Assembly (NCBI GenBank): GCA_013140715.1
Contig: JABFSG010000004.1
Span: 1-64,000 of the forward strand
Length of the DNA stretch: 64,000 bases
Direction: 5' to 3'
DNA from: Nitrospiraceae bacterium
GTDB taxonomy: Bacteria > Nitrospirota > Nitrospiria > Nitrospirales > Nitrospiraceae
Shown in pieces: positions 1 through 64,000 of this stretch. The number at the start of each line of letters is the position of its first letter. Position 1 is the stretch's first letter. The notes beneath the pieces are model-generated. The model was not told the origin of the DNA. It saw only the letters and a program-made list of their open reading frames with translations, and did no database searches. Both the position numbers and the translations under genes were made by a program.

Positions 1-105
1 CCCGTAGCCCCCGCCTGGGCCGCTCCCCACCTGGGCTTCGCCCACCGACACCAGCCCCAGCAGCCCCAGCAAAACTATTCCGACAATATAGCGTTGATGC
101 ATCAT
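1..105 (-). CDS. Secreted Gly-rich protein, N-terminal part only
   Basis: Only the first 35 codons lie in the window; the gene continues beyond base 1. The start is a double ATG (105-103 and 102-100) behind a good ribosome binding site of AGAGGTGAG type. The product begins with a basic n-region (MMHQR), a hydrophobic Leu/Val/Gly core and a plausible signal-peptidase site near VGEAQ, followed by Gly/Ser-rich sequence. A Sec-exported periplasmic or surface protein is likely. The function cannot be told from this fragment. Confidence 0.7.
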   Translation of the reverse strand, partial: MMHQRYIVGIVLLGLLGLVSVGEAQVGSGPGGGYG

Positions 106-405
106 GTGCTCACCTCTGGGACCACGACGACATTGACTGCAGGGTCTTCATCCTATTTTTCTTGGCAAACGGCGTAGACCCACCGCCCAGGAAATTTCTT
201 GCATAACATCGGCATAGGACTTCACCAAATATTTTCCGGGCGTGGAAACTTCACCCAAGACATTGATAACGTAACTATTTCATTCAATGATGTCACGATA
301 CTTGTTGAAATCGGCAAGCAGAGGAGCCTGGATTATTTTTCAAGCTCTCCGCTATTTCAGAATAGGATCGCTGTGAGCAGCGGTGAAGATGAGATTGAGC
401 GGCTT
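106..405. other. Intergenic region between the secreted protein and the REC-GGDEF gene
   Basis: About 300 bases with lower GC than the flanking genes. It should hold the promoter of the minus-strand secreted protein. A plus-strand reading frame crosses it (199-585) but runs 180 bases antisense into the response-regulator gene, lacks a convincing ribosome binding site and has no recognisable domain. I see no RNA gene or clear repeat here. Confidence 0.4.
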
Positions 406-1299
406 CTATTTCCGATTGGGGACTGCGTTCCTGGCCGAGGCGAGAAGAGCCGCACGAGACGTCTCTTCTGTCGGGTTTGTCGTCGCCGCTCCTACGGCAA
501 CGAGAGGACCAAGATCCAACGCCTCTATGCTGTCGTGCAGATGCTCTGCCATGAGTTTCGCATCCTCGGCTCCTGTGCCGAATAGCAAGACCACAAACTC
601 CGCACCACGAGCCCGTGCCACGACCTGACCTGGCTTGGCAAACGTCTCTTGGGCAATCTGAGCGATTTTCTGCAGACACTCATCGCCCGTGAGGTACCCA
701 TAGCTGTCGTTAAAATTCTTAAAACTCTCGAAGGTAACAAGGAGAAGCGAAACCGGAACTTGCTCGCGTGCCGCGCGTCCCCACTCTTGCTCGAAGAGCT
801 CGTCGAAACTCCACCAGTGCATCAGTCCCGTTAAGACGTCGATCGTCTGGAGGGGGTGGATATCTGCCTTCTGGGGCGCCATCTTCTCCGACTCCAGGCG
901 AAGTTTAGCGTCTTGCTGGGCCCTGAGTATCATGGATACCTTGGCCAAAAGCTCCACCTTGATGACTGGCTTTCGAATATAGTCGACAGCGCCTCGTCGA
1001 AAGGCCAGGAGGATCGTCCCCTGAGTCGTATCGCCCGAGACCATCAGGATCGGGATCGTTTCAAATTGCTGCATGGATTTAATCCGCGTGCAGACATCCA
1101 GCCCGTCGAACCCCGGCATCTTGACATCCAGTAAAATTAAATCGATGGCCGCCAAAGGCTCCCCCGAGGATAATCGCGCTAAGTAATGCACCGCTTCTTT
1201 CCCCGAGCCGGTGGGGACAACGACGTATCCTGCCGACTTGAGGTAGGCCCCAATGAGCAGACAATCATCCAAGGAATCATCGACAAGCAAGATGGCCAT
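406..1299 (-). CDS. Response regulator: REC domain plus degenerate GGDEF domain
   Basis: 297 aa. Residues 1-125 are a complete receiver domain: acidic pair D7/D8, phospho-acceptor D58 (LILLDVKMPG), S88 and K110 (YIRKP). Residues 155-295 align with a GGDEF fold (DVLTGL at 154-159, FNDSYG at 196-201, GDECL at 205-209), but the signature GG(D/E)EF is RGAEF (231-235) and the metal-binding Asp of the upstream strand is replaced (TFES). Diguanylate cyclase activity is therefore unlikely. A phosphorylation-controlled binding or signalling role is inferred. The start ATG at 1299 follows GGAG. No histidine kinase lies next to it. Confidence 0.88.
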   Translation of the reverse strand: MAILLVDDSLDDCLLIGAYLKSAGYVVVPTGSGKEAVHYLARLSSGEPLAAIDLILLDVKMPGFDGLDVCTRIKSMQQFETIPILMVSGDTTQGTILLAFRRGAVDYIRKPVIKVELLAKVSMILRAQQDAKLRLESEKMAPQKADIHPLQTIDVLTGLMHWWSFDELFEQEWGRAAREQVPVSLLLVTFESFKNFNDSYGYLTGDECLQKIAQIAQETFAKPGQVVARARGAEFVVLLFGTGAEDAKLMAEHLHDSIEALDLGPLVAVGAATTNPTEETSRAALLASARNAVPNRK

Positions 1300-1447
1300 A
1301 CAAGGCGCTCCGGATCGACGACTATACCCTACTCCCTTGACTCACCCTGTCCAGCGGAATACGGTAAGCAGTGGTTATTACAGAAACGAGGACTGTTCTT
1401 TTGATACGAATAAATCATAGTCACATCTACGTAAGGAGGCAAGCATT

Positions 1448-1633
1448 ATGCGTTTTGTCAAGGTGAAGGATGAAGAACGTGCCGGCGAAGTTGCGATCAA
1501 TCTCGATCTCATTCGAGAAGCTCACTTCGGGGGAGGCCTTCTGCATCTCTATTTCGAGCGAAGTTCCACGGCACAGGATGACATGACATTCACCGGTGAG
1601 AACGCACAGAAAATCTGGGCTGCGATGGGATAG
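1448..1633 (+). CDS. Small conserved hypothetical protein
   Basis: 61 aa, acidic and soluble, with no signal peptide or membrane segment. A strong ribosome binding site (AAGGAGG) precedes the ATG at 1448, which makes translation likely. The sequence suggests a compact beta-rich domain (MRFVKVKDEER..., LLHLYFER). I do not recognise the family. It is the first gene of a plus-strand series of small proteins. Confidence 0.7.
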   Translation: MRFVKVKDEERAGEVAINLDLIREAHFGGGLLHLYFERSSTAQDDMTFTGENAQKIWAAMG

Positions 1634-1730
1634 TGCCGGAGGCTAGATTATCTGACACTTCCGCTCTCCCCACATCTTTCAAGATCTATCGAGACCCTGT
1701 ATAGTAGCCGCTCACTTTTTGAGGTCGGCT

Positions 1731-2036
1731 ATGGACATGGTGATGCTCGTGTTTCGTACGTCGCTGAAAGAGCGTGTACATGAGTTGTTGCGGATTAGCG
1801 GGGTCAATGCCTACACTGAAATTCCAGAAACGATTGGAATGGGGCAATCCGGGTCGACGGAGGGGATCTCGTTCCACGCAGGGGGAAACAGCGTGATCCT
1901 CGCCGCGCTCGAATCGGCTCAACGTGACAAGGTTGCTGCCGCGGTGAATGACTGGCGCGCAGAGGCGCTGAAAGCAGGATGGGTCAAACCAACCATCCGA
2001 GTGTTCTCCTGGCCCTGCACACAGCTCACGGTATAG
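1731..2036 (+). CDS. PII-like (transporter-associated type) small protein
   Basis: 101 aa. The pattern MDMVMLVFRTSLKERVHELL, then a glycine-rich loop (IGMGQSGSTEG) and a C-terminal strand before an alpha helix (ILAALES...KVAAAVNDW) resembles PII-like ferredoxin-fold proteins of the transporter-associated (PG0541-like) group. Such proteins bind small ligands and modulate membrane transporters; no transporter is adjacent. An upstream in-frame TTG at 1719 exists, but ATG 1731 with GAGGT just upstream is the better start. The family assignment is by pattern only. Confidence 0.6.
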   Translation: MDMVMLVFRTSLKERVHELLRISGVNAYTEIPETIGMGQSGSTEGISFHAGGNSVILAALESAQRDKVAAAVNDWRAEALKAGWVKPTIRVFSWPCTQLTV

Positions 2037-2105
2037 CGGCTCCGCTCATGCATCCCACTGGTTGCAGAATCGCTGTACTAAGTTGCCGCCACTTCCGAGG
2101 CTTGC

Positions 2106-2441
2106 ATGGCACGACGCACCCAGGCTCAATTGCAACAGAGCTATCGAGAGCAAGCGCTCAAACTGTTTCCATGGATCTGTGCGCATTGCGGTCGCGAATT
2201 CGACGGCAAGAAACTGAGCCAACTCACCGTTCATCACAAAGACCATAACCACGACAATAATCCGCCGGACGGTAGCAACTGGGAGTTGCTCTGTCTTTAT
2301 TGTCACGACAATGAGCATCAGCGGACCCAGGGGGACCATCCGTCCGGCGAGGCGCTGCCGAGCCGGGAGCAGGATCAACCTTCGACCTTCTCGCCCTTCG
2401 CTCATCTCGCGGACTTGCTCAAGCGCAATACCGATACATAG
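2106..2441 (+). CDS. yajD: HNH endonuclease family protein, YajD-like
   Basis: 111 aa. It has two zinc-binding CxxC-type pairs (CAHC near residue 20 and CLYC near residue 60) and the HNH core HHKDHNHDNN with a following N/H (NWELLCLYCHDNEH). Length and order match the E. coli YajD family (about 115 aa). Its biological substrate is not established. The tail after residue 80 is Pro/Ser-rich and probably flexible. The initiating ATG follows CGAGGCTTGC. Confidence 0.85.
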   Translation: MARRTQAQLQQSYREQALKLFPWICAHCGREFDGKKLSQLTVHHKDHNHDNNPPDGSNWELLCLYCHDNEHQRTQGDHPSGEALPSREQDQPSTFSPFAHLADLLKRNTDT

Positions 2442-2561
2442 CAGTCCGCTGGTTTGTCCGGTGGCAAAGGTTTCGAAAGTGGCTCCTGGTTCGTGCTATA
2501 CAGCTAGAGGCTATTTGCTGTTCATCTTCGGCCATTCGTCCATGCCATTCGCCATGCGCTC

Positions 2562-2783
2562 ATGACTACGTCTCATCCCCGCGATCCATTGCACGGGATC
2601 ACCCTGGAGACTATCGTCAAGGAACTTGTCGAGCGGTACGGATGGGCGGAGATGGGCCGGCGCGTCCCAATCCGCTGTTTTCTCTACGACCCCAGCATAA
2701 AATCCAGCCTGACATTTCTTCGGAAAACGCCCTGGGCGCGAGAGCGGGTCGAAGGGTGGTACATCGCGTATAGGGACATGTGA
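2562..2783 (+). CDS. VF530 / DUF2132 family protein
   Basis: 73 aa. The sequence [20 protein letters not shown], then [10 protein letters not shown] and [19 protein letters not shown], is typical of the VF530 family, small alpha-helical proteins thought to bind DNA. It is full length for the family. It sits between the YajD and YaeQ genes, both also small conserved proteins of poorly known role. Confidence 0.85.
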
Positions 2784-2839
2784 ACGAAAATTCCCGGCTC
2801 GATATATTCGATTAGTCCGGGATAAGGGACGGCGACTCG

Positions 2840-3400
2840 ATGGCCTCAAACGCCACTATTTTCAAAGCGACTCTGCAGATCTCCGACATGGATCGCCAGT
2901 ATTACGAGGACCATACCGTCACTCTGGCTCGCCATCCCTCTGAAACCGACGAGCGCATGATGGTGCGCCTGCTGGCATTTGTGCTGCATGCGCATGAGGC
3001 CCTATCGTTCGGACGTGGACTTAGCACCGAAGAGGAGCCTGCTCTTTGGCAGAAAGATCTGACCGGCGCCATTCAACAGTGGATCGAGGTCGGCCAGCCT
3101 GAAGAAAAAACTATTCGCCGCGCCTGTGGACGCGCGAAAGAGGTCTACATCTATATCTATGGAGGTCGTGGCGCCGACCAGTGGTGGGAGAAACACATGG
3201 CCACACTGAACCGTCTGGAGAATCTGGTCGTCATGAATCTATCCCTGGACGAAAGCCAGGCCCTAGCCTCACTCGCACAGCCAGGCATGCAACTGCAATG
3301 CACCATTCAAGAGGGACAGATTTGGATGGCTAGTGGAGAGAACAGCGTGCACATTGCATTGACGGTCTTAAAAAGCGCTTCCGGTCGGCTTGGGCAATAA
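2840..3400 (+). CDS. yaeQ: YaeQ family protein
   Basis: 186 aa, the usual length. Family hallmarks are the opening (FKATLQISDMDRQYYEDHTVTLARHPSE), ERMMVRLLAFVLHA, GLSTEEEPALWQKDLTG and the central YIYGGRGADQWWEK. The YaeQ fold is related to PD-(D/E)xK nucleases, but its cellular role is not settled. The start is ATG 2840; a GGGA-type binding site lies upstream. A short gap separates it from the SUI1 gene, so the two may be co-transcribed. Confidence 0.9.
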   Translation: MASNATIFKATLQISDMDRQYYEDHTVTLARHPSETDERMMVRLLAFVLHAHEALSFGRGLSTEEEPALWQKDLTGAIQQWIEVGQPEEKTIRRACGRAKEVYIYIYGGRGADQWWEKHMATLNRLENLVVMNLSLDESQALASLAQPGMQLQCTIQEGQIWMASGENSVHIALTVLKSASGRLGQ

Positions 3401-3438
3401 CGCGATCCTGCTGCCATGCTGAGAGAGCAGAGTCTACG

Positions 3439-3834
3439 TTGAATAAGAAGAAACGCATTTCTACAAGCGGTCTGCCGGATGCATGGACGAATCCCTTCGC
3501 AGCCTTCAAGAGCCTGGGCCTGACTCCGACTCCAGCGATGCACCCCCCGGTTGACCCATGCGACGCGGTGTCCAGCACAACAAAAAAGAATCGTGGACGG
3601 GTGGATATCATTCGCCAGACTGCCCATCGCGGCGGCAAGACCGTGACGGTAGTTACTGGTTTCACTGGCATCGGTCTGGCCGAAAAAGAGAGACTTGCAA
3701 AGGAGATGCAGCGGGCCTGTGGCGCCGGGGGAACGGTAAAAGAGGGGCGAATCGAAATTCAAGGCGACCAGCGAGAAGCAGTCGCGCGTATTTTGACCGA
3801 GGCCGGCTTTCGCCCGGTGTTTGCCGGAGGGTGA
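3439..3834 (+). CDS. yciH: SUI1/eIF1-like translation factor, YciH family
   Basis: 131 aa. The C-terminal half (about 50-130) is a SUI1 domain: RVDIIRQTAHRGGKTVTVVTGF, then GAGGTVKEGRIEIQGDQ and a final FRPVFAGG. The N-terminus carries the short YciH-type lead. YciH/eIF1 proteins bind the small ribosomal subunit and influence start-site choice. The start appears to be TTG (3439); no ATG lies in frame before residue 34, so the exact start is uncertain. Confidence 0.85.
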   Translation: MNKKKRISTSGLPDAWTNPFAAFKSLGLTPTPAMHPPVDPCDAVSSTTKKNRGRVDIIRQTAHRGGKTVTVVTGFTGIGLAEKERLAKEMQRACGAGGTVKEGRIEIQGDQREAVARILTEAGFRPVFAGG

Positions 3835-3951
3835 CAGTCCCGCATGGCTCGTCCTCCCTCGTTTGACTTCTTCCTCTACCCGCGGTACAGGTTGTATCGT
3901 TATTCCAACAGGCCTTCCGCAGGCGATATCCAACACTGAGAGGCAACCATC

Positions 3952-4128
3952 ATGAAGAACGTAGAGATGACCGTCGAAGGGACTCTGTTAACCATCAAGG
4001 TAGATCTGTCCAAAGAGTTCGGGCCATCTGCCTCGGGGAAAACGATCATCATTGCCTCGACCGAGGGGAATGTGACCATCCCAGACCGAACGGAGAAGGT
4101 TGGACTGAACGTCTACAGGAAAAAATAG
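3952..4128 (+). CDS. Small conserved protein, 58 aa
   Basis: Starts MKNVEMTVEG and contains VDLSKEFGPSASGKTIIIAS. The ATG at 3952 is preceded by GAGAGG at good spacing. The SASGKTII segment looks like a short conserved motif and resembles small uncharacterised proteins I have seen in other bacteria, but I know no function. No membrane segment. Residue composition and the binding site support a real gene despite its length. Confidence 0.65.
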   Translation: MKNVEMTVEGTLLTIKVDLSKEFGPSASGKTIIIASTEGNVTIPDRTEKVGLNVYRKK

Positions 4129-4265
4129 TCCGGAGTCGAAGACCACCCTTCCCACTTTGCTTGTGGTCTGAAAAGGATCGCCCAAATAACAGGGTCTGTT
4201 TCACGGTCTTCAAAGTCGAGCTGAGATCATGACTTCGGGAAAGTGGAAGGCGTATACTGGCTGCC

Positions 4266-4565
4266 GTGAACAATCTAGCCAAGTTTGACGTGGTTCGTCT
4301 CTACCTGCGCCAGCAGTTCCCCAAGCATTACATCACCGATTCTCAAGATGGAACCAGCCGGGCCCAGATCTTCCGTGTCGATGGGCCTCACGGCCACCCT
4401 CTCCACTACGCAGTCATCGGACTCGACTTTCTCCTCGGTCAGACGACCGAAAGCCTCCAGGAAGTCCTTGTGTCGTCCAGCTTGGGGGACAAATTGAGAA
4501 ATGCTGGAGCTTCAGCCGTCATGGTCACCAAAACCGGAATCACGGTAAAGACAACATCGCCGTAA
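4266..4565 (+). CDS. Hypothetical protein
   Basis: 99 aa, GTG start. Soluble, mixed alpha/beta composition (LAKFDVVRLYLRQQFPKHYI, HYAVIGLDFLL). No family recognised. It is separated from the preceding small gene by about 140 bases. Codon use is similar to its neighbours. Confidence 0.55.
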   Translation: MNNLAKFDVVRLYLRQQFPKHYITDSQDGTSRAQIFRVDGPHGHPLHYAVIGLDFLLGQTTESLQEVLVSSSLGDKLRNAGASAVMVTKTGITVKTTSP

Positions 4566-4720
4566 TGCGATTGTGGCTGACGGACGTTACCCCAACAGGC
4601 CCGCAACAATCCCTCCTACGCCTCTTCTCGAAAGGGACCTCTCCATCGAAGGATCATCACCCCGGTTGGTTCGGTTCTTCCTGTAGAGACAAGCATCGAG
4701 ATGAGTCGGACGGAATGAAA

Positions 4721-4760
4721 AGCGGCTTGGAACATGTCCTTCGACATGTTCCAAGCCGCT
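4721..4760 (-). terminator. Strong Rho-independent terminator
   Basis: An 18-bp perfect stem (AGCGGCTTGGAACATGTC and its complement) closes a CTTC loop at 4739-4742. On the minus strand it is followed by TTTTC. It lies 25 bases past the stop of the 32-aa basic protein gene, so it should end that transcript. The symmetric stem could also stop plus-strand reads. Confidence 0.85.
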
Positions 4761-4784
4761 GCTGCACATCGATGGGCAGGCGTA

Positions 4785-4883
4785 TTAACCCCTCTGCTTC
4801 GCAACCTTATCGGCTCGCTTTTCCTTTGCCGTTTTGGCCGGTTTTTTCTTTGTCGCCTTCTTCTGCGTCATCCCCTTAGCCAT
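4785..4883 (-). CDS. Very small Lys-rich basic protein, 32 aa
   Basis: Product MAKGMTQKKATKKKPAKTAK followed by EKRADKVAKQRG. The ATG at 4883 follows AGGAGAG at ideal spacing, and a textbook terminator follows the stop. The composition (about half Lys/Arg/Ala) is like nucleic-acid-binding tails of histone H1-like or small ribosome-associated proteins. Function unknown. The combination of binding site, ORF and terminator is the evidence that it is a real gene. Confidence 0.7.
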   Translation of the reverse strand: MAKGMTQKKATKKKPAKTAKEKRADKVAKQRG

Positions 4884-5085
4884 TGCGTCTCTCCTCTACT
4901 TGTGTGGTTGAGTGATACTGAACTGCGACGCACTCGCCGCCCCCCCTTCATACCCCAATCACCAGAAAAATGGAATAGGGCATCCGACGTTTCCCTCTCG
5001 ATTGACTTCGCTTCTTCCCCACTGTACAGCTTGCACCGTGCGGACGGTCTGTCTTGCAAGACAAAATTGCCAAGGGAGGTACAGC
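4884..5085. other. Divergent intergenic region
   Basis: About 200 bases between the minus-strand 32-aa gene and the plus-strand antitoxin gene. It should contain both promoters. A candidate minus-10/minus-35 pair could not be fixed by eye. The part just before 5086 (around TTGCACCGTGCGGACGG) is the likely operator area for the autoregulated toxin-antitoxin operon. Confidence 0.35.
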
Positions 5086-5340
5086 ATGGGAAATCCAGAG
5101 GGCCATAAGGAACGAGAAGGGTTCGCCGATGCAATCAATCGCGCGGCATTCGGCAACGAGCGTGTGCTGTTGCGCCGTCGTGGCCGGGCAGTTGCCGCCG
5201 TGGTGCCGCTCAGTGACTTGCGACTCTTGCAAGCATTGGAAGATCGCATCGATCTCGTCGATGCCCGCGCGGCCTTAGCCCAGGCAAACAAGAAGGGCGC
5301 CCAGTCGCTCGATACCATTTTGAAAGAACTGGGCGTCTGA
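5086..5340 (+). CDS. Type II antitoxin, Phd/YefM family
   Basis: 84 aa. The N-terminal domain FADAINRAAFGNERVLLRRRGRAVAAVVPLSDL follows the Phd/YefM pattern (short helix, strand with RRG..VAAVVP) that binds DNA as a dimer. The C-terminal part (ARAALAQANKKGAQSLDTILKELG) would wrap the toxin. GGGAGGT lies ideally before the ATG at 5086. The stop codon is followed directly by the toxin ATG, so the pair is translationally coupled. Members of this family repress their own operon. Confidence 0.88.
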   Translation: MGNPEGHKEREGFADAINRAAFGNERVLLRRRGRAVAAVVPLSDLRLLQALEDRIDLVDARAALAQANKKGAQSLDTILKELGV

Positions 5341-5586
5341 ATGCACCAGGCCCTCTTCACAGTTTTTCTGGCTCCTCTTGCCGAACAGCAACTCCAGGCA
5401 GTCGCCGAACCACGTCGAAAACTTCTCGTGAAACAGTTCCAGACATTCTGTACCAGCCCTCGTCCCCCAGGTGTCGAAAAAATCGATGGGATGGATCAGC
5501 TCTATCGAATTCGTGAAGGCGACGCTCGTGTGATCTATACGATACAAGGTCAGAAGATCCTCTTACTTGCCATCAAGAAAGGCTGA
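5341..5586 (+). CDS. Type II toxin, RelE/ParE family
   Basis: 81 aa. It shows the RelE/ParE fold pattern: FTVFLAPLAEQQLQAVAEPRRKLLVKQFQ, then a GMDQLYRIREGDARVIYTIQG strand set and the final LLLAIKKG. The R-x-G-(D/N)-(A/Y)-R-V-I-Y motif is complete, so the toxin looks intact. It starts one base after the antitoxin stop (TGA-ATG). RelE members cut mRNA on the ribosome and ParE members poison gyrase; which applies here is not decidable. Confidence 0.88.
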   Translation: MHQALFTVFLAPLAEQQLQAVAEPRRKLLVKQFQTFCTSPRPPGVEKIDGMDQLYRIREGDARVIYTIQGQKILLLAIKKG

Positions 5587-5620
5587 CACATGGACCGTCC
5601 TCGCGCCGAACGGCTACGGC

Positions 5621-6802
5621 CTATTCTCCTCTCTCAATCTCATGATAATAAGACTCCAACATCTGCGTCCTCTCTGGTTCGACAATCACCAACTGGCGTT
5701 GATCCATGGTGTTGGCGCAATATAGATAGACGCCTTCCTCCGCCTCTCCAATTTCGACATGCCATTGGCGGCCATCTGTTTCTTCTCTGGTAGTCTCTTT
5801 GAAGATATGCCTTTTGTGCAACTGTTCCCACACCCGCTGCGCGGAAGGCCGATGGTTCTCGTAGAGCGGCCTGTCCGAATGGGTTGACTCAATCATCGGT
5901 TCCGTAGGATCGAACGGACGACCCTCGTCTGGGTCAGGCAGTTCATTCCATTGAATGCTGCGAAACGCTCTCTTCCCCAGTACAAAGAATGGCCCATCGT
6001 CGACGATTTCTTCGACAACATTGTATCGGATCAATTCCGGCTGTTCGATCAAGCCAAGATCCCGTGCAGCCAAGGCCCGCTGAAACGGAATTCGTCTTGC
6101 CAGCTGTCGGGTTTTCTCACAGACGACCATACGGCCGTTGGCAGAGAGCAGATCGTTCAGACAATCGAGCGTAGCGCCGATCCCTGTCCGCTGCTCGAAG
6201 TCCGCTTGACGTTGATTTTTGCCGTCACGCTCGAATGTTTTCCAGCTTCGGCTGGGAATGCCGGGATCCTGTTCAGCCTGTACAAGGACATGAGTGGCAA
6301 GGATCAAATCCGCTGAGTGTGCAGGAGCTATGCGAGTACAATCGAGACATTCGAATCGTACGTTCGTCAGGCCAAGCGCTCTGGTTTGTTCCCGGGCTCG
6401 TGCAATCGAAGCTGGTGAACGATCCATTCCCACAATGGTCTTGTCAGGATACTGTCTTGCGTAGAATGTAGTGAGAATCCCGACACCGCAGCCGACATCG
6501 AGTATGGACTGGGCTTCACCGATACGGCCCACCACCCGTGTACCGAGGGCCAGGTAATAGTCGTACTGTTGGCTATGGAGAACCGGCAGGATACTTGGCT
6601 GTGCAACGGCATCGTAGAACGAGATCTCGTCGACCGTGGATCCACGGCGCTTCTGCTCCACCAGCCGATGCAAGGTGGTGATCTCTGCAAGAGAGAAAAC
6701 CTGCCGCTGCCACTGAAAATAGGCTTCATCGGAGGCGAACTGCCGGAGCCCCCACCAAGCTAGGTGCGAATGCAGCAAGTGTAATAGTGCGTCGTTGCTC
6801 AT
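5621..6802 (-). CDS. SAM-dependent methyltransferase
   Basis: 393 aa from ATG 6802. Class I motif I is clear (ILDVGCGVGILTTFYA), followed by VGMDRSPASIARAR (acidic ribose-binding strand) and VRFECLDC. The methyltransferase core is flanked by a long N-terminal helical region and a C-terminal extension of about 150 aa that ends in EPERTQMLESYYHEIERG. The substrate is unknown. An upstream in-frame ATG at 6877 is possible, but GAGG before 6802 favours the shorter form. It is downstream of the ProA-like gene, about 140 bases away. Confidence 0.75.
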   Translation of the reverse strand: MSNDALLHLLHSHLAWWGLRQFASDEAYFQWQRQVFSLAEITTLHRLVEQKRRGSTVDEISFYDAVAQPSILPVLHSQQYDYYLALGTRVVGRIGEAQSILDVGCGVGILTTFYARQYPDKTIVGMDRSPASIARAREQTRALGLTNVRFECLDCTRIAPAHSADLILATHVLVQAEQDPGIPSRSWKTFERDGKNQRQADFEQRTGIGATLDCLNDLLSANGRMVVCEKTRQLARRIPFQRALAARDLGLIEQPELIRYNVVEEIVDDGPFFVLGKRAFRSIQWNELPDPDEGRPFDPTEPMIESTHSDRPLYENHRPSAQRVWEQLHKRHIFKETTREETDGRQWHVEIGEAEEGVYLYCANTMDQRQLVIVEPERTQMLESYYHEIERGE

Positions 6803-6941
6803 TGAGCCAGCCTCAGCGCGCCTGCTCAAAACGTTTTCCAGCGAGGCCGCAAGGAGCACGAACCACGAGGCGTACACAGTGAGGGTACGTTGAGTGTTTC
6901 GGGCGACTGAGAACGAAACTGGAGAGCGTTTTCAGCAGGCA

Positions 6942-8306
6942 CTACGGTCGTTTGAGCATGATCGCATCAAAATAGGTCTCCGGCACAGGATGCGGGTAAC
7001 GGAGCTGGCCTGACCCAAAAGCGACATACTTTTCGCAGGTCAATTGCGCAAGGCCGATCGGACCCTTTGCATGGAGACGCGAGCCACTGAGCCCGATATC
7101 GCAGCCCATCCCGTAACTATCGCCCGCATTGAGTCGTGACGATGCATTGACGAGCACTGCGCTGGCATCCACTTCACGCGTGAACTGCATGGCCGCCTGA
7201 TAGCTCGTGGTTGCGATGACGGCCGTAAGGCATGGCCCTTGCGCCACCATATGCTCCAAAGCCTCGTCCAAGTTGGCGACCATTTTGACGGCCAACACCG
7301 GCCCCTGAAATTGTGTGCGCCAATCCTCTTCTTTTGCCGGGACGATCGAGGTATGTCCGGTCATGGCCATTTGCCCCATGAGGGCCATCGTCTTGGGACA
7401 AGCCCGCACTTCGATCTTAAACTCTTCGAGCATACGGTTGATCAGTGGAGGCAAGAACTGGCGCCCTATGACCTGTTGCACGAGCAATGTGTCGAGCGAG
7501 TTCGACGCGACAGCCATCTGCACTTTGGAATTGATCGCCACGTTTTGAGCCAGTGGCATATCGGTATCGGCATCCACATACATGTGGGTGAGCCCTCCGT
7601 CGAAGCAAAGCACCGGCATCTTCGCCTGCTCGGTGACTGCTTTGCGGAGACCGGCGCCTCCACGCGGAATAATGGCATCGAGACTCCTGCCGGACCTGAT
7701 GAGTTCGACTGCCACGTCTTTATCAGGCCGTTCGACGAGGATCCATGCACCGATCGGCACTCCACTCTGTTTCGCTGCTTCGCTCAAGCAGGTTCCGATA
7801 GCCTGCTGGGTCAGGCTCCACTCAGGTGCGCCGCGAAACACACAGAGATTGCCGGACTTGAAGCACAGCCCGATCGATTCCACGGTTATGAGCGGACTCA
7901 GTTCTGACACAACCCCGATCACCCCGATTGGGACGCGAACACGGCTGACTTGCAACCCATTGGGCTGTTCCCACCTTGAAGTGACGGCGCCGACCGGATC
8001 AGGCAGCTCCGCAATCATGCGCAAACGATCGGCCATCTCCTTAATATGATCCGCCGTCATACGCACACGAGCCACAGCTGCTTTCATGCGATCTTTCATG
8101 ACGTCGGCTTCAAAGGACTTCCCGACCGCATCCACATCTTTGTCGTTCGCGGCAAGAATTTTTTTCTCGTCGGCAGCCAATCGATCCGCCATCGCGTAGA
8201 GAGCTTTATTTTTAATGGGGCTTGATAGGAGCGCGATGGCGCGAACGATTTCCCTGCATTCTTTCAATAGCTTATCGATATAAAGCTTGGCTGGAACTTT
8301 AGTCAT
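6942..8306 (-). CDS. ProA-like aldehyde dehydrogenase-fold protein lacking catalytic Cys
   Basis: 454 aa, close to gamma-glutamyl phosphate reductase (ProA) along its whole length: ADRLRMIAELPDPVG, VPIGVIGVVSE, DAIIPRGGAGLRKAV, INSKVQ...NSLDTLLVQQVI. The catalytic Cys of ProA lies in a xxxCNTxExLLV context; here that position is S268 (AVASNSLDTLLV). The EARP motif is ELSP, and the nucleotide-site Lys of the RGG(K/S)E segment is changed (FRGAPEW). I infer a diverged paralog without normal reductase activity. No proB is next to it. A true ProA is presumably encoded elsewhere. Confidence 0.8.
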   Translation of the reverse strand: MTKVPAKLYIDKLLKECREIVRAIALLSSPIKNKALYAMADRLAADEKKILAANDKDVDAVGKSFEADVMKDRMKAAVARVRMTADHIKEMADRLRMIAELPDPVGAVTSRWEQPNGLQVSRVRVPIGVIGVVSELSPLITVESIGLCFKSGNLCVFRGAPEWSLTQQAIGTCLSEAAKQSGVPIGAWILVERPDKDVAVELIRSGRSLDAIIPRGGAGLRKAVTEQAKMPVLCFDGGLTHMYVDADTDMPLAQNVAINSKVQMAVASNSLDTLLVQQVIGRQFLPPLINRMLEEFKIEVRACPKTMALMGQMAMTGHTSIVPAKEEDWRTQFQGPVLAVKMVANLDEALEHMVAQGPCLTAVIATTSYQAAMQFTREVDASAVLVNASSRLNAGDSYGMGCDIGLSGSRLHAKGPIGLAQLTCEKYVAFGSGQLRYPHPVPETYFDAIMLKRP

Positions 8307-8693
8307 TATGTCCTCGTTACCATGAGCCCTTCATGAAAAATCGATTTCTACTGGGGCTCAAAAAAATATCGGCGACTATAGCACGCGGTTTTTTCACAGG
8401 TAAAGCAAGGAGGAGGGGATGGAGCCTGATGATCTTCTATGCTCGCGCAACGCGCGGTCGCGGACTCCCCTCGTTGGACGCGCGCCGTGGAAGATCAATC
8501 AGCCCCCATCCCTAGAGAGACAACGAGCAAGCTTGGAGGGAGCATACATATCGTTCGATGCGCGCAGTCAAGGAAGGCTTGCCTACTCTTCTTCTAGAAG
8601 AGGAACCAGTTACCCGTTGCTCGACTTCTCCTCTTGAAGGCAAAACTTTGCTAGAATGCGCCGGCTCACTCTTGTCACGCTGAGGACCTCATC
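8307..8693. other. Divergent intergenic region filled by hairpin repeats
   Basis: About 390 bases between the ProA-like gene (minus) and ltaE (plus). Both promoters must lie here. Most of the span is occupied by one complete two-unit hairpin repeat (8416-8512) and a second, less regular unit (about 8522-8590). No protein gene is convincing. Confidence 0.6.
8416..8512. repeat. Two-unit hairpin repeat, copy A
   Basis: Arms GGGATGGAGCCTGATGATCT (8416 onward) and its imperfect complement ending at 8512 enclose two direct units, TGCTCGCGCAACGCGC and CTCGTTGGACGCGCG, about 12 bases apart. The same two-unit arrangement recurs at 42139, 51270 and 53550. The left arm and first unit also recur on the opposite strand at 51380-51421. 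A second weaker unit (TCGTTCGATGCGCGCAG) follows at about 8550. Confidence 0.8.
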
Positions 8694-9725
8694 ATGATCG
8701 ACCTGCGCAGCGATACGGTCACCAAGCCCACAGAAGCCATGCGAGAGGCAATGGCACGAGCGGACGTGGGAGACGATGTCTATGGCGAAGATCCCACCGT
8801 CAATCGTCTCCAAGAAATGATGGCCGCCACGTTTGGGAAAAAGGCCGCGCTATTCGTGCCGTCCGGCACGATGGCCAATCAACTGGCCATTCGCCTTCAT
8901 ACACAGCCGGGCCAGGAAGTCATCGTCGAGAGCAAGGCGCATATTGTCCGGTATGAGCAGGGCGCAGCAGGAGCGCTGGCGGGCGTCCAACTCCATTGGA
9001 TCATCGGAGATCGAGGCCTCATCTCAGCCGAACAGGTGGAAGCGGCGATCCGTCCCAAGGAGCCCCATACGATTCAAACAGGGCTGATCTGCATCGAAAG
9101 CACCCATAACAGCGGCGGCGGGACAATTTATCCCCTGGCAACGATTGAACGGATTCGGGCAGTGGCAACGACCCATGGCATCCCGATGCATTTAGATGGA
9201 GCGCGCCTCTTCAATGCCATCGCTGCGACTTCACTCCCTCCTGCATCCTATGCCCAGCATTTCGACACCCTCTCGGTGTGCCTCTCGAAAGGTCTGGGGG
9301 CCCCGGTCGGCTCGGTCCTGATGATGAACGATTTGACACTCCTTGAGAAGGCGAAGCGGGTGCGACGTATGTATGGCGGCGCAATGCGGCAAGCCGGGAT
9401 TCTCGCCGCCGCCGGTATCTATGCCCTCGAACACCATATCGGACGATTGAAAGAAGACCACGACCACGCCAAGCAGCTGGCTCGACGGCTGCAACAAATT
9501 CCCACGGTGAAAATCAGCCCTCAAGACGTCGACACGAATATCGTCATCTTCGATGTCATCGGTCACCGGTTGGCTCCTCCGGCAATCCTTGCCGCGTTGA
9601 AAAAAGAGAGAGTCTTGATCAATGCGATCGGTGGAGACAGTTTTCGCGCCGTCACTCATTTGGATATCTCCAGTTCTATGGCCGACGAGGCCTGTGCGAT
9701 CTTTACCCGTGTGTTGGCGAGCTGA
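8694..9725 (+). CDS. ltaE: Low-specificity L-threonine aldolase
   Basis: 343 aa, full length. PLP-dependent fold-type I enzyme that cleaves L-threonine to glycine and acetaldehyde. It opens with [20 protein letters not shown] and has [15 protein letters not shown], the substrate-binding [10 protein letters not shown] motif and the PLP lysine in [11 protein letters not shown]. The start is ATG 8694 after GAGGACCTCATC. It heads a plus-strand group with a small unknown protein and a nucleotidyltransferase. Confidence 0.93.
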
Positions 9726-9785
9726 GACACGCGCTCATTGACACATCCCCCACTGAAATCTAGAATGCCGCGTGATGGAGCACCC

Positions 9786-10013
9786 ATGCCGTTAGACGTT
9801 GTATCGTTCAAACAGATCGGCCAGATTCTTGGAGTCACCGACTCGCTTGGGCTCAACCGGGAATGGGTCGAAATCCCCCTGTCCCCGGAAAGCCCGGGAG
9901 TAGTCCGGCGATTGACCAACGGCAAATTGGAAATCGTCGTCGATGCGGATCAACCGTTCGAGGACTGGTTACAATCGCTCCCGAAACACATTCAGCTCGT
10001 ACAGAAAGCCTAA
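9786..10013 (+). CDS. Small hypothetical protein
   Basis: 75 aa from ATG 9786, preceded by GGAG at good spacing; in-frame starts further upstream (9765, TTG 9738) look poorer. Product MPLDVVSFKQIGQILG... ends PFEDWLQSLPKHIQLVQKA; soluble, acidic. No family recognised. The stop is two bases before the next ATG, so it is translationally coupled to the nucleotidyltransferase. Confidence 0.6.
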   Translation: MPLDVVSFKQIGQILGVTDSLGLNREWVEIPLSPESPGVVRRLTNGKLEIVVDADQPFEDWLQSLPKHIQLVQKA

Positions 10014-10015
10014 AA

Positions 10016-10801
10016 ATGGATAGCCCCGTTGCTCAGCCTGTTCCCACGTCAGAAGAATTAAAGGCAGAACTCCTGGCGATGCCCGAGCCGCCGGAGCAGC
10101 CGGACCCGATCGACGAGCCGGGATTCGAGGATCTTGTCGCGATTGCTGTGCGCCATGTCCGTGGCCGCCGTGGAGGCGATCTCGTCAGTGTCATCCTGGT
10201 GGGATCCAGCGTGAGACGCGCCATCACCACTCATAGCGATATCGATCTCATTGCCCTTGTCAAAGGACAGGCCGACGGTCACGAAATTGTCCGTGTCGCC
10301 GATCGTCTGGCGGATATCCGCTATCGTGGACATCAAGAATTCGAGGAGGACCTCCCCTACTCACCTCGTCTCCCCTCTCTCTTGCGGAAAGCCCGCATCC
10401 TGTTCGACCACGAGAGCATCGGCGCAAAACTGATCGAACGCGCCAACCATCGGTTCAGGCAGGGGCCGCCCCCTATCAGCATCAATGAGCAGATTCGGAT
10501 GAAAGCGGAGTGTTTCCATTGGCTGGGAAAGGCCCGGGATCTGGCGGACAAACCGGCGACTGCCCAATACCTGCTCTCTATTTTTTTCGATGACGTCGTC
10601 AACGCATTCTTCCGGCTACGGGGCTTTTGGCTGACTGCGCCGGCGGAGGCGCCCAAATTCATGGCCTCCCGCGATGCGGAGCTCGGCGACCTGGCTGGGC
10701 GCTTTCTCACTGCAGGCACCTTGCCGGAACGGCTCAACTTTGGCCGCGACCTCGCCGATATCCTATTTAAGGACGTACCGAATCCTGCCAGAATCGACTG
10801 A
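10016..10801 (+). CDS. Nucleotidyltransferase-fold protein
   Basis: 261 aa. The minimal nucleotidyltransferase motif is present: ILVGSSVRRAITTHSDIDLI (GSxxR...SDIDL; the two Asp bind metal). C-terminal residues 150-260 are helical and resemble the HEPN-like/substrate helices that follow such domains. The starting ATG lies just after the preceding stop. Whether it acts on tRNA, protein or an antibiotic is unknown. The Pro/Glu-rich residues 1-30 are probably disordered. Confidence 0.75.
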   Translation: MDSPVAQPVPTSEELKAELLAMPEPPEQPDPIDEPGFEDLVAIAVRHVRGRRGGDLVSVILVGSSVRRAITTHSDIDLIALVKGQADGHEIVRVADRLADIRYRGHQEFEEDLPYSPRLPSLLRKARILFDHESIGAKLIERANHRFRQGPPPISINEQIRMKAECFHWLGKARDLADKPATAQYLLSIFFDDVVNAFFRLRGFWLTAPAEAPKFMASRDAELGDLAGRFLTAGTLPERLNFGRDLADILFKDVPNPARID

Positions 10802-10877
10802 CAGGACTTCGAATCTGAGCAACGGACTGCTGTCGCCTAGAGATATCGGTGAGTGCTTGACTCAGGTCTGAACAGCA

Positions 10878-10903
10878 ATCAGGCTCTTCACAGGAAGCCT
10901 GAT
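10878..10903. terminator. Hairpin between nucleotidyltransferase gene and gnd
   Basis: ATCAGGCT and AGCCTGAT form an 8-bp stem around a 10-base loop. There is no T-run after it, so it is a weak terminator at best. It separates the small-gene group from the gnd-zwf operon. Confidence 0.4.
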
Positions 10904-10946
10904 CCATGGGTCCGGTCCAGTCACGACCGTACCAGAAGGAGCCACT

Positions 10947-11840
10947 ATGGAAATCGGTTTTATCGGCCTAGGGAAAATGGGGATGAACATGGTCACCCGG
11001 TTGCAACGCGACCGACATCGGGTGGTGGTCTACGATCGATCCGCAGATCTGATCAAGCAAGCGGAAGCAGTCGGCTGTGTCGGGGCTGCGTCCTTGGCCG
11101 ATCTTGTCGGCCAGCTCAAAGCCCCACGCGCGGTCTGGGTCATGGTCCCATCAGGCGCGCCGACGGAGGAAACCATTCAAGCCGTTGCGGCACTCCTTCA
11201 AGCAGGCGACACAGTGATCGACGGGGGCAACACCAGATTCCACGACGATGTTCGACGGGCGGGAGATCTCAAGAAGAAACAGATTCACTATGTCGATGCC
11301 GGCACCAGCGGCGGCATTTGGGGGCTAAAAATCGGGTACTGCCTGATGGTCGGCGGCGATGAGGCGCAGGTGAAACACCTCGCACCGATCTTTACCACCT
11401 TGGCGCCGGAGCAGGGCTGGGCTCATGTCGGCGGAGTGGGCGCCGGGCATTATGTAAAAATGGTTCACAATGGCATCGAGTACAGCATGATGCAGGGGTA
11501 TGCGGAAGGGTTTGAGCTTATGGCGAAAAGCGACTACCGGCTCAATCTTGCAAAGATTGCAGATCTTTGGATGCACGGCAGCGTCGTCCGCTCTTGGCTC
11601 TTGGAGTTGGCGGCCGGGGCTCTGAAAGAAGATCCAAAGCTGGAACAGTTGAAAGGTTACGTGCAGGATTCCGGCGAGGGACGCTGGATGATCGCCGATG
11701 CGATCGAGAAAGATGTCCCGGTGCCGACCCTCGCGACGGCATTATTTACTCGATTCCGCTCGCGGCAAAGCGAGTCCTTTGCGGAAAAGATGCTGGCGGC
11801 ATTGCGCAATGCCTTCGGCGGACACGCGGTCCGCCGCTAA
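10947..11840 (+). CDS. gnd: 6-phosphogluconate dehydrogenase, short form
   Basis: 297 aa, the short (GntZ/YqeC) type. Rossmann start MEIGFIGLGKMGMNM, catalytic DAGTSGGIWGL and GGNTRFHDD, then VGAGHYVKMVHNGIEY with the catalytic Lys. It oxidatively decarboxylates 6-phosphogluconate to ribulose 5-phosphate. Short-form enzymes are often NAD-dependent; the cofactor here is not proven. The ATG follows AAGGAGCC. Twelve bases separate it from zwf, forming an oxidative pentose-phosphate operon. Confidence 0.93.
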   Translation: MEIGFIGLGKMGMNMVTRLQRDRHRVVVYDRSADLIKQAEAVGCVGAASLADLVGQLKAPRAVWVMVPSGAPTEETIQAVAALLQAGDTVIDGGNTRFHDDVRRAGDLKKKQIHYVDAGTSGGIWGLKIGYCLMVGGDEAQVKHLAPIFTTLAPEQGWAHVGGVGAGHYVKMVHNGIEYSMMQGYAEGFELMAKSDYRLNLAKIADLWMHGSVVRSWLLELAAGALKEDPKLEQLKGYVQDSGEGRWMIADAIEKDVPVPTLATALFTRFRSRQSESFAEKMLAALRNAFGGHAVRR

Positions 11841-11852
11841 CGTCGGATCTTT

Positions 11853-13397
11853 ATGCCACCGAATAGCCCACGTATCGACATCAGCCCCTCGCAGGAGACG
11901 ATCCCCCCGGTCGATCCCTGCACGCTGGTCATCTTCGGCGGTTCCGGGGATCTGGCTCGCCGGCGTCTGATTCCTGCTCTCTACAACTTGCTCCTCGACG
12001 GACTCCTACCGCCGCGCTATGCGGTGATAGGGCTGGGTCGAAAATTGATGACCGACGAAGAGTTCCGCACCACCGTGCGCGAAGGCATCGTCTCACATTC
12101 CCGGCAAGCCTTGGCAGAGGACAGGTGGAAGGACTTTGCGCCGCATCTGTTCTATGTGTCGGGAGGAAATGACGATCCGACTACTTATGCCAAACTCAAA
12201 TCCCGCGCAGAAGAGATTGAGCGAAACTTTCAATTACCCGGCAACAGAATTTTTTATCTCAGCATCCCACCCAGTTCGTTTACGTCGGTATGCGAGGGAC
12301 TTGAACAAGCAGGATTGGCGGCCAAGCCGGAGACTGTAACCCCTTACGCGCGCATCATCGTTGAAAAACCGGTCGGCCGCGATTTGGCCTCCGCCCAAGC
12401 CATCAACCGCGTGACAGGACGTGTGTTCGACGAGTCCCAGATCTTCCGCATCGATCATTATCTCGGAAAAGAAACCGTTCAGAATTTGATGGTCGTCCGA
12501 TTCGCCAACAGCATCTTCGAGCCGCTTTGGAACCACAAATATATCGATCACGTACAGATCACGGTCAGCGAAGCGGAAGGCGTCGGAACCAGGGCCAGTT
12601 ACTACGAGGAGGCCGGCGCATTGCGCGACATGGTGCAGAACCATATGCTGCAGCTGCTCTGCCTGGTTGCGATGGAACCACCCTACTCGCTCGATCCGGA
12701 TGTCGTGCGCAACGCAAAAATGGAAGTCCTTCGCTGCCTCAGGCCCATCACCGATCGGGATATCGAGCAGGTCACCGTTCGCGCCCAATATAGCGCAGGC
12801 ACAGCCCATGGCACGGCCATCCCGGGCTACCGTCGCGAGCCAGGAATTCACCCCGATTCCACGACCGAAACCTACGTCGCCCTCAAATGCTTTGTCGAAA
12901 ACTGGCGTTGGGCCGGCGTCCCATTCTATCTGCGCACCGGGAAGGCCCTCCCGCATCGCGCCAGTGAAATCTCAGTGCAATTCAAAGACATCCCGCAGAT
13001 CCTGTTCAATTCCAATGCGCAACAACCGCAGCCACCGAACGTGTTGGCATTACGCATCCAGCCGGAGGAAGGGCTTTCCCTCCGTATCGTCTCGCGTGTG
13101 CCCGGTACTCGCGCCCAAACGCATCCGGTGGAAATGGATTTTCAATATAGCGACGTCTTCGGCCGTCCCTCGCCAGAAGCCTATGAACGATTGCTCTTGG
13201 ATGTGATGGCCGGCGATGCCTCACGATTCATGCGGCGCGACGCCGTTGAAGCCTCCTGGGCCTGGGTCACCAAGATTCTGGAAGGATGGCACCGGCAAGG
13301 GTTGCGGTGGCTGCCTGAATACCAGGCAGGAACCTCTGGACCGATCGAGGCCAATCGCCTCATTGAAAAGGATGGACGGACCTGGCGGACGTTATAG
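11853..13397 (+). CDS. zwf: Glucose-6-phosphate 1-dehydrogenase
   Basis: 514 aa, full length. N-terminal nucleotide motif VIFGGSGDLARRRLIPALY, substrate/catalytic motif RIDHYLGKETVQN, and IIVEKPVGRD. It oxidises glucose 6-phosphate to 6-phosphogluconolactone. It is co-transcribed with gnd; a 6-phosphogluconolactonase gene is not in the window. The last 6 bases overlap the convergent thioredoxin-like gene. Confidence 0.95.
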   Translation: MPPNSPRIDISPSQETIPPVDPCTLVIFGGSGDLARRRLIPALYNLLLDGLLPPRYAVIGLGRKLMTDEEFRTTVREGIVSHSRQALAEDRWKDFAPHLFYVSGGNDDPTTYAKLKSRAEEIERNFQLPGNRIFYLSIPPSSFTSVCEGLEQAGLAAKPETVTPYARIIVEKPVGRDLASAQAINRVTGRVFDESQIFRIDHYLGKETVQNLMVVRFANSIFEPLWNHKYIDHVQITVSEAEGVGTRASYYEEAGALRDMVQNHMLQLLCLVAMEPPYSLDPDVVRNAKMEVLRCLRPITDRDIEQVTVRAQYSAGTAHGTAIPGYRREPGIHPDSTTETYVALKCFVENWRWAGVPFYLRTGKALPHRASEISVQFKDIPQILFNSNAQQPQPPNVLALRIQPEEGLSLRIVSRVPGTRAQTHPVEMDFQYSDVFGRPSPEAYERLLLDVMAGDASRFMRRDAVEASWAWVTKILEGWHRQGLRWLPEYQAGTSGPIEANRLIEKDGRTWRTL

Positions 13398-13721
13398 AGG
13401 ACGATTTGGTATCGACCCAATCTGCTTGAGAATCTCCCCTCTCGTTCCGAGGCCGCCGATAAATCGCTCGAATTCTCCCCGGCGATAGAGCGCCAAGACC
13501 GGCAATGACCGAATCTCCAGCTCCGCCGGAATCTGAAAATTTTCCTCGACGTTCATTTTCAGGATCAGTACCTTTCCCGCCACATCGGGCTCCAGTTTCT
13601 CGAGCTCGCTCATCAGTGCGCGGCAACTTCCGCATCCCGGTTTCCAGAACTCCACCAGCACTGGAATCCCTGCCTGTGTGACAACCCGGTCAAAATCCCG
13701 ATCGGTCACGTCATGCATCAT
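13392..13721 (-). CDS. Thioredoxin-like protein, CGSC active site
   Basis: 109 aa, a single thioredoxin fold. VLVEFWKPGCGSCRALMSEL holds the CxxC (CGSC instead of CGPC), ILKMNVEENFQIP follows, and the cis-Pro is in IRSLPVLALY. No signal peptide, so cytoplasmic. The active-site variation suggests a redox potential or partner different from TrxA. It is convergent with zwf (overlap 13392-13397) and just downstream of the SGNH hydrolase gene. Confidence 0.88.
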   Translation of the reverse strand: MMHDVTDRDFDRVVTQAGIPVLVEFWKPGCGSCRALMSELEKLEPDVAGKVLILKMNVEENFQIPAELEIRSLPVLALYRRGEFERFIGGLGTRGEILKQIGSIPNRPL

Positions 13722-13736
13722 GAGCGCCTCATCTCA

Positions 13737-14369
13737 TCATCCACTTGGCAGCAATGGGGCAAAGACATCCTGGTATAACCGGTCGGCAAACAGTCGATAT
13801 CCGGCCGTGCTCAGATGCAACCCGTCGTTGGAATACTGCGCCGCAAGCTGTTGGGTTTCCGGCTCTATCGTAACGGAAAAAAGATCGAACGCCGCCAGCC
13901 CATTCGACTCGGCATAGCGTAAAATCAACTTATTGAGCTGCTGCCGACGTTTAAGATGCTCGGCGAACCACTGACGCCCCTCCTCACTGCGAAGATCGTC
14001 GCCCATTCTGATCGAGGGAACCGTTACCGGCACAGGCGTGATTCCTGACGCCGTAGCCAGTTCATACATCTTGAAGAGATTACCCATGATCTCTTCAAGA
14101 TGTGCATTCCACCCAAGGTCATTCGTTCCGCCCAGAATCACCACATGACTCGGTTGCTCTGCGAGTACAGCGGACCGAAACCGCATCACCATTTCACCGG
14201 TCAACTCACCGGAGATGCCGCTTACAGAAACGCGCACGGCAGACCCGATCAGCTCTTGCAGATACCACCCATAGGGCGTCTCGGCGCCTTGCGGATTATC
14301 CTCAGTGGCTGCTTGAAACCCCGCCGTGAGGCTGTCTCCAAAACACACAATGTGGCTCGTCGTCAGCAT
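13737..14369 (-). CDS. SGNH/GDSL hydrolase (arylesterase/lysophospholipase type)
   Basis: 210 aa. All four SGNH blocks are visible: GDSLTAG (nucleophile Ser), the SGISGE Gly block, GGTNDLGW (Asn) and the C-terminal DGLHLSTAGYR with Asp/His. Relatives such as TesA hydrolyse lipid esters and thioesters. There is no signal peptide at this start. The gene lies 15 bases upstream of the thioredoxin-like gene, so the two are probably one transcript. Confidence 0.87.
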   Translation of the reverse strand: MLTTSHIVCFGDSLTAGFQAATEDNPQGAETPYGWYLQELIGSAVRVSVSGISGELTGEMVMRFRSAVLAEQPSHVVILGGTNDLGWNAHLEEIMGNLFKMYELATASGITPVPVTVPSIRMGDDLRSEEGRQWFAEHLKRRQQLNKLILRYAESNGLAAFDLFSVTIEPETQQLAAQYSNDGLHLSTAGYRLFADRLYQDVFAPLLPSG

Positions 14370-14610
14370 CGATTGAGGCAGATTCTACCGGCTTGGCCAA
14401 CGGGTTCACAATGCCCTAGCAGACTCTTGCTACAGTCCGCCAGCGCCGTTCTCGCGGCACGCAGAGGTTGGGCAGGTGAGAAGCTGGCCTTTATCAACCG
14501 CCTTTAGTTATATGGCGGAAGGAATGAATGGTTCATTGGAAATTTCTCGGTGTGTGGCGGGTTAAGAGCGGCTATTTTCTTGACGATTCGGCACCTCCAC
14601 GGTACGACTA
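14370..14610. other. Divergent promoter region
   Basis: 240 bases between the SGNH gene (minus) and the HEAT-repeat gene (plus). No ORF of substance and no hairpin I can defend. It must contain promoters for both directions. Confidence 0.3.
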
Positions 14611-16455
14611 ATGACCATGGATGAGGGAAAGACAGAGGGCGGCGCACAGCCGTTCACGCCTGCAAAACAGCCTGCCAACCCTGAGTTAGTCTCCGTCAAA
14701 CGAATTCTTGCGCTATTGGACAAAACCGCGAAATCCCGTCGGACTTACGGGGCGGAAAATCCCGTAGCCCAGAAGTTTCTCCAACAATTATTCGAAGAAC
14801 TCACGGTTCATCTCACAACCTACTTCAAACTGGCATTTCTCATTCAACGCTCTGAACTGTACTTCAACGGGGAAGTTGTCTACCACGCCGAGCAGGATTC
14901 AAGTAATGAAAGCGTCGCCTTCAAGCTCTATTCGGACGGCATTCGCGAACTCGCATTTATCGAAGGCCTGTTGCAGGAAGATCTCACCTTCCTGCTCGAT
15001 TCGCTGTGGGACAATCGGGACTCCGATGAAAATGACGACGATATTGTGACCCGTCTCTGGTCCAAGAATCTCTCTACCATCACAATCGTGACCGCCGAAG
15101 AAATCGCAAAATCCTCGACAACCGCCAACATCTTTTCACTGTCGACGGGCGGAATGATGGAAGCGCCGGAGTCGAGACTCAGAGATCTTCTGGATCGAGA
15201 GCAGGCGCGCATCAGCAAGGGTGCGGGAACAGGTCTTGAGGACGGTCGTGGCGCTGAAACCAGTGATAACGGAATATCAGCCGGAGAAAAAGCTGCCGGA
15301 GACAGCGGCAAACAAGCGAGCCGCTTCAAGTCCGGCCAAGTAGGCTACGAAGTCTCCGACGAAGAATTTTCCGAACTGGCGAAGGAGATTGCGTCCGAGA
15401 GTGCCAGAGATAATACGACGTACATATTGGATATGCTGACCGCGATTCTGGCCTCGGAAAAAACTCCCGCGATCCTGACCAAGTTACTCGCTCTTTGGGG
15501 GCAGGTCCTGGACTCATTGACGACTCAAGGCAAATGGACTGTGCTGGAGAGCGTACTGGGGCTATTGCAAGTCACAGCTGAAATGAGACCGGATCTGGGC
15601 GAGGATCACAAAAAACAGCTGGCCTCCCTGCTCGACTCTCTCGGTCGACCTGAACGAATAAAAATGATCGAGGCCTATTTGAACAGAACTCTCAATGCAA
15701 CCACAGAAGGATTGCCCACGGTCTTGTTGTCGATGGCGCCGACAGCCGTTCCTGCCCTGTGCGCTCTACTGGCTAATCTCGAAGCGCCGGCCCATCAGGC
15801 CGTCGTAGCTGAAGCGCTTGAGACACTCGCAAAGGATCAACCGGATTACTTGCTTCGGGGCTTAGCAGATCGCCGTCCCCGCTATGTCAAAAACTTACTC
15901 GCTATTCTCCTCAAATGGAACAATCCCCGTTTTGCAGAGTCCATAGAAAAGCTCGTCCGCTATCCGGACAGTCAAGTGCGGAAGGAAGTCGTGCGGGCCA
16001 TCGGGATATTTCGGCCCAATGGAAATGGGGCGAAACTCTTGGCATTCTTGACTGATACCGAAGAGTCGATTCGGTTTGCGGCGCTCAAACTGCTGACAAC
16101 CGGTCAATATACCGCTCCATACCCTCTCTGGGCACCCCTCGTATCGGCGGACACATTCATGGAACGATCTCTCGGCGAAAAACGCGCGGTGTTCCAAGCC
16201 ATGCGCGCGACCAGTGGCGACGAGGCAGTTCCATTTTTCGAAGGTTTGATCACAGAATGGTCCTGGACCAACCGGAAAAAAAAGGACGAACTCGCAGCAC
16301 TCGCCGCTGAAGCATTGGGAAAACTCGGCACCCCTGCCGCTTTCGCCGTCCTTGCGCTGGGACAGAAAAAAGCCAGTGCCGCTGTGAAGCAAGCCTGCGC
16401 TACGGCGCTCGTACAGGCTCAACGACAGCAGCATCTCAAGCAGGCTGCATCATAA
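14611..16455 (+). CDS. HEAT-repeat protein partnered with HD-GYP protein
   Basis: 614 aa. The N-terminal 130 residues (KRILALLDKTAKSRRTYG..., FKLAFLIQRSELYFNGEVVY) look like a divergent copy of the N-terminal region of the next gene's product. A charged linker (about 190-250) follows, then helical repeats of HEAT/Armadillo type (for example AVPALCALLANLEAPAHQAV and a PDSQVRKEVVRAIGIFRP repeat) to the C-terminus. It is probably a scaffold. Start ATG 14611 or 14617. It is 15 bases from the HD-GYP gene, a two-gene operon. Confidence 0.8.
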   Translation: MTMDEGKTEGGAQPFTPAKQPANPELVSVKRILALLDKTAKSRRTYGAENPVAQKFLQQLFEELTVHLTTYFKLAFLIQRSELYFNGEVVYHAEQDSSNESVAFKLYSDGIRELAFIEGLLQEDLTFLLDSLWDNRDSDENDDDIVTRLWSKNLSTITIVTAEEIAKSSTTANIFSLSTGGMMEAPESRLRDLLDREQARISKGAGTGLEDGRGAETSDNGISAGEKAAGDSGKQASRFKSGQVGYEVSDEEFSELAKEIASESARDNTTYILDMLTAILASEKTPAILTKLLALWGQVLDSLTTQGKWTVLESVLGLLQVTAEMRPDLGEDHKKQLASLLDSLGRPERIKMIEAYLNRTLNATTEGLPTVLLSMAPTAVPALCALLANLEAPAHQAVVAEALETLAKDQPDYLLRGLADRRPRYVKNLLAILLKWNNPRFAESIEKLVRYPDSQVRKEVVRAIGIFRPNGNGAKLLAFLTDTEESIRFAALKLLTTGQYTAPYPLWAPLVSADTFMERSLGEKRAVFQAMRATSGDEAVPFFEGLITEWSWTNRKKKDELAALAAEALGKLGTPAAFAVLALGQKKASAAVKQACATALVQAQRQQHLKQAAS

Positions 16456-16470
16456 TACGGAGCGTGCACA

Positions 16471-18093
16471 GTGAGTAACTTGAAAATCAAAGAAATTCAG
16501 GTCGAGGGTGGACAAGCCCAACCGATCCTGACCCATGAAAGGTCTCTATCGAAAAAAATTGCCCAGGGATCTGAGGCCAGGGACATCCTTGACCAGCAAA
16601 TGGTCATACTGGGCATTCAGCTGGTCACACAGTTGAACGTATTGATTAAGACTTCCCGCATCTATGAGCGCACTAACACCGCGCTGGACAAACCGGTCGA
16701 AACGATGCTGACCTTGATCAAAACCATGGCGCAGGATCAACCGCTCACGCTTCGCCTCCAGAACGACTTCTTGTTTCTCGGAGACAGTCACTTGAAGGTG
16801 AATGCGCAGCAGATGGCTGTGGCCACCAGTATCATCGACGTCTTGAACCACTGGAAGATCGGCGGAGTCACGTTCTCGTTGACTGTTGAGTCGAAGGATC
16901 TGCGTGAATTCGCCGCTCTTTTCGTCAGCCTCGATCCTGCAAAAAACACCATCGAAGACCTCCAGCGAGAAATCGCGGCACGGGGGATCGCAGGCATTGA
17001 GTTAGAAGAACAACGGGAACTTCAAATCCGGCAAGGAACCGGATCAGTGGGAAACGCGAGACCCGGTGCGGAAGGGGCCATCGGTCCGGGATCCACCGAG
17101 AGCGCAGGGTTAGGCGGCGCACAAAGTTCAGATTCAAAAGTCCAAAGAAAAATGAATGCCAAAAACGGCTATACCAAAGTGGCCGGTGCGGTTGGCTCCT
17201 TGACACAGTCAGCCCGTGAAGGAGGCACCGTCAGCTTTAAACAGGCCAAGCGAGCGATCCAAAACATTATCGACCTCATGCAGGACGATGAATCTACGGT
17301 TCTCGGTCTCACAACCCTTCGTTGCCACGATGAATATACCCATAACCATTCGGTCAATGTATCTCTCCTGTCCCTTGCGCTGGCTAATCGCGTCGGCTAT
17401 CCCAAAGTGGAACTAGCGGACCTAGGCCTGGCAGCCCTGTTTCACGACATGGGCAAATCCACCATTCCCCTGGAGGTTCTGAACAAACCGGGAGAGTTCA
17501 CCGATGATGACTGGAACCTTATGCGCAGCCACCCTACGGAAGGAGTGCTGATCCTCTCGAAAATGAGAGGCATTACGAATCTCCCAGGACGCATGGCGGC
17601 AGCCTCCTTCGAACACCATATGAACCTGGACTTCTCCGGCTATCCGAAGCTGGCTGTGCCCTGGACGCTTTCACTGACCGGACGTATCCTGACGATCGCA
17701 GACTGTTACGACGCGATGACATCCTCCCGTGTCTACCGCCGGGAACCCATGTCACCGTCGAAAGTGTTGAACATGATGTTCTCAAAGTCCGGGAAGGCCT
17801 TCGACCCGGTGCTCCTCAAGCTATTCGTAAACTGTGTCGGCATCATCCCAATCGGTAGCCTGGTGATGCTGGAAACGAACGAACTCGCTGTCGTGCTCAA
17901 GCCGGCTACGGACAAGGCGAATGCCGAACGACCATTCGTGAGAGTCATCACCGATCCGGAGGGAAATGCGATCGAGAACGGTCGTGAACTAGACCTGACA
18001 GAGAAAACCGACATCGGAGATTTCCGTCATACCATTATCCGTCTGATCGACAACACAGAATATAAGTTCGACACCAGCCGCTACTTCGTTTAG
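16471..18093 (+). CDS. HD-GYP domain protein (putative c-di-GMP phosphodiesterase)
   Basis: 540 aa, GTG start. The HD-GYP domain spans about 260-460: HNHSVNVSLL, LFHDMGKSTIP (HD..K), SHPTEG, and the GYP region EHHMNLDFSGYPK. Metal ligands are largely kept, but the Glu of the usual HHE is Met (HHMN), so activity may be altered. The N-terminal 150 aa match the start of the upstream HEAT protein. HD-GYP enzymes hydrolyse c-di-GMP. Partnering with a HEAT scaffold suggests a signalling complex. Confidence 0.85.
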   Translation: MSNLKIKEIQVEGGQAQPILTHERSLSKKIAQGSEARDILDQQMVILGIQLVTQLNVLIKTSRIYERTNTALDKPVETMLTLIKTMAQDQPLTLRLQNDFLFLGDSHLKVNAQQMAVATSIIDVLNHWKIGGVTFSLTVESKDLREFAALFVSLDPAKNTIEDLQREIAARGIAGIELEEQRELQIRQGTGSVGNARPGAEGAIGPGSTESAGLGGAQSSDSKVQRKMNAKNGYTKVAGAVGSLTQSAREGGTVSFKQAKRAIQNIIDLMQDDESTVLGLTTLRCHDEYTHNHSVNVSLLSLALANRVGYPKVELADLGLAALFHDMGKSTIPLEVLNKPGEFTDDDWNLMRSHPTEGVLILSKMRGITNLPGRMAAASFEHHMNLDFSGYPKLAVPWTLSLTGRILTIADCYDAMTSSRVYRREPMSPSKVLNMMFSKSGKAFDPVLLKLFVNCVGIIPIGSLVMLETNELAVVLKPATDKANAERPFVRVITDPEGNAIENGRELDLTEKTDIGDFRHTIIRLIDNTEYKFDTSRYFV

Positions 18094-18199
18094 CAAGGCG
18101 CCGCCCTCTGGACAACCAGTCTCTTGACAGAGCATGGCCCCCCAGCTATCCTCCGGCGGTCATGCCGTTCGGTTTATATTCCAACAAGGAGCGCGTGGT

Positions 18200-18763
18200 A
18201 TGCATATGACGGAAATTCTCTTGAGGCGTGTGGCTATCCCCATGATTGCAGCCGGCATGCTGATACTCGGATCCCTTCCTGCTGCACAGGCTGCCGACGC
18301 TTTCAAGATGGGTGTCGTAGATCCTCAGGCCGTCCTGGAAAAATCGAAGGCAGGCAGGAAGGCCTTGGATGGGCTCAAAGAGTATGTCACCACCCGTCAA
18401 AAGTTGCTGTCCGGAGATGAAGAAGAGCTGCGTAATACCGAGAAGACGCTTAAGGAGCAGGCAGCGAAGCTAAGCGACACGGAAAAAAAAGAAAAAGAGA
18501 ACCAGTTTCGCACAAAGGTTCAGGACTACCAGAAACGCGCGCAGGAATTTAATCAGGACTTACAGGGAAAGCAGAAGGAATTGGTCGATGAATACATGAA
18601 GAAAATTGCGTCAGCCACGAAAATCGTGGCTGAAAAAGGCGGATTTTCTCTTGTCGTCGATAAAGGCAGCGAACAAACGGTCAAAATCGTCATCTACAAT
18701 AAAGACACCGTAGATTTAACCGAGCAGGTGATCAAGGAGTTCGATCGAGCCAACAGCAAGTAA
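18200..18763 (+). CDS. OmpH/Skp-family periplasmic chaperone
   Basis: 187 aa from ATG 18200, with AAGGAG upstream. Signal peptide: VAIPMIAAGMLILGSLPAAQAA, cleavage after AQA. The mature start KMGVVDPQAVLEKSKAG is the OmpH/Skp signature, followed by a long Lys/Glu-rich coiled coil (about 60-140) that forms the tentacles of Skp trimers, and a C-terminal strand (FSLVVDKG...VKIVIYN). It holds unfolded outer-membrane proteins in the periplasm. The usual bamA/lpxD neighbours are absent here. Confidence 0.87.
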   Translation: MHMTEILLRRVAIPMIAAGMLILGSLPAAQAADAFKMGVVDPQAVLEKSKAGRKALDGLKEYVTTRQKLLSGDEEELRNTEKTLKEQAAKLSDTEKKEKENQFRTKVQDYQKRAQEFNQDLQGKQKELVDEYMKKIASATKIVAEKGGFSLVVDKGSEQTVKIVIYNKDTVDLTEQVIKEFDRANSK

Positions 18764-18830
18764 CGGTTCGAGCCTATTCGTCTAATATTGTAATCCAACA
18801 CGGATGGGACCTCGGCCTCCTGAGGCTCCA

Positions 18831-19199
18831 TCAACACTCCATCGGATAGCCTGCATCCCTCCAGGCTTTGATTCCCCCATCCATCGACAGGACATTTGTA
18901 TAGCCCATTTGCTGAAGTGCATCTGCCGCCAGTACGGATCGATAGCCGCCTCCGCAATACAACAGAATGGCCTCCCCTTTATCGGGGATACAGGTCTCGA
19001 CATCGCGCTCAATAATCCCCTTTCCCAAATGACGGGCGCCTTTCGCACGATCCTTTGCAAACTCGCTCTCCTCGCGCACATCGAGAAAATGCCGCATCTC
19101 ACCACGATCGAGCATGACTTTAGCCTCTACGACCGTACATTCTTTGACCCTGGCTCGTGCCGCATCCACCAACTTGAGAAACCCAGGATTATGCTTCAT
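18831..19199 (-). CDS. Rhodanese-like domain protein
   Basis: 122 aa from ATG 19199 (GGGAG upstream; a GTG at 19205 is also in frame). One rhodanese domain: HFLDVREESEFAKDRAKGARHLGKG, the active-site loop YCGGGYRS with catalytic Cys, and the closing MDGGIKAWRDAGYP. It transfers sulfane sulfur. No signal peptide. The gene lies 24 bases downstream of the radical SAM gene on the same strand. Confidence 0.9.
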   Translation of the reverse strand: MKHNPGFLKLVDAARARVKECTVVEAKVMLDRGEMRHFLDVREESEFAKDRAKGARHLGKGIIERDVETCIPDKGEAILLYCGGGYRSVLAADALQQMGYTNVLSMDGGIKAWRDAGYPMEC

Positions 19200-19222
19200 C
19201 TTCACTCCCTTACTCGTCCGGT

Positions 19223-20236
19223 TTAAAATAAGACCCTCTGTTCTACCCCAGGCCTACGAAAGGTGGCAGGAATCGTCTCATTACAGAATGCCGATAATCC
19301 GACCTTTCGCCTGGACACTTCGAACAACTGCTCGATCATGGACCAATAGGGTCCTGTGCCACGATGGCGTTCAAAGAAGGCCCCCTCGCTGATTGCGCCA
19401 CCTCGAACCGCTCGAATCCGATTTGTAATCTTGGCGATTCGATCAGGAAATGCCGCCTCCATACGCTCCATAAACACCGGCTCCACAGAACCGGACAGAC
19501 GCAACAGCGTCGCCACCGCCTCAACTGCGCCGGCCTCTTTCGCCCGGGCCAATAAATCGGGGACATCCTCATCGTTGAGGCCAGGAATGATCGGCGACAG
19601 TGAGACTCCAGTGGGAATCCCTGCATGCGCTACGATCGCCATCGCCTCAAAGCGCTTCCGACTCGACGGTACATGGGGCTCGACCTTGCGCGCCACCTCA
19701 TCGTCCGAAAACGGTATGCTGAAATACACGCGAACTGATGCCTCCCGGTGCAGGTAACACAAGACGTCAAGGTCTCGCAGTACCAACAGCCCTTTCGTAA
19801 TGATCCCGACAGGATTTCGATACTCCGCACAGACCTCCAGGCAGGCTCGCGTCAACTCGAGCGACGCTTCCAGCGGCTGGTAACAATCGGTGTTCCCCGA
19901 AAACAGAATCAATTCGCCTTTCCATGAAGGCTTCTCGAATGTCCGGCGGAGTAAAGCGGGAGCTTCCCGCTTGACGACGATCTTGGACTCAAAGTCAGTC
20001 CCTGCGCCGAATCCCCAATACTCATGAGTTGGCCTGGCATAGCAATAGGCGCAGGCATGAAAACAGCCTCGATAGGGATTGAGACTCCATCGAAAGGGCA
20101 GGTCAGGACTCTCGTTCCGACTGAGAATGTCACGGGTCGCATCGTCAAACATCTGTACCTGTACATGGGGCGCAGCCTCTAAGAGATCTCGGTGCTGTGA
20201 TTCAAACGGATTGGGTGGGTTCATTACCGTACGCAT
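19223..20236 (-). CDS. Radical SAM protein, PA0069/Rv2578c (SplB-like) family
   Basis: About 337 aa; the start is uncertain (ATG 20236 or 20224, or upstream 20293). The cluster motif is GCFHACAYCYARPTHEY (CxxxCxYC), preceded by NPYRGC, the hallmark of this SplB-related subfamily. FSGNTDCYQPLE and GIITKGLLVLRDLDVL follow. The family is uncharacterised; a relation to spore photoproduct lyase is by sequence only. It probably shares a transcript with the rhodanese gene. Confidence 0.87.
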   Translation of the reverse strand: MRTVMNPPNPFESQHRDLLEAAPHVQVQMFDDATRDILSRNESPDLPFRWSLNPYRGCFHACAYCYARPTHEYWGFGAGTDFESKIVVKREAPALLRRTFEKPSWKGELILFSGNTDCYQPLEASLELTRACLEVCAEYRNPVGIITKGLLVLRDLDVLCYLHREASVRVYFSIPFSDDEVARKVEPHVPSSRKRFEAMAIVAHAGIPTGVSLSPIIPGLNDEDVPDLLARAKEAGAVEAVATLLRLSGSVEPVFMERMEAAFPDRIAKITNRIRAVRGGAISEGAFFERHRGTGPYWSMIEQLFEVSRRKVGLSAFCNETIPATFRRPGVEQRVLF

Positions 20237-20361
20237 GCGGATATGGTCCCTGATCAGCCTGCTCCTGTCAACGGAGTAAATTAGGCCTGGCAAGGCGAAC
20301 GACCGCGTCCCCTTTGATTGACTAAGCCCTACCCCGATGTTAGATTCCAGCCGCTTTCTGA

Positions 20362-21672
<1,311 letters not shown>

Positions 21673-21784
21673 CGTGAATGGTCATTAATCGCCTGCCACT
21701 AGCCGAGAGACTGCGACCGGAGGATCTTGACCGTCTAACTCATTTACCCTATGACTATTGACCAATAAGCCTGTTCACCGATAC

Positions 21785-21874
21785 GGAGGGGTGACGGAGT
21801 GGCCGAACGTGCCAGTCTTGAAAACTGGAGACCTCGCAAGGGGTCCGCGAGTTCAAATCTCGCCCCCTCCGCCA
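21785..21874 (+). tRNA. tRNA-Ser (UGA)
   Basis: The acceptor stem GGAGGGG pairs with CCCCTCC; the CCA end is encoded (21872-21874). The anticodon arm CCAGT-CTTGAAAA-CTGG gives anticodon TGA. A long variable arm (class II tRNA, around ACCTCGCAAGGGGTCC) and the T-loop GTTCAAATC are present. It is 112 bases downstream of serS. Confidence 0.96.
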
Positions 21875-22423
21875 ACGATACGAGCGTAGTTATTCCTCAG
21901 CATCCCGTCCGGCAACTCAGCCTCTAGTGCCGGCACAGAGTCGTATGCGGTCACTGCATAAGTTTCCCCGTGAAAGGCCCTACTCCAACCACATCGTTAT
22001 TCTTACTTAGCCCCCTCCATCAACCGCTTAGGCGGTTACTCTAGGATCATCTACGCATCAAATTATCCTCTCGATTGGATAGATCTCTTCCATTTAATAG
22101 ATAAAGCGATACACGCCTTAAAGTTCATATATTGTTGATACATATACCAATTAACTTCTCAATCTAACACTTATACACTGATATTCCTGCCCCCACCTTT
22201 AGTTCAGCCTTACCTACCTCTATGGTATTTTCAAAAATTCAACCTTACCCCATTATGACACTCAACAGCGCGGCTTGAGGATGCCGCTTCAGAAGAAGAA
22301 TTCGATATACAAGGAACAGAAAGAAATTGGCAAAGACAACCACGAGAACTCGATGAAGATTTCGCTCTAAATAGGTCGGAGCAGAAAAACTACCGCACCG
22401 TCTCAGCACAGAAGGAAGGCACC
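21875..22423. other. AT-rich intergenic stretch between the two tRNA-Ser genes
   Basis: About 550 bases, clearly richer in A+T (notably 22040-22260) than the surroundings. It contains a small hairpin AACCGC-TTAG-GCGGTT (22022-22037). No ORF with a start and binding site of note in the first 400 bases. From 22259 a frame stays open into the 58-aa ORF that begins at 22424, so a decayed longer gene is possible. Confidence 0.4.
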
Positions 22424-22600
22424 ATGCAGGTCATCGCGTCCCTGATTCAATACATGAAGTTGCGTAGAGTGGAGAGCAGACAGAAACGACAGAAACGAAC
22501 CGTGCTGCACATGTTGGCAGCCAGCGGGGTTGTCAGACCCAGCCATATCGAACTCCGTTACACAAGACCGTTTGCCAGATCGACCGCGCGCCGCGCCTAG
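22424..22600 (+). CDS. Possible small Arg-rich protein, 58 aa
   Basis: MQVIASLIQYMKLRRVESRQ then KRQKRTVLHMLAASGVV... ending ARSTARRA. The ATG is preceded by AAGGAAGG at ideal spacing. Strongly basic. It could be a genuine small protein or the 3' remnant of a longer gene, because the frame is open upstream for about 165 bases without a start codon. No family recognised. Confidence 0.45.
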   Translation: MQVIASLIQYMKLRRVESRQKRQKRTVLHMLAASGVVRPSHIELRYTRPFARSTARRA

Positions 22601-22851
22601 CCGGTTGCGATGGCGCCATCACAGTCCGACATCTACCTTCACAGGCTTCTACACTGTTTGAGTTGAATACCCGGAAATATGTGTGCGTGGTTTCACCGAC
22701 TTCCTACCCCGAGTATTTCACGATCTACTTCGCGAATCGCTTGTACCTCTCGTGTAGCCTGGGGTATGATCTCACCTTGCTTGCTGGTCTTCCTACAGTC
22801 ATCGAGCTGCGTCTCAGTTGATTGGGAACCCCGCATTGAGCTGAGACTCGT
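22601..22851. other. Spacer before the second tRNA-Ser
   Basis: About 250 bases. The frame 22679-22900 runs into the tRNA gene, so it is not a gene. This region should hold the promoter for the tRNA-Ser(GCU)/tRNA-Phe pair. The segment CTGCGTCTCAGTTGATTGG...AGCTGAGACTCGTGG just before the tRNA contains complementary CTCAG/CTGAG parts. Confidence 0.3.
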
Positions 22852-22944
22852 GGAGAGGTGGCCGAGTGGCCGAAGGCAACGGTTTGCTAAACCGTCGTAG
22901 GGGCAAAACCTCTACCGAGGGTTCAAATCCCTCCCTCTCCGCCA
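22852..22944 (+). tRNA. tRNA-Ser (GCU)
   Basis: The acceptor GGAGAGG pairs with CCTCTCC; encoded CCA at 22942-22944. The anticodon arm ACGGT-TTGCTAA-ACCGT gives GCT. A long variable arm (around CGTAGGGGCAAAACCTCTACC) marks a class II tRNA. It is the second serine tRNA downstream of serS. Confidence 0.96.
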
Positions 22945-22952
22945 CAGCCTAT

Positions 22953-22999
22953 CCGGTTCATTTGGTTTGTTTGGTCTGTTTAGTTTGTCTAGTTTAGAG
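22953..22999. repeat. TTTGGT-type degenerate repeat, single arm
   Basis: A run of TTTGGT/TTTAGT-like hexamers between tRNA-Ser and tRNA-Phe. Unlike the copies at 28251, 57952, 60914 and 62033, no complementary ACCAAA arm follows, so it cannot fold alone. Confidence 0.7.
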
Positions 23000-23058
23000 A
23001 GCTTGATTTTTCTCTGGCGATCCTGTAACTCTGCGTCGCTCTTCTTGCCGTAGTCCGT

Positions 23059-23134
23059 GCCGAGGTAGCTCAGTTGGTAGAGCACAGCCCTGAAAAGGCT
23101 GGTGTCGACAGTTCAATTCTGTCCCTCGGCACCA
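23059..23134 (+). tRNA. tRNA-Phe (GAA)
   Basis: 76 bases. The acceptor GCCGAGG pairs with CCTCGGC; discriminator A; encoded CCA at 23132-23134. D-arm GCTCAGTTGGTAGAGC. The anticodon arm CAGCC-CTGAAAA-GGCTG gives GAA. The T-loop GTTCAATTC is present. Confidence 0.96.
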
Positions 23135-23199
23135 CTCAACAATTTCCATCACAGATCGATGATCGGCCCGTTCAATCGTACGAACGAACGGGATGTCGA

Positions 23200-24006
23200 T
23201 CATTGCCCTTTGGGGAGTCGAGAAAAGTGGAAGAGGGCGATGGCCACGGTCGCCGCAACATTGAGGGACTCTACCGCACGACTGAGAGGGATGGTAAATC
23301 GAGTGGCGGCCAGCCTGAGGAGCTGAGCTGACAAGCCTCGACTTTCATTGCCGACAGCCAGAATAAGTTTCCGCGGTACATGCTGGATCTTGTCGATCGG
23401 AACGGTTCCGCCCCCTGTCGCTTCTGCCGCAAATACCTGGCACCCTTGCTGAAGCAACCCCGTGACATCCGGTGCCGTAAAGATCGGCAAAGCAAGCAAC
23501 ACGCCACTCGTCGCGCGAACCACCTTGGGATGATAGACATCGACGGACTCCGGAGTGAGCCACAGGGCGCTCGCATTGAGAGCCGCTGCCGTTCGAATAA
23601 TCGCCCCGACATTAGCAGGATCTTGAAGTTGCTCGCCGAAAATGCCCAAGACCGTCGGCTGTCGAAGAATCTCTCCTTCATCCCATGTCGGTTGCCGCAC
23701 CACAGCGAGAATACCTTGCGGTGCATTGAGATCGGACAGTCGTGCGAATTGGAGATCGGGACAGGAGTATTGTTGCGCGGAGTGGGCTATTCGAACTTCT
23801 CGGTTGGCTTGCCCCTCACTCGCGAGATATCCATGGGTCATGACAAGGGTGAGGATCTGATCGGGATACCGTGTCAGGAGGTCTCGAACTGCGTGGCCCC
23901 CTTCGACCACGAACGTACCGTCCTGTCCTCGCAGACTCCGATGAAGAAGGAGCTTACGAATGTACGCCCCTTGCGAGCGAGTCAGGGGAAGGGGTGAGGC
24001 AGCCAC
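23200..24006 (-). CDS. TrmH/SpoU-family RNA 2'-O-methyltransferase
   Basis: 268 aa. An N-terminal substrate-binding domain (KLLLHRSLRGQDGTFVVEGGHAVRDLL) is typical of RlmB/TsnR-like enzymes. The C-terminal SPOUT domain has the three knot motifs: DPANVGAIIRTAAALNA, ILAVGNESRGLS and IPLSRAVESLNVAATVAIAL. It methylates the 2'-OH of an rRNA or tRNA ribose; the target is unknown. No catalytic residue is obviously missing. Confidence 0.9.
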   Translation of the reverse strand: MAASPLPLTRSQGAYIRKLLLHRSLRGQDGTFVVEGGHAVRDLLTRYPDQILTLVMTHGYLASEGQANREVRIAHSAQQYSCPDLQFARLSDLNAPQGILAVVRQPTWDEGEILRQPTVLGIFGEQLQDPANVGAIIRTAAALNASALWLTPESVDVYHPKVVRATSGVLLALPIFTAPDVTGLLQQGCQVFAAEATGGGTVPIDKIQHVPRKLILAVGNESRGLSAQLLRLAATRFTIPLSRAVESLNVAATVAIALFHFSRLPKGQ

Positions 24007-24033
24007 GCTAGTTCAAGAGTGGGGGGAACCGGT

Positions 24034-24375
24034 TCAGCGGCGCTTCCGCCCGGAGGCAGCCTCCGCAGCTCGAATCCGTTGAGCCCGGGCTTTCGCTCGT
24101 TTGAGTGCGGTCAATTTCCCTCTCGTTCGGTCCTGCTCATGCTGCAGTTTGTCGAATTGAGACTTGAGATGGAGTTTTTCCCGCTTATGAAGGGAGGCAC
24201 ATTCTTCTTTCGAAAGCTGCATCCAATCGCCAGAGGTCCGAGCCCGTTTGATCCGTTGCTCAAGCGACTCACGCAACTGTTTGGAACGCATACTTAAGAG
24301 CGATTTCAAGGCATCTTTACGCCGCTGGACTTCCTCTTCTTCTGCAATAATTCCACGAATATCTGTCCCTAACAT
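24034..24375 (-). CDS. Basic coiled-coil hypothetical protein
   Basis: 113 aa from ATG 24375, with GGGGAGGGG directly upstream. Almost entirely helical and very rich in Lys/Arg/Glu (EEEEVQRRKDALKSLL, LHKREKLHLKSQFDKL), ending in an Arg/Lys-rich tail (AASGRKRR). Probably a nucleic-acid-associated coiled coil. No family recognised. It ends 27 bases before the TrmH-like gene's start region on the same strand. Confidence 0.6.
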   Translation of the reverse strand: MLGTDIRGIIAEEEEVQRRKDALKSLLSMRSKQLRESLEQRIKRARTSGDWMQLSKEECASLHKREKLHLKSQFDKLQHEQDRTRGKLTALKRAKARAQRIRAAEAASGRKRR

Positions 24376-24549
24376 CTTGCCCCTCCCCACTGGATCGAGA
24401 ATGATCTGGATGGCATACTATACCTGATTTCATCACCTATCTTCCACTGGGAGAAAAGCGCCCATAAGTCATTGTGTTTCAAGGCCTATTGCTCAAGACC
24501 CCGCTATAGCAAAGTTGCAGGAAGGGCTTCGGTTTCAGTATCATCGGCT

Positions 24550-25011
24550 ATGGCGATTGGACAACTGATTCAAGCCTGGCGGGTTTCACAAGGTCGCTCA
24601 GTCGATGACTTGGCATCCGGGTCGCACCTTTCTCCACATGTGTTAGAGGAAATTGAAGCGGGAGAGATTGACCCCTCTGCTTCATCGCTCGAATCGCTCG
24701 CTGCCGCCCTAAAGATCCCTCCAGCCTGGCTCTTCAGCCATCCGACCGTATTTCGTACCCTATTCGACGATCCGGAGGAGGATGCGAGTTCGCCTCCTGT
24801 AGGCCCCGATCCTGTGACAGAACGCATTCTGGCCGGATCACGGATGGACCGTTCATTGTATGTCCTCCTGACCGCGATTATGCAAAGCGGCGAACCAAAA
24901 TTGCTCCGTGCTGCGGAAGTCAATTTACGAAGCCTGGTCAAACAGGCTAAACAGGCAACAGTCCCCTGGCAGAACCGTCCATCGGGCCACTTCGAACCGC
25001 CGAACGATTAG
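24550..25011 (+). CDS. XRE-type helix-turn-helix protein
   Basis: 153 aa from ATG 24550 (a TTG further upstream is in frame but less likely). Residues 5-65 are an HTH of Cro/C1 type: LIQAWRVSQGRSVDDLA, HLSPHVLEEIEAGEIDPSASSLESLAAALKIPP. A helical C-terminal region follows without an identifiable ligand domain. Its TAG stop is immediately followed by the first base of the inverted-repeat element at 25012. Confidence 0.82.
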   Translation: MAIGQLIQAWRVSQGRSVDDLASGSHLSPHVLEEIEAGEIDPSASSLESLAAALKIPPAWLFSHPTVFRTLFDDPEEDASSPPVGPDPVTERILAGSRMDRSLYVLLTAIMQSGEPKLLRAAEVNLRSLVKQAKQATVPWQNRPSGHFEPPND

Positions 25012-25138
25012 CAGGATACTGAAAAATCCCGCTGGCGGCGTTCTCACCTCGAAAGCATTCTCAACGTAGCCCAGAGGCTACGCCTCCGGTGCTTTCATCG
25101 GCTGCGGCCTTGCCAGACGGAATTTTTGAGTATCCTGC
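25012..25138. repeat. Inverted-repeat intergenic element, copy 1
   Basis: The ends are CAGGATACTGAAAAATCCCG and, in reverse complement, CAGGATACTCAAAAATTCCG (terminal inverted repeats with 3 mismatches in 20). The middle carries a hairpin (CGTAGCC-cagagg-CTACG type). The same element occurs in the opposite orientation at 37991 and more divergently at 53948 and 57495. Here it starts right after the TAG stop of the XRE gene. Confidence 0.85.
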
Positions 25139-25255
25139 AAGAGTATCCCGCCTTATGACGCGCGAGATAGGCGAGACCGGTGAATGTTCGAAGTTTGATT
25201 TTTCCGCAGCCTGAGTTTCGAGTCGCGCCGCTCCCGCACGTCTCGCTTGTCTCGC
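25139..25255. repeat. GCGAGAC-rich intergenic sequence
   Basis: About 115 bases up to the rlmI stop. It contains CGCGCGAGATAGGCGAGACC and, on the other strand, AAGCGAGACAAGCGAGACG. It resembles loosely the GCGGGACT/CGCGAGA repeats at 45125-45200 and 49085-49195. No ORF. Confidence 0.45.
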
Positions 25256-26449
25256 TTATAAGACTTGCAAGATAAAGCACTTCAGATAGCGGGTCTCGGG
25301 CATGCCGGCGAGGATAGGATGGTCACTGGCCTGTCCGCGCTGTTCCAGCAAGCGAACTCGCCTATTCGCATCTCGTGCAGCCAAACAAATACTTGCCCAG
25401 AATTCCTGTTCGGTCACATGGTGCGAGCAGGAACTCGTGACCAGAAACCCCTCCGGCTTGGTGAGTCGCATCCCATGCAAATTCACGTCTTTGTATCCAG
25501 CCAAAGCACGAAGCACGGCCTGTTTACTGCGAGCAAAGGCAGGGGGATCGAGCAATACGAGATCGTACCGGCGCTCAGCCCGTTCCAATTTACGCATTTC
25601 CTCAAATGCGTCAGCCGATCGATAGACACAACGATCGTCGACCTTATTTAACGCTGCGTGACTGCGTGCAAGCGCCAAGGCCTCCTCACTCACGTCCAGC
25701 CCTTCGACCGACTTTGCTCCAGCGAGGGCCGCATGAATCCCAAAGGCTCCAGTGTGCGCAAATACCTCCAGCACTTCCGCGCCGGCTGCCAACCGTGCCG
25801 CTGCCAGTCGATTCTCGCGCTGATCGCAAAACCAACCGGTCTTCTGTCCTCGTGCGACATCGACATGAAAGTGAGCAGATCCCTCCCGGATATCGATCGT
25901 CGCCGCACCGTCTCCACGAAGAAATCCTGTCTGCGGCGGGAGCCCTTCTAACGTCCGACTCTTGGCATCGTTGCGCAGATAGACCCGCGTGGCTCCAGAC
26001 TCCTGACAAAGAAGGTCTGCCAGCAGGTTCTTCCGGCGGTCCATACCGGAGGACAGCGTCTGCATGACCAAGACATCGCCATATCGATCCACAATCAAAC
26101 CCGGCAATCGATCTGCTTCTCCATAGATAAGACGATAGGCATCGGTACCAACGACAATCCGTTCACGCAACCTGACAGCCTGTGCAAGTCGCCCCCGCCA
26201 AAACTGCTCGGTAATGGGTTCATCGTCGAAGGTCAGTATCCGCACACGGATCTTAGACAGCGGATTGTAAAGCCCCCTGCCGTAGAAACTTCCGTTCGAC
26301 GCAAGAACATCGACCACATCGCCCGAATCCGGTTGGCCGCTGACCGCTTCGACATAGCCTGCATAGATCCAGAGATGTCCAGGCGCTTCGACCGAGCGTG
26401 CCCGCGATAGACGAATGCTGCCGCGTGGGCTGTCATCAGGAGAAGTCAT
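25256..26449 (-). CDS. rlmI: 23S rRNA (cytosine-C5) methyltransferase, RlmI-like
   Basis: 397 aa. Residues 1-75 form a PUA domain (GHLWIYAGYVEAVSGQPDSGDVV). The EEHEA-like domain follows, with DRLPGLIVDRYGDVLV and GQKTGWFCDQRENR, then the Rossmann core with VLEVFAHTGAFGIHAALAGA and LDPPAFARSK. It methylates cytosine in 23S rRNA (C1962 in E. coli). The motif TSSCSHHV holds the catalytic-type Cys. The target is inferred from family membership. Confidence 0.9.
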   Translation of the reverse strand: MTSPDDSPRGSIRLSRARSVEAPGHLWIYAGYVEAVSGQPDSGDVVDVLASNGSFYGRGLYNPLSKIRVRILTFDDEPITEQFWRGRLAQAVRLRERIVVGTDAYRLIYGEADRLPGLIVDRYGDVLVMQTLSSGMDRRKNLLADLLCQESGATRVYLRNDAKSRTLEGLPPQTGFLRGDGAATIDIREGSAHFHVDVARGQKTGWFCDQRENRLAAARLAAGAEVLEVFAHTGAFGIHAALAGAKSVEGLDVSEEALALARSHAALNKVDDRCVYRSADAFEEMRKLERAERRYDLVLLDPPAFARSKQAVLRALAGYKDVNLHGMRLTKPEGFLVTSSCSHHVTEQEFWASICLAARDANRRVRLLEQRGQASDHPILAGMPETRYLKCFILQVL

Positions 26450-26591
26450 TCTATACTTATCCGATGGCGCGAACCGAAGGTCAAGCCCCTCCGCGCCGAT
26501 CTAGTCGCTTGACGGCTGACCCGCGCTGTGGTTTGCTGCGCCTACGCACGATGCGATCGAAGCTTTACCCTATGGACCAGGACGTTGAACG

Positions 26592-28247
26592 ATGAAACTC
26601 ACACCGACTATCGGCTCCGCTGTGATCGATCGCCTTCACCAATTGGGGGTCCGCCATATTTTTGGAATCCCCGGCGACTACGTCCTCAGCCTCTACCAAC
26701 TGATCCAAGCCTCACCGATTCAACACATTGGGACTACACGAGAAGATTGTGCGGGGTTTGCGGCGGATGCCTATGCGCGCATCAACGGTATCGGCGCCGC
26801 CTGTGTGACCTATTGCGTCGGCGGACTCAATACTGTAAACGCGATCGCCTGCGCCTATGCCGAACGGTCTCCGGTGGTGCTGCTCACCGGATCGCCGGGA
26901 TTTTCAGAGCGTGTTCGCACGCCCTACCTCCACCACATGGTACGGAACTTTTCCACACAGCGAGAGGTCTTCGAGAAGATCACGGTGGCTGCGATCTCGC
27001 TGGACGATCCTTCAACCGCCGAACGAGAAATGGATCGGGCCTTTGCGGCACTGTTACGCTATCGTCGCCCTATCTACATCGAAATCCCGCGCGATCTCGT
27101 GCATACACCGCTCACACACCCGTTAGGGCCCCTCTGTCTCGACGATGACGCGAGCGATAGCGCCGCGCTGAACGAAGCCGTCGCCGAGGTCCGCGCCATG
27201 TTGGCCTCAGCCAGCCGCCCTGCGATTTTAGCCGGTGCAGAAATCGCACGATTCGGCTTGCAAGACGATCTGACACGCCTGGTCGAAGGGCTCAACGTTC
27301 CTATCGCCTCGACCCTGCTCGGCAAATCGGTTATTCGCGAAGACCACCCGCTCTACATCGGAGTGTATGGCGGCCTTATCGCGCGTGACGAGGTCCAACA
27401 GTTCATCAATGAATCGGACTGTCTGCTCATCCTGGGATCCATCTTATCCGATGTCGAAGATCTCAATGCCGACTCGCCGCTGCTGTCTGAAGGCCGCGCG
27501 ATTCACGCGACAGCCGATCGAGTGGCCATCAAACACCATCGCTACGATGCAATCCGGTTTCAAGACTTTGTCAAGGCGCTGGTGACCACCCGCCTCCCTT
27601 CATTTCCTTCCCGCCCTCTGCCTGCCTCACTCCCTCTGCCAGAAGACACCATCCCGCCGGATGCTCCCGTGACCTTGAATGGACTCTTTCACCATCTCGA
27701 TAGTCTGTTGGATGAACGCACGATCGTGATCGCCGATGTCGGAGAATCGCTCTTTGCAGCGGCCGACCTCCATGTCCACCGACGATGCGAGTTCCTTTCT
27801 CCAGCCTATTACACTTCGATGGGGTTTGCCGTCCCGGCCGCCGTGGGCGCCTCGTTTGCCGACCCCACGCTTCGACCGATCGTGCTGGTCGGTGATGGTG
27901 CCTTTCAAATGACCGGATCGGAGCTCTCGACCGCCGTACGATACGGCCAAACGCCGATTGTGATCGTGCTGAATAATCGAGGTTATTCCACCGAACGAGA
28001 AATTCTTGAAGGTCCTTTCAACGATATCCACGAATGGCACTATGAACGCATCTGCGACCTGATCGGCGGAGGGGTCGGCATGACGATTGCCACCCAAGGA
28101 GAGTTCGAGCGAGGACTTGCCACAGCCCTAGATGACTCCAGCCAACTGCATGTGATGAATGTGCTGCTGAGCCCAAAGGATCGCTCGGCTGGGATGATCA
28201 GGCTCGCCCACCGCCTCTCAAAACGGGTCTCCACCGACCGTCCGTAG
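26592..28247 (+). CDS. TPP-dependent 2-oxo-acid decarboxylase (pyruvate/indolepyruvate type)
   Basis: 551 aa, three-domain TPP enzyme. The Pyr domain holds catalytic Glu51 (TREDCAGFAADAYAR) and the adjacent His pair H114-H115 (PYLHHMVRN) that marks pyruvate/indolepyruvate decarboxylases rather than acetolactate synthases. The PP domain has VGDGAFQMTGSELSTA...NNRGYSTE, with the active-site Glu after GY. It should decarboxylate a 2-oxo acid to an aldehyde without oxidation. The exact substrate is open. It stands alone, followed by a TTTGGT hairpin repeat. Confidence 0.87.
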   Translation: MKLTPTIGSAVIDRLHQLGVRHIFGIPGDYVLSLYQLIQASPIQHIGTTREDCAGFAADAYARINGIGAACVTYCVGGLNTVNAIACAYAERSPVVLLTGSPGFSERVRTPYLHHMVRNFSTQREVFEKITVAAISLDDPSTAEREMDRAFAALLRYRRPIYIEIPRDLVHTPLTHPLGPLCLDDDASDSAALNEAVAEVRAMLASASRPAILAGAEIARFGLQDDLTRLVEGLNVPIASTLLGKSVIREDHPLYIGVYGGLIARDEVQQFINESDCLLILGSILSDVEDLNADSPLLSEGRAIHATADRVAIKHHRYDAIRFQDFVKALVTTRLPSFPSRPLPASLPLPEDTIPPDAPVTLNGLFHHLDSLLDERTIVIADVGESLFAAADLHVHRRCEFLSPAYYTSMGFAVPAAVGASFADPTLRPIVLVGDGAFQMTGSELSTAVRYGQTPIVIVLNNRGYSTEREILEGPFNDIHEWHYERICDLIGGGVGMTIATQGEFERGLATALDDSSQLHVMNVLLSPKDRSAGMIRLAHRLSKRVSTDRP

Positions 28248-28250
28248 TTG

Positions 28251-28333
28251 ACTGGTTTGTTTGGTTGATTTGGTTCATCCGGTTAGTTTCGTTCAATCAA
28301 ACAAACAAGATAAACCAGACAAACCGAATCAAC
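28251..28333. repeat. TTTGGT/ACCAAA degenerate hairpin repeat
   Basis: The left arm runs through TGGTTTGTTTGGTTGATTTG and GGTTCATCCGGTTAG. The right arm consists of CAAACAAACAAG, ATAAACC and AGACAAACC units, complementary to the left. It lies 3 bases after the decarboxylase stop, a terminator-like place. Confidence 0.85.
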
Positions 28334-28563
28334 TCTCTTGGAAGTGAAGGGTTTTCCCACCACCCTCTTCACCTAACACCTGCTTCGCTCTCCGAACGTC
28401 CAATACTTAAGCCATTTCATAGTGGCACGTCACCTGCACAGGATAGTGCAATATACTGAGGCTCCGCCACAAGGGCGTATGAGGTGCATCTGGTCGGAGC
28501 CCGCTCCTGATTCAGAACGTACCAGGCAAAACCCCGCAGGCGAGTCGCCCCTCCGGAGGCCCG
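28334..28563. other. Upstream region of the compatible-solute cluster
   Basis: About 230 bases without a gene. The promoter of the cluster should be here. The stretch just before the start (CCCCTCCGGAGGCCCG) contains a CCTCCGGAGG palindrome that overlaps the ribosome binding site, so the site could be sequestered in a short hairpin. Confidence 0.4.
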
Positions 28564-29808
28564 ATGTCAGACTTCTATCAAAACGGTGTCGTCACAGTGC
28601 TGCACCGCCTTGGGCAGCCAAATGCCGACCAACTGGAGAGTGAGCTGATGCGTTATGGGCGTGTGAACCCCATCGCGTTAGTCCTCCCTTCTCTCTATGC
28701 AGAATTGGGACGCCCGGCATTGAAGGCCATTGTGAATACTCTGAAGGATGTATCGTATCTCACCGAAATCGTCATCTCGTTGGATCGCGCATCGGCCCTG
28801 GAGTTTCGCCTGGCGAAACAATTTTTCTCCGTCCTGCCTCAGCGGGTGCGTCTCATCTGGAATGACGGGGCACGGATCCAAAACATCCTCAAACTGCTCG
28901 TCGACCATAATCTCGACATCGGACTGCAGGGCAAGGGGCGAGGTTGTTGGACGGCATTCGGCTACGTCTTGGCCAGAAACCATAGCCAGGTCATTGCGCT
29001 CCACGACTGTGACATCACCAGTTACAATCGGGAGTATCTCGCGCGTCTCTGTTACCCCATTGCGAACCCGAATCTCGGCTATGAATTCTGCAAAGGCTAT
29101 TACAGCCGCGTCACCGACCGCCTCCATGGACGAGTCACGCGCCTGTTCATTACCCCCATGATCCGAAGCCTCCAACAGCTTGTCGGGCCTCACGCACTCC
29201 TGACATTTCTCGACAGCTTTCGTTACCCCCTGGCAGGCGAGTTCGCCATGGTGCGGGACCTGGCCTGGACCAACAGAATTCCGGGCGATTGGGGCCTCGA
29301 AATCGGCGTCCTTGCGGAAGTCTATCGGAATTGCGCTCTGCGGCGCATTTGTCAGGCCGATATTGCCGATGCCTACGACCACAAACATCAAGCACTTTCG
29401 GATCGCAACCCCGACGATGGCCTGCTCAAGATGTGCGTCGATATCACAAAATCGCTTTTCAGAAACCTGGCAAGCGAAGGCGTCGTCTTATCCGATGGAA
29501 TTCTCAAGACCTTACGGGCGACATATTTACAAGCCGCTCAAGAGGCCATCAGTCGCTACGAAAACGACGCCGCCATCAACAGTCTCACATTCGACCGGCA
29601 CCAGGAGCGGACGGCGGTCGAAGTCTTCTTAAAAGGCATGCGCCTGGCCACCGACGGGTTCCTCGACGATCCGCTTGGCGTCCCCATGATATCCAACTGG
29701 AGTCGAGTCACCCACGCCGTACCGGATATCTTCGATCGCTTGGTCGACGCTGTCGAAGAGGATCACGTCTGGGATCCCACATCTGAACCAGCCGCCGTTC
29801 CATCATGA
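28564..29808 (+). CDS. GpgS-like glucosyl-3-phosphoglycerate synthase
   Basis: 414 aa, GT-A fold. IALVLPSLYAELGRPALKAIV, LIWNDGARIQNILKLL and QGKGRGCWTAFGY are followed by the DxD metal site LHDCDITSYNREY. FRYPLAGEFAMVRDLA and PGDWGLEIGVLAEVYRN match glucosyl/mannosyl-3-phosphoglycerate synthases. It would join NDP-glucose (or NDP-mannose) with 3-phosphoglycerate. The downstream MPGP-like phosphatase supports this. The sugar is inferred. Confidence 0.8.
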   Translation: MSDFYQNGVVTVLHRLGQPNADQLESELMRYGRVNPIALVLPSLYAELGRPALKAIVNTLKDVSYLTEIVISLDRASALEFRLAKQFFSVLPQRVRLIWNDGARIQNILKLLVDHNLDIGLQGKGRGCWTAFGYVLARNHSQVIALHDCDITSYNREYLARLCYPIANPNLGYEFCKGYYSRVTDRLHGRVTRLFITPMIRSLQQLVGPHALLTFLDSFRYPLAGEFAMVRDLAWTNRIPGDWGLEIGVLAEVYRNCALRRICQADIADAYDHKHQALSDRNPDDGLLKMCVDITKSLFRNLASEGVVLSDGILKTLRATYLQAAQEAISRYENDAAINSLTFDRHQERTAVEVFLKGMRLATDGFLDDPLGVPMISNWSRVTHAVPDIFDRLVDAVEEDHVWDPTSEPAAVPS

Positions 29809-31148
29809 ACACCAGCCTCACCCCACTCACTGCGCAAACTGAGGCACGGCTTCAGGAAATCGGTTCGGCAGAAATTCTTGTCGGAATCCCGAGCTATAAC
29901 AATAGGGATACAGTCGAGCATGTCGTTCGGGCCGTGAGTGTCGGCCTGGCGAAATACTTTCCTGAACATCGGGCCGTCCTGGTCAACTCCGATGGCGGCT
30001 CATCGGATGGAACACCCGCTCTTGTCGCCCGCACCGCCGTTGACTTCCAACGCCTTTTTATCGGCGATCAACAAAGCGTCCTGCATCGAATCGTGACCCC
30101 CTATCATGGCATTCCCGGAAAAGGCAGCGCCTTCCGGACAATCTTCGAGATTGCCAGGCGATTGGAAGTCAGAGCCTGTGCCGTCGTCGACGCAGACCTC
30201 CGTAGCATTTCACCGGAATGGGTCGAATTGTTGCTCGGCCCAATTTTGGAAGAGGGATATGACTATGTCGCACCCTATTATCTCCGCCATAAATATGACG
30301 GCACGATCACGAACAGTCTTGCCTATCCACTCACCAGAGCCCTGTATGGACAGCGTATCCGGCAACCCATCGGTGGAGAATTCGGTTTTTCCGGCGCACT
30401 GGCGACCCACTATCTCGATCAACATGTCTGGGAATCGGAAGTGGCGCGTTTCGGCATCGATATCTGGATGACGACAGAGGCCATCGCCAGCGGCGCAAGG
30501 GTCTGCCAGAGTTTCCTCGGCGCAAAAATTCATAATCCAAAGGACCCTGCCTCCGACCTATCCGCCATGTTGACGCAAGTCATGGGAGCGCTCTTTGCTT
30601 CAATGGAACAGCACGAATCTGTCTGGTCACGACAACAGGGATCCCGGCCGGTTCCGCTTTTTGGGTTTTCCTACGAAGTCGGGGTCGAACCGATCCATGT
30701 CAATGTGGCCCAGATGGTGTCGTACTATCGTCAGGGGCTTGCCGATCTGGAACCTATCTGGCGGCAGATTCTAGCCGACGATACATTCGATCATCTGCGC
30801 AACCTTCAGGGGACAGCTGTCGGCGACTGCCGCATACCGGATGAGCTGTGGGTCCGGGTCGTCTACGATGCGGCTGCCACATATCGCAAGCGACTCATGC
30901 CGCGCGAGCATCTCCTAAAGGCCTTAACCCCCCTGTACTTGGGTCGGACCGCTTCGTTCGTCCAGGCTACCCAGGGCCTGACATCCACAGAAGCAGAAGA
31001 GAAGGTCGAAGCCCTGTGCCAGACATTCGAACGGATGAAACCCTATTTGTTTGAACATTGGCAATCGCAGGCGCTGCAATCGGTAAGACCGGTGTTACTG
31101 CGCCACACGGCGGCGACGACCGCCGCCGCAGGAGGTGTTCATGAATGA
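29805..31148 (+). CDS. Second glycosyltransferase (GT-A; glycerate-glycoside synthase-like)
   Basis: 447 aa, overlapping the previous gene by 4 bases (ATGA). N-terminal GT-A domain: EILVGIPSYNNRDTVEHVV, VNSDGGSSDGT, PGKGSAFRTIFEIA, metal motif AVVDADLRS. QPIGGEFGFSGAL and RFGIDIWMTTEAI recall mannosylglycerate/glucosylglycerate synthases that work in one step. It may extend the glycoside (for example a disaccharide derivative) or give a second route to the same solute. The exact acceptor is unknown. Confidence 0.72.
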   Translation: MNTSLTPLTAQTEARLQEIGSAEILVGIPSYNNRDTVEHVVRAVSVGLAKYFPEHRAVLVNSDGGSSDGTPALVARTAVDFQRLFIGDQQSVLHRIVTPYHGIPGKGSAFRTIFEIARRLEVRACAVVDADLRSISPEWVELLLGPILEEGYDYVAPYYLRHKYDGTITNSLAYPLTRALYGQRIRQPIGGEFGFSGALATHYLDQHVWESEVARFGIDIWMTTEAIASGARVCQSFLGAKIHNPKDPASDLSAMLTQVMGALFASMEQHESVWSRQQGSRPVPLFGFSYEVGVEPIHVNVAQMVSYYRQGLADLEPIWRQILADDTFDHLRNLQGTAVGDCRIPDELWVRVVYDAAATYRKRLMPREHLLKALTPLYLGRTASFVQATQGLTSTEAEEKVEALCQTFERMKPYLFEHWQSQALQSVRPVLLRHTAATTAAAGGVHE

Positions 31149-31848
31149 CTTTATCAGTCAGGCTCTTCTGAAACCGTTGGAACTCCTCGGACATCAGGTG
31201 TTGGTGGTGCTCCCCAATGTGCTCGCCATGGGGATTATTCTACTCGGTGGCTGCTTCACCGCATGGACGTTGGGGTTTTTTATTGAGCGGCTGCTTCGCG
31301 TGATCGGATTCGACCATCTCTGCGACCGGCTGGGGATCAATGCAGCGCTCTTGCGCGGAGGGGTCAAGACCGATCCCTCTCGCCTCGTCGGTCGCAGTCT
31401 CTACTGGACGGTGATTGTGCTCGCCTCAATCGCCGCATTAGGAGCCCTGAATCTGGCGCCGATCAACCAGTTTGCCCAGTCATTGCTGGCCTATGTGCCC
31501 CATCTGGTTACGGCAGCGGTCATTCTGCTGGCCGGATACTTTCTCTCGAATTTTGTATCTCGAGCCGTGCTGATTGCCGCTGTCAACGCGGGATTACCTC
31601 CTGCCAGACTCATTGCAGCCTGCTCCCGTTGGGGGCTCCAAATCCTTGCCGGAGCTATGGCCATGGAGCAACTCGGGATTGCTCAGCATATCGTGGTCGT
31701 GGGGTTCGGTATTACCTTGGGAGGAGTCGTGTTGGCCGGAGCGATTGCCTTCGGACTCGGTGCAACCGATCTCGCAAAACAGTTCCTGGAACGACGCCTG
31801 GCGCCTCGATCAAAACCCAACACAGCCGATGACCTGCATCACTGGTAG
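31141..31848 (+). CDS. Membrane protein with MscS-type conserved TM helices (CmpX-like)
   Basis: 235 aa from ATG 31141; GGAGG sits 5 bases upstream inside the preceding gene's end (8-base overlap). About five membrane segments: VVLPNVLAMGIILLGGCFTA, LYWTVIVLASIAALGA, VPHLVTAAVILLAGYFL and IVVVGFGITLGGVVLAGAIA. Gly-rich TM_helix repeats match the CmpX/MscS-related type, but the soluble beta domain of MscS is missing. Placement within a solute operon suggests osmotic release or sensing. Confidence 0.78.
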   Translation: MNDFISQALLKPLELLGHQVLVVLPNVLAMGIILLGGCFTAWTLGFFIERLLRVIGFDHLCDRLGINAALLRGGVKTDPSRLVGRSLYWTVIVLASIAALGALNLAPINQFAQSLLAYVPHLVTAAVILLAGYFLSNFVSRAVLIAAVNAGLPPARLIAACSRWGLQILAGAMAMEQLGIAQHIVVVGFGITLGGVVLAGAIAFGLGATDLAKQFLERRLAPRSKPNTADDLHHW

Positions 31849-31860
31849 CGACGCACAACC

Positions 31861-32694
31861 ATGCCAAAAATGATCGTCTATACAGACTTGGACGGCTCGC
31901 TCCTGGACAGCACGACCTATTCGTATGAAGCGGCCACACCAGCCCTTACGGCGCTCCGCGAACAGGATATTCCGCTAGTCTTAGTGTCGAGTAAAACTCG
32001 CGCTGAAATGGAGCCGCTTCGAGAACGCCTCGCCCATCGAGACCCGTTCATTGTCGAAAACGGAGGCGCGGTGTTCGTTCCTCATGGCCTCTTCGACTTT
32101 CCCCTGGAACGTATGCGAACCAGAGCTTCCTACCAAGTCATCGAACTAGGCCTTCCCTACCACATGTTGAGGGAGGTTCTGAAACAAATCGAAGATGCGG
32201 TTGAAACACCGTTACACGGGTTCGGCGATCTGTCGGTTGAAGCCATCATGCAGGTAACCGGTCTCCCACATGCCGACGCCGTCTTGGCCAAGCAACGGGA
32301 ATACGACGAGCCCTATCTCCTGCAGGGCCCTCCGGCACTCATCGAAGAAGTCTGTCGTCAAATCGTCACTCGCGGCCTGCGCTGGACCAAAGGCGGACGA
32401 TTATTTCATCTGCTCGGAGAAAATGATAAGGGAGAGGCTGCTTCCGTACTCCTGCGCTGCTATCTGCGCCAACAACGCATGAGCGGCCAAGCGGAACGGA
32501 TTGAAACGGTCGGTATCGGGGACAGCATCAACGATGCTCCCCTGCTCGCTATGGTGGATTACCCGATCCTCGTCCAGAAACCGGACGGATCCTATGACCC
32601 GGATATCCAGCTGTCTGGACTCATCTATGCCCAAGGAGTAGGGCCGGTGGGATGGAATGAAGCGGTCCTAAAACTGTTAGCACAAGTGCAATAA
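31861..32694 (+). CDS. HAD-IIB phosphatase, mannosyl/glucosyl-3-phosphoglycerate phosphatase family
   Basis: 277 aa. HAD motif I is YTDLDGSLLDS (nucleophile and acid Asp), motif II LVSSKTRAEM, with the IIB cap domain in the middle. Motif IV is VGIGDSINDAPLL. FIVENGGAVFVP is typical of the MPGP family. It would remove the phosphate left by the GpgS-like enzyme, giving glucosyl- or mannosylglycerate, a compatible solute. It is the last gene of the cluster and is followed by a terminator hairpin. Confidence 0.87.
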   Translation: MPKMIVYTDLDGSLLDSTTYSYEAATPALTALREQDIPLVLVSSKTRAEMEPLRERLAHRDPFIVENGGAVFVPHGLFDFPLERMRTRASYQVIELGLPYHMLREVLKQIEDAVETPLHGFGDLSVEAIMQVTGLPHADAVLAKQREYDEPYLLQGPPALIEEVCRQIVTRGLRWTKGGRLFHLLGENDKGEAASVLLRCYLRQQRMSGQAERIETVGIGDSINDAPLLAMVDYPILVQKPDGSYDPDIQLSGLIYAQGVGPVGWNEAVLKLLAQVQ

Positions 32695-32718
32695 TGGCAG
32701 CTAACCAGGACACGAGAC

Positions 32719-32748
32719 GAAGCCCCCGCCATAGAGTGCGGGGGCTTC
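32719..32748. terminator. GC-rich hairpin between convergent genes
   Basis: GAAGCCCCCGC and GCGGGGGCTTC make an 11-bp perfect stem with an 8-base loop. It lies between the stops of the phosphatase (plus) and the PIN toxin (minus), so it probably serves both. There is no T-run beyond the TTC in the stem. Confidence 0.7.
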
Positions 32749-32773
32749 TGCGACTGCAACCTTCACTCTTGCA

Positions 32774-33217
32774 TCAATCCTCTTCCGGGTTAATCGTGTG
32801 GAGGCCCACAGAATGACAAGCCGTCAGCAATTGCGTATCCGCGCTGACGACGGTCAGCCGCAGGGGTTTGAGTTCTAGAGCCAGCGCCAAATGTGACACT
32901 TGCGGCGATCGCAGCCCAGGATACTCCAGCGCAAGTTCTTTCATCGCCAAGTAGGTCTGCATCGTCGGAGCAATGAACTGGTACAGCCCCTCCTGCGACT
33001 CTCTCTCGAACTTATGAATCACCGAATAGCAATCGTCCCTGGTAATCTCTCCGTGGTGCGCTCGATTGGCGAATGCCGTATAAAAATCGGTCACGGACCA
33101 GGTCGGCACAATGGCGACCTTACTCCGCTTCACCATCAGTCTGTTGATGATGCGTGTACCGCGTTCCATACTGTATCGCTTGACCAGCGCGGTTGAATCG
33201 AAATAATAGTATGGCAT
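32774..33217 (-). CDS. PIN-domain toxin, VapC-like
   Basis: 147 aa. PIN-fold acidic residues are visible: YYFDSTALVKRY (first Asp), SVTDFYTAFANRA (second acid) and VVSADTQLLTA (late Asp). VapC-type toxins cut tRNA or rRNA. The start ATG 33217 lies 4 bases after the stop of the 92-aa gene upstream on the same strand, the usual antitoxin-toxin order. Confidence 0.83.
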   Translation of the reverse strand: MPYYYFDSTALVKRYSMERGTRIINRLMVKRSKVAIVPTWSVTDFYTAFANRAHHGEITRDDCYSVIHKFERESQEGLYQFIAPTMQTYLAMKELALEYPGLRSPQVSHLALALELKPLRLTVVSADTQLLTACHSVGLHTINPEED

Positions 33218-33221
33218 GCGA

Positions 33222-33500
33222 TCACACCCTTCCCTTCAGAATAATGGCGGCCAGGGGACCCGACATTTTTGAGAGACGATCCTGGAGTTCATCCAGTTGC
33301 AGCTCGTCATATCCTTCCTTACGAAACTTATCGGCTAAGTTTCCCTGATTGAACGATGCCGTATCGTTCTTGAGCCGGTCACTCAATCGGCGTTTCGCCA
33401 GACGACTGGGAACCCGTTGTTTCGTGACCGTCAACCCACGCCCACGGCTGCGTGGCGCGCGAGCAGTTGCTCGTCCTGCTTCCGACTTCGAATTAGCCAT
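33222..33500 (-). CDS. Putative antitoxin partner of the PIN toxin
   Basis: 92 aa. The N-terminus is Ser/Arg/Lys-rich and probably flexible (ARAPRSRGRGLTVTK). The C-terminal half is helical (GNLADKFRKEGYDELQLDELQDRLSKM). It does not match the VapB, Phd or RHH patterns I know. Its tight spacing (4 bases) to the PIN gene is the reason for the call. It is downstream of the lipoprotein operon on the same strand. Confidence 0.55.
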   Translation of the reverse strand: MANSKSEAGRATARAPRSRGRGLTVTKQRVPSRLAKRRLSDRLKNDTASFNQGNLADKFRKEGYDELQLDELQDRLSKMSGPLAAIILKGRV

Positions 33501-33518
33501 ATCCTTCCTCTCTCTCAG

Positions 33519-34682
33519 TTAATGGGATGCAGTGGCCGGCTTCGTGACCAGCCCGTCCCGTGGACAACCGGCAGGCCGATTCGCCTGTACCGGCAATTCC
33601 GTCTCTCCAAATACATGTGCCGCAACCGCCTTCGCCACCTCGACTGTCAACTCTTGTTGCATCACACGCACAACCTTCGCCGTCGCCTCACGCTCCGATA
33701 AGTGGCCTTCCTTTCCACCCTTTGACAAAGCGCCGACCACCCGCTGGCTGGTTAAGTCCACAACTTCGAAATCGCTGCACCATCGCACGAACTTGAACTG
33801 AGGATCCTGCACGTCGATCAGCCACACCCGCACCAATCCCCGTACGAGCAACTCAGGGTATGGTCCGCTGAAATCGCCGCTGGTCGAACGATCCCCTGCC
33901 CACGGACGGTTCGTGACTTGTAACCCCTCCTTCAGCAACCCCTCTACCAACGCACGTTGCGCCGGCTCAACCTGATCGCCGGTGACCGCAACAGCCAATA
34001 CAAGATTCGTGGCAAGGAACTGTTCAAGTTCACGCGTGAGTTCGCTCACACGGTGAGCCGCAACGCTACCCTGTCCACTGGGTCGTATCACCCGAAGATC
34101 TGCATTGTAGGTCTCCCGCAGCACCAGATTTCTGGCAGCCCGTCTCAATGCTCTGACTTTGGCCAGCTTATCGGAGGTCCGTTGAGCCTCTTCGACATCG
34201 TCGCCGATCGACCGGTCCAGCTCAGAAATCCGCTCCATAAATGCCGTCTCTGCCTGAGGTCGATGCATGCCGGCCAAGGCATACTGGAGCCCTTTGCGCG
34301 AATCCACCCACCGATCGACAATCCGGACATTCTCCAATACTTTTTCGGTCGACACGCGGGTCAGATTGTCGAGCGTCAAGCGTCGTTCCTCGCTGTTGTG
34401 CCCGCGCTGCTCGATCAGGAGATACGATTCCCAGTCCTTCGCCTGTGCGCTCACCTCGGCTTTGAAAATACGGGCCACCGCTGCATAAGCACGATCTTCG
34501 GCTACCGCGCGACTCTCCGCCTGTCCTACGCCGACCAGATATTGACCGGACGGATAGGCGCCACTCACCCCGTCAATCCAATCCGGTTTCGATTGTCCTC
34601 CAAACCATGTACAGCCGGACAATGCAACCAAGGCCATCAGTGCCACTCCGATTCGGTTCACCAACCGTAATTCATGTCTCAT
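33519..34682 (-). CDS. LPP20-family lipoprotein
   Basis: 387 aa. Signal peptide with lipobox (LMALVALSGCTW, Cys24). The mature part starts PDWIDGVSGAYPSGQYLVGVGQAESRAVAEDRAYAAVARIF, the LPP20/DUF400-type domain also seen in the protein at 36847. Mid region helical, C-terminal part likely beta (LVRGLVRVWLIDVQDPQFKFVR). It overlaps the upstream gene by 4 bases (ATGA), so it is translationally coupled. An envelope role is probable. Confidence 0.8.
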   Translation of the reverse strand: MRHELRLVNRIGVALMALVALSGCTWFGGQSKPDWIDGVSGAYPSGQYLVGVGQAESRAVAEDRAYAAVARIFKAEVSAQAKDWESYLLIEQRGHNSEERRLTLDNLTRVSTEKVLENVRIVDRWVDSRKGLQYALAGMHRPQAETAFMERISELDRSIGDDVEEAQRTSDKLAKVRALRRAARNLVLRETYNADLRVIRPSGQGSVAAHRVSELTRELEQFLATNLVLAVAVTGDQVEPAQRALVEGLLKEGLQVTNRPWAGDRSTSGDFSGPYPELLVRGLVRVWLIDVQDPQFKFVRWCSDFEVVDLTSQRVVGALSKGGKEGHLSEREATAKVVRVMQQELTVEVAKAVAAHVFGETELPVQANRPAGCPRDGLVTKPATASH

Positions 34683-36172
34683 GGCATGACCCGTTGAATG
34701 AGTACAGCGGTTTCACCTGCTTCGAGGGAAAGGGTCTTCATGGCTTCCGGTAGCAGAAAGCCTTGAGACTCTCCGGCTAACCGGCTCTGTACCTGATATT
34801 GCCCCGGTGGTACCCAAGTCCGTGCAAGATGGATTTCATCCGGCAACGTCTGCCAACTCCGTTTGTCGGCTTCCTCCGATGCCACCGCCAGCCCCTTCGC
34901 CAGCAACCCGACCAGAAGACCGACCCAAGGCGCCGCATCTTTGCCTGCTGCTTGCTGAGCCCCTCTCATCGCTCCCTCTGCCAACGCAAACTTCGTGGCA
35001 GCACGGGCGACTGCCTTGACCGTGATTCCTGCTATCCGTTCCGATAGCGCTTTATCTGCCAGAGCCGTCACGTTATGCACTAACTCCGTGTCCACTGTCA
35101 CCGGCATGCCCTTGTCAGGGATGAGGCTCACCCTATCGACGAGTACGCTGGTCTTCTGCGGGATGAGCTGCGGCAAGGCCACACGAACGACTCGTCCGTT
35201 AAGCCCATACAAGACCGTATCCACACCGCGATTGGAATTCCGATTCGCCGATGAAAACCCCCGGTTGAGCAGCACCAACTGGAGCGCATCCAGACCGATC
35301 GGAAGGTCAAGAAACCGGTCCTCCCTGCGTGGCGCGCGGCCATTATAACTGATCACGACAACTTGAGCGAGTTGTTGTAACGACTGACTGCTTTCCCATT
35401 TCGTGCCAGGAAAGAGCGATCGATACTCGGATAATTCTTGAGTGAAGTGCAATGCATCGGCCGTTCGCAGCAGATCGGTGCGCAGCTGGGATGGCACGGA
35501 TGTCTGTAACCAGGCGCGCCCGCCTTCAAACGTCTCATAGGCCTTGCGATAGGCAATGAACGCGTTGTTGACGTCGCCGGTGCTCTCATAAAGGATCCCA
35601 CTGAGATAGCGTGCAAAGCCATCATCCCGATAGGCGTTTTTTTCATTGGTCCGATCCGACAACACATTGAGCCGGTGATCGATACGTCTGGCTTCGACCA
35701 GTGCATCCTGCCACTGGTCTAATAAGACATAATTGAGTGCCTTCAGTACATTGATCAGCACCTGTTCGTAGGGATCGCCTTCATAGGGTAACGCCGTGTC
35801 GTTCGTCATAAACGCGAGGGTTTCCGTTCGGACCTTTCGCGTATACAGCCGGTCCAATTCCTCCTCAGCCTGCTCCAAAACAGCGTTGCTCTGCTGGTAA
35901 TCACCGGCAAGCTGGAGAGTCATCCCTCGATCCATGCCATAGAGCAGGCGGCTTTTTTCGCCATACTCTTTTTCAGCAGACTGGACGATGGCATCGGCGC
36001 CCTTCGGGTCGTGGGCGCGTAGGCTTGCGTCGATGAGGAGATAGCGGTTGACCGAGGGGCCACACCCAGCCAGCAGCAGGATTGCCAGTATGGCAAAGAG
36101 AGAGTGGGTAGAAATGAAAAAGCCCCACCGTGCCGGAACAGAGGCGGTGGGGCATGGGGCGACGAGGCTCAC
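34679..36172 (-). CDS. COG3014-type lipoprotein with TPR-like helices
   Basis: 497 aa, GTG start at 36172. A hydrophobic segment SLFAILAILLLAGCGPS with lipobox Cys36 marks a lipoprotein. Residues 50-230 are helical, TPR-like (LEQAEEELDRLYTRKVRTET, YEQVLINVLKALNYVLL), and a C-terminal beta-rich part holds the LVGLLAKGLA segment. COG3014 proteins are commonly next to LpoB and LPP20, as here. A strong terminator-like hairpin lies within its first codons (36122-36153). Confidence 0.8.
   Translation of the reverse strand: MSLVAPCPTASVPARWGFFISTHSLFAILAILLLAGCGPSVNRYLLIDASLRAHDPKGADAIVQSAEKEYGEKSRLLYGMDRGMTLQLAGDYQQSNAVLEQAEEELDRLYTRKVRTETLAFMTNDTALPYEGDPYEQVLINVLKALNYVLLDQWQDALVEARRIDHRLNVLSDRTNEKNAYRDDGFARYLSGILYESTGDVNNAFIAYRKAYETFEGGRAWLQTSVPSQLRTDLLRTADALHFTQELSEYRSLFPGTKWESSQSLQQLAQVVVISYNGRAPRREDRFLDLPIGLDALQLVLLNRGFSSANRNSNRGVDTVLYGLNGRVVRVALPQLIPQKTSVLVDRVSLIPDKGMPVTVDTELVHNVTALADKALSERIAGITVKAVARAATKFALAEGAMRGAQQAAGKDAAPWVGLLVGLLAKGLAVASEEADKRSWQTLPDEIHLARTWVPPGQYQVQSRLAGESQGFLLPEAMKTLSLEAGETAVLIQRVMP
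36122..36153 (-). terminator. Terminator-like hairpin inside the COG3014 leader
   Basis: On the minus strand, GCCCCACCG and CGGTGGGGC form a 9-bp stem with a 14-base loop, followed at once by TTTTT (complement of 36117-36121). It is a classical intrinsic terminator shape but sits inside codons 7-19 of the lipoprotein gene and about 35 bases after the lpoB stop. It may act as an attenuator between the two halves of the operon. Confidence 0.65.
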
Positions 36173-36187
36173 CGAAAGTTGCGGAGC

Positions 36188-36799
36188 CTAAAAGATGGAC
36201 CGTTTCTTTTCGACGACTTTCTTAATCTTCTTCTGACCGTACCAGACTTTGGCATTACTCTCCAAATCCACCATCTGCAGATCGACCTGATAGAACACCG
36301 CCTTCGTCCCATCCGCCTCATCGAGAATCGTGGCAATAGTGCCTTTCATCATATAGTCGGCGCCGATCTCTTTGCCAGGCGCTTTCTGCGTATCTTCCCG
36401 CGCATACATCGCTTGCTCCTTGCGTTCGGTGCGAAGCTCCTCGCGATCTCCTTTTCCCGCCACAAACGTCACTTTTTGCGAGTTCGTGAGCTCCCGCTCC
36501 AGATCGCTCACAAACGTGCCCACATTGATATGTTCATGGCTGCTATTCAAAATGGTCCCGACGACGACGACCGGTTGGCGATGTTTCGAACCGGAGAAGT
36601 TATTGAGCCATGGAAACTGCAGCGCCTCTTTGACCATCGACTCCGCGACAAGTCTGGAATCGGTGTCGTTCCAACGACCGCTTAGATCGGTGACCACTTC
36701 GGAGTCGACCCTCGTAATTCTGGTCTCCTGCGCACAGCCAGCCAGCAGCACCACCGCCAACGCCACAAGCCCGATTCGTCCTCGATCTATCATGATCAC
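36188..36799 (-). CDS. lpoB: Penicillin-binding protein activator LpoB
   Basis: About 203 aa from GTG 36799 (AGGAGG six bases upstream); ATG 36793 is an alternative. Lipoprotein signal GLVALAVVLLAGCAQE. The LpoB domain shows DLSGRWNDTDSRLVAESMVKEALQ, VVVVGTILNSSHEHINVGTF, LERELTNSQKVTFV, GADYMMKGTIATI and YQVDLQMVDLESNAKVW. LpoB activates the PBP1b-type peptidoglycan synthase from the outer membrane in E. coli. It is the second gene of a four-gene lipoprotein operon. Confidence 0.88.
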   Translation of the reverse strand: MIMIDRGRIGLVALAVVLLAGCAQETRITRVDSEVVTDLSGRWNDTDSRLVAESMVKEALQFPWLNNFSGSKHRQPVVVVGTILNSSHEHINVGTFVSDLERELTNSQKVTFVAGKGDREELRTERKEQAMYAREDTQKAPGKEIGADYMMKGTIATILDEADGTKAVFYQVDLQMVDLESNAKVWYGQKKIKKVVEKKRSIF

Positions 36800-36846
36800 A
36801 CGATACCTCCTCGCACATGCAGCCATTGGCAGTCGAACAAGAATTC

Positions 36847-37413
36847 TTACCGAGGCGCCCGTTTATCTTCTTCCTTTTCAAGCCGCTCAAAGAGCTTATC
36901 GGCATTCTTTCTGACATAATCGCGAACCTGCGCGTTTAGCTCCTTCGCCTGTTCAAGATTATTCTTCATCTCCTCGAAATTCAGTTTGGCCAACACATAA
37001 TAGGTGTTCGTTTTTTCATCCTTGTAGCGATCGATAGGCTTCACCCCGCTCAGGGTCGTGGTCGTCACCGTCTTGATCGCCCGCTCGACATTCTGTTCTT
37101 CCGAGTTTTTCGTAAAATCTCCGGCCGTCGTGGAGGCGGCATAGTCGCGCATCAGGTAGCCGGTGTAGGTTTCAAAGGTCTTGGCGATTTCAGCTCTCGC
37201 CCGATTTTCAGCCGTATCCCATGCCAGCGGCTCATTTCGAACACCCGCCACGGCTCCGACGCCATAGAGACCTTTACTGTCGCTTTCGTTGAACATTCCC
37301 GACCCTTGCTTCACCCATTTTGGAGGACCGCCGCAGGCAGCAAGTCCGATCATCAGGGCAATGGCCACTCCTCCCCCGACCAGTCTCGACCTGAACCCCA
37401 GTACGCTATTCAT
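36847..37413 (-). CDS. LPP20-like lipoprotein
   Basis: 188 aa from ATG 37413, seven bases after AAGGAGG. Lipobox IGLAACGG. The mature part PKWVKQGSGMF...KGLYGVGAVAGVRNEPLAWDTAENRARAEIAKTF is the LPP20 pattern (short glycine-rich strand then a helix), with a C-terminal charged helix. First gene of the operon with lpoB, COG3014 and the second LPP20 protein, a frequent set linked to envelope/peptidoglycan functions. Confidence 0.82.
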   Translation of the reverse strand: MNSVLGFRSRLVGGGVAIALMIGLAACGGPPKWVKQGSGMFNESDSKGLYGVGAVAGVRNEPLAWDTAENRARAEIAKTFETYTGYLMRDYAASTTAGDFTKNSEEQNVERAIKTVTTTTLSGVKPIDRYKDEKTNTYYVLAKLNFEEMKNNLEQAKELNAQVRDYVRKNADKLFERLEKEEDKRAPR

Positions 37414-37730
37414 GTGCATGCCTCCTTGGTGATGATCAAGACGGTGAACCGGCGACGTAGCAACAGGAGATGGCCATAACGCCATTCGAGAATTTCTACG
37501 AAATCATGCTAACATGCACCCCCAATCCAGTCAACGAAACAGCCGGCGACTTGCCCGCTTACTGTTTCGCATCTGTGGCGTAACAGAAAGATATTTCCGC
37601 AGGATGCTCAAACAGCCCGATCAGCAAGGCCCCAGTGAGTGAAGCAGGTTGGGGTCGAGGTTCAGGTTGGACAAAAATCTGACATTTCTCTCTCACCCTT
37701 AACCTAAGCCTTAACCTTCCTTGAAGGAGA
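37414..37730. other. Divergent intergenic region with partial repeat
   Basis: About 315 bases between the lipoprotein operon (minus) and a small plus-strand gene. The segment 37593-37632 (ATATTTCCGCAGGATGCTCA AACAGCCC...CAGCAAGGCC) repeats the start of the element at 37991, including its upstream flank ATATTTCCG. The rest should hold the operon promoter. Confidence 0.5.
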
Positions 37731-37907
37731 ATGCCCGTGGCAGACGTACAGATTGATGACGGTATCATTAAGATTCTGAGTCTAGAGGTACAGGATCCCA
37801 AAGCAGCCGCAGTCCTCGCCGAATATCCCCAAGTCCGTTGGGCAGAAATTACACGGAAAGCTGTCAAGATCGGATTGGGGTATCTGAAGGGAGGCGAACG
37901 CGCCTGA
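37731..37907 (+). CDS. Small hypothetical protein, 58 aa
   Basis: MPVADVQIDDGIIKILSLEV...EYPQVRWAEITRKAVKIGLG; short strand then two helices. GAAGGAG sits just before the ATG (spacing is better for the GTG at 37737). It could be a ribbon-helix-helix-like DNA-binding or antitoxin protein from its strand-helix-helix outline, but there is no toxin downstream. Assignment uncertain. Confidence 0.5.
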   Translation: MPVADVQIDDGIIKILSLEVQDPKAAAVLAEYPQVRWAEITRKAVKIGLGYLKGGERA

Positions 37908-37990
37908 AACCAGGAAGCTGAAAAAACCACGTTAGCACGTAAGGACTTTATGATTCATACGTGTGTATCGTCGGAAGAAGAATATTTCCG

Positions 37991-38116
37991 CAGGATGCTC
38001 AAAAAGCTCGTCCAGCAAGGCCGCAGCCGATGAAAGCACCGGAGGCGTAGCCTCTCGGCTACGTTGAGGATGCTTTCGAGGGGAGAACGCCGCTGGCGGG
38101 ATTTTTCAGCAGCCTG
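37991..38116. repeat. Inverted-repeat intergenic element, copy 2
   Basis: 126 bases. The ends CAGGATGCTCAAAAAG and CAGGCTGCTGAAAAATCCCG (as reverse complement) match copy 1 in the opposite orientation. The middle has GCGTAGCC-tct-CGGCTACG. The right end abuts the TAG stop (38117-38119) of the caspase-TPR gene. Confidence 0.88.
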
Positions 38117-39517
38117 CTATGGCTTCGCGGGTGCTGACTGTGCAACCGCAGCTCTGGCACGGGCGTGATTCCCGCCGAGTTCGAGGTAGCGTGTGAAGGC
38201 CTCAACCGATTTCGATTGGTCCTTCATCTCGTCGGCATAGAGGATGCCAAGGGAGAAATAGACGTCACGATAGTTGGGATTGACCACTAGCGCTTCTCGC
38301 ATGGCTCGCTCTGCCTCGCCATACTGCCCGCGCTTTTCATAAATTAGACCGAGTGTATACTGAGAATCCGGGTTCTTCGGCGCATATCGCTTCGCCAGTA
38401 TAGCGGCCGATAATGCGTCGTCGAGATTCGGGAGCACTTCTAACAAGACATAGCTCTTGAGTACGTAGGCGTCGCCAAACGTGGGGGCATATTCCAACGC
38501 GGTGTTCAGCAGTTCCAACGCTTCCTCCGAGGATTTCCCCGATTGGAGAAGCGCATAGGCCCGCTCGTATTTTATCTTCGCCGCCTGCTGTCGCTCGGCT
38601 GGAGACTGGGGCGCTGTCCCACTCAGAAAAGCGGCCTTTCGCCCCTCGATCAACACCGTATCCCCGTCCCCTTCGAGCTGCACAAAAAGGGGATGCTGAA
38701 CACCCTTCGACCGTTCCAGGACCTGTTGTTGTACAAAATCTCCGATCTCTGAGGCCATGAGCCAACCGTTTTTGTTACGATCCGCCATGCCGTTCAAACC
38801 ATCGATCAACGCCTGCACGAAGAGACTCCTCCCGTTCTCCTGACTCAACGGCTCGCCCCTATCGCCAGCCGTCAACACTTGCACAGCGCGTCGCTCCGTA
38901 TCGTCTTCCGGAGCCAGTCGTCCTTCGAGAGACAGTGGCTGAGCTGCGCTCACCTCCCACCCGCGCACTGCAGCATTCAAGAAAAAGAGGGTGTGTTTCG
39001 ATGCACTGCGCCGGCTGAACTCTTTCAGCTGTTCAAAGGTCACCGATTTAGACACATTCCCGATCTGCGCATCCCAGGGAACGAGATACCCAAGCTCCTT
39101 TCCGTCGAGATCCTGCGTCACGCCAGCATGTCCGACAAAATAGAACAGAAGCCTGTCGTGTCGACCGACCTTGCGGGGCAGGAAATCGGAAAGCGTCTGC
39201 TGCAGACGCCGCACACTCGCATCCTTGTCGTAGAGCTCAACGACCTCGTCGAAACCCAGACGACGCAGGGTCTGAGCCACAGCCTTGGCATCCTCGATCG
39301 CCCCGGGAATCTTTGGGGCCAGAAGATAGTTCTCCACCCCAATGACAATGGCCCACGACTTGTAATAGAGCCCTTCGGGTTTGCCCAATTGCGCAGACGC
39401 CGATAGCGGACTGAACAGGGCCAGCAGCGAATAGAGGAGACATCCAAACATGCAAGGCCGCAGTTGGCGCTGCACATTCGACAAGCTCAATTGGATCGGC
39501 TCTATTGTGTGATGCAT
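38117..39517 (-). CDS. Secreted caspase-fold protein with TPR repeats, catalytic Cys lost
   Basis: 466 aa. Signal-like segment (GCLLYSLLALFSPLSASA). Residues 52-300 form a caspase/metacaspase p20-like domain: WAIVIGVENY, IPGAIEDAKAVAQTLRRLGFD, and the catalytic His block LLFYFVGHAG (H130). The usual LDxCxSG block is LNAAVRG, so the catalytic Cys is Ala183. About four TPR motifs follow (320-460, for example YERAYALLQSGKSSEEALELL). A binding role rather than proteolysis is inferred. The stop abuts a repeat element. Confidence 0.82.
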   Translation of the reverse strand: MHHTIEPIQLSLSNVQRQLRPCMFGCLLYSLLALFSPLSASAQLGKPEGLYYKSWAIVIGVENYLLAPKIPGAIEDAKAVAQTLRRLGFDEVVELYDKDASVRRLQQTLSDFLPRKVGRHDRLLFYFVGHAGVTQDLDGKELGYLVPWDAQIGNVSKSVTFEQLKEFSRRSASKHTLFFLNAAVRGWEVSAAQPLSLEGRLAPEDDTERRAVQVLTAGDRGEPLSQENGRSLFVQALIDGLNGMADRNKNGWLMASEIGDFVQQQVLERSKGVQHPLFVQLEGDGDTVLIEGRKAAFLSGTAPQSPAERQQAAKIKYERAYALLQSGKSSEEALELLNTALEYAPTFGDAYVLKSYVLLEVLPNLDDALSAAILAKRYAPKNPDSQYTLGLIYEKRGQYGEAERAMREALVVNPNYRDVYFSLGILYADEMKDQSKSVEAFTRYLELGGNHARARAAVAQSAPAKP

Positions 39518-39704
39518 ATAAAAATTTACCCTACTATCGCCTCTGCGCGACTGTCAAGAAACGGCACCGCGATCCTCGGCGCAGCCGCAGGGCCACGATG
39601 CGGCCACCCCTTCCTGTACTAAGGTATGGTTGAGTTCCTACCTATCGCTCTAGCATAATGTCACGGTTCTGTTTCGGGCCTCGACCTATAGGAGACACCG
39701 TACC

Positions 39705-41594
39705 ATGCCAGAGAACATCGATACCCTCCTCAAGGAAAGCCGCCTCTATCGGCCGAGCGCTCAGACAATGGCCGCCGCCCATATTCAAGACTACGAAAGT
39801 GCGTACAAGAAATCGATTGCCGATCCTGAAGGTTTCTGGAGCGACGTCGCCAAGGAGCTTGAGTGGTTTACTCCCTGGAGCAAGGTACTGGAATGGAACT
39901 ATCCCTGGGCGAAGTGGTTCGTCGGCGCCACCTGCAACATCACCTATAATTGCCTGGACCGTCACGCGAAAACCTGGCGCAAGAACAAGGTCGCCATCAT
40001 CTGGGTCGGCGAGAACGACCAAGAACGAGTCATCACCTATGGCGAGCTCTACCGACAGGTCAATCGTTGCGCAAATGCGCTCAAGAGACTTGGCCTCATA
40101 AAAGGAGATCGAGTCACGATCTACCTGCCGAAAGTTCCCGAACAAATCGTCGCCATGCTCGCCTGCGCACGCATCGGGGTCATTCATAGTGTGGTCTACT
40201 CCGGGTTCAGCGCTCCGGCCCTTGCCAGTCGCATCCAGGACGCCGAAGCGAAGCTGGTCATCACAGCCGATGTCGGGTTTGACAGGGGAAAGGTTCTGAA
40301 CCTCAAACAAGTTGTCGACCAAGCCGTAGCCAATTCTCCCACCGTTGTACGTGTCGTAGTCTTACGCCGACAGACTCCGGCAGCCCCCTTGTCCGGACCG
40401 AAGGAAATCGATTGGCATGACTGGTTGAAGGACGAGAAGGCAGTCTGCGAGGCCGAGCAGCTGGATGCGGAACATCCGCTCTACATCCTCTATACATCCG
40501 GGACCACCGGCAAACCCAAAGGCGTCGTGCATGTTCACGGCGGCTACATGGTTGGCACCTACATCACCACGAAGTACGTCTTCGATCTCAAAGAAGACGA
40601 CGTCTACTTCTGCGTTGCCGACCCAGGCTGGGTCACCGGCCACAGTTATATTGTGTATGGCCCCCTTCTCAACGGCGCCACGATCCTCACAGCTGAAGGC
40701 AAACCGGATTATCCGAACCCGGGCCGCTGGTGGAATCTCATCGAACGCTACGGCGTCTCAATTTTCTATACCACCCCGACCGCCATTCGCCTGCTGATGC
40801 GGTACGGAGAAGACTGGCCCAAGAAATACGACCTCTCGACCATCCGCATCCTCGGAAGTGTCGGCGAACCGATCAATCCGGAAGCATGGGAATGGTTCCA
40901 TCGTGCAGCCGGTGGAGATAAACCGATTATGGACACCTGGTGGCAGACCGAAACAGGGTCCATCCTGATCACACCCCTGCCGACAGTCCCCTTGAAGCCG
41001 GGTTCCGCAACGAGGCCCTTCCTCGGTATTGAAGCCGACGTCGTAGACAGCGCAGGCAACAGTCTCCCAGCCAACGCCGGCGGCTTTGCGGTCATCAAGA
41101 AACCCTGGCCCTCAATGATGCGGACGATCTACAAAGATCCTGAACGGTACAAGACCTATTGGAACACGATCCCGAATTGCTACACCGCCGGCGACATCTG
41201 CCACAAGGACGAAGATGGCTACATGTGGTTCATGGGTCGCGCCGACGATGTGATCAAGGTAGCCGGCAACCGGCTGGGCACGGCGGAAGTGGAAAGCGCA
41301 TTGGTCAGTCACCACTCCGTGGCAGAGGCGGCGGTAATCGGCAAGCCGCATAAACTCGTCGGCGAGTCCATCAAGGCCTTCATCATCCTAAAACAGGGGG
41401 AAGTGGAAAGCCCGGCCTTGATCCAGTCGATCAAGGATCAGGTATTACACGAATTGGGCAAGATCGCCGTACCGTCCGAAATCGACATCGTGCCCTCACT
41501 CCCCAAAACTCGGTCCGGAAAGATTATGCGGCGAGTCCTCAAAGCGAAAGAACTCGGACAAGATCTTGGCGATATCTCGACGATCGAAGATTGA
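39705..41594 (+). CDS. acs: Acetyl-CoA synthetase (AMP-forming)
   Basis: 629 aa. All ANL motifs are present: A3 YILYTSGTTGKPKGVVHVHG, A5 WWQTETG, A8 YTAGDICHKDEDGYMWFMGRADDVIKVAGNR, and A10 PKTRSGKIMRR with the acetylatable catalytic Lys. It converts acetate, ATP and CoA to acetyl-CoA. It stands alone. A small ACCGG...CCGGT hairpin (41599-41616) follows the stop. The start is ATG 39705 (GGAGACACC upstream). Confidence 0.95.
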   Translation: MPENIDTLLKESRLYRPSAQTMAAAHIQDYESAYKKSIADPEGFWSDVAKELEWFTPWSKVLEWNYPWAKWFVGATCNITYNCLDRHAKTWRKNKVAIIWVGENDQERVITYGELYRQVNRCANALKRLGLIKGDRVTIYLPKVPEQIVAMLACARIGVIHSVVYSGFSAPALASRIQDAEAKLVITADVGFDRGKVLNLKQVVDQAVANSPTVVRVVVLRRQTPAAPLSGPKEIDWHDWLKDEKAVCEAEQLDAEHPLYILYTSGTTGKPKGVVHVHGGYMVGTYITTKYVFDLKEDDVYFCVADPGWVTGHSYIVYGPLLNGATILTAEGKPDYPNPGRWWNLIERYGVSIFYTTPTAIRLLMRYGEDWPKKYDLSTIRILGSVGEPINPEAWEWFHRAAGGDKPIMDTWWQTETGSILITPLPTVPLKPGSATRPFLGIEADVVDSAGNSLPANAGGFAVIKKPWPSMMRTIYKDPERYKTYWNTIPNCYTAGDICHKDEDGYMWFMGRADDVIKVAGNRLGTAEVESALVSHHSVAEAAVIGKPHKLVGESIKAFIILKQGEVESPALIQSIKDQVLHELGKIAVPSEIDIVPSLPKTRSGKIMRRVLKAKELGQDLGDISTIED

Positions 41595-41662
41595 TTGAAC
41601 CGGTTTTAAGACCGGTGATCAAATAGACATCCCTGTGCCCTACAAAAAATCGGAGGTTGGTC

Positions 41663-42136
41663 ATGAATACAGTAACAGGCTCCAGAGTCACCATCGCCAT
41701 CGGAGTGCTGGCCATATGCCTGGCAGCGCTCAGCCCATCAGCCACCTTGGCCGCCGAACCGGTCACGCAAGAAAAAAAGGCAACAAAAGCATCCCAGGTT
41801 CGCTCAAACGCACCCGCGTCAAAAGCGACCGCTCCAAAGTTGGCCTCGACAGCGACTGCGGGACAGGCCTCATCCTGTTTCGGGGAAGCACCGATACTCA
41901 ACAAACTCACACCAGATGAAGGAAAGGCCGGAGATAAAGTCACCATCACCGGAAACAACTTCGGCAAGGCAGCCTGTTTCCGAGGCGTTTCCTTCGGTCC
42001 CGGTCATCCGGCTCAATTTCAACAAGCGAATGACAGCATCACGACCACCGTCCCGGCCGGGGGAAAGAAGGGCTTGGTCCTCCTCAGTGTCACCACTGCC
42101 TCGGGAGAAAACTCGAAGCCTTTCCTGATGAAGTAG
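41663..42136 (+). CDS. Exported IPT/TIG-domain protein
   Basis: 157 aa from ATG 41663 (CGGAGG upstream). Signal peptide VTIAIGVLAICLAALSPSATLAA. Then a Lys/Thr/Ala-rich linker and one IPT/TIG immunoglobulin-like domain (LNKLTPDEGKAGDKVTITG, FGPGHPAQF, VPAGGKKGLVLLSVTT). Probably periplasmic or surface bound. One Cys pair (SCFGE and ACFRG) could form a disulfide. Downstream lies a two-unit hairpin repeat. Confidence 0.82.
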   Translation: MNTVTGSRVTIAIGVLAICLAALSPSATLAAEPVTQEKKATKASQVRSNAPASKATAPKLASTATAGQASSCFGEAPILNKLTPDEGKAGDKVTITGNNFGKAACFRGVSFGPGHPAQFQQANDSITTTVPAGGKKGLVLLSVTTASGENSKPFLMK

Positions 42137-42138
42137 AA

Positions 42139-42239
42139 GTGGGAGGGCAGACTAGATGTCTCCCTTGCTCGTGCAACGCGCGGTCTGAGAAGACCCTCGT
42201 TGAACACGCGCAGTAGGAGACAATCTAGTCCACCCTCAC
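42139..42239. repeat. Two-unit hairpin repeat, copy B
   Basis: The arms GTGGGAGGGCAGACTAGATG... and its complement GGAGACAATCTAGTCCACCC enclose two direct units TGCTCGTGCAACGCGC and CTCGTTGAACACGCGC. It starts 3 bases after the stop of the IPT gene. A further unit-like segment (TCGTTCGATGCGCG) is at about 42260. The arm sequence is unrelated to copies A, C1 and D. Confidence 0.8.
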
Positions 42240-42335
42240 GGAAGAACTTAGAAGACGGCGGTCGTTCGATGCGCGTAATGAATGGCAACCTGGACCGTTT
42301 CAATAAAATGAAGCTGCGAAAGTTGGAGGATTCTA

Positions 42336-42560
42336 GTGCAACGCGCGGGGCGTAAGCCAGGCGAGCCCATCTATCTCAAGCGTCACATGCTGGGTCTCAT
42401 GCTGGCTGTGATCTCCCCCATTCTGCTGCCCCTCCTCTACCATCGCTATATCGGGCCACTGAGTTTTGCCACCCAATTTATCGCAACCCTGCTTATCGCT
42501 CTGATCGGAAGCCTCGTGCTCTATTTCACCTATCGATCCTCGGCTCAGAACGAGCCGTAG
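42336..42560 (+). CDS. Small membrane protein, two TM helices
   Basis: 74 aa, GTG start with GGAGG seven bases upstream. Two membrane segments: MLGLMLAVISPILLPLLY and FATQFIATLLIALIGSLVLYF, with positive N-terminus. Function unknown. The start region GTGCAACGCGCGG is identical to a unit of the adjacent hairpin repeat, so the current start codon may derive from repeat sequence. Confidence 0.6.
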   Translation: MQRAGRKPGEPIYLKRHMLGLMLAVISPILLPLLYHRYIGPLSFATQFIATLLIALIGSLVLYFTYRSSAQNEP

Positions 42561-42590
42561 GGTGTGTGGTCTGAAACATCAGGATGCTCT

Positions 42591-42968
42591 ATGCGGATTG
42601 GCTGGATGAAACCCGACACATTTTCTCCGAGTTGTGCATGGCTATTGTTTATGATCTTACTGCTCGTGAACGCCGGCTGCGCCACTCTCACGAATCGACA
42701 GTCGACAACCGTAGGACTTCTCTGCAGCATCTCATGGGATAAAACAAACAACCGGAAAGTCACCGGGTATCAGCTCACTGTCATCGACCGGAGCCGGCAG
42801 GCAAAGAAAACCGTGCGGTTTATCCCCGCAGATACGACAAAGGTATCCTGCAAGGATGCGGGCGCCGACCATGAAGGCCTCTGGGATGTAACCGTGCAAT
42901 CCTGTTACGATACAGCGACCTGTGGTCCCCCCACTGAGGTCGCACACGTCCACATCACTACAAAGTAA
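42591..42968 (+). CDS. Small lipoprotein, hypothetical
   Basis: 125 aa from ATG 42591. Lipoprotein signal (WLLFMILLLVNAGCATL). The mature part has beta-sandwich-like sequence (GYQLTVIDRSRQAKKTVRF, LWDVTVQSCYDTATCGPPTEVAHVHI), reminiscent of a fibronectin type III domain. Cys residues could pair. Possibly part of an outer-membrane-associated complex. No family certain. Confidence 0.65.
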   Translation: MRIGWMKPDTFSPSCAWLLFMILLLVNAGCATLTNRQSTTVGLLCSISWDKTNNRKVTGYQLTVIDRSRQAKKTVRFIPADTTKVSCKDAGADHEGLWDVTVQSCYDTATCGPPTEVAHVHITTK

Positions 42969-43470
42969 CGATGACGCAGAGTCTGATTGCAAGCTCACAC
43001 CATACGTATGCTTCCCTGCTGTGTATAAGTAAGGTCTTCCACTAGATCCTGCATATTCACACTGCCCATTCAAGTATAAATTCGGCACTACAAGTGCTCT
43101 AAACCCATGGCTTGTAGAGAATCGTGAGATTCTTCTGTCAAGCCACAAAATCTTGTGGGTCCCTGTAATCGAACACAATGCCTGTTTTTTAGGCAAAGAG
43201 TTCACGGGTCACTCTGTATGGACCATTTCACGCATAACGAAACCATTATCCCCAGGGTTATCCCCAGAAATTGTGGAGCTTCAGAACAGCCCAATTACAC
43301 AACGAATTGACTTAAAACTTTCTTACGTGTGAGGAGCGATCGTTTTCACATGCCGGATTTCCATGAAAGGCATGATGATTTCTCCAGGTGAACACGGTAT
43401 TCTTTAGAGCCGATGTTGCACTGCCAACATTCTATTGATAGAACTTCTGCCGATACCAGGAAGGGAATCC
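42969..43470. other. Long leader region before the PEP mutase gene
   Basis: 500 bases, richer in A+T than neighbours, no convincing ORF. It holds an imperfect hairpin at 43108-43145 (TGGCTTG...CAAGCCA with inner AGAATC/GATTCT) and two tandem TTATCCCCA sequences at 43246-43254 and 43258-43266. It could include a promoter and a regulated leader for the PEP mutase gene. Confidence 0.45.
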
Positions 43471-45105
43471 ATGAGCTCGATACCGAACCAGTCTACAGCT
43501 CGCCAATTTAAGAAGCTCCTCCTGTCAGAGCAGCTGGAATTTATTTGCGAGGCCCACAACGGTCTCAGCGCAAAAATCGTTCAAGAAGCCGGCTTTCCCG
43601 GCATCTGGGCCAGCGGCCTTTCCATCTCAGCCCAATTCGGCGTCCGGGACAACAACGAGGCCAGCTGGACCCAGGTCCTGGATAACCTGGAATTTATGTC
43701 CGATGCCGTCACGATCCCGATTCTTCTCGATGGCGACACGGGATACGGCAACTTCAACAACATGCAGCGGCTGGTCCGCAAGCTCGAACAGCGCCACATC
43801 GCCGCAGTCTGCATTGAAGACAAACTGTTCCCCAAGACCAATAGTTTTATCAAGGGAACCGCCCAACCCATGGCGGACATGCAGGAGTTCTGCGGCAAGA
43901 TCAAAGCAGGCAAAGACGCTCAGACCGATCCGGACTTTTCCATTATTGCAAGGGTGGAAGCCTTCATCTGCGGCTGGGGACTGGCGGAGGCTCTACGTCG
44001 GGCCGAAGCCTACCGTCAGGCCGGTGCAGACGGCATCCTCATTCATAGCGCCCTATCGGTGCCGGACGAGATTCTTTCGTTCAAACAGGAATGGGGCAAT
44101 CGCTGCCCCGTTGTGATCGTGCCGACCAAGTATTATGCCACGCCCACCGATGTGTTCCGGCAGCACAGCTTCTCCATGGTGATCTGGGCCAATCACATGC
44201 TCCGGACTGCAGTAGCAGCCATGCAGAAAACCGCGCGGACCCTCAAGGAGAATGAACACCTGCTCTCCATTGAAGACAAAGTCGCCCCGGTATCAGAAAT
44301 CTTCCGCCTACAAAATGCCGCAGAGCTTCAAGAGGCCGAAGACCGGTATCTTCCCAAAGGGGCGGAGGACACCTGTGCCATCGTGCTGGCCGCCTCCCGC
44401 GGAAAAGAGTTGGGAGAACTCACCGAACAGCAACCCAAAACCATGGTGAACATCCAGGGCACCCCGATCCTCTCCCACATTGTCGATGCCTACAATGCCG
44501 TGGGCATTAAGGACATTGTGGTGGTCCGTGGGTATAAAAAGGAAACCGTCAATCTGCCCAACCTGACCTATGTCGATAACGACGACTTTGCAGAAACCGG
44601 CGAACTGCATTCCCTGCTTAAGGCCCTGCAGTCCAGAAAAGGCCCTGCGCAGAGCACGATCGTTTCTTACGGCGACGTGCTGTTCAATAAATATATTCCC
44701 CAAACCCTCTGCCAGGAGACAGATGACTGCGTAGTTTTCGTCGATAGTAACTGGCAGGAACAGACCAGCTATGCCCGCCTCGGTGGATTCACCGAATGCA
44801 CCATTCCCAATACGAGAAAGGCCTTCAACGCCAAGATCTATCTCAAGCAATTGGGGGACAAAATCCCCAAAGAATCCATCCACGGAGTCTGGATGGGCTT
44901 CCTCAAAGTCTCACCCGGCGCCGCAAACCACATCACCGGCATCATTATCGAGCTGCTGGCCAAGCCGGACAACCGCAAGGCCGGTATTCCTCAGCTGCTC
45001 CAAGAACTCTTGAAGAAGAAATATCCTGTGCGAGTGCTCTATACGGCAGGACATTGGCTCGACATCAACAGCCTCGATGATGTCGTCCAGGCAGGAAGTT
45101 TTTAG
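43471..45105 (+). CDS. PEP mutase fused to NTP-transferase
   Basis: 544 aa from ATG 43471 (AGGAAGGGAA upstream). Residues 1-280 are a phosphoenolpyruvate mutase: [35 protein letters not shown], and the diagnostic [11 protein letters not shown] loop. Residues 290-544 are a nucleotidyltransferase ([15 protein letters not shown]...[10 protein letters not shown], then [24 protein letters not shown]). Such fusions make phosphonopyruvate and activate a phosphonate headgroup (CMP-type). The partner decarboxylase and transaminase are not nearby. Confidence 0.85.
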
Positions 45106-45203
45106 ACTGTCTGAATCTGTGTGGCAGGCGAAACGCACAACGATGAAATTTCCAACCAGTCTCGCTTTTCTCGCGAGTCCCGCCAGTCACGCGTAAGGAA
45201 CGA
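45106..45203. repeat. GCGGGACT/CGCGAGA-type intergenic repeat, copy 1
   Basis: On the minus strand: GGCGGGACTCGCGAGAAAAG, CGAGACTGGTTGGAAATTTC. It shares the ordered blocks GCGGGACTCGCGAGA, AAGCG(G/A)GACTG and TTTCATC with 49085-49195. It fills the gap between the PEP mutase stop and the RCC1 gene stop. Confidence 0.65.
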
Positions 45204-46382
45204 TTACGGAACGACTTTGACGTCGATCGGCGTGATCGTCGAGGCGGCGACTCGCGTGGTAAAGTACCCTCCATTGGTATTCCCTCCCCAGCACTTCACC
45301 ATGTTCTTTTCTTCGAGCGAACAGCTGTGCATAAGCCCGACGGCGAGAGCACTGACGGATCGTAATCCTCTGACCTCATCGGGGGCAGAAATACCCTGTT
45401 CCTGAACTGGGCGGGATGGATCATCCTGAGTGGTATAGCCAAGTTGTCCGACCTGATTGAATCCCCAGCAATTGACCAACCCCTGCCGTAACAATGTGCA
45501 GGCATGAAGAGACCCTCCATCAACTTTTATGGCGGAGGTGACACCTTTGGTCTCCACCGGAACTAGGGCCCCTTCACTCGTTCCAGTCCCCAGCTGGCCT
45601 TTGCGATTGTCCCCCCAACACTTCACCTTCCCTGTGGCGAGCACCGCGCAGCTAAAACTATTTCCCGTTCCAATCGCTGTCACCGACTGCAAGTCGGCCA
45701 CATCGACCGGCATCGATGAGTCTGTCTTGGTGCCGTTCCCCAATTCTCCCCACTGGTTACTCCCCCAACAGCGCACGGTGCCGGTTTTGAGAAGGGCGCA
45801 GGTGTGGCTGAGCCCAGCGCTGAGTGCAATGGCTTCAGTCATCCCTTTCACCGGCACTGGAACGGCAGAATCGACTTGCGTCGCATTTCCTAACTGGCCA
45901 TGGTCATTGCGGCCCCAACAGAAAATCGTACCGGCCTTACGCAGCGCACAGGCATGGAAAAATCCAGCTGTGACATCTGTTGCAGCATGCAGATCTTTGA
46001 CCACCACTGGTGTGACAGCAGAAATGGTCGCCCCATTGCCTAACTGACCATATTGATTGCCGCCCCAACAACGACCAGTTCCATCAGCCAGACTGACACA
46101 GGAAAAATTTAGCCCGACGGCAACCTGCCGTGCAGCAGTGATGTCGGCCACCGGCACCGATCTCCCAAATTCTTGCGTGAGTTTGCCATTTCCCAGTCGG
46201 CCATCCCGGTTGTTTCCCCAACAACGGACCGTGCCACTATTAAGCACAACACAGGAGTGGCCTCCTCCTGCTGAAATGGACAACACAGTTGGAGATGCCT
46301 CGCTGTGCGATAAAGAGGGAGACATCAACACCACAAAACCCGCGATGAGCGGGACAAAGGCAATTCGAAATCTTCTAAACAT
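45204..46382 (-). CDS. Exported RCC1-repeat protein (seven blades)
   Basis: 392 aa. Signal peptide (FVPLIAGFVVLMSPSLSHSEA). Seven repeats of about 50 aa of the RCC1 type, each with C..L..G.v.CWG.N..GqLG (e.g. CVVLNSGTVRCWGNN, CALLKTGTVRCWGSN), predicted to form a seven-bladed propeller. Each blade carries a Cys pair about 10 residues apart, probably disulfide-bonded outside the cytoplasm. It is a likely protein-binding surface; partner unknown. It terminates in the repeat-rich region 45106-45203. Confidence 0.87.
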   Translation of the reverse strand: MFRRFRIAFVPLIAGFVVLMSPSLSHSEASPTVLSISAGGGHSCVVLNSGTVRCWGNNRDGRLGNGKLTQEFGRSVPVADITAARQVAVGLNFSCVSLADGTGRCWGGNQYGQLGNGATISAVTPVVVKDLHAATDVTAGFFHACALRKAGTIFCWGRNDHGQLGNATQVDSAVPVPVKGMTEAIALSAGLSHTCALLKTGTVRCWGSNQWGELGNGTKTDSSMPVDVADLQSVTAIGTGNSFSCAVLATGKVKCWGDNRKGQLGTGTSEGALVPVETKGVTSAIKVDGGSLHACTLLRQGLVNCWGFNQVGQLGYTTQDDPSRPVQEQGISAPDEVRGLRSVSALAVGLMHSCSLEEKNMVKCWGGNTNGGYFTTRVAASTITPIDVKVVP

Positions 46383-46606
46383 TTTGTGCTTTCTCAGTCC
46401 AACTCAGGTAGAACCATTCCATATCTGAATGCTGCCGCAGGCTAGACGCTGGGAAAGAGAGAGTCAACAGAGAAGTGTCGAAACGCCGGTCTTTCCAGCC
46501 CCTCAGATTCGCTGTTTCAAAGAATGATCCTGACACTTCAGAGACCATTGCTGCTAGGATAGGCAAATATTCGAACAGCCAACAACATCGAGAGCAGGAA
46601 ACTTGT

Positions 46607-47416
46607 GTGAATAGAACGACCGTCATTGCCACATGCATCGTGGTGACTCTGATAGGAGTCCCTACCCTAGCCCTTCCAGAAGCAAAAGACGGATCTGGCG
46701 TAGGCTACTTCAGCGGACTATGGACCGGCCATACGTTCTTCGGCGCTACGAGCAGCTACGCGCAGACTACCGATACCGAGGCGCCAGCTGCCGAAGCCGC
46801 CCCATCCCACACCAGACCAGAAAGTTCGGGCTCTGCCGGAATTCTTCTGATCCTCCTGCTCCTGGGAGTTGCCACGATCTTTTACTTCCTGAAAATACAG
46901 CGACCCTCACTTCCCGATTTTTCGGGGATCACAGGCCGCGACCCGGCCATCGACAAGCTGCCGAAAAGGCGCTCCTCTGCAGCCAGGCAGCAATTATCTG
47001 TCGATAGCGTCACCTCCACAGACAAGGCAACCTTTCAGCAACTACTGACCGATGTGCAAAAGGCCTGGAGCAAACAGGATCTGAATGAACTACGGCAATT
47101 TGTCACACCGGAGATGCTGAACTATTTCAGCGCCGCCCTGGCCGACAATACGAGTCAAGACATTCAGAACCATGTAGAGGATGTGGTGCTACTCCGTGCA
47201 GAAATCCTGGAGGTCTGGACCGAACAAGGGACAGTCTATGTGACAGCAGGACTACGTTGGAGTGCCCGCGACTATAACCTCTCTCTCACAAAGCGGCCTG
47301 GAGAACGAGGCTATATCGTCGAAGGCAATGAAAAGACCGCAACCGAATCAGGCGAAGCCTGGACCTTCGTTCAATCCCCAGATGGCAAGTGGTTGCTCTC
47401 CGCCATTCAGCAATAA
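46607..47416 (+). CDS. Tim44-like domain membrane protein
   Basis: 269 aa from GTG 46607 (AGGA upstream). N-terminal export signal (TTVIATCIVVTLIGVPTLALP), a Ser/Ala-rich region, then a TM helix (AGILLILLLLGVATIFYFL). Residues 140-269 are a Tim44-like domain: FQQLLTDVQKAWSKQDLNELRQFVTPEMLNYFSAAL, YVTAGLRWSARDY, WTFVQSPDGKWLLSAIQ. Bacterial members are of unknown function, some linked to membrane or flavin-binding systems. Confidence 0.82.
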   Translation: MNRTTVIATCIVVTLIGVPTLALPEAKDGSGVGYFSGLWTGHTFFGATSSYAQTTDTEAPAAEAAPSHTRPESSGSAGILLILLLLGVATIFYFLKIQRPSLPDFSGITGRDPAIDKLPKRRSSAARQQLSVDSVTSTDKATFQQLLTDVQKAWSKQDLNELRQFVTPEMLNYFSAALADNTSQDIQNHVEDVVLLRAEILEVWTEQGTVYVTAGLRWSARDYNLSLTKRPGERGYIVEGNEKTATESGEAWTFVQSPDGKWLLSAIQQ

Positions 47417-47454
47417 AAACAGAGGAACAGCCAGGTGGTAATGTTCATTGGTCC

Positions 47455-47799
47455 TTAGCGGCGCTTGACGCGAGGAAATACTATGGTGCCGGGGAAATGC
47501 TTCTGCCCCCATACGACTAACGTCTCCAATACCGGTTCCAGCCACTTTCCCTTCTTTGTCAAACCATATTCATAGCGTATAGGGCTTTGCTGATAGGCCC
47601 GTTTGGCAACAAGACCGGACCTCTCCAATTGTTTCAATCTATCCGCTAGGATGTTTGAAGCGATATTTTCCGGAGAGGACATGAATTCCTGATAGCGTCT
47701 TTTGCCCAACACCAGATCGCGAACCACGAGCAGCGTCCATCTATCTCCAAGGATGTCCAGCGCATTGGTAATTGGACAGCACGATCGCTTAAAGGTCAT
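47455..47799 (-). CDS. HxlR-family transcriptional regulator
   Basis: 114 aa. Winged HTH: CPITNALDILGDRWTLLVVRDLVLGKRRYQEF, then ILADRLKQLERSGLVAKRAY, YGLTKKGKWLEPVL. The Cys pair CC near residue 7 is at the typical redox/electrophile-sensing position of HxlR members such as YodB. It is transcribed divergently from the tautomerase gene, suggesting that it controls it. Confidence 0.9.
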   Translation of the reverse strand: MTFKRSCCPITNALDILGDRWTLLVVRDLVLGKRRYQEFMSSPENIASNILADRLKQLERSGLVAKRAYQQSPIRYEYGLTKKGKWLEPVLETLVVWGQKHFPGTIVFPRVKRR

Positions 47800-47883
47800 T
47801 GCATCACCCCTTGTTCCAGCCGCCCGGCATTATACACCTACCCCAGATGTATGGGGATGGGGAAGTACAAGACAAGACAGCAG

Positions 47884-47908
47884 AGTAACTTGCATTTCAC
47901 AAGTAACT
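47884..47908. promoter_or_regulatory. Candidate HxlR operator
   Basis: AGTAACTTG-CATTTCA-CAAGTAACT: an inner perfect inverted repeat ACTTG-N7-CAAGT within longer 8/9 arms, located between the HxlR gene and the tautomerase gene. HxlR-type regulators bind such sites. Inferred from position and symmetry only. Confidence 0.45.
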
Positions 47909-48100
47909 ATGCTAGCATCGTGTCTAACTTCGGGAGACGGCAACGAACATTTGCAATGGCTCATTTTGACATGCAAGAAAGGCTCATAAAGAGGCTTTGC
48001 TATGAAACACCGGCAGAAACCCCGGGATACCAAAAACCTGCCGATCTCACTGTTCCCAATGACTGTGCCTAACAATTCCCAACAATAGGAGGAACGAAAG

Positions 48101-48580
48101 ATGCCATTATGGAAAGTGTATCATCCTGTCGGAACGTTCACGGCCGAAGACAAACAGGCCCTGGCCAAGCAAGTGACAGAGGTCTATGCCAGCATCCCTC
48201 TCCCGAAATTCTATGTCGTCTTCATTTTTGAGGAGGTCGCCAAGGACTCCTGCTTTGTCGGCGGGGAGCTACATAACAAATTTATCCGGTTCAAGGTCGA
48301 CCAAATTGCGAGGACAGTACCCGGCCCAGTCCTCAGAGAATGGTGGGTCAGGACGCTGGATCAGATCATCGCTCCTTTCGTGAAGGACCGCGGATATGAT
48401 TGGGAACTTTCCATCGACGAGACACCTGTCGATCTGTGGTCTCTTCAAGGAGAACTGGCTCCGCCTTTTGAATCTGTGGCTGAAAAACGCTGGGTGAAAG
48501 AAAATAAGGCGAGTCCCTATAGCTTAGCGGAGAAGCTCCCTGTCAATCTCGTCCTCGCTCCAGGGATAGCGGACCGTTAG
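48101..48580 (+). CDS. Tautomerase family protein (cis-CaaD-like)
   Basis: 159 aa. Pro2 becomes the catalytic N-terminal Pro after Met removal (MPLWKVYHPVG). The sequence order (TAEDKQALAKQVTEVYASI, PKFYVVFIFEEVA, GGELHNKFIRF) matches the cis-3-chloroacrylate dehalogenase-like tautomerase group. Substrate unknown. The gene follows AGGAGG and is divergent from the HxlR regulator. Confidence 0.82.
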   Translation: MPLWKVYHPVGTFTAEDKQALAKQVTEVYASIPLPKFYVVFIFEEVAKDSCFVGGELHNKFIRFKVDQIARTVPGPVLREWWVRTLDQIIAPFVKDRGYDWELSIDETPVDLWSLQGELAPPFESVAEKRWVKENKASPYSLAEKLPVNLVLAPGIADR

Positions 48581-48604
48581 GCCATCGCGTAGCCGGAACC
48601 CTAC

Positions 48605-48647
48605 CCAAGAGAGATGACGCCCAACATGGCAACGTCATCTCTCTTGG
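48605..48647. terminator. Strong hairpin after tautomerase gene
   Basis: CCAAGAGAGATGACG and CGTCATCTCTCTTGG form a 15-bp perfect stem with a 13-base loop. It lies 25 bases after the stop; a moderately T-rich stretch (CACATTTCTC) follows. A good terminator shape although without a long T-run. Confidence 0.7.
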
Positions 48648-48784
48648 AACACATTTCTCGCTGCACAAACGCCTAGAGCTACTACCGCCCGTAATGGACC
48701 GAACCCATATAATGCGATCATGTCTCACAGCATTGCAGGGCTCACCGTTGCATTTTTCACGCAAAGAGAATATACAGACGACCC

Positions 48785-49054
48785 ATGAACGCCGAGCAGA
48801 TGGACGAAATCAAACGCCATATCGGCGTTGTGACCGAATCACTTCGGAACGATATCCGCCAGATTGCCGAAGGTCATGCCACCATTCGGCATGAACTTCA
48901 GGAACACCGCGATGAGATCCGGGATGAGTTCAAAGAAATGCGGGCGCTTCTGCGGCTCTCATTCTCTCAACTCGATCAGCGCATCCGCACCCTCGAATCG
49001 GACGTAACCACACTCAAGACCCGCATGGACCGGCTCGAAACCGGCCAAGCCTGA
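48785..49054 (+). CDS. Coiled-coil hypothetical protein
   Basis: 89 aa. Long amphipathic helix with heptads (IRQIAEGHATIRHELQEHRDEIR and LSQLDQRIRTLESDVTTLKTRMDRL). Likely an oligomeric coiled coil. The ribosome binding site is weak. No family certain. Confidence 0.6.
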   Translation: MNAEQMDEIKRHIGVVTESLRNDIRQIAEGHATIRHELQEHRDEIRDEFKEMRALLRLSFSQLDQRIRTLESDVTTLKTRMDRLETGQA

Positions 49055-49252
49055 CCGCTCCAACGAGATCCCCAGAAAACCGTCGTTCGTGAAGCGTGAA
49101 GCGCATCTCGTTATCCGAGCGGGACTCGCGAGACTTGCGAGAAAAGCGGGACTGATCGGAGGTTTCATCTTCGTGAAATGAGAGACGAGGAACGACCTCA
49201 GATCCGATGTATGCCGCTCCGGTCAAACCGGTTCCTGACGGCCCTGTTGGCC
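49055..49252. repeat. GCGGGACT/CGCGAGA-type intergenic repeat, copy 2
   Basis: Contains GCGGGACTCGCGAGACTTGCGAGAAAAGCGGGACTG-type sequence (49125-49160) followed by TTTCATC, as in 45106-45203. It separates the coiled-coil gene (plus) from the broken hicA (minus). No ORF. Confidence 0.6.
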
Positions 49253-49495
49253 TCATCCAAATAGTCTGTCCAACAATTGCTCACGACTTATTTCGAAATG
49301 GGCGGCCACATCGGTCAAGATTGTCGAAAGCGTTCCGATACGGAGTGAAGTATGTTGGGGAATCGTGAGATGATGCTCACCGTGCTCCTAGGTAGTGAGT
49401 CGAAGATGGCTGCCGGTTTGGCGAGTGACTGCGTAGCCGAGCTTGTGGAGAGCCTGAGCGAGATCGCTTCCCGACAGATCGCGGGGAAGCCTCAT
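49253..49495 (-). pseudogene. hicA: hicA toxin gene broken by an amber codon
   Basis: The reading frame from ATG 49495 gives MRLPRDLSGSDLAQALHKLG...RQTGSHLRLTT, then TAG (49390-49388), then EHGEHHLTIPQHTSLRIGTL to a natural TGA (49255-49253). Total length with the stop read through is 80 aa, the usual HicA size, and both halves match HicA (catalytic His in TGSH, LTIP strand). The TAG stands where Gln is expected (CAG to TAG). The start overlaps the stop of the hicB-like gene. The toxin is probably inactive. Confidence 0.8.
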
Positions 49496-49698
49496 ACGGC
49501 GATGACTTCCTCCCGCACATGATGGAGGCGGACGACCTTCGGAGCCTTCCCCCCCTCGAAGTGACAACGGACCGCATCACGAACCTTGCCGGGTAATTCG
49601 GCAAGCGTGTCCGCCTCGGTAAAAATAGACTCCCCAAGCGCACGAGCCAGGAACCCGCCCTCAGGAGCCTCTTCCACCACGAAAATCAATTCACTCAT
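49492..49698 (-). CDS. hicB: HicB-like antitoxin
   Basis: 68 aa from ATG 49698 (GAGGG seven bases upstream; ATG 49704 also in frame). One RNase-H-like HicB domain: LIFVVEEAPEGGFLARALG, IFTEADTLAELPGKVRDAVRCHF. Short forms of this kind lack a separate DNA-binding domain. It lies before the broken hicA with a 4-base overlap, so the module is antitoxin-first. Confidence 0.8.
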   Translation of the reverse strand: MSELIFVVEEAPEGGFLARALGESIFTEADTLAELPGKVRDAVRCHFEGGKAPKVVRLHHVREEVIAV

Positions 49699-49704
49699 CG
49701 TCAT

Positions 49705-50253
49705 CCCTCAACCATGTGTCCACAGCCGCTATGCCACATGGTATTCCGGTCAAGAAGCAATGTCTAGAGCTGTTAAATTCTCTCTCGGACTCAAGCCTAC
49801 AGCCTAAGCTCAGCCTCTCGTGAAACGTTTCGGGCATTCGGTGAGAGACAAGATGCGATTGAAGGCGCTGATGGCTGAAAGCTGACTGCCGATCGTTTCA
49901 GTCGCGAGAGACAAACGACGAGCATGAGTGCCAGAGATCGCTTCGCTGCGCAGGCGCTTCACCAACGACAAGCATCAAATCAGTTCGAAGCTGGCGAGGC
50001 GAAGCATCAGAAAAGTAGAATGTCTCCGTTTCCCTCCCCCCCCCGTAGAATATCGTGGTTTTCTTGCCTGACCTAATTGGGTCTTTACACCTTTTACTGG
50101 TCCCATAATGCAGTTTGAGCTGGTAGCAGAATGGTAGGAGTGCATGTAATGCCTTGAGTTCTCATGCGTTTTCTTCATCCCTAGGATTAACAAACCGCAG
50201 GTCAAAAGCTTTGAGTAGTATTCCCCTGTCACCGCGGCTATAACTCCCGCGCG
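49705..50253. other. Intergenic region before the low-GC gene
   Basis: About 550 bases. No convincing ORF. Contains a C-tract (around 50035-50044), a shift to lower GC from about 50000, and the 13-base AAACCGCAGGTCA at 50192-50204, which recurs at 51075-51087. Possible left boundary of a small insert. Confidence 0.4.
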
Positions 50254-50943
50254 ATGACTTTTCTTGAACTCCTTCCAAGGCTCAACTTCATTTTGATGGC
50301 CCTGATCGCATTCAGTGCAGGCTATATTTGGTGCAACGAGAAATCAGCCAAACCAGTTGGAAGGAAAATTGCTGTTTTGCCATTCTTGAGTCTACTCGGA
50401 CTCTTGATCGCATCGCAGGCATATCAAGCGTTCTACTCGGAGGCACCATCCGGTGTATTGCGTCCCGCCAACGAATCAACACCCAAGACTGAATGCGATC
50501 AAATTCCCAAGGAGGCCCTTATTTTAGTCCTGGGTACGTCTGCCTCCTACACAACGGCTTCTCACCATACCTTCCTTCAGGTGGCCGGCGAGAACCTGCT
50601 CTCCATCGACCGGCAGGAAGGGGGCATCACAATTTCCGCAACACTCTACAGTCGAGACCTAAAGGTTGTTGCCAAAATCAGGGACAACGAGTTTGAGGTA
50701 AACCCATCGAGCTACTTTCAGCGAGAGGCCTCGGGCCGGCATACCCTTGTTGTTTCTGACCATCAAGGACAGCGCGTTCTTTATGTGCGGCACATTAATC
50801 CTTCTGCGGTCAAGATTCTTGGGAAGTTTCATACCGCAAAAGGCGTTGTCCAAATAGATGACGACGTAATGCTCGTGCCAGGCATGGGCCGCCTTTGTCG
50901 ATTCTGTTTTGGAAACAGTGTGGTTGGTATCCGCATCAATTGA
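50254..50943 (+). CDS. Membrane-anchored hypothetical protein
   Basis: 229 aa. Two N-terminal hydrophobic segments (LNFILMALIAFSAGYIW and IAVLPFLSLLGLLIASQAYQAF), then a soluble domain that looks beta-rich (LLSIDRQEGGITISATLYS, HTLVVSDHQGQRVLYVRHI). No family recognised. Codon use and GC differ from neighbours (more A/T), hinting at acquisition. It lies between two copies of AAACCGCAGGTCA. Confidence 0.6.
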   Translation: MTFLELLPRLNFILMALIAFSAGYIWCNEKSAKPVGRKIAVLPFLSLLGLLIASQAYQAFYSEAPSGVLRPANESTPKTECDQIPKEALILVLGTSASYTTASHHTFLQVAGENLLSIDRQEGGITISATLYSRDLKVVAKIRDNEFEVNPSSYFQREASGRHTLVVSDHQGQRVLYVRHINPSAVKILGKFHTAKGVVQIDDDVMLVPGMGRLCRFCFGNSVVGIRIN

Positions 50944-51269
50944 TCTCATCCTCTGCTACCACGCTGCTACCAGGACAGGACAAATCACCCCCGTCTAGCC
51001 CCACTTGGGCAGTCTCCTGATTTGTGGTTTCTTGTGGGGTTAAGTTGTCTGAGGTAGTATCGGGGGGAGTTCGTAAACCGCAGGTCAGTCAGGTGTGTTT
51101 ACACTACCTGCGTTGACTGGTACATCAATCTTCTATTTTTCCCTTAGCGGGCTGGCTATATAAACCCCCACGCGCATGTCCAACAAGGGCACCTGTCATT
51201 CACATTCAGCGAGGTGGCTGGTGTGGTCTCCATTGCCCGCAGCATCCCAATCCCCCTATTTTCATGTTC
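50944..51269. other. Intergenic region after the low-GC gene
   Basis: About 325 bases of mixed sequence with no convincing ORF. Contains the second AAACCGCAGGTCA (51075-51087) and a CTACC-rich stretch after the stop. No clear terminator seen. Confidence 0.35.
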
Positions 51270-51545
51270 AAGGGTAGCCTGGTTGATCCTCGAGTGCGCG
51301 CGTCAAACGAGCACATTCCTATCGTGCGCGTTCCGCGAGCAGGAGGACGACCAGGCTACCCTTCCCATCCTTCTGAGACGCGCGTTGCGCGAGCACAGAA
51401 GATCATCAGGCTCCATCCCTTGCCCCTTGCGCGCATCCTTCTCATCCACTCTCTCACGGAGGGTATAGTCAAGTTGCCCTTTACTGCGCGCATCGAGCGA
51501 CCACAGTTTCATCGTGGGGGCTCTGCGAGCAAGAAGGGCACCTGG
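51270..51545. repeat. Compound array of two-unit hairpin repeats, copies C1-C3
   Basis: C1 (51270-51363): arms AAGGGTAGCCTGGTTGATCC and its complement, enclosing units of types TGCTCGCGGAACGCGC and TGCTCGTTTGACGCGC (minus strand). C2 (about 51364-51425): one unit TGCTCGCGCAACGCGC plus the same arm as copy A. C3 (about 51460-51548): arms GGAGGGTATAGTCAAGTTGC and complement with more degenerate units. The array lies just downstream of the helicase stop, and C3's arm includes that stop codon. Confidence 0.78.
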
Positions 51546-53315
51546 CTATGCCCTCCCACCTCTTGGTTGGTCCAGAAACAACCTCACCCCAACCTTCTGC
51601 CCCTTGATCCTCGTCCGGCTGAGCGCCTCGATGATTTCTCTGGCCAACACCTCCGGCACTTCCACCAGCGAGAAGCGATCCATCACCTCGACCGCGCCGA
51701 TTACATTCGAATTGAGTCCAGCCTCGTTGGCAATCGCCCCGACAAGATCTCCAGGCCTGATCCCTGCCTCCCTGCCTGCGCCGATATAGACCTTCGCCAT
51801 GCCAGCCGTTCGCCCGCCGCGACCAGGAGGGCTGAAGGGTCTGCCCTGTCCTTCTCGCGGCATCATACGACTGGGCTGACTCCGAGGATCTCCCATGGGA
51901 CGACGCCCCATCGATGGCCGCTCCGGCTGCCTGCTCGGCATGGCAGGAATATCCTGCTCCTTCCGCTCTCCACCCTGGAGGCGAAAGACAAGCTTCAGCG
52001 CAGCCGCCGCCACCTCTGTCGGGTTTCCCTCTTCGGCAAGTGCCGTGGCCACGGCCCGGAACAGATCCAGCTCGCCGGCTGCAAGTACGTCTTCAATCGC
52101 ACTCTTGATTCGCGCAAGCCGTTTCGTCCGAAGGTCGGCGACCGTCGGCACCGGAGTGACGACAATTTTCGCTTTGGTGAGCTGCTCGATGTTCCACAAC
52201 AGCCGCTGCTCGCGCGGGTCGATGACGGTGATCGCCGCCCCTTCACGTCCGGCTCGCCCGGTCCGTCCGATCCGATGGACATAGCCCTCCGGGGACGTCG
52301 GCAGATCGTAGTTCACCACATGCGAGACGGACGGAATGTCCAACCCCCGCGCTGCCACATCGGTCGCGACAAGGAGTTCTGTCTGACCGGACCGGAACGA
52401 ATTCATCACACGATCCCGTTGGGGCTGATTCATCCCTCCATGAATCGCTTCGGCCTTGTGCCCTCGACCTGTCAACATGGCCGTGATTTCGTCGACTTCG
52501 ATACGAGTGCGGCAGAACACAAGAGCCGACTTGGGAGCCTCCATATCCAGAATACGAGCCAGGGCCATTTCTTTATGTTGTCTGGCCACAATGTAGGCGG
52601 TTTGATGGACGCGCGGTGCGGCGCCTGCCTTGAGCGGCTCCTTGGCAATCTTGATCTCAACCGGTTCCTTAAGATGGCGCTTGGCAATGGACGCAATCCG
52701 GGGCGGCATGGTCGCTGAAAACAACGCGGTCTGCCGTTCTTTGGGCGTCTGTTCAAGAATGGCATCCAGATCCTCGGCAAAACCCATGTCGAGCATCTCA
52801 TCTGCCTCGTCCAGCACGACCGTCTGAACCGTCTTGAGCTGCAGAGTCTTTCGCTTGATATGGTCTAGCGCCCGCCCGGGCGTCGCAACGACGACATCGA
52901 CCCCTCGTTTGAGTGCGTAGAGCTGCGGGCCTATGGCCTGCCCTCCATAGACCGGAAGCACGGAGACTCGTAATTCCTTGCCGTAGCGGGTGACCGATTC
53001 GGCAACCTGAATGGCTAACTCTCTGGTCGGCACCAGGATGAGAACCGAAGGACAGCGCCGTGCCGAATGGGCGATGCGCTGAAGCAGCGGGAGCGTGAAG
53101 GCTGCCGTCTTGCCGGTACCGGTTGCCGCTTGGCCTAACAGGTCGCGGCCTGCCAACAACGGAGGGATCGCCTCCCGTTGGATCGGTGTCGGCTCCTCAT
53201 AGCCTAGCGTGTCAAGCGTAGTCAGCAGGGCAGCTTCCAGACCCAGCGCGGCAAAGCCGGGAGAAAACCCTTTCGCCTGTGATTCTGCGGATGGCGTGGT
53301 CGTTTCGTGTTTCAT
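51546..53315 (-). CDS. deaD: DEAD-box RNA helicase, DeaD/CsdA-like
   Basis: 589 aa from ATG 53315 (a GTG or ATG further upstream would add 30 aa). Q motif and motif I AATGTGKTAAFTLPLL, motif II DEAD (VVLDEADEMLDMG), motif III SATMPP, motif VI HRIGRTGRAGREG. The C-terminal DbpA-type RNA-binding domain (KVYIGAGREAGIRPGDLVGA) follows an Arg/Pro-rich linker (about 455-515). It unwinds RNA, probably in ribosome assembly or cold response. Confidence 0.93.
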   Translation of the reverse strand: MKHETTTPSAESQAKGFSPGFAALGLEAALLTTLDTLGYEEPTPIQREAIPPLLAGRDLLGQAATGTGKTAAFTLPLLQRIAHSARRCPSVLILVPTRELAIQVAESVTRYGKELRVSVLPVYGGQAIGPQLYALKRGVDVVVATPGRALDHIKRKTLQLKTVQTVVLDEADEMLDMGFAEDLDAILEQTPKERQTALFSATMPPRIASIAKRHLKEPVEIKIAKEPLKAGAAPRVHQTAYIVARQHKEMALARILDMEAPKSALVFCRTRIEVDEITAMLTGRGHKAEAIHGGMNQPQRDRVMNSFRSGQTELLVATDVAARGLDIPSVSHVVNYDLPTSPEGYVHRIGRTGRAGREGAAITVIDPREQRLLWNIEQLTKAKIVVTPVPTVADLRTKRLARIKSAIEDVLAAGELDLFRAVATALAEEGNPTEVAAAALKLVFRLQGGERKEQDIPAMPSRQPERPSMGRRPMGDPRSQPSRMMPREGQGRPFSPPGRGGRTAGMAKVYIGAGREAGIRPGDLVGAIANEAGLNSNVIGAVEVMDRFSLVEVPEVLAREIIEALSRTRIKGQKVGVRLFLDQPRGGRA

Positions 53316-53426
53316 AGAATGTCTCAAAAATCTTTCTGCAATAGGTACTGATTGCGTGATCGTCGATTGCTGCTGAGGTACCGCTATACTACTGCTGTTC
53401 CACAAGAAGAGATAGGTAGCCTGGGA

Positions 53427-53484
53427 ATTGGTTTACCTGGTCTGTCTCGTCTATCTGGTCTATTTGGTCGATCTGTTCAAACAA
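53427..53484. repeat. TTTGGT-type degenerate repeat
   Basis: A run of TTGGT/TCTGGT hexamers upstream of the helicase gene. No complementary ACCAAA arm of similar length follows. Same composition as the repeats at 28251, 57952, 60914 and 62033. Confidence 0.65.
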
Positions 53485-53549
53485 TGATACTCGCTCCAAG
53501 CTTGCTCGTACGCTCTCCCCTCAGGGGTTATCCAACTGTCCCCTTTTCT

Positions 53550-53650
53550 AGGCGTAGGGCCGTTGGAAGCTTTCTATTGCGCGCGTCGAACGAGCACATT
53601 CTTATCGTGCGCGTTCCGCGAGCAGGGAAAGCTCTAACGGCCCTACGCCT
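53550..53650. repeat. Two-unit hairpin repeat, copy D
   Basis: The arms AGGCGTAGGGCCGTTGGAAG (53550 onward) and CTAACGGCCCTACGCCT (ending 53650) enclose units of types TGCTCGCGGAACGCGC and TGCTCGTTCGACGCGC (minus strand), 9 bases apart. The right arm contains the stop codon of the 67-aa gene at 53643, so the hairpin sits where its terminator would be. Confidence 0.85.
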
Positions 53651-53846
53651 CCTCTCTCGGCAGTTGGATCGGCCCCGCCCACTCTCCTTTGGCCAACGTC
53701 ACCTCCTGAAATCCTCCGTCCGGCCATTGAAACTGTCCGACCTCATCCACTTCCACAATAAAGGGGTCGGCTTCGTGCGCCGGACCCCGAAACCAATACC
53801 AGCCTGCAGTGGTGGGTTTGTTAGCGGTCCATTCATATTCGGCCAT
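53643..53846 (-). CDS. Small hypothetical protein, Trp-rich
   Basis: 67 aa: MAEYEWTANKPTTAGWYWFR then GPAHEADPFIVEVDEVGQFQ. Five Trp and a beta-rich pattern, probably a small barrel-like domain. No family recognised. Its last two codons (GCG TAG) lie inside the arm of hairpin repeat D. Confidence 0.65.
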   Translation of the reverse strand: MAEYEWTANKPTTAGWYWFRGPAHEADPFIVEVDEVGQFQWPDGGFQEVTLAKGEWAGPIQLPREEA

Positions 53847-53947
53847 GCGACTGTTTCCTTTTCGTCACTCTCCTGAGTCTGATACAGTCTGGCAAGGTCT
53901 TGATGATGCCCTGCCGGAGAAAGTAGTAGAGAGTTTCACCATCAGCG

Positions 53948-54070
53948 CTGGCTGTTCAAAAAGACCGTCCAGCAAGGCGCAGCGAATGAAGGCCCGAGGC
54001 GTACCCTTGTGGTACGTTGAGGGTCTGAACGATGCGAGAACGAAGCTGGCGGACTTTTTGAACAGCCTGA
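53948..54070. repeat. Inverted-repeat intergenic element, copy 3
   Basis: Ends GGCTGTTCAAAAAGACC and GACTTTTTGAACAGCC. Contains GTCCAGCAAGG, GCGTACCC-ttgt-GGTACG and GAGAACGAAGCTGGCGG, all matching copy 2 with paired changes (GCGTAGCC/GGCTACG becomes GCGTACCC/GGTACG). It is 17 bases upstream of the hrpB start ATG and makes a spurious 5' extension of that frame. Confidence 0.83.
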
Positions 54071-54087
54071 TCACTATCGAACCTATC

Positions 54088-56613
54088 ATGTCTAGACTGC
54101 CAATAGAAGATGTGCTACCGGCCCTACGTCATGCACTGACAAAGGGGCGAAATGCACTCCTCACTGCTGCACCTGGTGCAGGAAAAACAACGAGGGTGCC
54201 ACTAGCCTTGCTTGATGCGCCTTGGCTCGGAGGAAAGAAACTACTCATGTTGGAACCGCGCCGGCTTGCAACCCGCGCTGCAGCCCATCGCATGGCATCC
54301 ACACTCGGGGAGCCAGTCGGCGAAATAGTCGGCTACCGCATGAGACTCGACACGAAGGTGGGGCCCAAGACCAGAATCGAGGTTGTCACGGAAGGTATCC
54401 TTGCTCGCCTACTCCAGAGCGATCCTGCGCTCAGCGCCTATGCGATCGTGCTCTTCGATGAATTCCACGAACGGAGCCTCCAGGCCGACACAGGCCTGGC
54501 CCTCTGCCTGGAGTCGCAACGGCTCTTTCGCCCAGATCTCCGTCTGCTCGTAATGTCAGCGACATTGGACTGTGGACCGGTTTCTGAACTCTTGGATCAA
54601 GCGCCTCTAATCGCCTGCGAAGGCCGGATGTTTCCGGTAGAGACTCGCTATCTCGACCAGCCGCTTTCCGGGCATCTCGACGTAGCAGTCGTCCAATCGA
54701 TCAGGCGCTCGCTCGCCCAGGACCAAGGCAGCCTCTTAGTCTTTCTGCCCGGCATGGCTGAAATCCGCCGCGTCGAACGAAAACTCCTCGACCTGAATCT
54801 GGGCCAGAAGATCTTCATCGCAGCCCTCCATGGCGATCTGCCACAAGAGGCGCAGGATCGTGCGATCGCTCCCGCGCAACCGGGCACGAGAAAAATCGTA
54901 CTGGCCACCTCGATCGCTGAGACCAGTTTGACGATCGATGGAGTACGCATCGTGATCGATGCCGGCTTACTACGGGTGCCCCGCTTCGATCCGCGTTCGG
55001 GACTCACAAGACTGGAGACCATCCGCGTCACCCAGGATTCTGCCGAGCAACGTCGTGGCAGGGCCGGACGCCTCGAACCAGGCGTCTGTTCACGCCTCTG
55101 GACCTCTGCGGAGCACCAATCGTTAGCCCCACGCCGCCCGCCTGAAATACTCGATGCAGACCTGGCGCCACTGCTGCTCGAATTAGCCCTCTGGGGCACG
55201 GCCAATCCAGCCGAATTGTCCTGGCTGACTCCCCCACCACCTGGTTCCATAGCTCAGGCGAGAGAATTACTCACGGGTCTCGGCGCACTCAATGCAGAGG
55301 GGCAGATCACCCTTCATGGGCGACAGATGGCCGAGCTGCCGCTGCATCCCCGTTTGGCTCACATGCTGCTCAAAGCTGAGCCTTTGCGCTTCCATAATCT
55401 TGCCTGTGAGTTGGCGGCGCTGCTCAGTGAGCGAGATATTCTGCGAGGTCATTCCGGCTGGCGCAATGCAGATCTGCGGCTCCGCTTGGATGTCTTGCAT
55501 GGAGCGCATAACCACTCACCCGATGCAACCGTCGACCGCAGCGCCTATCAGCGAGTAAAACGGACCGCCGACTTGTGGCAGCGACATCTTGCGCAACAGG
55601 CAGGCAAGAGGTACCCGGACAAGAGAGAAGACCTCTCTTCTGTCGGTCTCTTGCTGGCACTCGCCTATCCTGATCGCATTGCCCAGCGCCAACGAGGAAC
55701 CGATGCACGCTATCTCATGGCCAATGGCCGAGGCGCCCTCTTTGCGCGCCCTGATCCGCTTGGCTCTGAAGACTATCTGGTCATTGCCGATCTGGATGGC
55801 GGCACACAATGGGCCAGAATTGATCTGGCCGCGCCGATACAGCTTGCCGATCTTGAGATCCTCTTTGCAGACAAGATTCAAGTGATAGATGAAGTCTCGT
55901 GGAACGACACAGACCAGATGGTGCGCGCAACCAGGCAACAACGCCTGGGCTCTCTTGTGTTATCTCAGCAGGGACTGTCGAAGCCTGATGCTTCGATGAT
56001 GTCGTCGGCATTGTTGCAGGGCATCAGTCGGGCGGGGCTGGATAAACTGGCCTGGACGCCGGAACTTCGTCAGTGGCAAGCACGAGTGGCATTTCTACGC
56101 CGGGTAGACGGACCAGAATTACGGTGGCCCGACCTGTCTGATGAGGCGCTGCTGCTCACGCTCGACGACTGGCTTGGCCCCTATCTTTCCGGACTCACGA
56201 CGCTCGACCGGGTCACGCGGCTCAATCTCACTCAACCGTTGCACGCGCTCCTCACCTGGGAACAACAACGCCGACTTGAACATTGTGCCCCCACCCATGT
56301 CACCGTCCCCAGCGGATCGAATATTCGCGTAGAGTACGAGACGCCGGATCTGCCCATCCTGGCGGTGCGGCTGCAAGAAATGTTCGGCTGCAAAGAGACT
56401 CCCCGTCTTGTCGATGGGAAGATTCCCGTTATGCTGCATCTCTTGTCACCGGCACGCAGAGCTGTCCAAATCACGAAGGATCTTTCCAGCTTCTGGAAGT
56501 CGGCCTATCTGGAAGTCAAAAAAGAGCTCCGTGGCCGCTATCCCAAACATTCCTGGCCCGACGATCCACTCACGGCCCCGCCGACGGCAAAAGCGAAACG
56601 CCGACTGCGATAG
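54088..56613 (+). CDS. hrpB: ATP-dependent helicase HrpB
   Basis: 841 aa from ATG 54088. DExH-box: Walker A APGAGKTTRVPLALL, FDEFHERSLQADTGL, MSATLD, and motif VI region GRAGRLEPGVCSRLW. The C-terminal HrpB domain continues to residue 841 (SRAVQITKDLSSFWK, with YPKHSWPDDPL). The open frame reaches upstream to 53809 only because it runs through a repeat element. Its cellular role is not well defined. Confidence 0.92.
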   Translation: MSRLPIEDVLPALRHALTKGRNALLTAAPGAGKTTRVPLALLDAPWLGGKKLLMLEPRRLATRAAAHRMASTLGEPVGEIVGYRMRLDTKVGPKTRIEVVTEGILARLLQSDPALSAYAIVLFDEFHERSLQADTGLALCLESQRLFRPDLRLLVMSATLDCGPVSELLDQAPLIACEGRMFPVETRYLDQPLSGHLDVAVVQSIRRSLAQDQGSLLVFLPGMAEIRRVERKLLDLNLGQKIFIAALHGDLPQEAQDRAIAPAQPGTRKIVLATSIAETSLTIDGVRIVIDAGLLRVPRFDPRSGLTRLETIRVTQDSAEQRRGRAGRLEPGVCSRLWTSAEHQSLAPRRPPEILDADLAPLLLELALWGTANPAELSWLTPPPPGSIAQARELLTGLGALNAEGQITLHGRQMAELPLHPRLAHMLLKAEPLRFHNLACELAALLSERDILRGHSGWRNADLRLRLDVLHGAHNHSPDATVDRSAYQRVKRTADLWQRHLAQQAGKRYPDKREDLSSVGLLLALAYPDRIAQRQRGTDARYLMANGRGALFARPDPLGSEDYLVIADLDGGTQWARIDLAAPIQLADLEILFADKIQVIDEVSWNDTDQMVRATRQQRLGSLVLSQQGLSKPDASMMSSALLQGISRAGLDKLAWTPELRQWQARVAFLRRVDGPELRWPDLSDEALLLTLDDWLGPYLSGLTTLDRVTRLNLTQPLHALLTWEQQRRLEHCAPTHVTVPSGSNIRVEYETPDLPILAVRLQEMFGCKETPRLVDGKIPVMLHLLSPARRAVQITKDLSSFWKSAYLEVKKELRGRYPKHSWPDDPLTAPPTAKAKRRLR

Positions 56614-56731
56614 CCTCACAGAACACGCGGAACTGGCGAGACGAAAAGCAGTGTGAACCGGGATGGGAAACCAAGTGGCGTCGGTTCGATCGTAATTCGA
56701 CTATTGGAGATGGAAAATGCGAGAGACCGGT

Positions 56732-57334
56732 TCACGCAGCCTGCGTGCTATGCGGTTCACTCAGAGCTGCTGAAGATGGTGTGGCTGACTCAGTTGCCCT
56801 TGGAGTGATCCCCCTCAGCCGCCAGTAGATAGCGCTGTAGTCGGCGAATAATTCTTTCCCGGGTTCCACCGGACGGATGGTCTCGACGAACTTGCGCGTG
56901 CCTTCGCTCCGGTAGCGAACGTTCCGCATCTCTTCTTGAGGGTGATGGTTGATGTATCGCATCATTGCCTCAGGGCGGTGAAAGGCGTCGATGGAGAGGG
57001 CAGGGTCGTTGGTGAGGGCCACGTAGTCTTTGTTGCGAAGCCGTAACCCTTTGAAGACGGAGGCGACAATGTCGCCCGTATATTCTCCGATCGTGACACC
57101 TGCCTCAATGCGCTCCAAGGCAAAGAGGCCATTGCCTGCGCCTGGCACCTCGGAAGACCGAATCTCCACCTTCACAAAGGCGCATGCCCGCTCAGGTGGA
57201 ATCTCGGTCCGAGGCGGCGTATAGGGAGCGATGAGAGGAATAACCCAGCGTGCGAAACGCCAGAGGTAAATACCGGCGTCGTTTTCCAAAAACCTCCGAC
57301 GCAAGCCATCGAGAATTCGGTCGCATAGTCTCAC
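56732..57334 (-). CDS. SET-domain protein (lysine methyltransferase-like)
   Basis: 200 aa, GTG start. SET motifs: EVPGAGNGLFALERIEAGVTIGEYTG, the SAM-binding MRYINHHPQEEMRN (RxINH) and GKELFADYSAIYW (EL..DY). Complete for a minimal SET fold; the substrate is unknown. A C-terminal low-complexity tail (TPRATESATPSSAALSE) follows. An N-terminal about 55 aa part is hydrophobic (RFARWVIPLIAPYTPP). Confidence 0.85.
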   Translation of the reverse strand: MRLCDRILDGLRRRFLENDAGIYLWRFARWVIPLIAPYTPPRTEIPPERACAFVKVEIRSSEVPGAGNGLFALERIEAGVTIGEYTGDIVASVFKGLRLRNKDYVALTNDPALSIDAFHRPEAMMRYINHHPQEEMRNVRYRSEGTRKFVETIRPVEPGKELFADYSAIYWRLRGITPRATESATPSSAALSEPHSTQAA

Positions 57335-57494
57335 TGGTCAACTATACCACCAGCCGAAAACATTGCCTTCTCCGCTAGACCTAGTGGTGAAGACTTTTGC
57401 GCTGTGCAGAAGTCAGCAAACACCCACACGGCAACGGGCGAGGGGGACGTGTGAGACGTATTTTTTTCTGCAAGCCGGGTATCACACACCCCCG
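57335..57494. other. Spacer upstream of the SET gene
   Basis: About 160 bases. No gene. Mixed GC with a T-run (57464-57470). It would carry the promoter of the SET gene. Confidence 0.3.
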
Positions 57495-57660
57495 CAGGCT
57501 GCTCAAAAAGGTCATCCAACGAGGCCGCGGGCGAGTCACAACCGGAGGCGTAACCTCCTCACCCGCCCACCCCAAACTGCTAGCGCAGTTCTCTCTCGAG
57601 GGCTACGTTGAGGATGCTTTCGAGGTGAGAACGAAGCTGACGAGTTGTTTCAGCAGCCTG
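57495..57660. repeat. Inverted-repeat intergenic element, copy 4
   Basis: 166 bases. Left end CAGGCTGCTCAAAAAGG, right end (reverse complement) CAGGCTGCTGAAACAACTCG. Shares GTCATCCAACGAGGCCGCGG, GGAGGCGTAACCTCC and CTACGTTGAGGATGCTTTCG with the other copies, plus about 45 extra bases in the middle. The right end abuts the TAG stop (57661-57663) of the MoaD-like gene. Confidence 0.8.
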
Positions 57661-57939
57661 CTAGATGGGGATGTCGCGAGTGCCATCATACGACGTTCTC
57701 GACTGGTGGGATAACTTCACGGTATCGCCGTCCCTGACTACTGTGTCGTCGGCGCTCACTTTCTTATTGACGGCAATCATCACTTCGCGATTCGCCAGGA
57801 ACTGTAATAACGGGCCCATGCGATCCTGATTCGATTCAAGAAGTTTCCTGACCGTGGTCGGCTCTGAGACCTCGATCTCAAACTCTGTTTCTCCAACCGC
57901 ATCGCGAAGCGTCAATCCAAAAACCAGAACTCTGACCAT
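57661..57939 (-). CDS. MoaD/ThiS-type ubiquitin-like protein without C-terminal Gly-Gly
   Basis: 92 aa. Beta-grasp pattern: MVRVLVFGLTLRDAVG, FEIEVSEPTTVRKLLE, EVMIAVNKKVSADDTVVRDGDTVKL. The last residues are SRTSYDGTRDIPI instead of a terminal GG, so sulfur loading at a C-terminal Gly thiocarboxylate is not possible as read. The TAG stop borders repeat element copy 4. The gene follows the GlcD-GlcF gene on the same strand with a TTTGGT hairpin between. Confidence 0.8.
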   Translation of the reverse strand: MVRVLVFGLTLRDAVGETEFEIEVSEPTTVRKLLESNQDRMGPLLQFLANREVMIAVNKKVSADDTVVRDGDTVKLSHQSRTSYDGTRDIPI

Positions 57940-57951
57940 TGAAACCTCGTT

Positions 57952-58043
57952 AGGTGGTTCATTTGGTTTGTTTAGTTTATTTGGTTGCTTTGGTTTATCT
58001 GGTCAGTGTCAACCAAACAAACCAAATAAACAAAACAAACCTA
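57952..58043. repeat. TTTGGT/ACCAAA degenerate hairpin repeat
   Basis: Left arm TAGGTGGTTCATTTGGTTTG, then TTTATTTGGTT units; right arm CAACCAAACAAACC and AATAAACAAAACAAACCTA. The last bases overlap the stop codon of the GlcD-GlcF gene (58041-58043). Terminator-like place between two same-strand genes. Confidence 0.85.
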
Positions 58044-60866
58044 CGCCCGGTCCGCTGCCTCATAGGCTTCTTGAATTAGTTGCGCCACATGTTTGACTTC
58101 TGCTGATCCCTGCAAGCCGGTCCGCAATTGAATCATACAGGCTGGGCAACTCGTCGCTACTACCTCAGCGCCACTCAGTTCGACAGCCTGCCGCTTGCGC
58201 ACAACAATTCGCTGCGAGGTCTCAAAGTCCTTCACAAGATAGGTGCCGGCTCCTCCGGCACAGCGATCGGCGTCTTGCATCTCGACGTACTCGACACCAG
58301 GAAGGCTTCTGAGAATCGTACGAGGTTCTTTGGTCACTCCCGCTGCCCTCAAATGACAGGATGAGTGATAGGCTACCTTGCACTTTTTGGACTGTGGACC
58401 GGCCATGGCAGGTTTCACAGATGACTGTGCCACAAACTCAGAAATATGCGTGACCCGTTTGGCCAAGGCCTGGGCTGCCGCTTGCTCCGGCTCACCGGCA
58501 AATAATGTGGGATAGTCCTTCAGCATGAGGGTGCAGGAGGCACAGCCGGTCACCACCTTGTCATACCCTGCCATCGTGGCAAGATTGACCCGTGCGCCCT
58601 CTTTGGCCAAGGAGCGATGACCATAGGTTTCAATTGGCGTTCCGGAACAGCGTTGTGGCGGCAGGTCCGGCTCAACTCCATGTTTTCGCAGCACCGCTAT
58701 CACGGCATCCCCTACCCCATCGTCGAAATAGTTCGCCGCGCAGCCATGAAAATAGGCTACCGGAGAGCGAGGCGTTTGTTTGCCTTCTGGGATCAGTTCG
58801 GGATAGCGATCGCGCAGGTGTCGCCGGGCCAGTTTTGGTAGAACAAGTTGAGGTGACAATGCTGCCGTCGCAGCTAGACGATGCATGAAGGGCTTTGTGA
58901 GACGATCGAGCAATACCCGCATGAAAGGCCGATCCCAGACTGCCTGATACTTCGCGAGAAACTTCAAGAATCGTTCGAATCGTGCTGTCTGGGCATGGAA
59001 GCGAAAAATAAAGCCGGCCATCTGATTTGGATGTTCGGCACGCCGGTCTAGGATGAGCTGAGACACATCAACTCCCGCCGGGCAGGCTGTACGACAGGAC
59101 TTGCAGTTGAGACAGGCCTCCACCACTCGCTTCGAATCGAGGTAGCTGTAGTTCTTATCGGTGACGATCTCAAACCAGCCCCGCGAACTCATGTCTTCCG
59201 ATTGAAAGACATCGTAGACTGGGCAGACGGCGTTGCACTTCGCGCAGGTCGCACAGGATTTTGACAGTCGCTCATAGTCGATATGGTCGGTGAAGGGCCT
59301 GTCGCTGATCTTGATGCCTGGGTTGAGCATTCCGGTGGGATCAAAGCTCTGCTTCACCCGCACAAACAGGTCGTAGAGCTCCGGGCCGAACATCGCCTTC
59401 ACATATTCGGCGCGCACCCGTCCATCCCCATGCTCCCCACAGATCGAACCGCCGAAGCGGCCCAAGACTGTTTGGTGAATCTCGTGGTAACCCTGCACCA
59501 TCCTCTCAAAATCTGCCTGGTCGTTCACGTCGAGTAAGGGAATGACATGGGCATTCCCATTTCCGATATGACCAAAAATTGCGACCGGCACTCGCTGACC
59601 GGCAAAAAACTCTTCCAGATAGTGGATAAGTTCGCTGATGCGTTCAGCCGGCACCACCACGTCGTCGACAAAATTGATGGGTTTTTTTTGGGGGTCGAAT
59701 CGATAGAGGGTCGGATAGAGAGCCTTGCGGGCCTTCCACAATTGCTCCCGCTGCTCAGGGTCGAAGGCGATCACAGGATCGGACGTGAGGCGATAGCGTC
59801 GGCAAACCTCGATCATGCGCCCGGCCTGCTCCTTGAGATCCATCTCTATTGCATCAGCATCCAATTCCACCAAGAGGGTGGCAGCCGCATCTGCCGGGAT
59901 ACCATGTTTCGCCCGTCCAATGAGATTGAGCGTGTTGGCATCCATGACCTCCAATGCGCTCGGACTCAACTCGAGCAACTTCGGCACAGCCTCGCCCACA
60001 TCTTCCAATCGGTGAAAATGGATGAGTGCCGTGAGAGTCGCACGCGGTTTCTCAACCAGCTTAATCGTCGCTTCACTGAAGAGACCAAGCGTGCCCTCGC
60101 TGCCGACAAAGAGCTTTGGAAGATCGAAACAGCCTCTCGCAAGCCCATCGGCAAGACCGAAGAGGTTATATCCACAACTGTTCTTGCTGACAGTCGGACG
60201 TTTCTGCCCAATCAGTGTCGCATGATCCTGTAGCAGAGACCGCAGATCATGAAGTGACGTATGGGTCTTCAGTAGATCGGCGCAAATCGGGTCGTCGAGC
60301 CCATAGGTCTTGGCATCCAGCCACTCGCCGGACTGTAGGCAGACACGAAGCGCCGCTACATTATCTTTGACGGCACCGTACCGTAGCGTGTGGGGACCGG
60401 AGGAATTATTCGCCAACATCCCACCCAGCTTACACATGTCTCCGCTGGAAGGGTCCGGTCCGAACAACAGACCCTGGCGACCCAGCTGCTTGTTCAATTC
60501 AGCCAGTACGATCCCCGGCTGTACTCTCGCCCATCGCTCATCCCGATTCACTTCGAGAATTCGATTCAACCGCGAGACATCGAGAATAATGCCGGACCCG
60601 ATAGCAGAACCGGTCAGATTCGTCCCGGCAGCCCGCGGCGTCAGCGGGATGCCTCGCTCAACGGCATACCGTACCGTGGCAGCAATGTTCTCCTCGGACT
60701 CGACAAGCACCACGGCCTTGGGCTGCATGCGATAGATGCTCGCATCCACTGCATAGGCAGTGAGCGTCGAGTAGTCGTCTTTGACTTTGTCAGCACCCAG
60801 TGTGGCACGAAGGTCAGAAGCAATGGCGTGGGAACGTTCAGGCAGAATGAGTGTAGGTGCGGTCAT
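58041..60866 (-). CDS. FAD-linked oxidase / Fe-S fusion (D-lactate or glycolate dehydrogenase)
   Basis: 941 aa, a GlcD-GlcF type fusion. FAD-binding domain (about 30-190: PRAAGTNLTGSAIGSGIILD), FAD-oxidase C domain, then two 4Fe-4S sites (CATCAKCNAVCP and CLNCKSCRTACP) and two CCG domains (FHGCAANYF...CSGTP, YHSSCHLRAAG...CAGGAG). Such proteins oxidise D-lactate, glycolate or similar 2-hydroxy acids and pass electrons to the membrane. The substrate is not decided by sequence. Confidence 0.88.
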   Translation of the reverse strand: MTAPTLILPERSHAIASDLRATLGADKVKDDYSTLTAYAVDASIYRMQPKAVVLVESEENIAATVRYAVERGIPLTPRAAGTNLTGSAIGSGIILDVSRLNRILEVNRDERWARVQPGIVLAELNKQLGRQGLLFGPDPSSGDMCKLGGMLANNSSGPHTLRYGAVKDNVAALRVCLQSGEWLDAKTYGLDDPICADLLKTHTSLHDLRSLLQDHATLIGQKRPTVSKNSCGYNLFGLADGLARGCFDLPKLFVGSEGTLGLFSEATIKLVEKPRATLTALIHFHRLEDVGEAVPKLLELSPSALEVMDANTLNLIGRAKHGIPADAAATLLVELDADAIEMDLKEQAGRMIEVCRRYRLTSDPVIAFDPEQREQLWKARKALYPTLYRFDPQKKPINFVDDVVVPAERISELIHYLEEFFAGQRVPVAIFGHIGNGNAHVIPLLDVNDQADFERMVQGYHEIHQTVLGRFGGSICGEHGDGRVRAEYVKAMFGPELYDLFVRVKQSFDPTGMLNPGIKISDRPFTDHIDYERLSKSCATCAKCNAVCPVYDVFQSEDMSSRGWFEIVTDKNYSYLDSKRVVEACLNCKSCRTACPAGVDVSQLILDRRAEHPNQMAGFIFRFHAQTARFERFLKFLAKYQAVWDRPFMRVLLDRLTKPFMHRLAATAALSPQLVLPKLARRHLRDRYPELIPEGKQTPRSPVAYFHGCAANYFDDGVGDAVIAVLRKHGVEPDLPPQRCSGTPIETYGHRSLAKEGARVNLATMAGYDKVVTGCASCTLMLKDYPTLFAGEPEQAAAQALAKRVTHISEFVAQSSVKPAMAGPQSKKCKVAYHSSCHLRAAGVTKEPRTILRSLPGVEYVEMQDADRCAGGAGTYLVKDFETSQRIVVRKRQAVELSGAEVVATSCPACMIQLRTGLQGSAEVKHVAQLIQEAYEAADRA

Positions 60867-60913
60867 GGTTGAAGACGTCGATCATTGTAGACGCTCCCTT
60901 GAGAGCAGTACAA

Positions 60914-60996
60914 GTCTGGTTTCTCTGGTCTATCTGGTTCATCTAGTTATTCTGGTTCAAGCAAACAAACAAGACAAACCAAACAGACCAAACAAC
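60914..60996. repeat. TTTGGT/ACCAAA degenerate hairpin repeat
   Basis: Left arm CTGGTTTCTCTGGTCTATCT and further GGTT units; right arm CAAACAAACAAGACAAACC, AAACAGACC. It lies between the divergent GlcD-GlcF and 2-hydroxyacid dehydrogenase genes. Confidence 0.8.
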
Positions 60997-61063
60997 CGTA
61001 TTCTGATACTGGCAGCGCTTTTTCGTATCCTGCTAAGATGCGATGAAAATAGGAGCCGCGCCG

Positions 61064-62029
61064 GTGAGCGATACAAGCCCAACTCTCTACATTTCCCGCC
61101 TGCTTCCCGATCCCGTGATGGCCATCGTGCGGGAGCGATTTCAGTTAGTGCAGGAGCCTCTCGATGCGCTCCCGACTCCCACGTTGCTGCGCGAGGGACT
61201 CTGCCAGGCCGATGCTGCGATCGTAACCCTGGGAGATCACATCGACGCCGAAACTATTCACGCAGCCACCAGGCTGAAAATTCTGGCAAACTATGCCGTG
61301 GGATACAACAATATCGATCTTGCCGGAGCGCGACAGTGTGGACTGATCGTCACCAATACGCCGGACGTCTTGACGGATGCGACCGCAGACCTGACGTGGG
61401 CTTTGCTCCTGGCGACAGCACGTCGCGTCGTCGAAGGCGATTGCCTCATGCGATCCGAGCATTGGACCGGATGGAGTCCCACCCAACTCTTGGGATCGGA
61501 GGTCACGGGCAAGACTTTGGGAATTATCGGTATGGGGCGGATCGGGCAGGCGGTGGCTCACCGTGCGGCAGGATTTCGCATGCCGGTGTTCTATCATACT
61601 TGCCAAGAACCGGATGGCTCATCCTTACCTTCTGAGTGGAAGTGCCGGCCACTGCAGGCGCTTCTCGAAGAAGCCGATATCGTGACGATTCATGCGCCGC
61701 TCACACCGGGTACCTACCATCTGATCGGCGCGCGCGAATTACGCTGGATGCGCCCTACTGCCTTTCTCATCAATACGGCCCGCGGTCCGATCGTCGATGA
61801 AGCATCGTTGGTCGATGCCCTCAAGAGAGGAATAATTGCCGGCGCAGGGCTCGATGTCTATGAAGAGGAGCCAACCCTCCATCCGGAACTCGCTCAGTTG
61901 AAACAGGTGGTGCTGCTCCCCCATTTGGGTTCCGCCACACTGCATGCGAGGACTCAGATGGGGCTGGTCTGTTTGAAGAATATTGAAGCGGTGCTCGGCG
62001 GCCGTTCAGCCCCCAATCAGGTAACCTGA
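61064..62029 (+). CDS. 2-hydroxyacid dehydrogenase (glycerate/glyoxylate reductase type)
   Basis: 321 aa from GTG 61064 (AGGAG upstream); ATG 61043 also in frame. NAD(P)-binding GxGxxG: LGIIGMGRIGQAVAHR. Catalytic triad context: NTARGPIVDEASLV (Arg), GLDVYEEEP (Glu), LLPHLGSATLHAR (His). Early motif LKILANYAVGYNNIDL. It reduces hydroxypyruvate or glyoxylate, or runs in reverse. Divergent from the GlcD-GlcF gene, which handles related 2-hydroxy acids. Confidence 0.9.
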   Translation: MSDTSPTLYISRLLPDPVMAIVRERFQLVQEPLDALPTPTLLREGLCQADAAIVTLGDHIDAETIHAATRLKILANYAVGYNNIDLAGARQCGLIVTNTPDVLTDATADLTWALLLATARRVVEGDCLMRSEHWTGWSPTQLLGSEVTGKTLGIIGMGRIGQAVAHRAAGFRMPVFYHTCQEPDGSSLPSEWKCRPLQALLEEADIVTIHAPLTPGTYHLIGARELRWMRPTAFLINTARGPIVDEASLVDALKRGIIAGAGLDVYEEEPTLHPELAQLKQVVLLPHLGSATLHARTQMGLVCLKNIEAVLGGRSAPNQVT

Positions 62030-62032
62030 GCG

Positions 62033-62107
62033 GGTTTATTTGGTTTGCCTGGTCCCTTTGGTTCATTTGGTTAGCTTCGTTGAACTAAACAAACCAAATA
62101 AACCTAA
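62033..62107. repeat. TTTGGT/ACCAAA degenerate hairpin repeat
   Basis: Left arm GGGTTTATTTGGTTTGCCTG, right arm AACTAAACAAACCAAATAAACC. It lies between the convergent stops of the dehydrogenase and the TPR gene, so it could terminate both. Confidence 0.85.
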
Positions 62108-62113
62108 TACCTG

Positions 62114-64000
62114 CTAATTTCTATAGCGAAAGGCAGGGGTCGACTCATCCGGCGCGCTGTGCGCGCGAGCCGATTCGAGTCGTTGCGGCACGTCGTGGAA
62201 GGTTGAAATCGTTTCGTAGATTGCGGCAGCCAAACTCCACTGCTGTTGGGCCTCGTACAGCAGACCGAGCTCATAGCGAATAGCCTGCGCCTTGGCCCCC
62301 TGGCACTTCGGATTCTTCAGCAGCGCCTCGAGCTGTTCGCTCGCCGACTGACCGTCTCCCTGTTCTTTCGAACAGACCGCGAGCATGAGACAGGAGTCCA
62401 AGAAAAAATCCTGGCTCTTCATCGAGAGAGAAAACTCTTCTTTCGCTTCGTCCAGCAACCCCATATTCTTGTAGGCCACTCCCAGCATGTAATGAGCCTC
62501 AGGATCGATCATCTCTTTCGCAGGCTGAGCAGAAGCCTTCGGTTCGACGACTGGAACCGGCGTTTGCGATTTCAGCGAGAATATCGATGCCCATTTGACC
62601 AACAGAGGGCTGGCAGGAGCAAGCTCTTTGACTTTCGCAAAGAGACCAGACGGCTGGGTCATATCCTTATCTCTATCTGGATCGGCCAGGAGCAATTCGA
62701 GGGCGCGGGAATATTGCAAGGCAGCGCCGGCTGTATCGCCCTTGGCTTCAAGCAGAGAGCCGAATAGTTCTCGGGCCTCTGCATGATCCGGCTGCTCTGT
62801 AACCAGACGACTCAGCCATTCTTCCGCCTCAGTCTGCTGTCCCGCCTTCACATAGACCTGGAATTGCTCACTCACTGACAGGAGAGGCTGGGGAGGTGCC
62901 GTCTGATCTGCCTCTTTCGGCAACGTCCCCCATAACTGATCCGGCTCGACATTCTCCCATGAGGACCCGTTACCAGACATACCCGTTTCTGATGCTCTTG
63001 ACCGTGACGACTCCCATGGGTTTGCCGCTGGTTCAGGCACAACGATCGAAGACTGGTTATCTTCTAGTGAAGTGCGATTGGGAGGCAGCGTCCAGAATTG
63101 GTCGTCCGGAACGGCATTGTCCGTCGAAAATGTGTCCGTCCGGATCGGGCTGGGTGAGGTCGAAGGCGTCGAAGTCTCGGGGGACTCGGATTGAGCAGGA
63201 GAGATCGATTCCTCCACTGCTGCACCATGCATGAGAGCAGTGAGTCTCTTCGCGGTCGGGCTATCCGGCGCCAGCGAGATCACCTTCTCGAACAATTCCT
63301 CATGTAATGTCGGCATCCCCGGTTCGGGATGTTCCAGCAGCAGCTCAATCGCCTTTCCATACTGGATAGCGGCATTGGCGGCATCGCCTTTCTCCCCATA
63401 GAGTTCTCCGTAGAGTTCAAGCATCGCAACCGACTGAGGTTCGATCGCGAGAAAATCTGTAATCAGCTGGTCTGCCTTCTCATAGTCCTGTGCCCGCAAT
63501 GCCGCTCCCGCGAGATAACGATATTCACCAAGCGCCACTTGAAGGTCTCCCCGTTGCAGATGCAACTTGGCCAACAACTGACAGACGTCGGGATTTCCCG
63601 GCTCTTTCGTCAACATTTGATTGAGAATGGCCTCAGCTCCGGCAAACTGCTTTGCGTCGATGCGGCGGGTGGCTTCAGACAGAAGATTCAGCGGCTCGGT
63701 GCTCTTGGGCAACGGTCCCCCGGAGACGGCTCCAGCCTTGGCGACACGGCTGGGACCCCCATCGGCCTTTTTGAAATGTTCGATGAACTGAGCGGCTTCA
63801 CTATTAGCAGGATCGATCCGTAATACGGCTTGATAGGCATCCTTCGCCTCAGCATAGCGCTGCTGCGCCGACCGTTCACGCCCCAATTGTAAATAAACTT
63901 TTGTCGCTTCGTCCTGCATATTTTCTTGCAGGCACAATTCCGCCACACGCTGCTGGGCATCCAGGTTCGAGGGATCCTGACTGACGATCTTCTTGTAGAT
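62114..64000 (-). CDS. Large TPR-repeat protein, 5' end outside the window
   Basis: At least 628 aa; the frame stays open to base 64000 (IYKKIVSQDPSNLDAQQR precedes an internal GTG at 63946), so the start is beyond the window. Repeated TPR-like motifs (e.g. VYLQLGRERSAQQRYAEAKDAY, ALGEYRYLAGAALRAQDYEKA). A disordered Ser/Pro/Thr-rich middle (about 330-420) is followed by more TPR near the C-terminus (MLGVAYKNMGLLDEAKEEF). Probably a scaffold; no catalytic domain seen. Confidence 0.82.
   Translation of the reverse strand: MYKKIVSQDPSNLDAQQRVAELCLQENMQDEATKVYLQLGRERSAQQRYAEAKDAYQAVLRIDPANSEAAQFIEHFKKADGGPSRVAKAGAVSGGPLPKSTEPLNLLSEATRRIDAKQFAGAEAILNQMLTKEPGNPDVCQLLAKLHLQRGDLQVALGEYRYLAGAALRAQDYEKADQLITDFLAIEPQSVAMLELYGELYGEKGDAANAAIQYGKAIELLLEHPEPGMPTLHEELFEKVISLAPDSPTAKRLTALMHGAAVEESISPAQSESPETSTPSTSPSPIRTDTFSTDNAVPDDQFWTLPPNRTSLEDNQSSIVVPEPAANPWESSRSRASETGMSGNGSSWENVEPDQLWGTLPKEADQTAPPQPLLSVSEQFQVYVKAGQQTEAEEWLSRLVTEQPDHAEARELFGSLLEAKGDTAGAALQYSRALELLLADPDRDKDMTQPSGLFAKVKELAPASPLLVKWASIFSLKSQTPVPVVEPKASAQPAKEMIDPEAHYMLGVAYKNMGLLDEAKEEFSLSMKSQDFFLDSCLMLAVCSKEQGDGQSASEQLEALLKNPKCQGAKAQAIRYELGLLYEAQQQWSLAAAIYETISTFHDVPQRLESARAHSAPDESTPAFRYRN

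Follow-up and report, generated by a model that had tools for sequence, protein, structure and literature searches.

What maintains a hairpin whose arms change in sequence from copy to copy while continuing to pair, and is the selected object RNA or DNA? This question is raised by positions 53,550-53,650 of the window, by which we mean the whole stretch of 64,000 nucleotides analysed here (positions 1-64,000, forward strand, of contig JABFSG010000004.1, Nitrospiraceae bacterium assembly GCA_013140715.1, genome label G000). An earlier note on this DNA had described copies at 8416-8512, 42139-42239, 51270-51363 and 53550-53650, each with two direct units about 9-13 bases apart inside a long hairpin. 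All four are present there, with unit starts 28 nt apart and 12 nt between the units, and when folded as RNA against dinucleotide shuffles they reach z-scores of -3.2, -6.1, -6.7 and -7.7, the DNA fold being similar. The list of four is real but incomplete, as a fifth full copy and the half copies had been missed (Table 1). In this fifth hairpin, the stop codon of a DEAD-box helicase gene lies inside the 5' arm.

Table 1. Hairpins, partial copies and accompanying repeats in the window.
Feature	Position	Strand	Details	Score (bits)
Full hairpin (main finding)	53557..53646	-	arms GTAGGGCCGTTAGAGCTTTC.. / ..GAAAGCTTCCAACGGCCC; units 53609-53624 and 53581-53596	95.3
Full hairpin	51274..51362	-	arm family C (AAGGGTAGCCTGGTCGTCC)	86.4
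Fifth full hairpin	51464..51553	-	core variant AGAGCCCCCAC/GTGGTCGCT; arm family B	73.4
Full hairpin	42144..42233	+	directly 3' of stop codon 42134-42136	87.8
Full hairpin	8418..8507	+	arm family A (GATGGAGCCTGATGATCTTC)	76.1
Half copy	51375..51412	-	family A 5' arm and unit 1 only	
Half copy	8549..8580	+	unit 2 (ATCGTTCGATGCGC) and remnant of 3' arm	
Half copy	42260..42290	+	unit 2 (GTCGTTCGATGCGC) and remnant of 3' arm	
Isolated unit-1-like sequence	42331..42346	+	unit resemblance	
Linker motif CGAGCAAGCTTGGA	8524..8537	+	3' of hairpin	
Linker motif CGAGCAAGCTTGGA	53495..53508	-	3' of hairpin	
9-base tandem repeat tracts	22946-23005, 28252-28328, 57947-58048, 60909-60992, 62031-62116			
Second palindromic repeat, about 125 bp	37585-37635, 37976-38119, 53946-54072, 57480-57663		CAGGCTGCTCAAAAAGG ... 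CCTTTTTCAGCAGCCTG	

The repeat is a hairpin about 90 nt long; its stem comprises about 35 pairs, and arms of about 20-25 nt, variable in sequence, enclose a fixed 47-nt core. The layout is arm - TGC t CGC[G/A][C/G]AACG c GC - short loop - GC t CGTT[G/C] ga [C/T]GCG c GCA - arm, with unpaired bases in lower case. The 16-nt units (TGCTCGnnnnACGCGC) are direct repeats, yet they form opposite strands of one stem, unit 1 pairing with unit 2; what the earlier note took for conserved loop units are in fact stem strands bound to each other, and not loop elements. Near-invariant T.C and C.T mismatches and a GA bulge interrupt the stem, and these unpaired positions are among the most constant, being retained in 318, 318 and 309 of 324 copies, respectively. 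In the same set, paired core positions vary: pair 30-62 is GC in 208 copies and AT in 99, pair 31-59 is GC in 183 and CG in 132, and pair 28-64 has switched from GC to CG in 23, a rarer form. As the variable core pairs change together almost perfectly, the variable bases (nnnn) of unit 1 are tied to those of unit 2.

The arms behave likewise. In a gapless alignment over 90 columns of 19 copies from this genome, double-sided changes occur in 26 of 35 pairs, with a covariation of 0.362 against 0.180 after shuffling and at most 0.158 with partners slid, so that the paired arm changes which had been proposed as a genome-wide check are indeed seen. At a single orthologous site, 3' of purC, covariation is again above its controls (0.228 against 0.115 shuffled and at most 0.080 slid), with the core flipping between two common types. 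The earlier conclusion that compensating arms mean a maintained fold is thus borne out with respect to the paired changes, in arms and core alike, while their cause is ambiguous, because much of the variation lies between recurring arm families swapped as whole elements and because template switching can homogenise arms even when no fold is selected. Such switching between inverted-repeat arms also inverts spacers (PMC8604942), and it would explain both the paired arm changes and an inverted copy described below without selection for the fold. The constant core mismatches are not explained in this manner and need selection or a reader.

Across the genome, many arms fall into recurring families (A, B and C), although those of the four copies first described differ from one another, as previously noted. 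In 53 of 316 copies the two arms fit each other no better than do 90% of randomly paired arms; a few of these are N runs or off-register, and several are chimeras with two arms from different families. Half copies and nested copies are common, as are direct tandem arrays whose spacing is about 125-130 nt. A linker motif like AACGAGC[A/G]AGCTTGGA lies at +30 to +39 after 65 of 316 hairpins, and purines dominate the flanks on either side (76% and 71%). We note that extended hairpins of 137 nt also exist (L033, L045 and L145; in G000, C2:59290, C3:29331, C36:10331, C49:45698 and C58:52095), which, where read, hold an insert like CTGGCACGTCTCGGCGTGCCAGTGGGTGGGCGGGTGAGAAAG between loop and 3' arm. 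Separately, intergenic tracts of a degenerate 9-base tandem repeat (GGTTTGTTT-like) are followed by an inverted copy (AAACAAACC).

To count copies, a step also recommended in the earlier note, we used the covariance model R1 with a cut-off of E<=0.01, which gives 144 copies in this 3.58 Mb genome. The unit pattern with up to one mismatch occurs 229 times versus 22 for the reversed control, and the strict two-unit core with up to three mismatches 105 times versus 0 when reversed. Nearly all Nitrospira genomes searched have the repeat at high frequency; in other large ones the strict pattern mostly reaches 66-138 copies (reversed pattern, 0), and other genera of the GTDB family have 1-16, the relatives being mostly metagenome bins and their copies phylogenetically non-independent. 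Sampling across the phylum gave matches in 30 of 32 genomes of the family, as opposed to 0 of 116 genomes of other families, with 0 control matches. In a separate scan, the named entries among the matches listed all belong to Nitrospira or Nitrospirae, the chromosome of Nitrospira defluvii being one of them. A small Nitrospira genome of 1.8 Mb (G021) has nearly lost the repeat, retaining 3 strict and 13 weak copies that are visibly decayed, and thereby offers a natural experiment for the missing factor; a second reduced genome, G016, is also poor in copies.

The repeat has no Rfam model, and we found no description of the family in the literature on Nitrospira repeats, REP/RAYT systems, structured RNA and hairpins, in agreement with the initial impression that no named family has this design. 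At gathering score, Rfam covariance models match only tRNAs in the window, and at E<=1 the four loci have no relevant match. RepRanger gives for N. moscoviensis only a total of predicted REPs. An origin from phage or plasmid was rejected, as no exact match was present in viral_contigs or plasmids.

Mapping the copies relative to stop codons, as had been suggested, reveals a pronounced bias. Between codirectional genes, 100 copies are in sense and 13 in antisense orientation, the sense copies having a median stop-to-arm distance of 6 nt, and stop codons pile up at or within the base of the 5' arm. Genes were called using a simple coding-score gene finder and the calls are approximate; on this basis about 40% of copies (116 of 288) adjoin a called stop codon, and the remaining 60% or so show little enrichment of sense frames ending at the hairpin. 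Hence, placement at stop codons is a strong bias and no rule. The upstream genes include what we take, judging from their first residues, to be gatB, purC, ribBA, sucC, atpD, ftsK and mutS2. At many genes (e.g. L054, L256 and L267) a short repeat, TAGCAGGATGCTGAAAAAG, which contains the stop codon of the gene, precedes the hairpin.

Three ortholog sets, each picked because G000 has a hairpin there, allow these positions to be followed among Nitrospira relatives. The hairpin is found just 3' of gatB in 15 clear loci of about 27 readable, just 3' of atpD in 17 loci plus some with altered cores, and just 3' of purC in 22-23 of 30. At the gatB and atpD sites, several species without it have other repeats or hairpins, and in one locus (L310) the entire hairpin after atpD is inverted. 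The site after 42136 is occupied by one arm family in G000, by family C in both G026 and G008, and by family B in G027. At the site of 53557, G019, the closest species in the sample, shows a new hairpin with the right half of the old one behind it, whereas no hairpin is present in G008 or G012. Therefore, the sites are partly conserved while their occupants turn over. Occupied and empty orthologous sites were both seen, with flanks too diverged for a base-exact junction or target-site duplication. The second palindromic repeat listed in Table 1 matches five relatives dozens of times each and sits 3' of gatB in several species without the hairpin; in the atpD-atpC gap of four loci from species without the repeat (L314, L317, L324 and L325) there are unrelated hairpins (CGTGAAAGGTGAAACG ... 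CGTTTCACG).

A cis-acting RNA element in the 3' UTR or intercistronic region, protecting or processing the mRNA 3' end or stalling ribosomes at the stop codon and selected there, with core mismatches that would bind an RNA-binding protein or nuclease, is a serious rival, and we regard it as a genuine possibility, if not the probable one. Arguments for it are the sense bias, the stop codons found at the foot of the 5' arm, the conservation after gatB, purC and atpD, where arm changes come in pairs, and the fact that other species fill these gaps with different hairpins or repeats. Selection on a sense RNA is expected to raise G.U above A.C on the transcribed strand. In the main population this is not the case, neither in the inner arm (G.U 141, A.C 192) nor in the core (33 versus 45), and even where copies adjoin stop codons the inner arm has 57 G.U to 88 A.C; after deduplication and exclusion of an internal loop at arm position 7, whose inclusion inflates the A.C excess, the counts are 31 versus 53 (p = 0.02). 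The nine decayed G021 copies display the opposite trend, with G.U at 28 and A.C at 13, which hints at an RNA-level constraint. Also speaking against selection as RNA, the structure is as intact in the copies away from called stops as in those beside them, and occupants are swapped between sites. Nor is there a U-tract: a U-rich stretch follows the hairpin in sense in 4 of 399 copies, while on the antisense strand such a stretch would follow 32 of 399, owing to A-rich sequence before the 5' arm. Intrinsic transcription terminators, suggested by stable GC-rich hairpins after stop codons, are consequently extremely unlikely given also the purine-rich flanks; the sense version was rejected for want of a U-tract and the antisense version because the copies concerned are too few.

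Among DNA-level alternatives, classical REPs once moved by a RAYT (Y1 transposase) that is now partly lost would account for position, copy number, mosaicism and the mismatch-bearing stem, all of which are REP-like, and G000 does have a Y1 gene. It has a single one, and no mobilising protein was identified, as Y1 does not track copy number: the near-complete and copy-rich genomes G001, G009 and G018 are without a match to PF01797. As the hairpin foot has no conserved tetranucleotide and the stem outside the core is variable, too, we consider this origin very unlikely. Integron attC sites follow stop codons and form imperfect palindromes in which unpaired bases are conserved. Sites of this kind, folded single strands recombined by a tyrosine recombinase, would fit these same features of the hairpins and the chimeras joined at the core, but only 2 of 32 Nitrospira genomes, G000 not among them, encode an integron integrase that passes the curated cut-off, and the copies are dispersed without cassette arrays, which makes an attC-like identity highly improbable. 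The two integrase-bearing genomes are G017 and G020 (L377 and L378).

Based on these comparisons, we propose a Nitrospiraceae-specific family of dispersed palindromic repeats, REP/BIME-like, that spreads and recombines as DNA, a reading to which we assign about an even chance. It is supported by the copy number together with the restriction to one lineage, by unpaired core bases that are nearly invariant while paired ones covary, by the arm families, nested and half copies, chimeras, swapped or empty orthologous sites and the inverted hairpin, and by the absence of a G.U excess over A.C in the sense strand combined with intact structure away from stops. The hairpin and its purine-rich linker would spread to new sites by copying, become nested, recombine and be exchanged among sites. 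The hairpin presumably forms in single-stranded DNA, where the constant mismatches may be read by a putative recombinase- or transposase-like factor; a precedent for such recognition is TnpA-REP, which needs conserved mismatches on single-stranded REP DNA (PMC8266576). The arms would need only to pair, with polymerase template switching plausibly copying changes from arm to arm. Where a copy adjoins a stop codon, it may act on the upstream mRNA as a side effect, as is reported for E. coli REPs; work cited in PMC12306157 reports that ribosomes stall at REPs lying within 15 nt of a stop. Several observations weigh against a DNA repeat, namely the Y1 gene that does not follow copy number, the absence of a base-exact insertion junction or target-site duplication at the sites compared, the long retention at gatB, purC and atpD, which looks like more than neutral descent, and the G.U excess in the decayed copies. 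More tentatively, and on balance rather unlikely, a putative Nitrospiraceae enzyme may move or recombine these DNA hairpins by reading only the fixed mismatch pattern, i.e. a pair of T.C-type mismatches separated by about one helical turn, along with the GA bulge, in a stem that is otherwise free, and may place the hairpins in sense at gene ends. If true, this would represent a new hairpin-DNA recombination system, neither of RAYT nor of integron type.

Nitrospira drive nitrite oxidation and comammox, and the repeat is present at about 100 copies in many of their genomes. It may influence the expression of many housekeeping genes, such as gatB, purC, atpD, sucC and ribBA, via their 3' ends. 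Being conserved in shape and mismatches with the arm sequence free, this hairpin is well suited to telling apart selection on RNA, template switching at the DNA level and mobile systems that read hairpins.

Of the known systems, the REP/BIME/REPIN elements with their RAYT, e.g. in E. coli, are similar in being high-copy, extragenic, mosaic and clustered palindromes with constant stem mismatches (PMC12306157; PMC8266576). Many REPs are located within about 20 nt of a stop codon (PMC12306157), and the Nitrospira repeat, too, is extragenic, multi-copy and near stop codons. REPs are however short palindromes (about 14-40 nt) with a conserved stem consensus, a terminal GTAG- or CGTC-type tag and a Y1 transposase, whereas the Nitrospira repeat is about 90 nt long, varies its arms with pairing kept, has no arm-end column as conserved as such a tag, only purine-rich flanks, and is abundant in the three genomes without a Y1 match; unlike REPs, its copies often stand in direct tandem. 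Because the tests of tag, size, conserved stem and Y1 transposase fail, we do not file it as a REP. The GTAG-/CGTC-tagged palindromic repeats are likewise short palindromes between genes, with some families lacking a dedicated transposase (PMC3733652), but their stems of 5-13 bp end in a tag, as opposed to about 35 pairs and no tag here. Integron attC sites share the imperfect palindrome after stops and the conserved unpaired bases; they differ in the conserved R boxes (RYYYAAC / GTTRRRY) at the foot, where the Nitrospira repeat has a variable arm and places its conserved core mid-stem, and its dispersal and the scarcity of integrases set it further apart. MITE-like non-autonomous elements are comparable as non-coding sequences of high copy number with nested insertions, but the Nitrospira repeat is without fixed terminal repeats, its arms varying between families, and no parent element was found.
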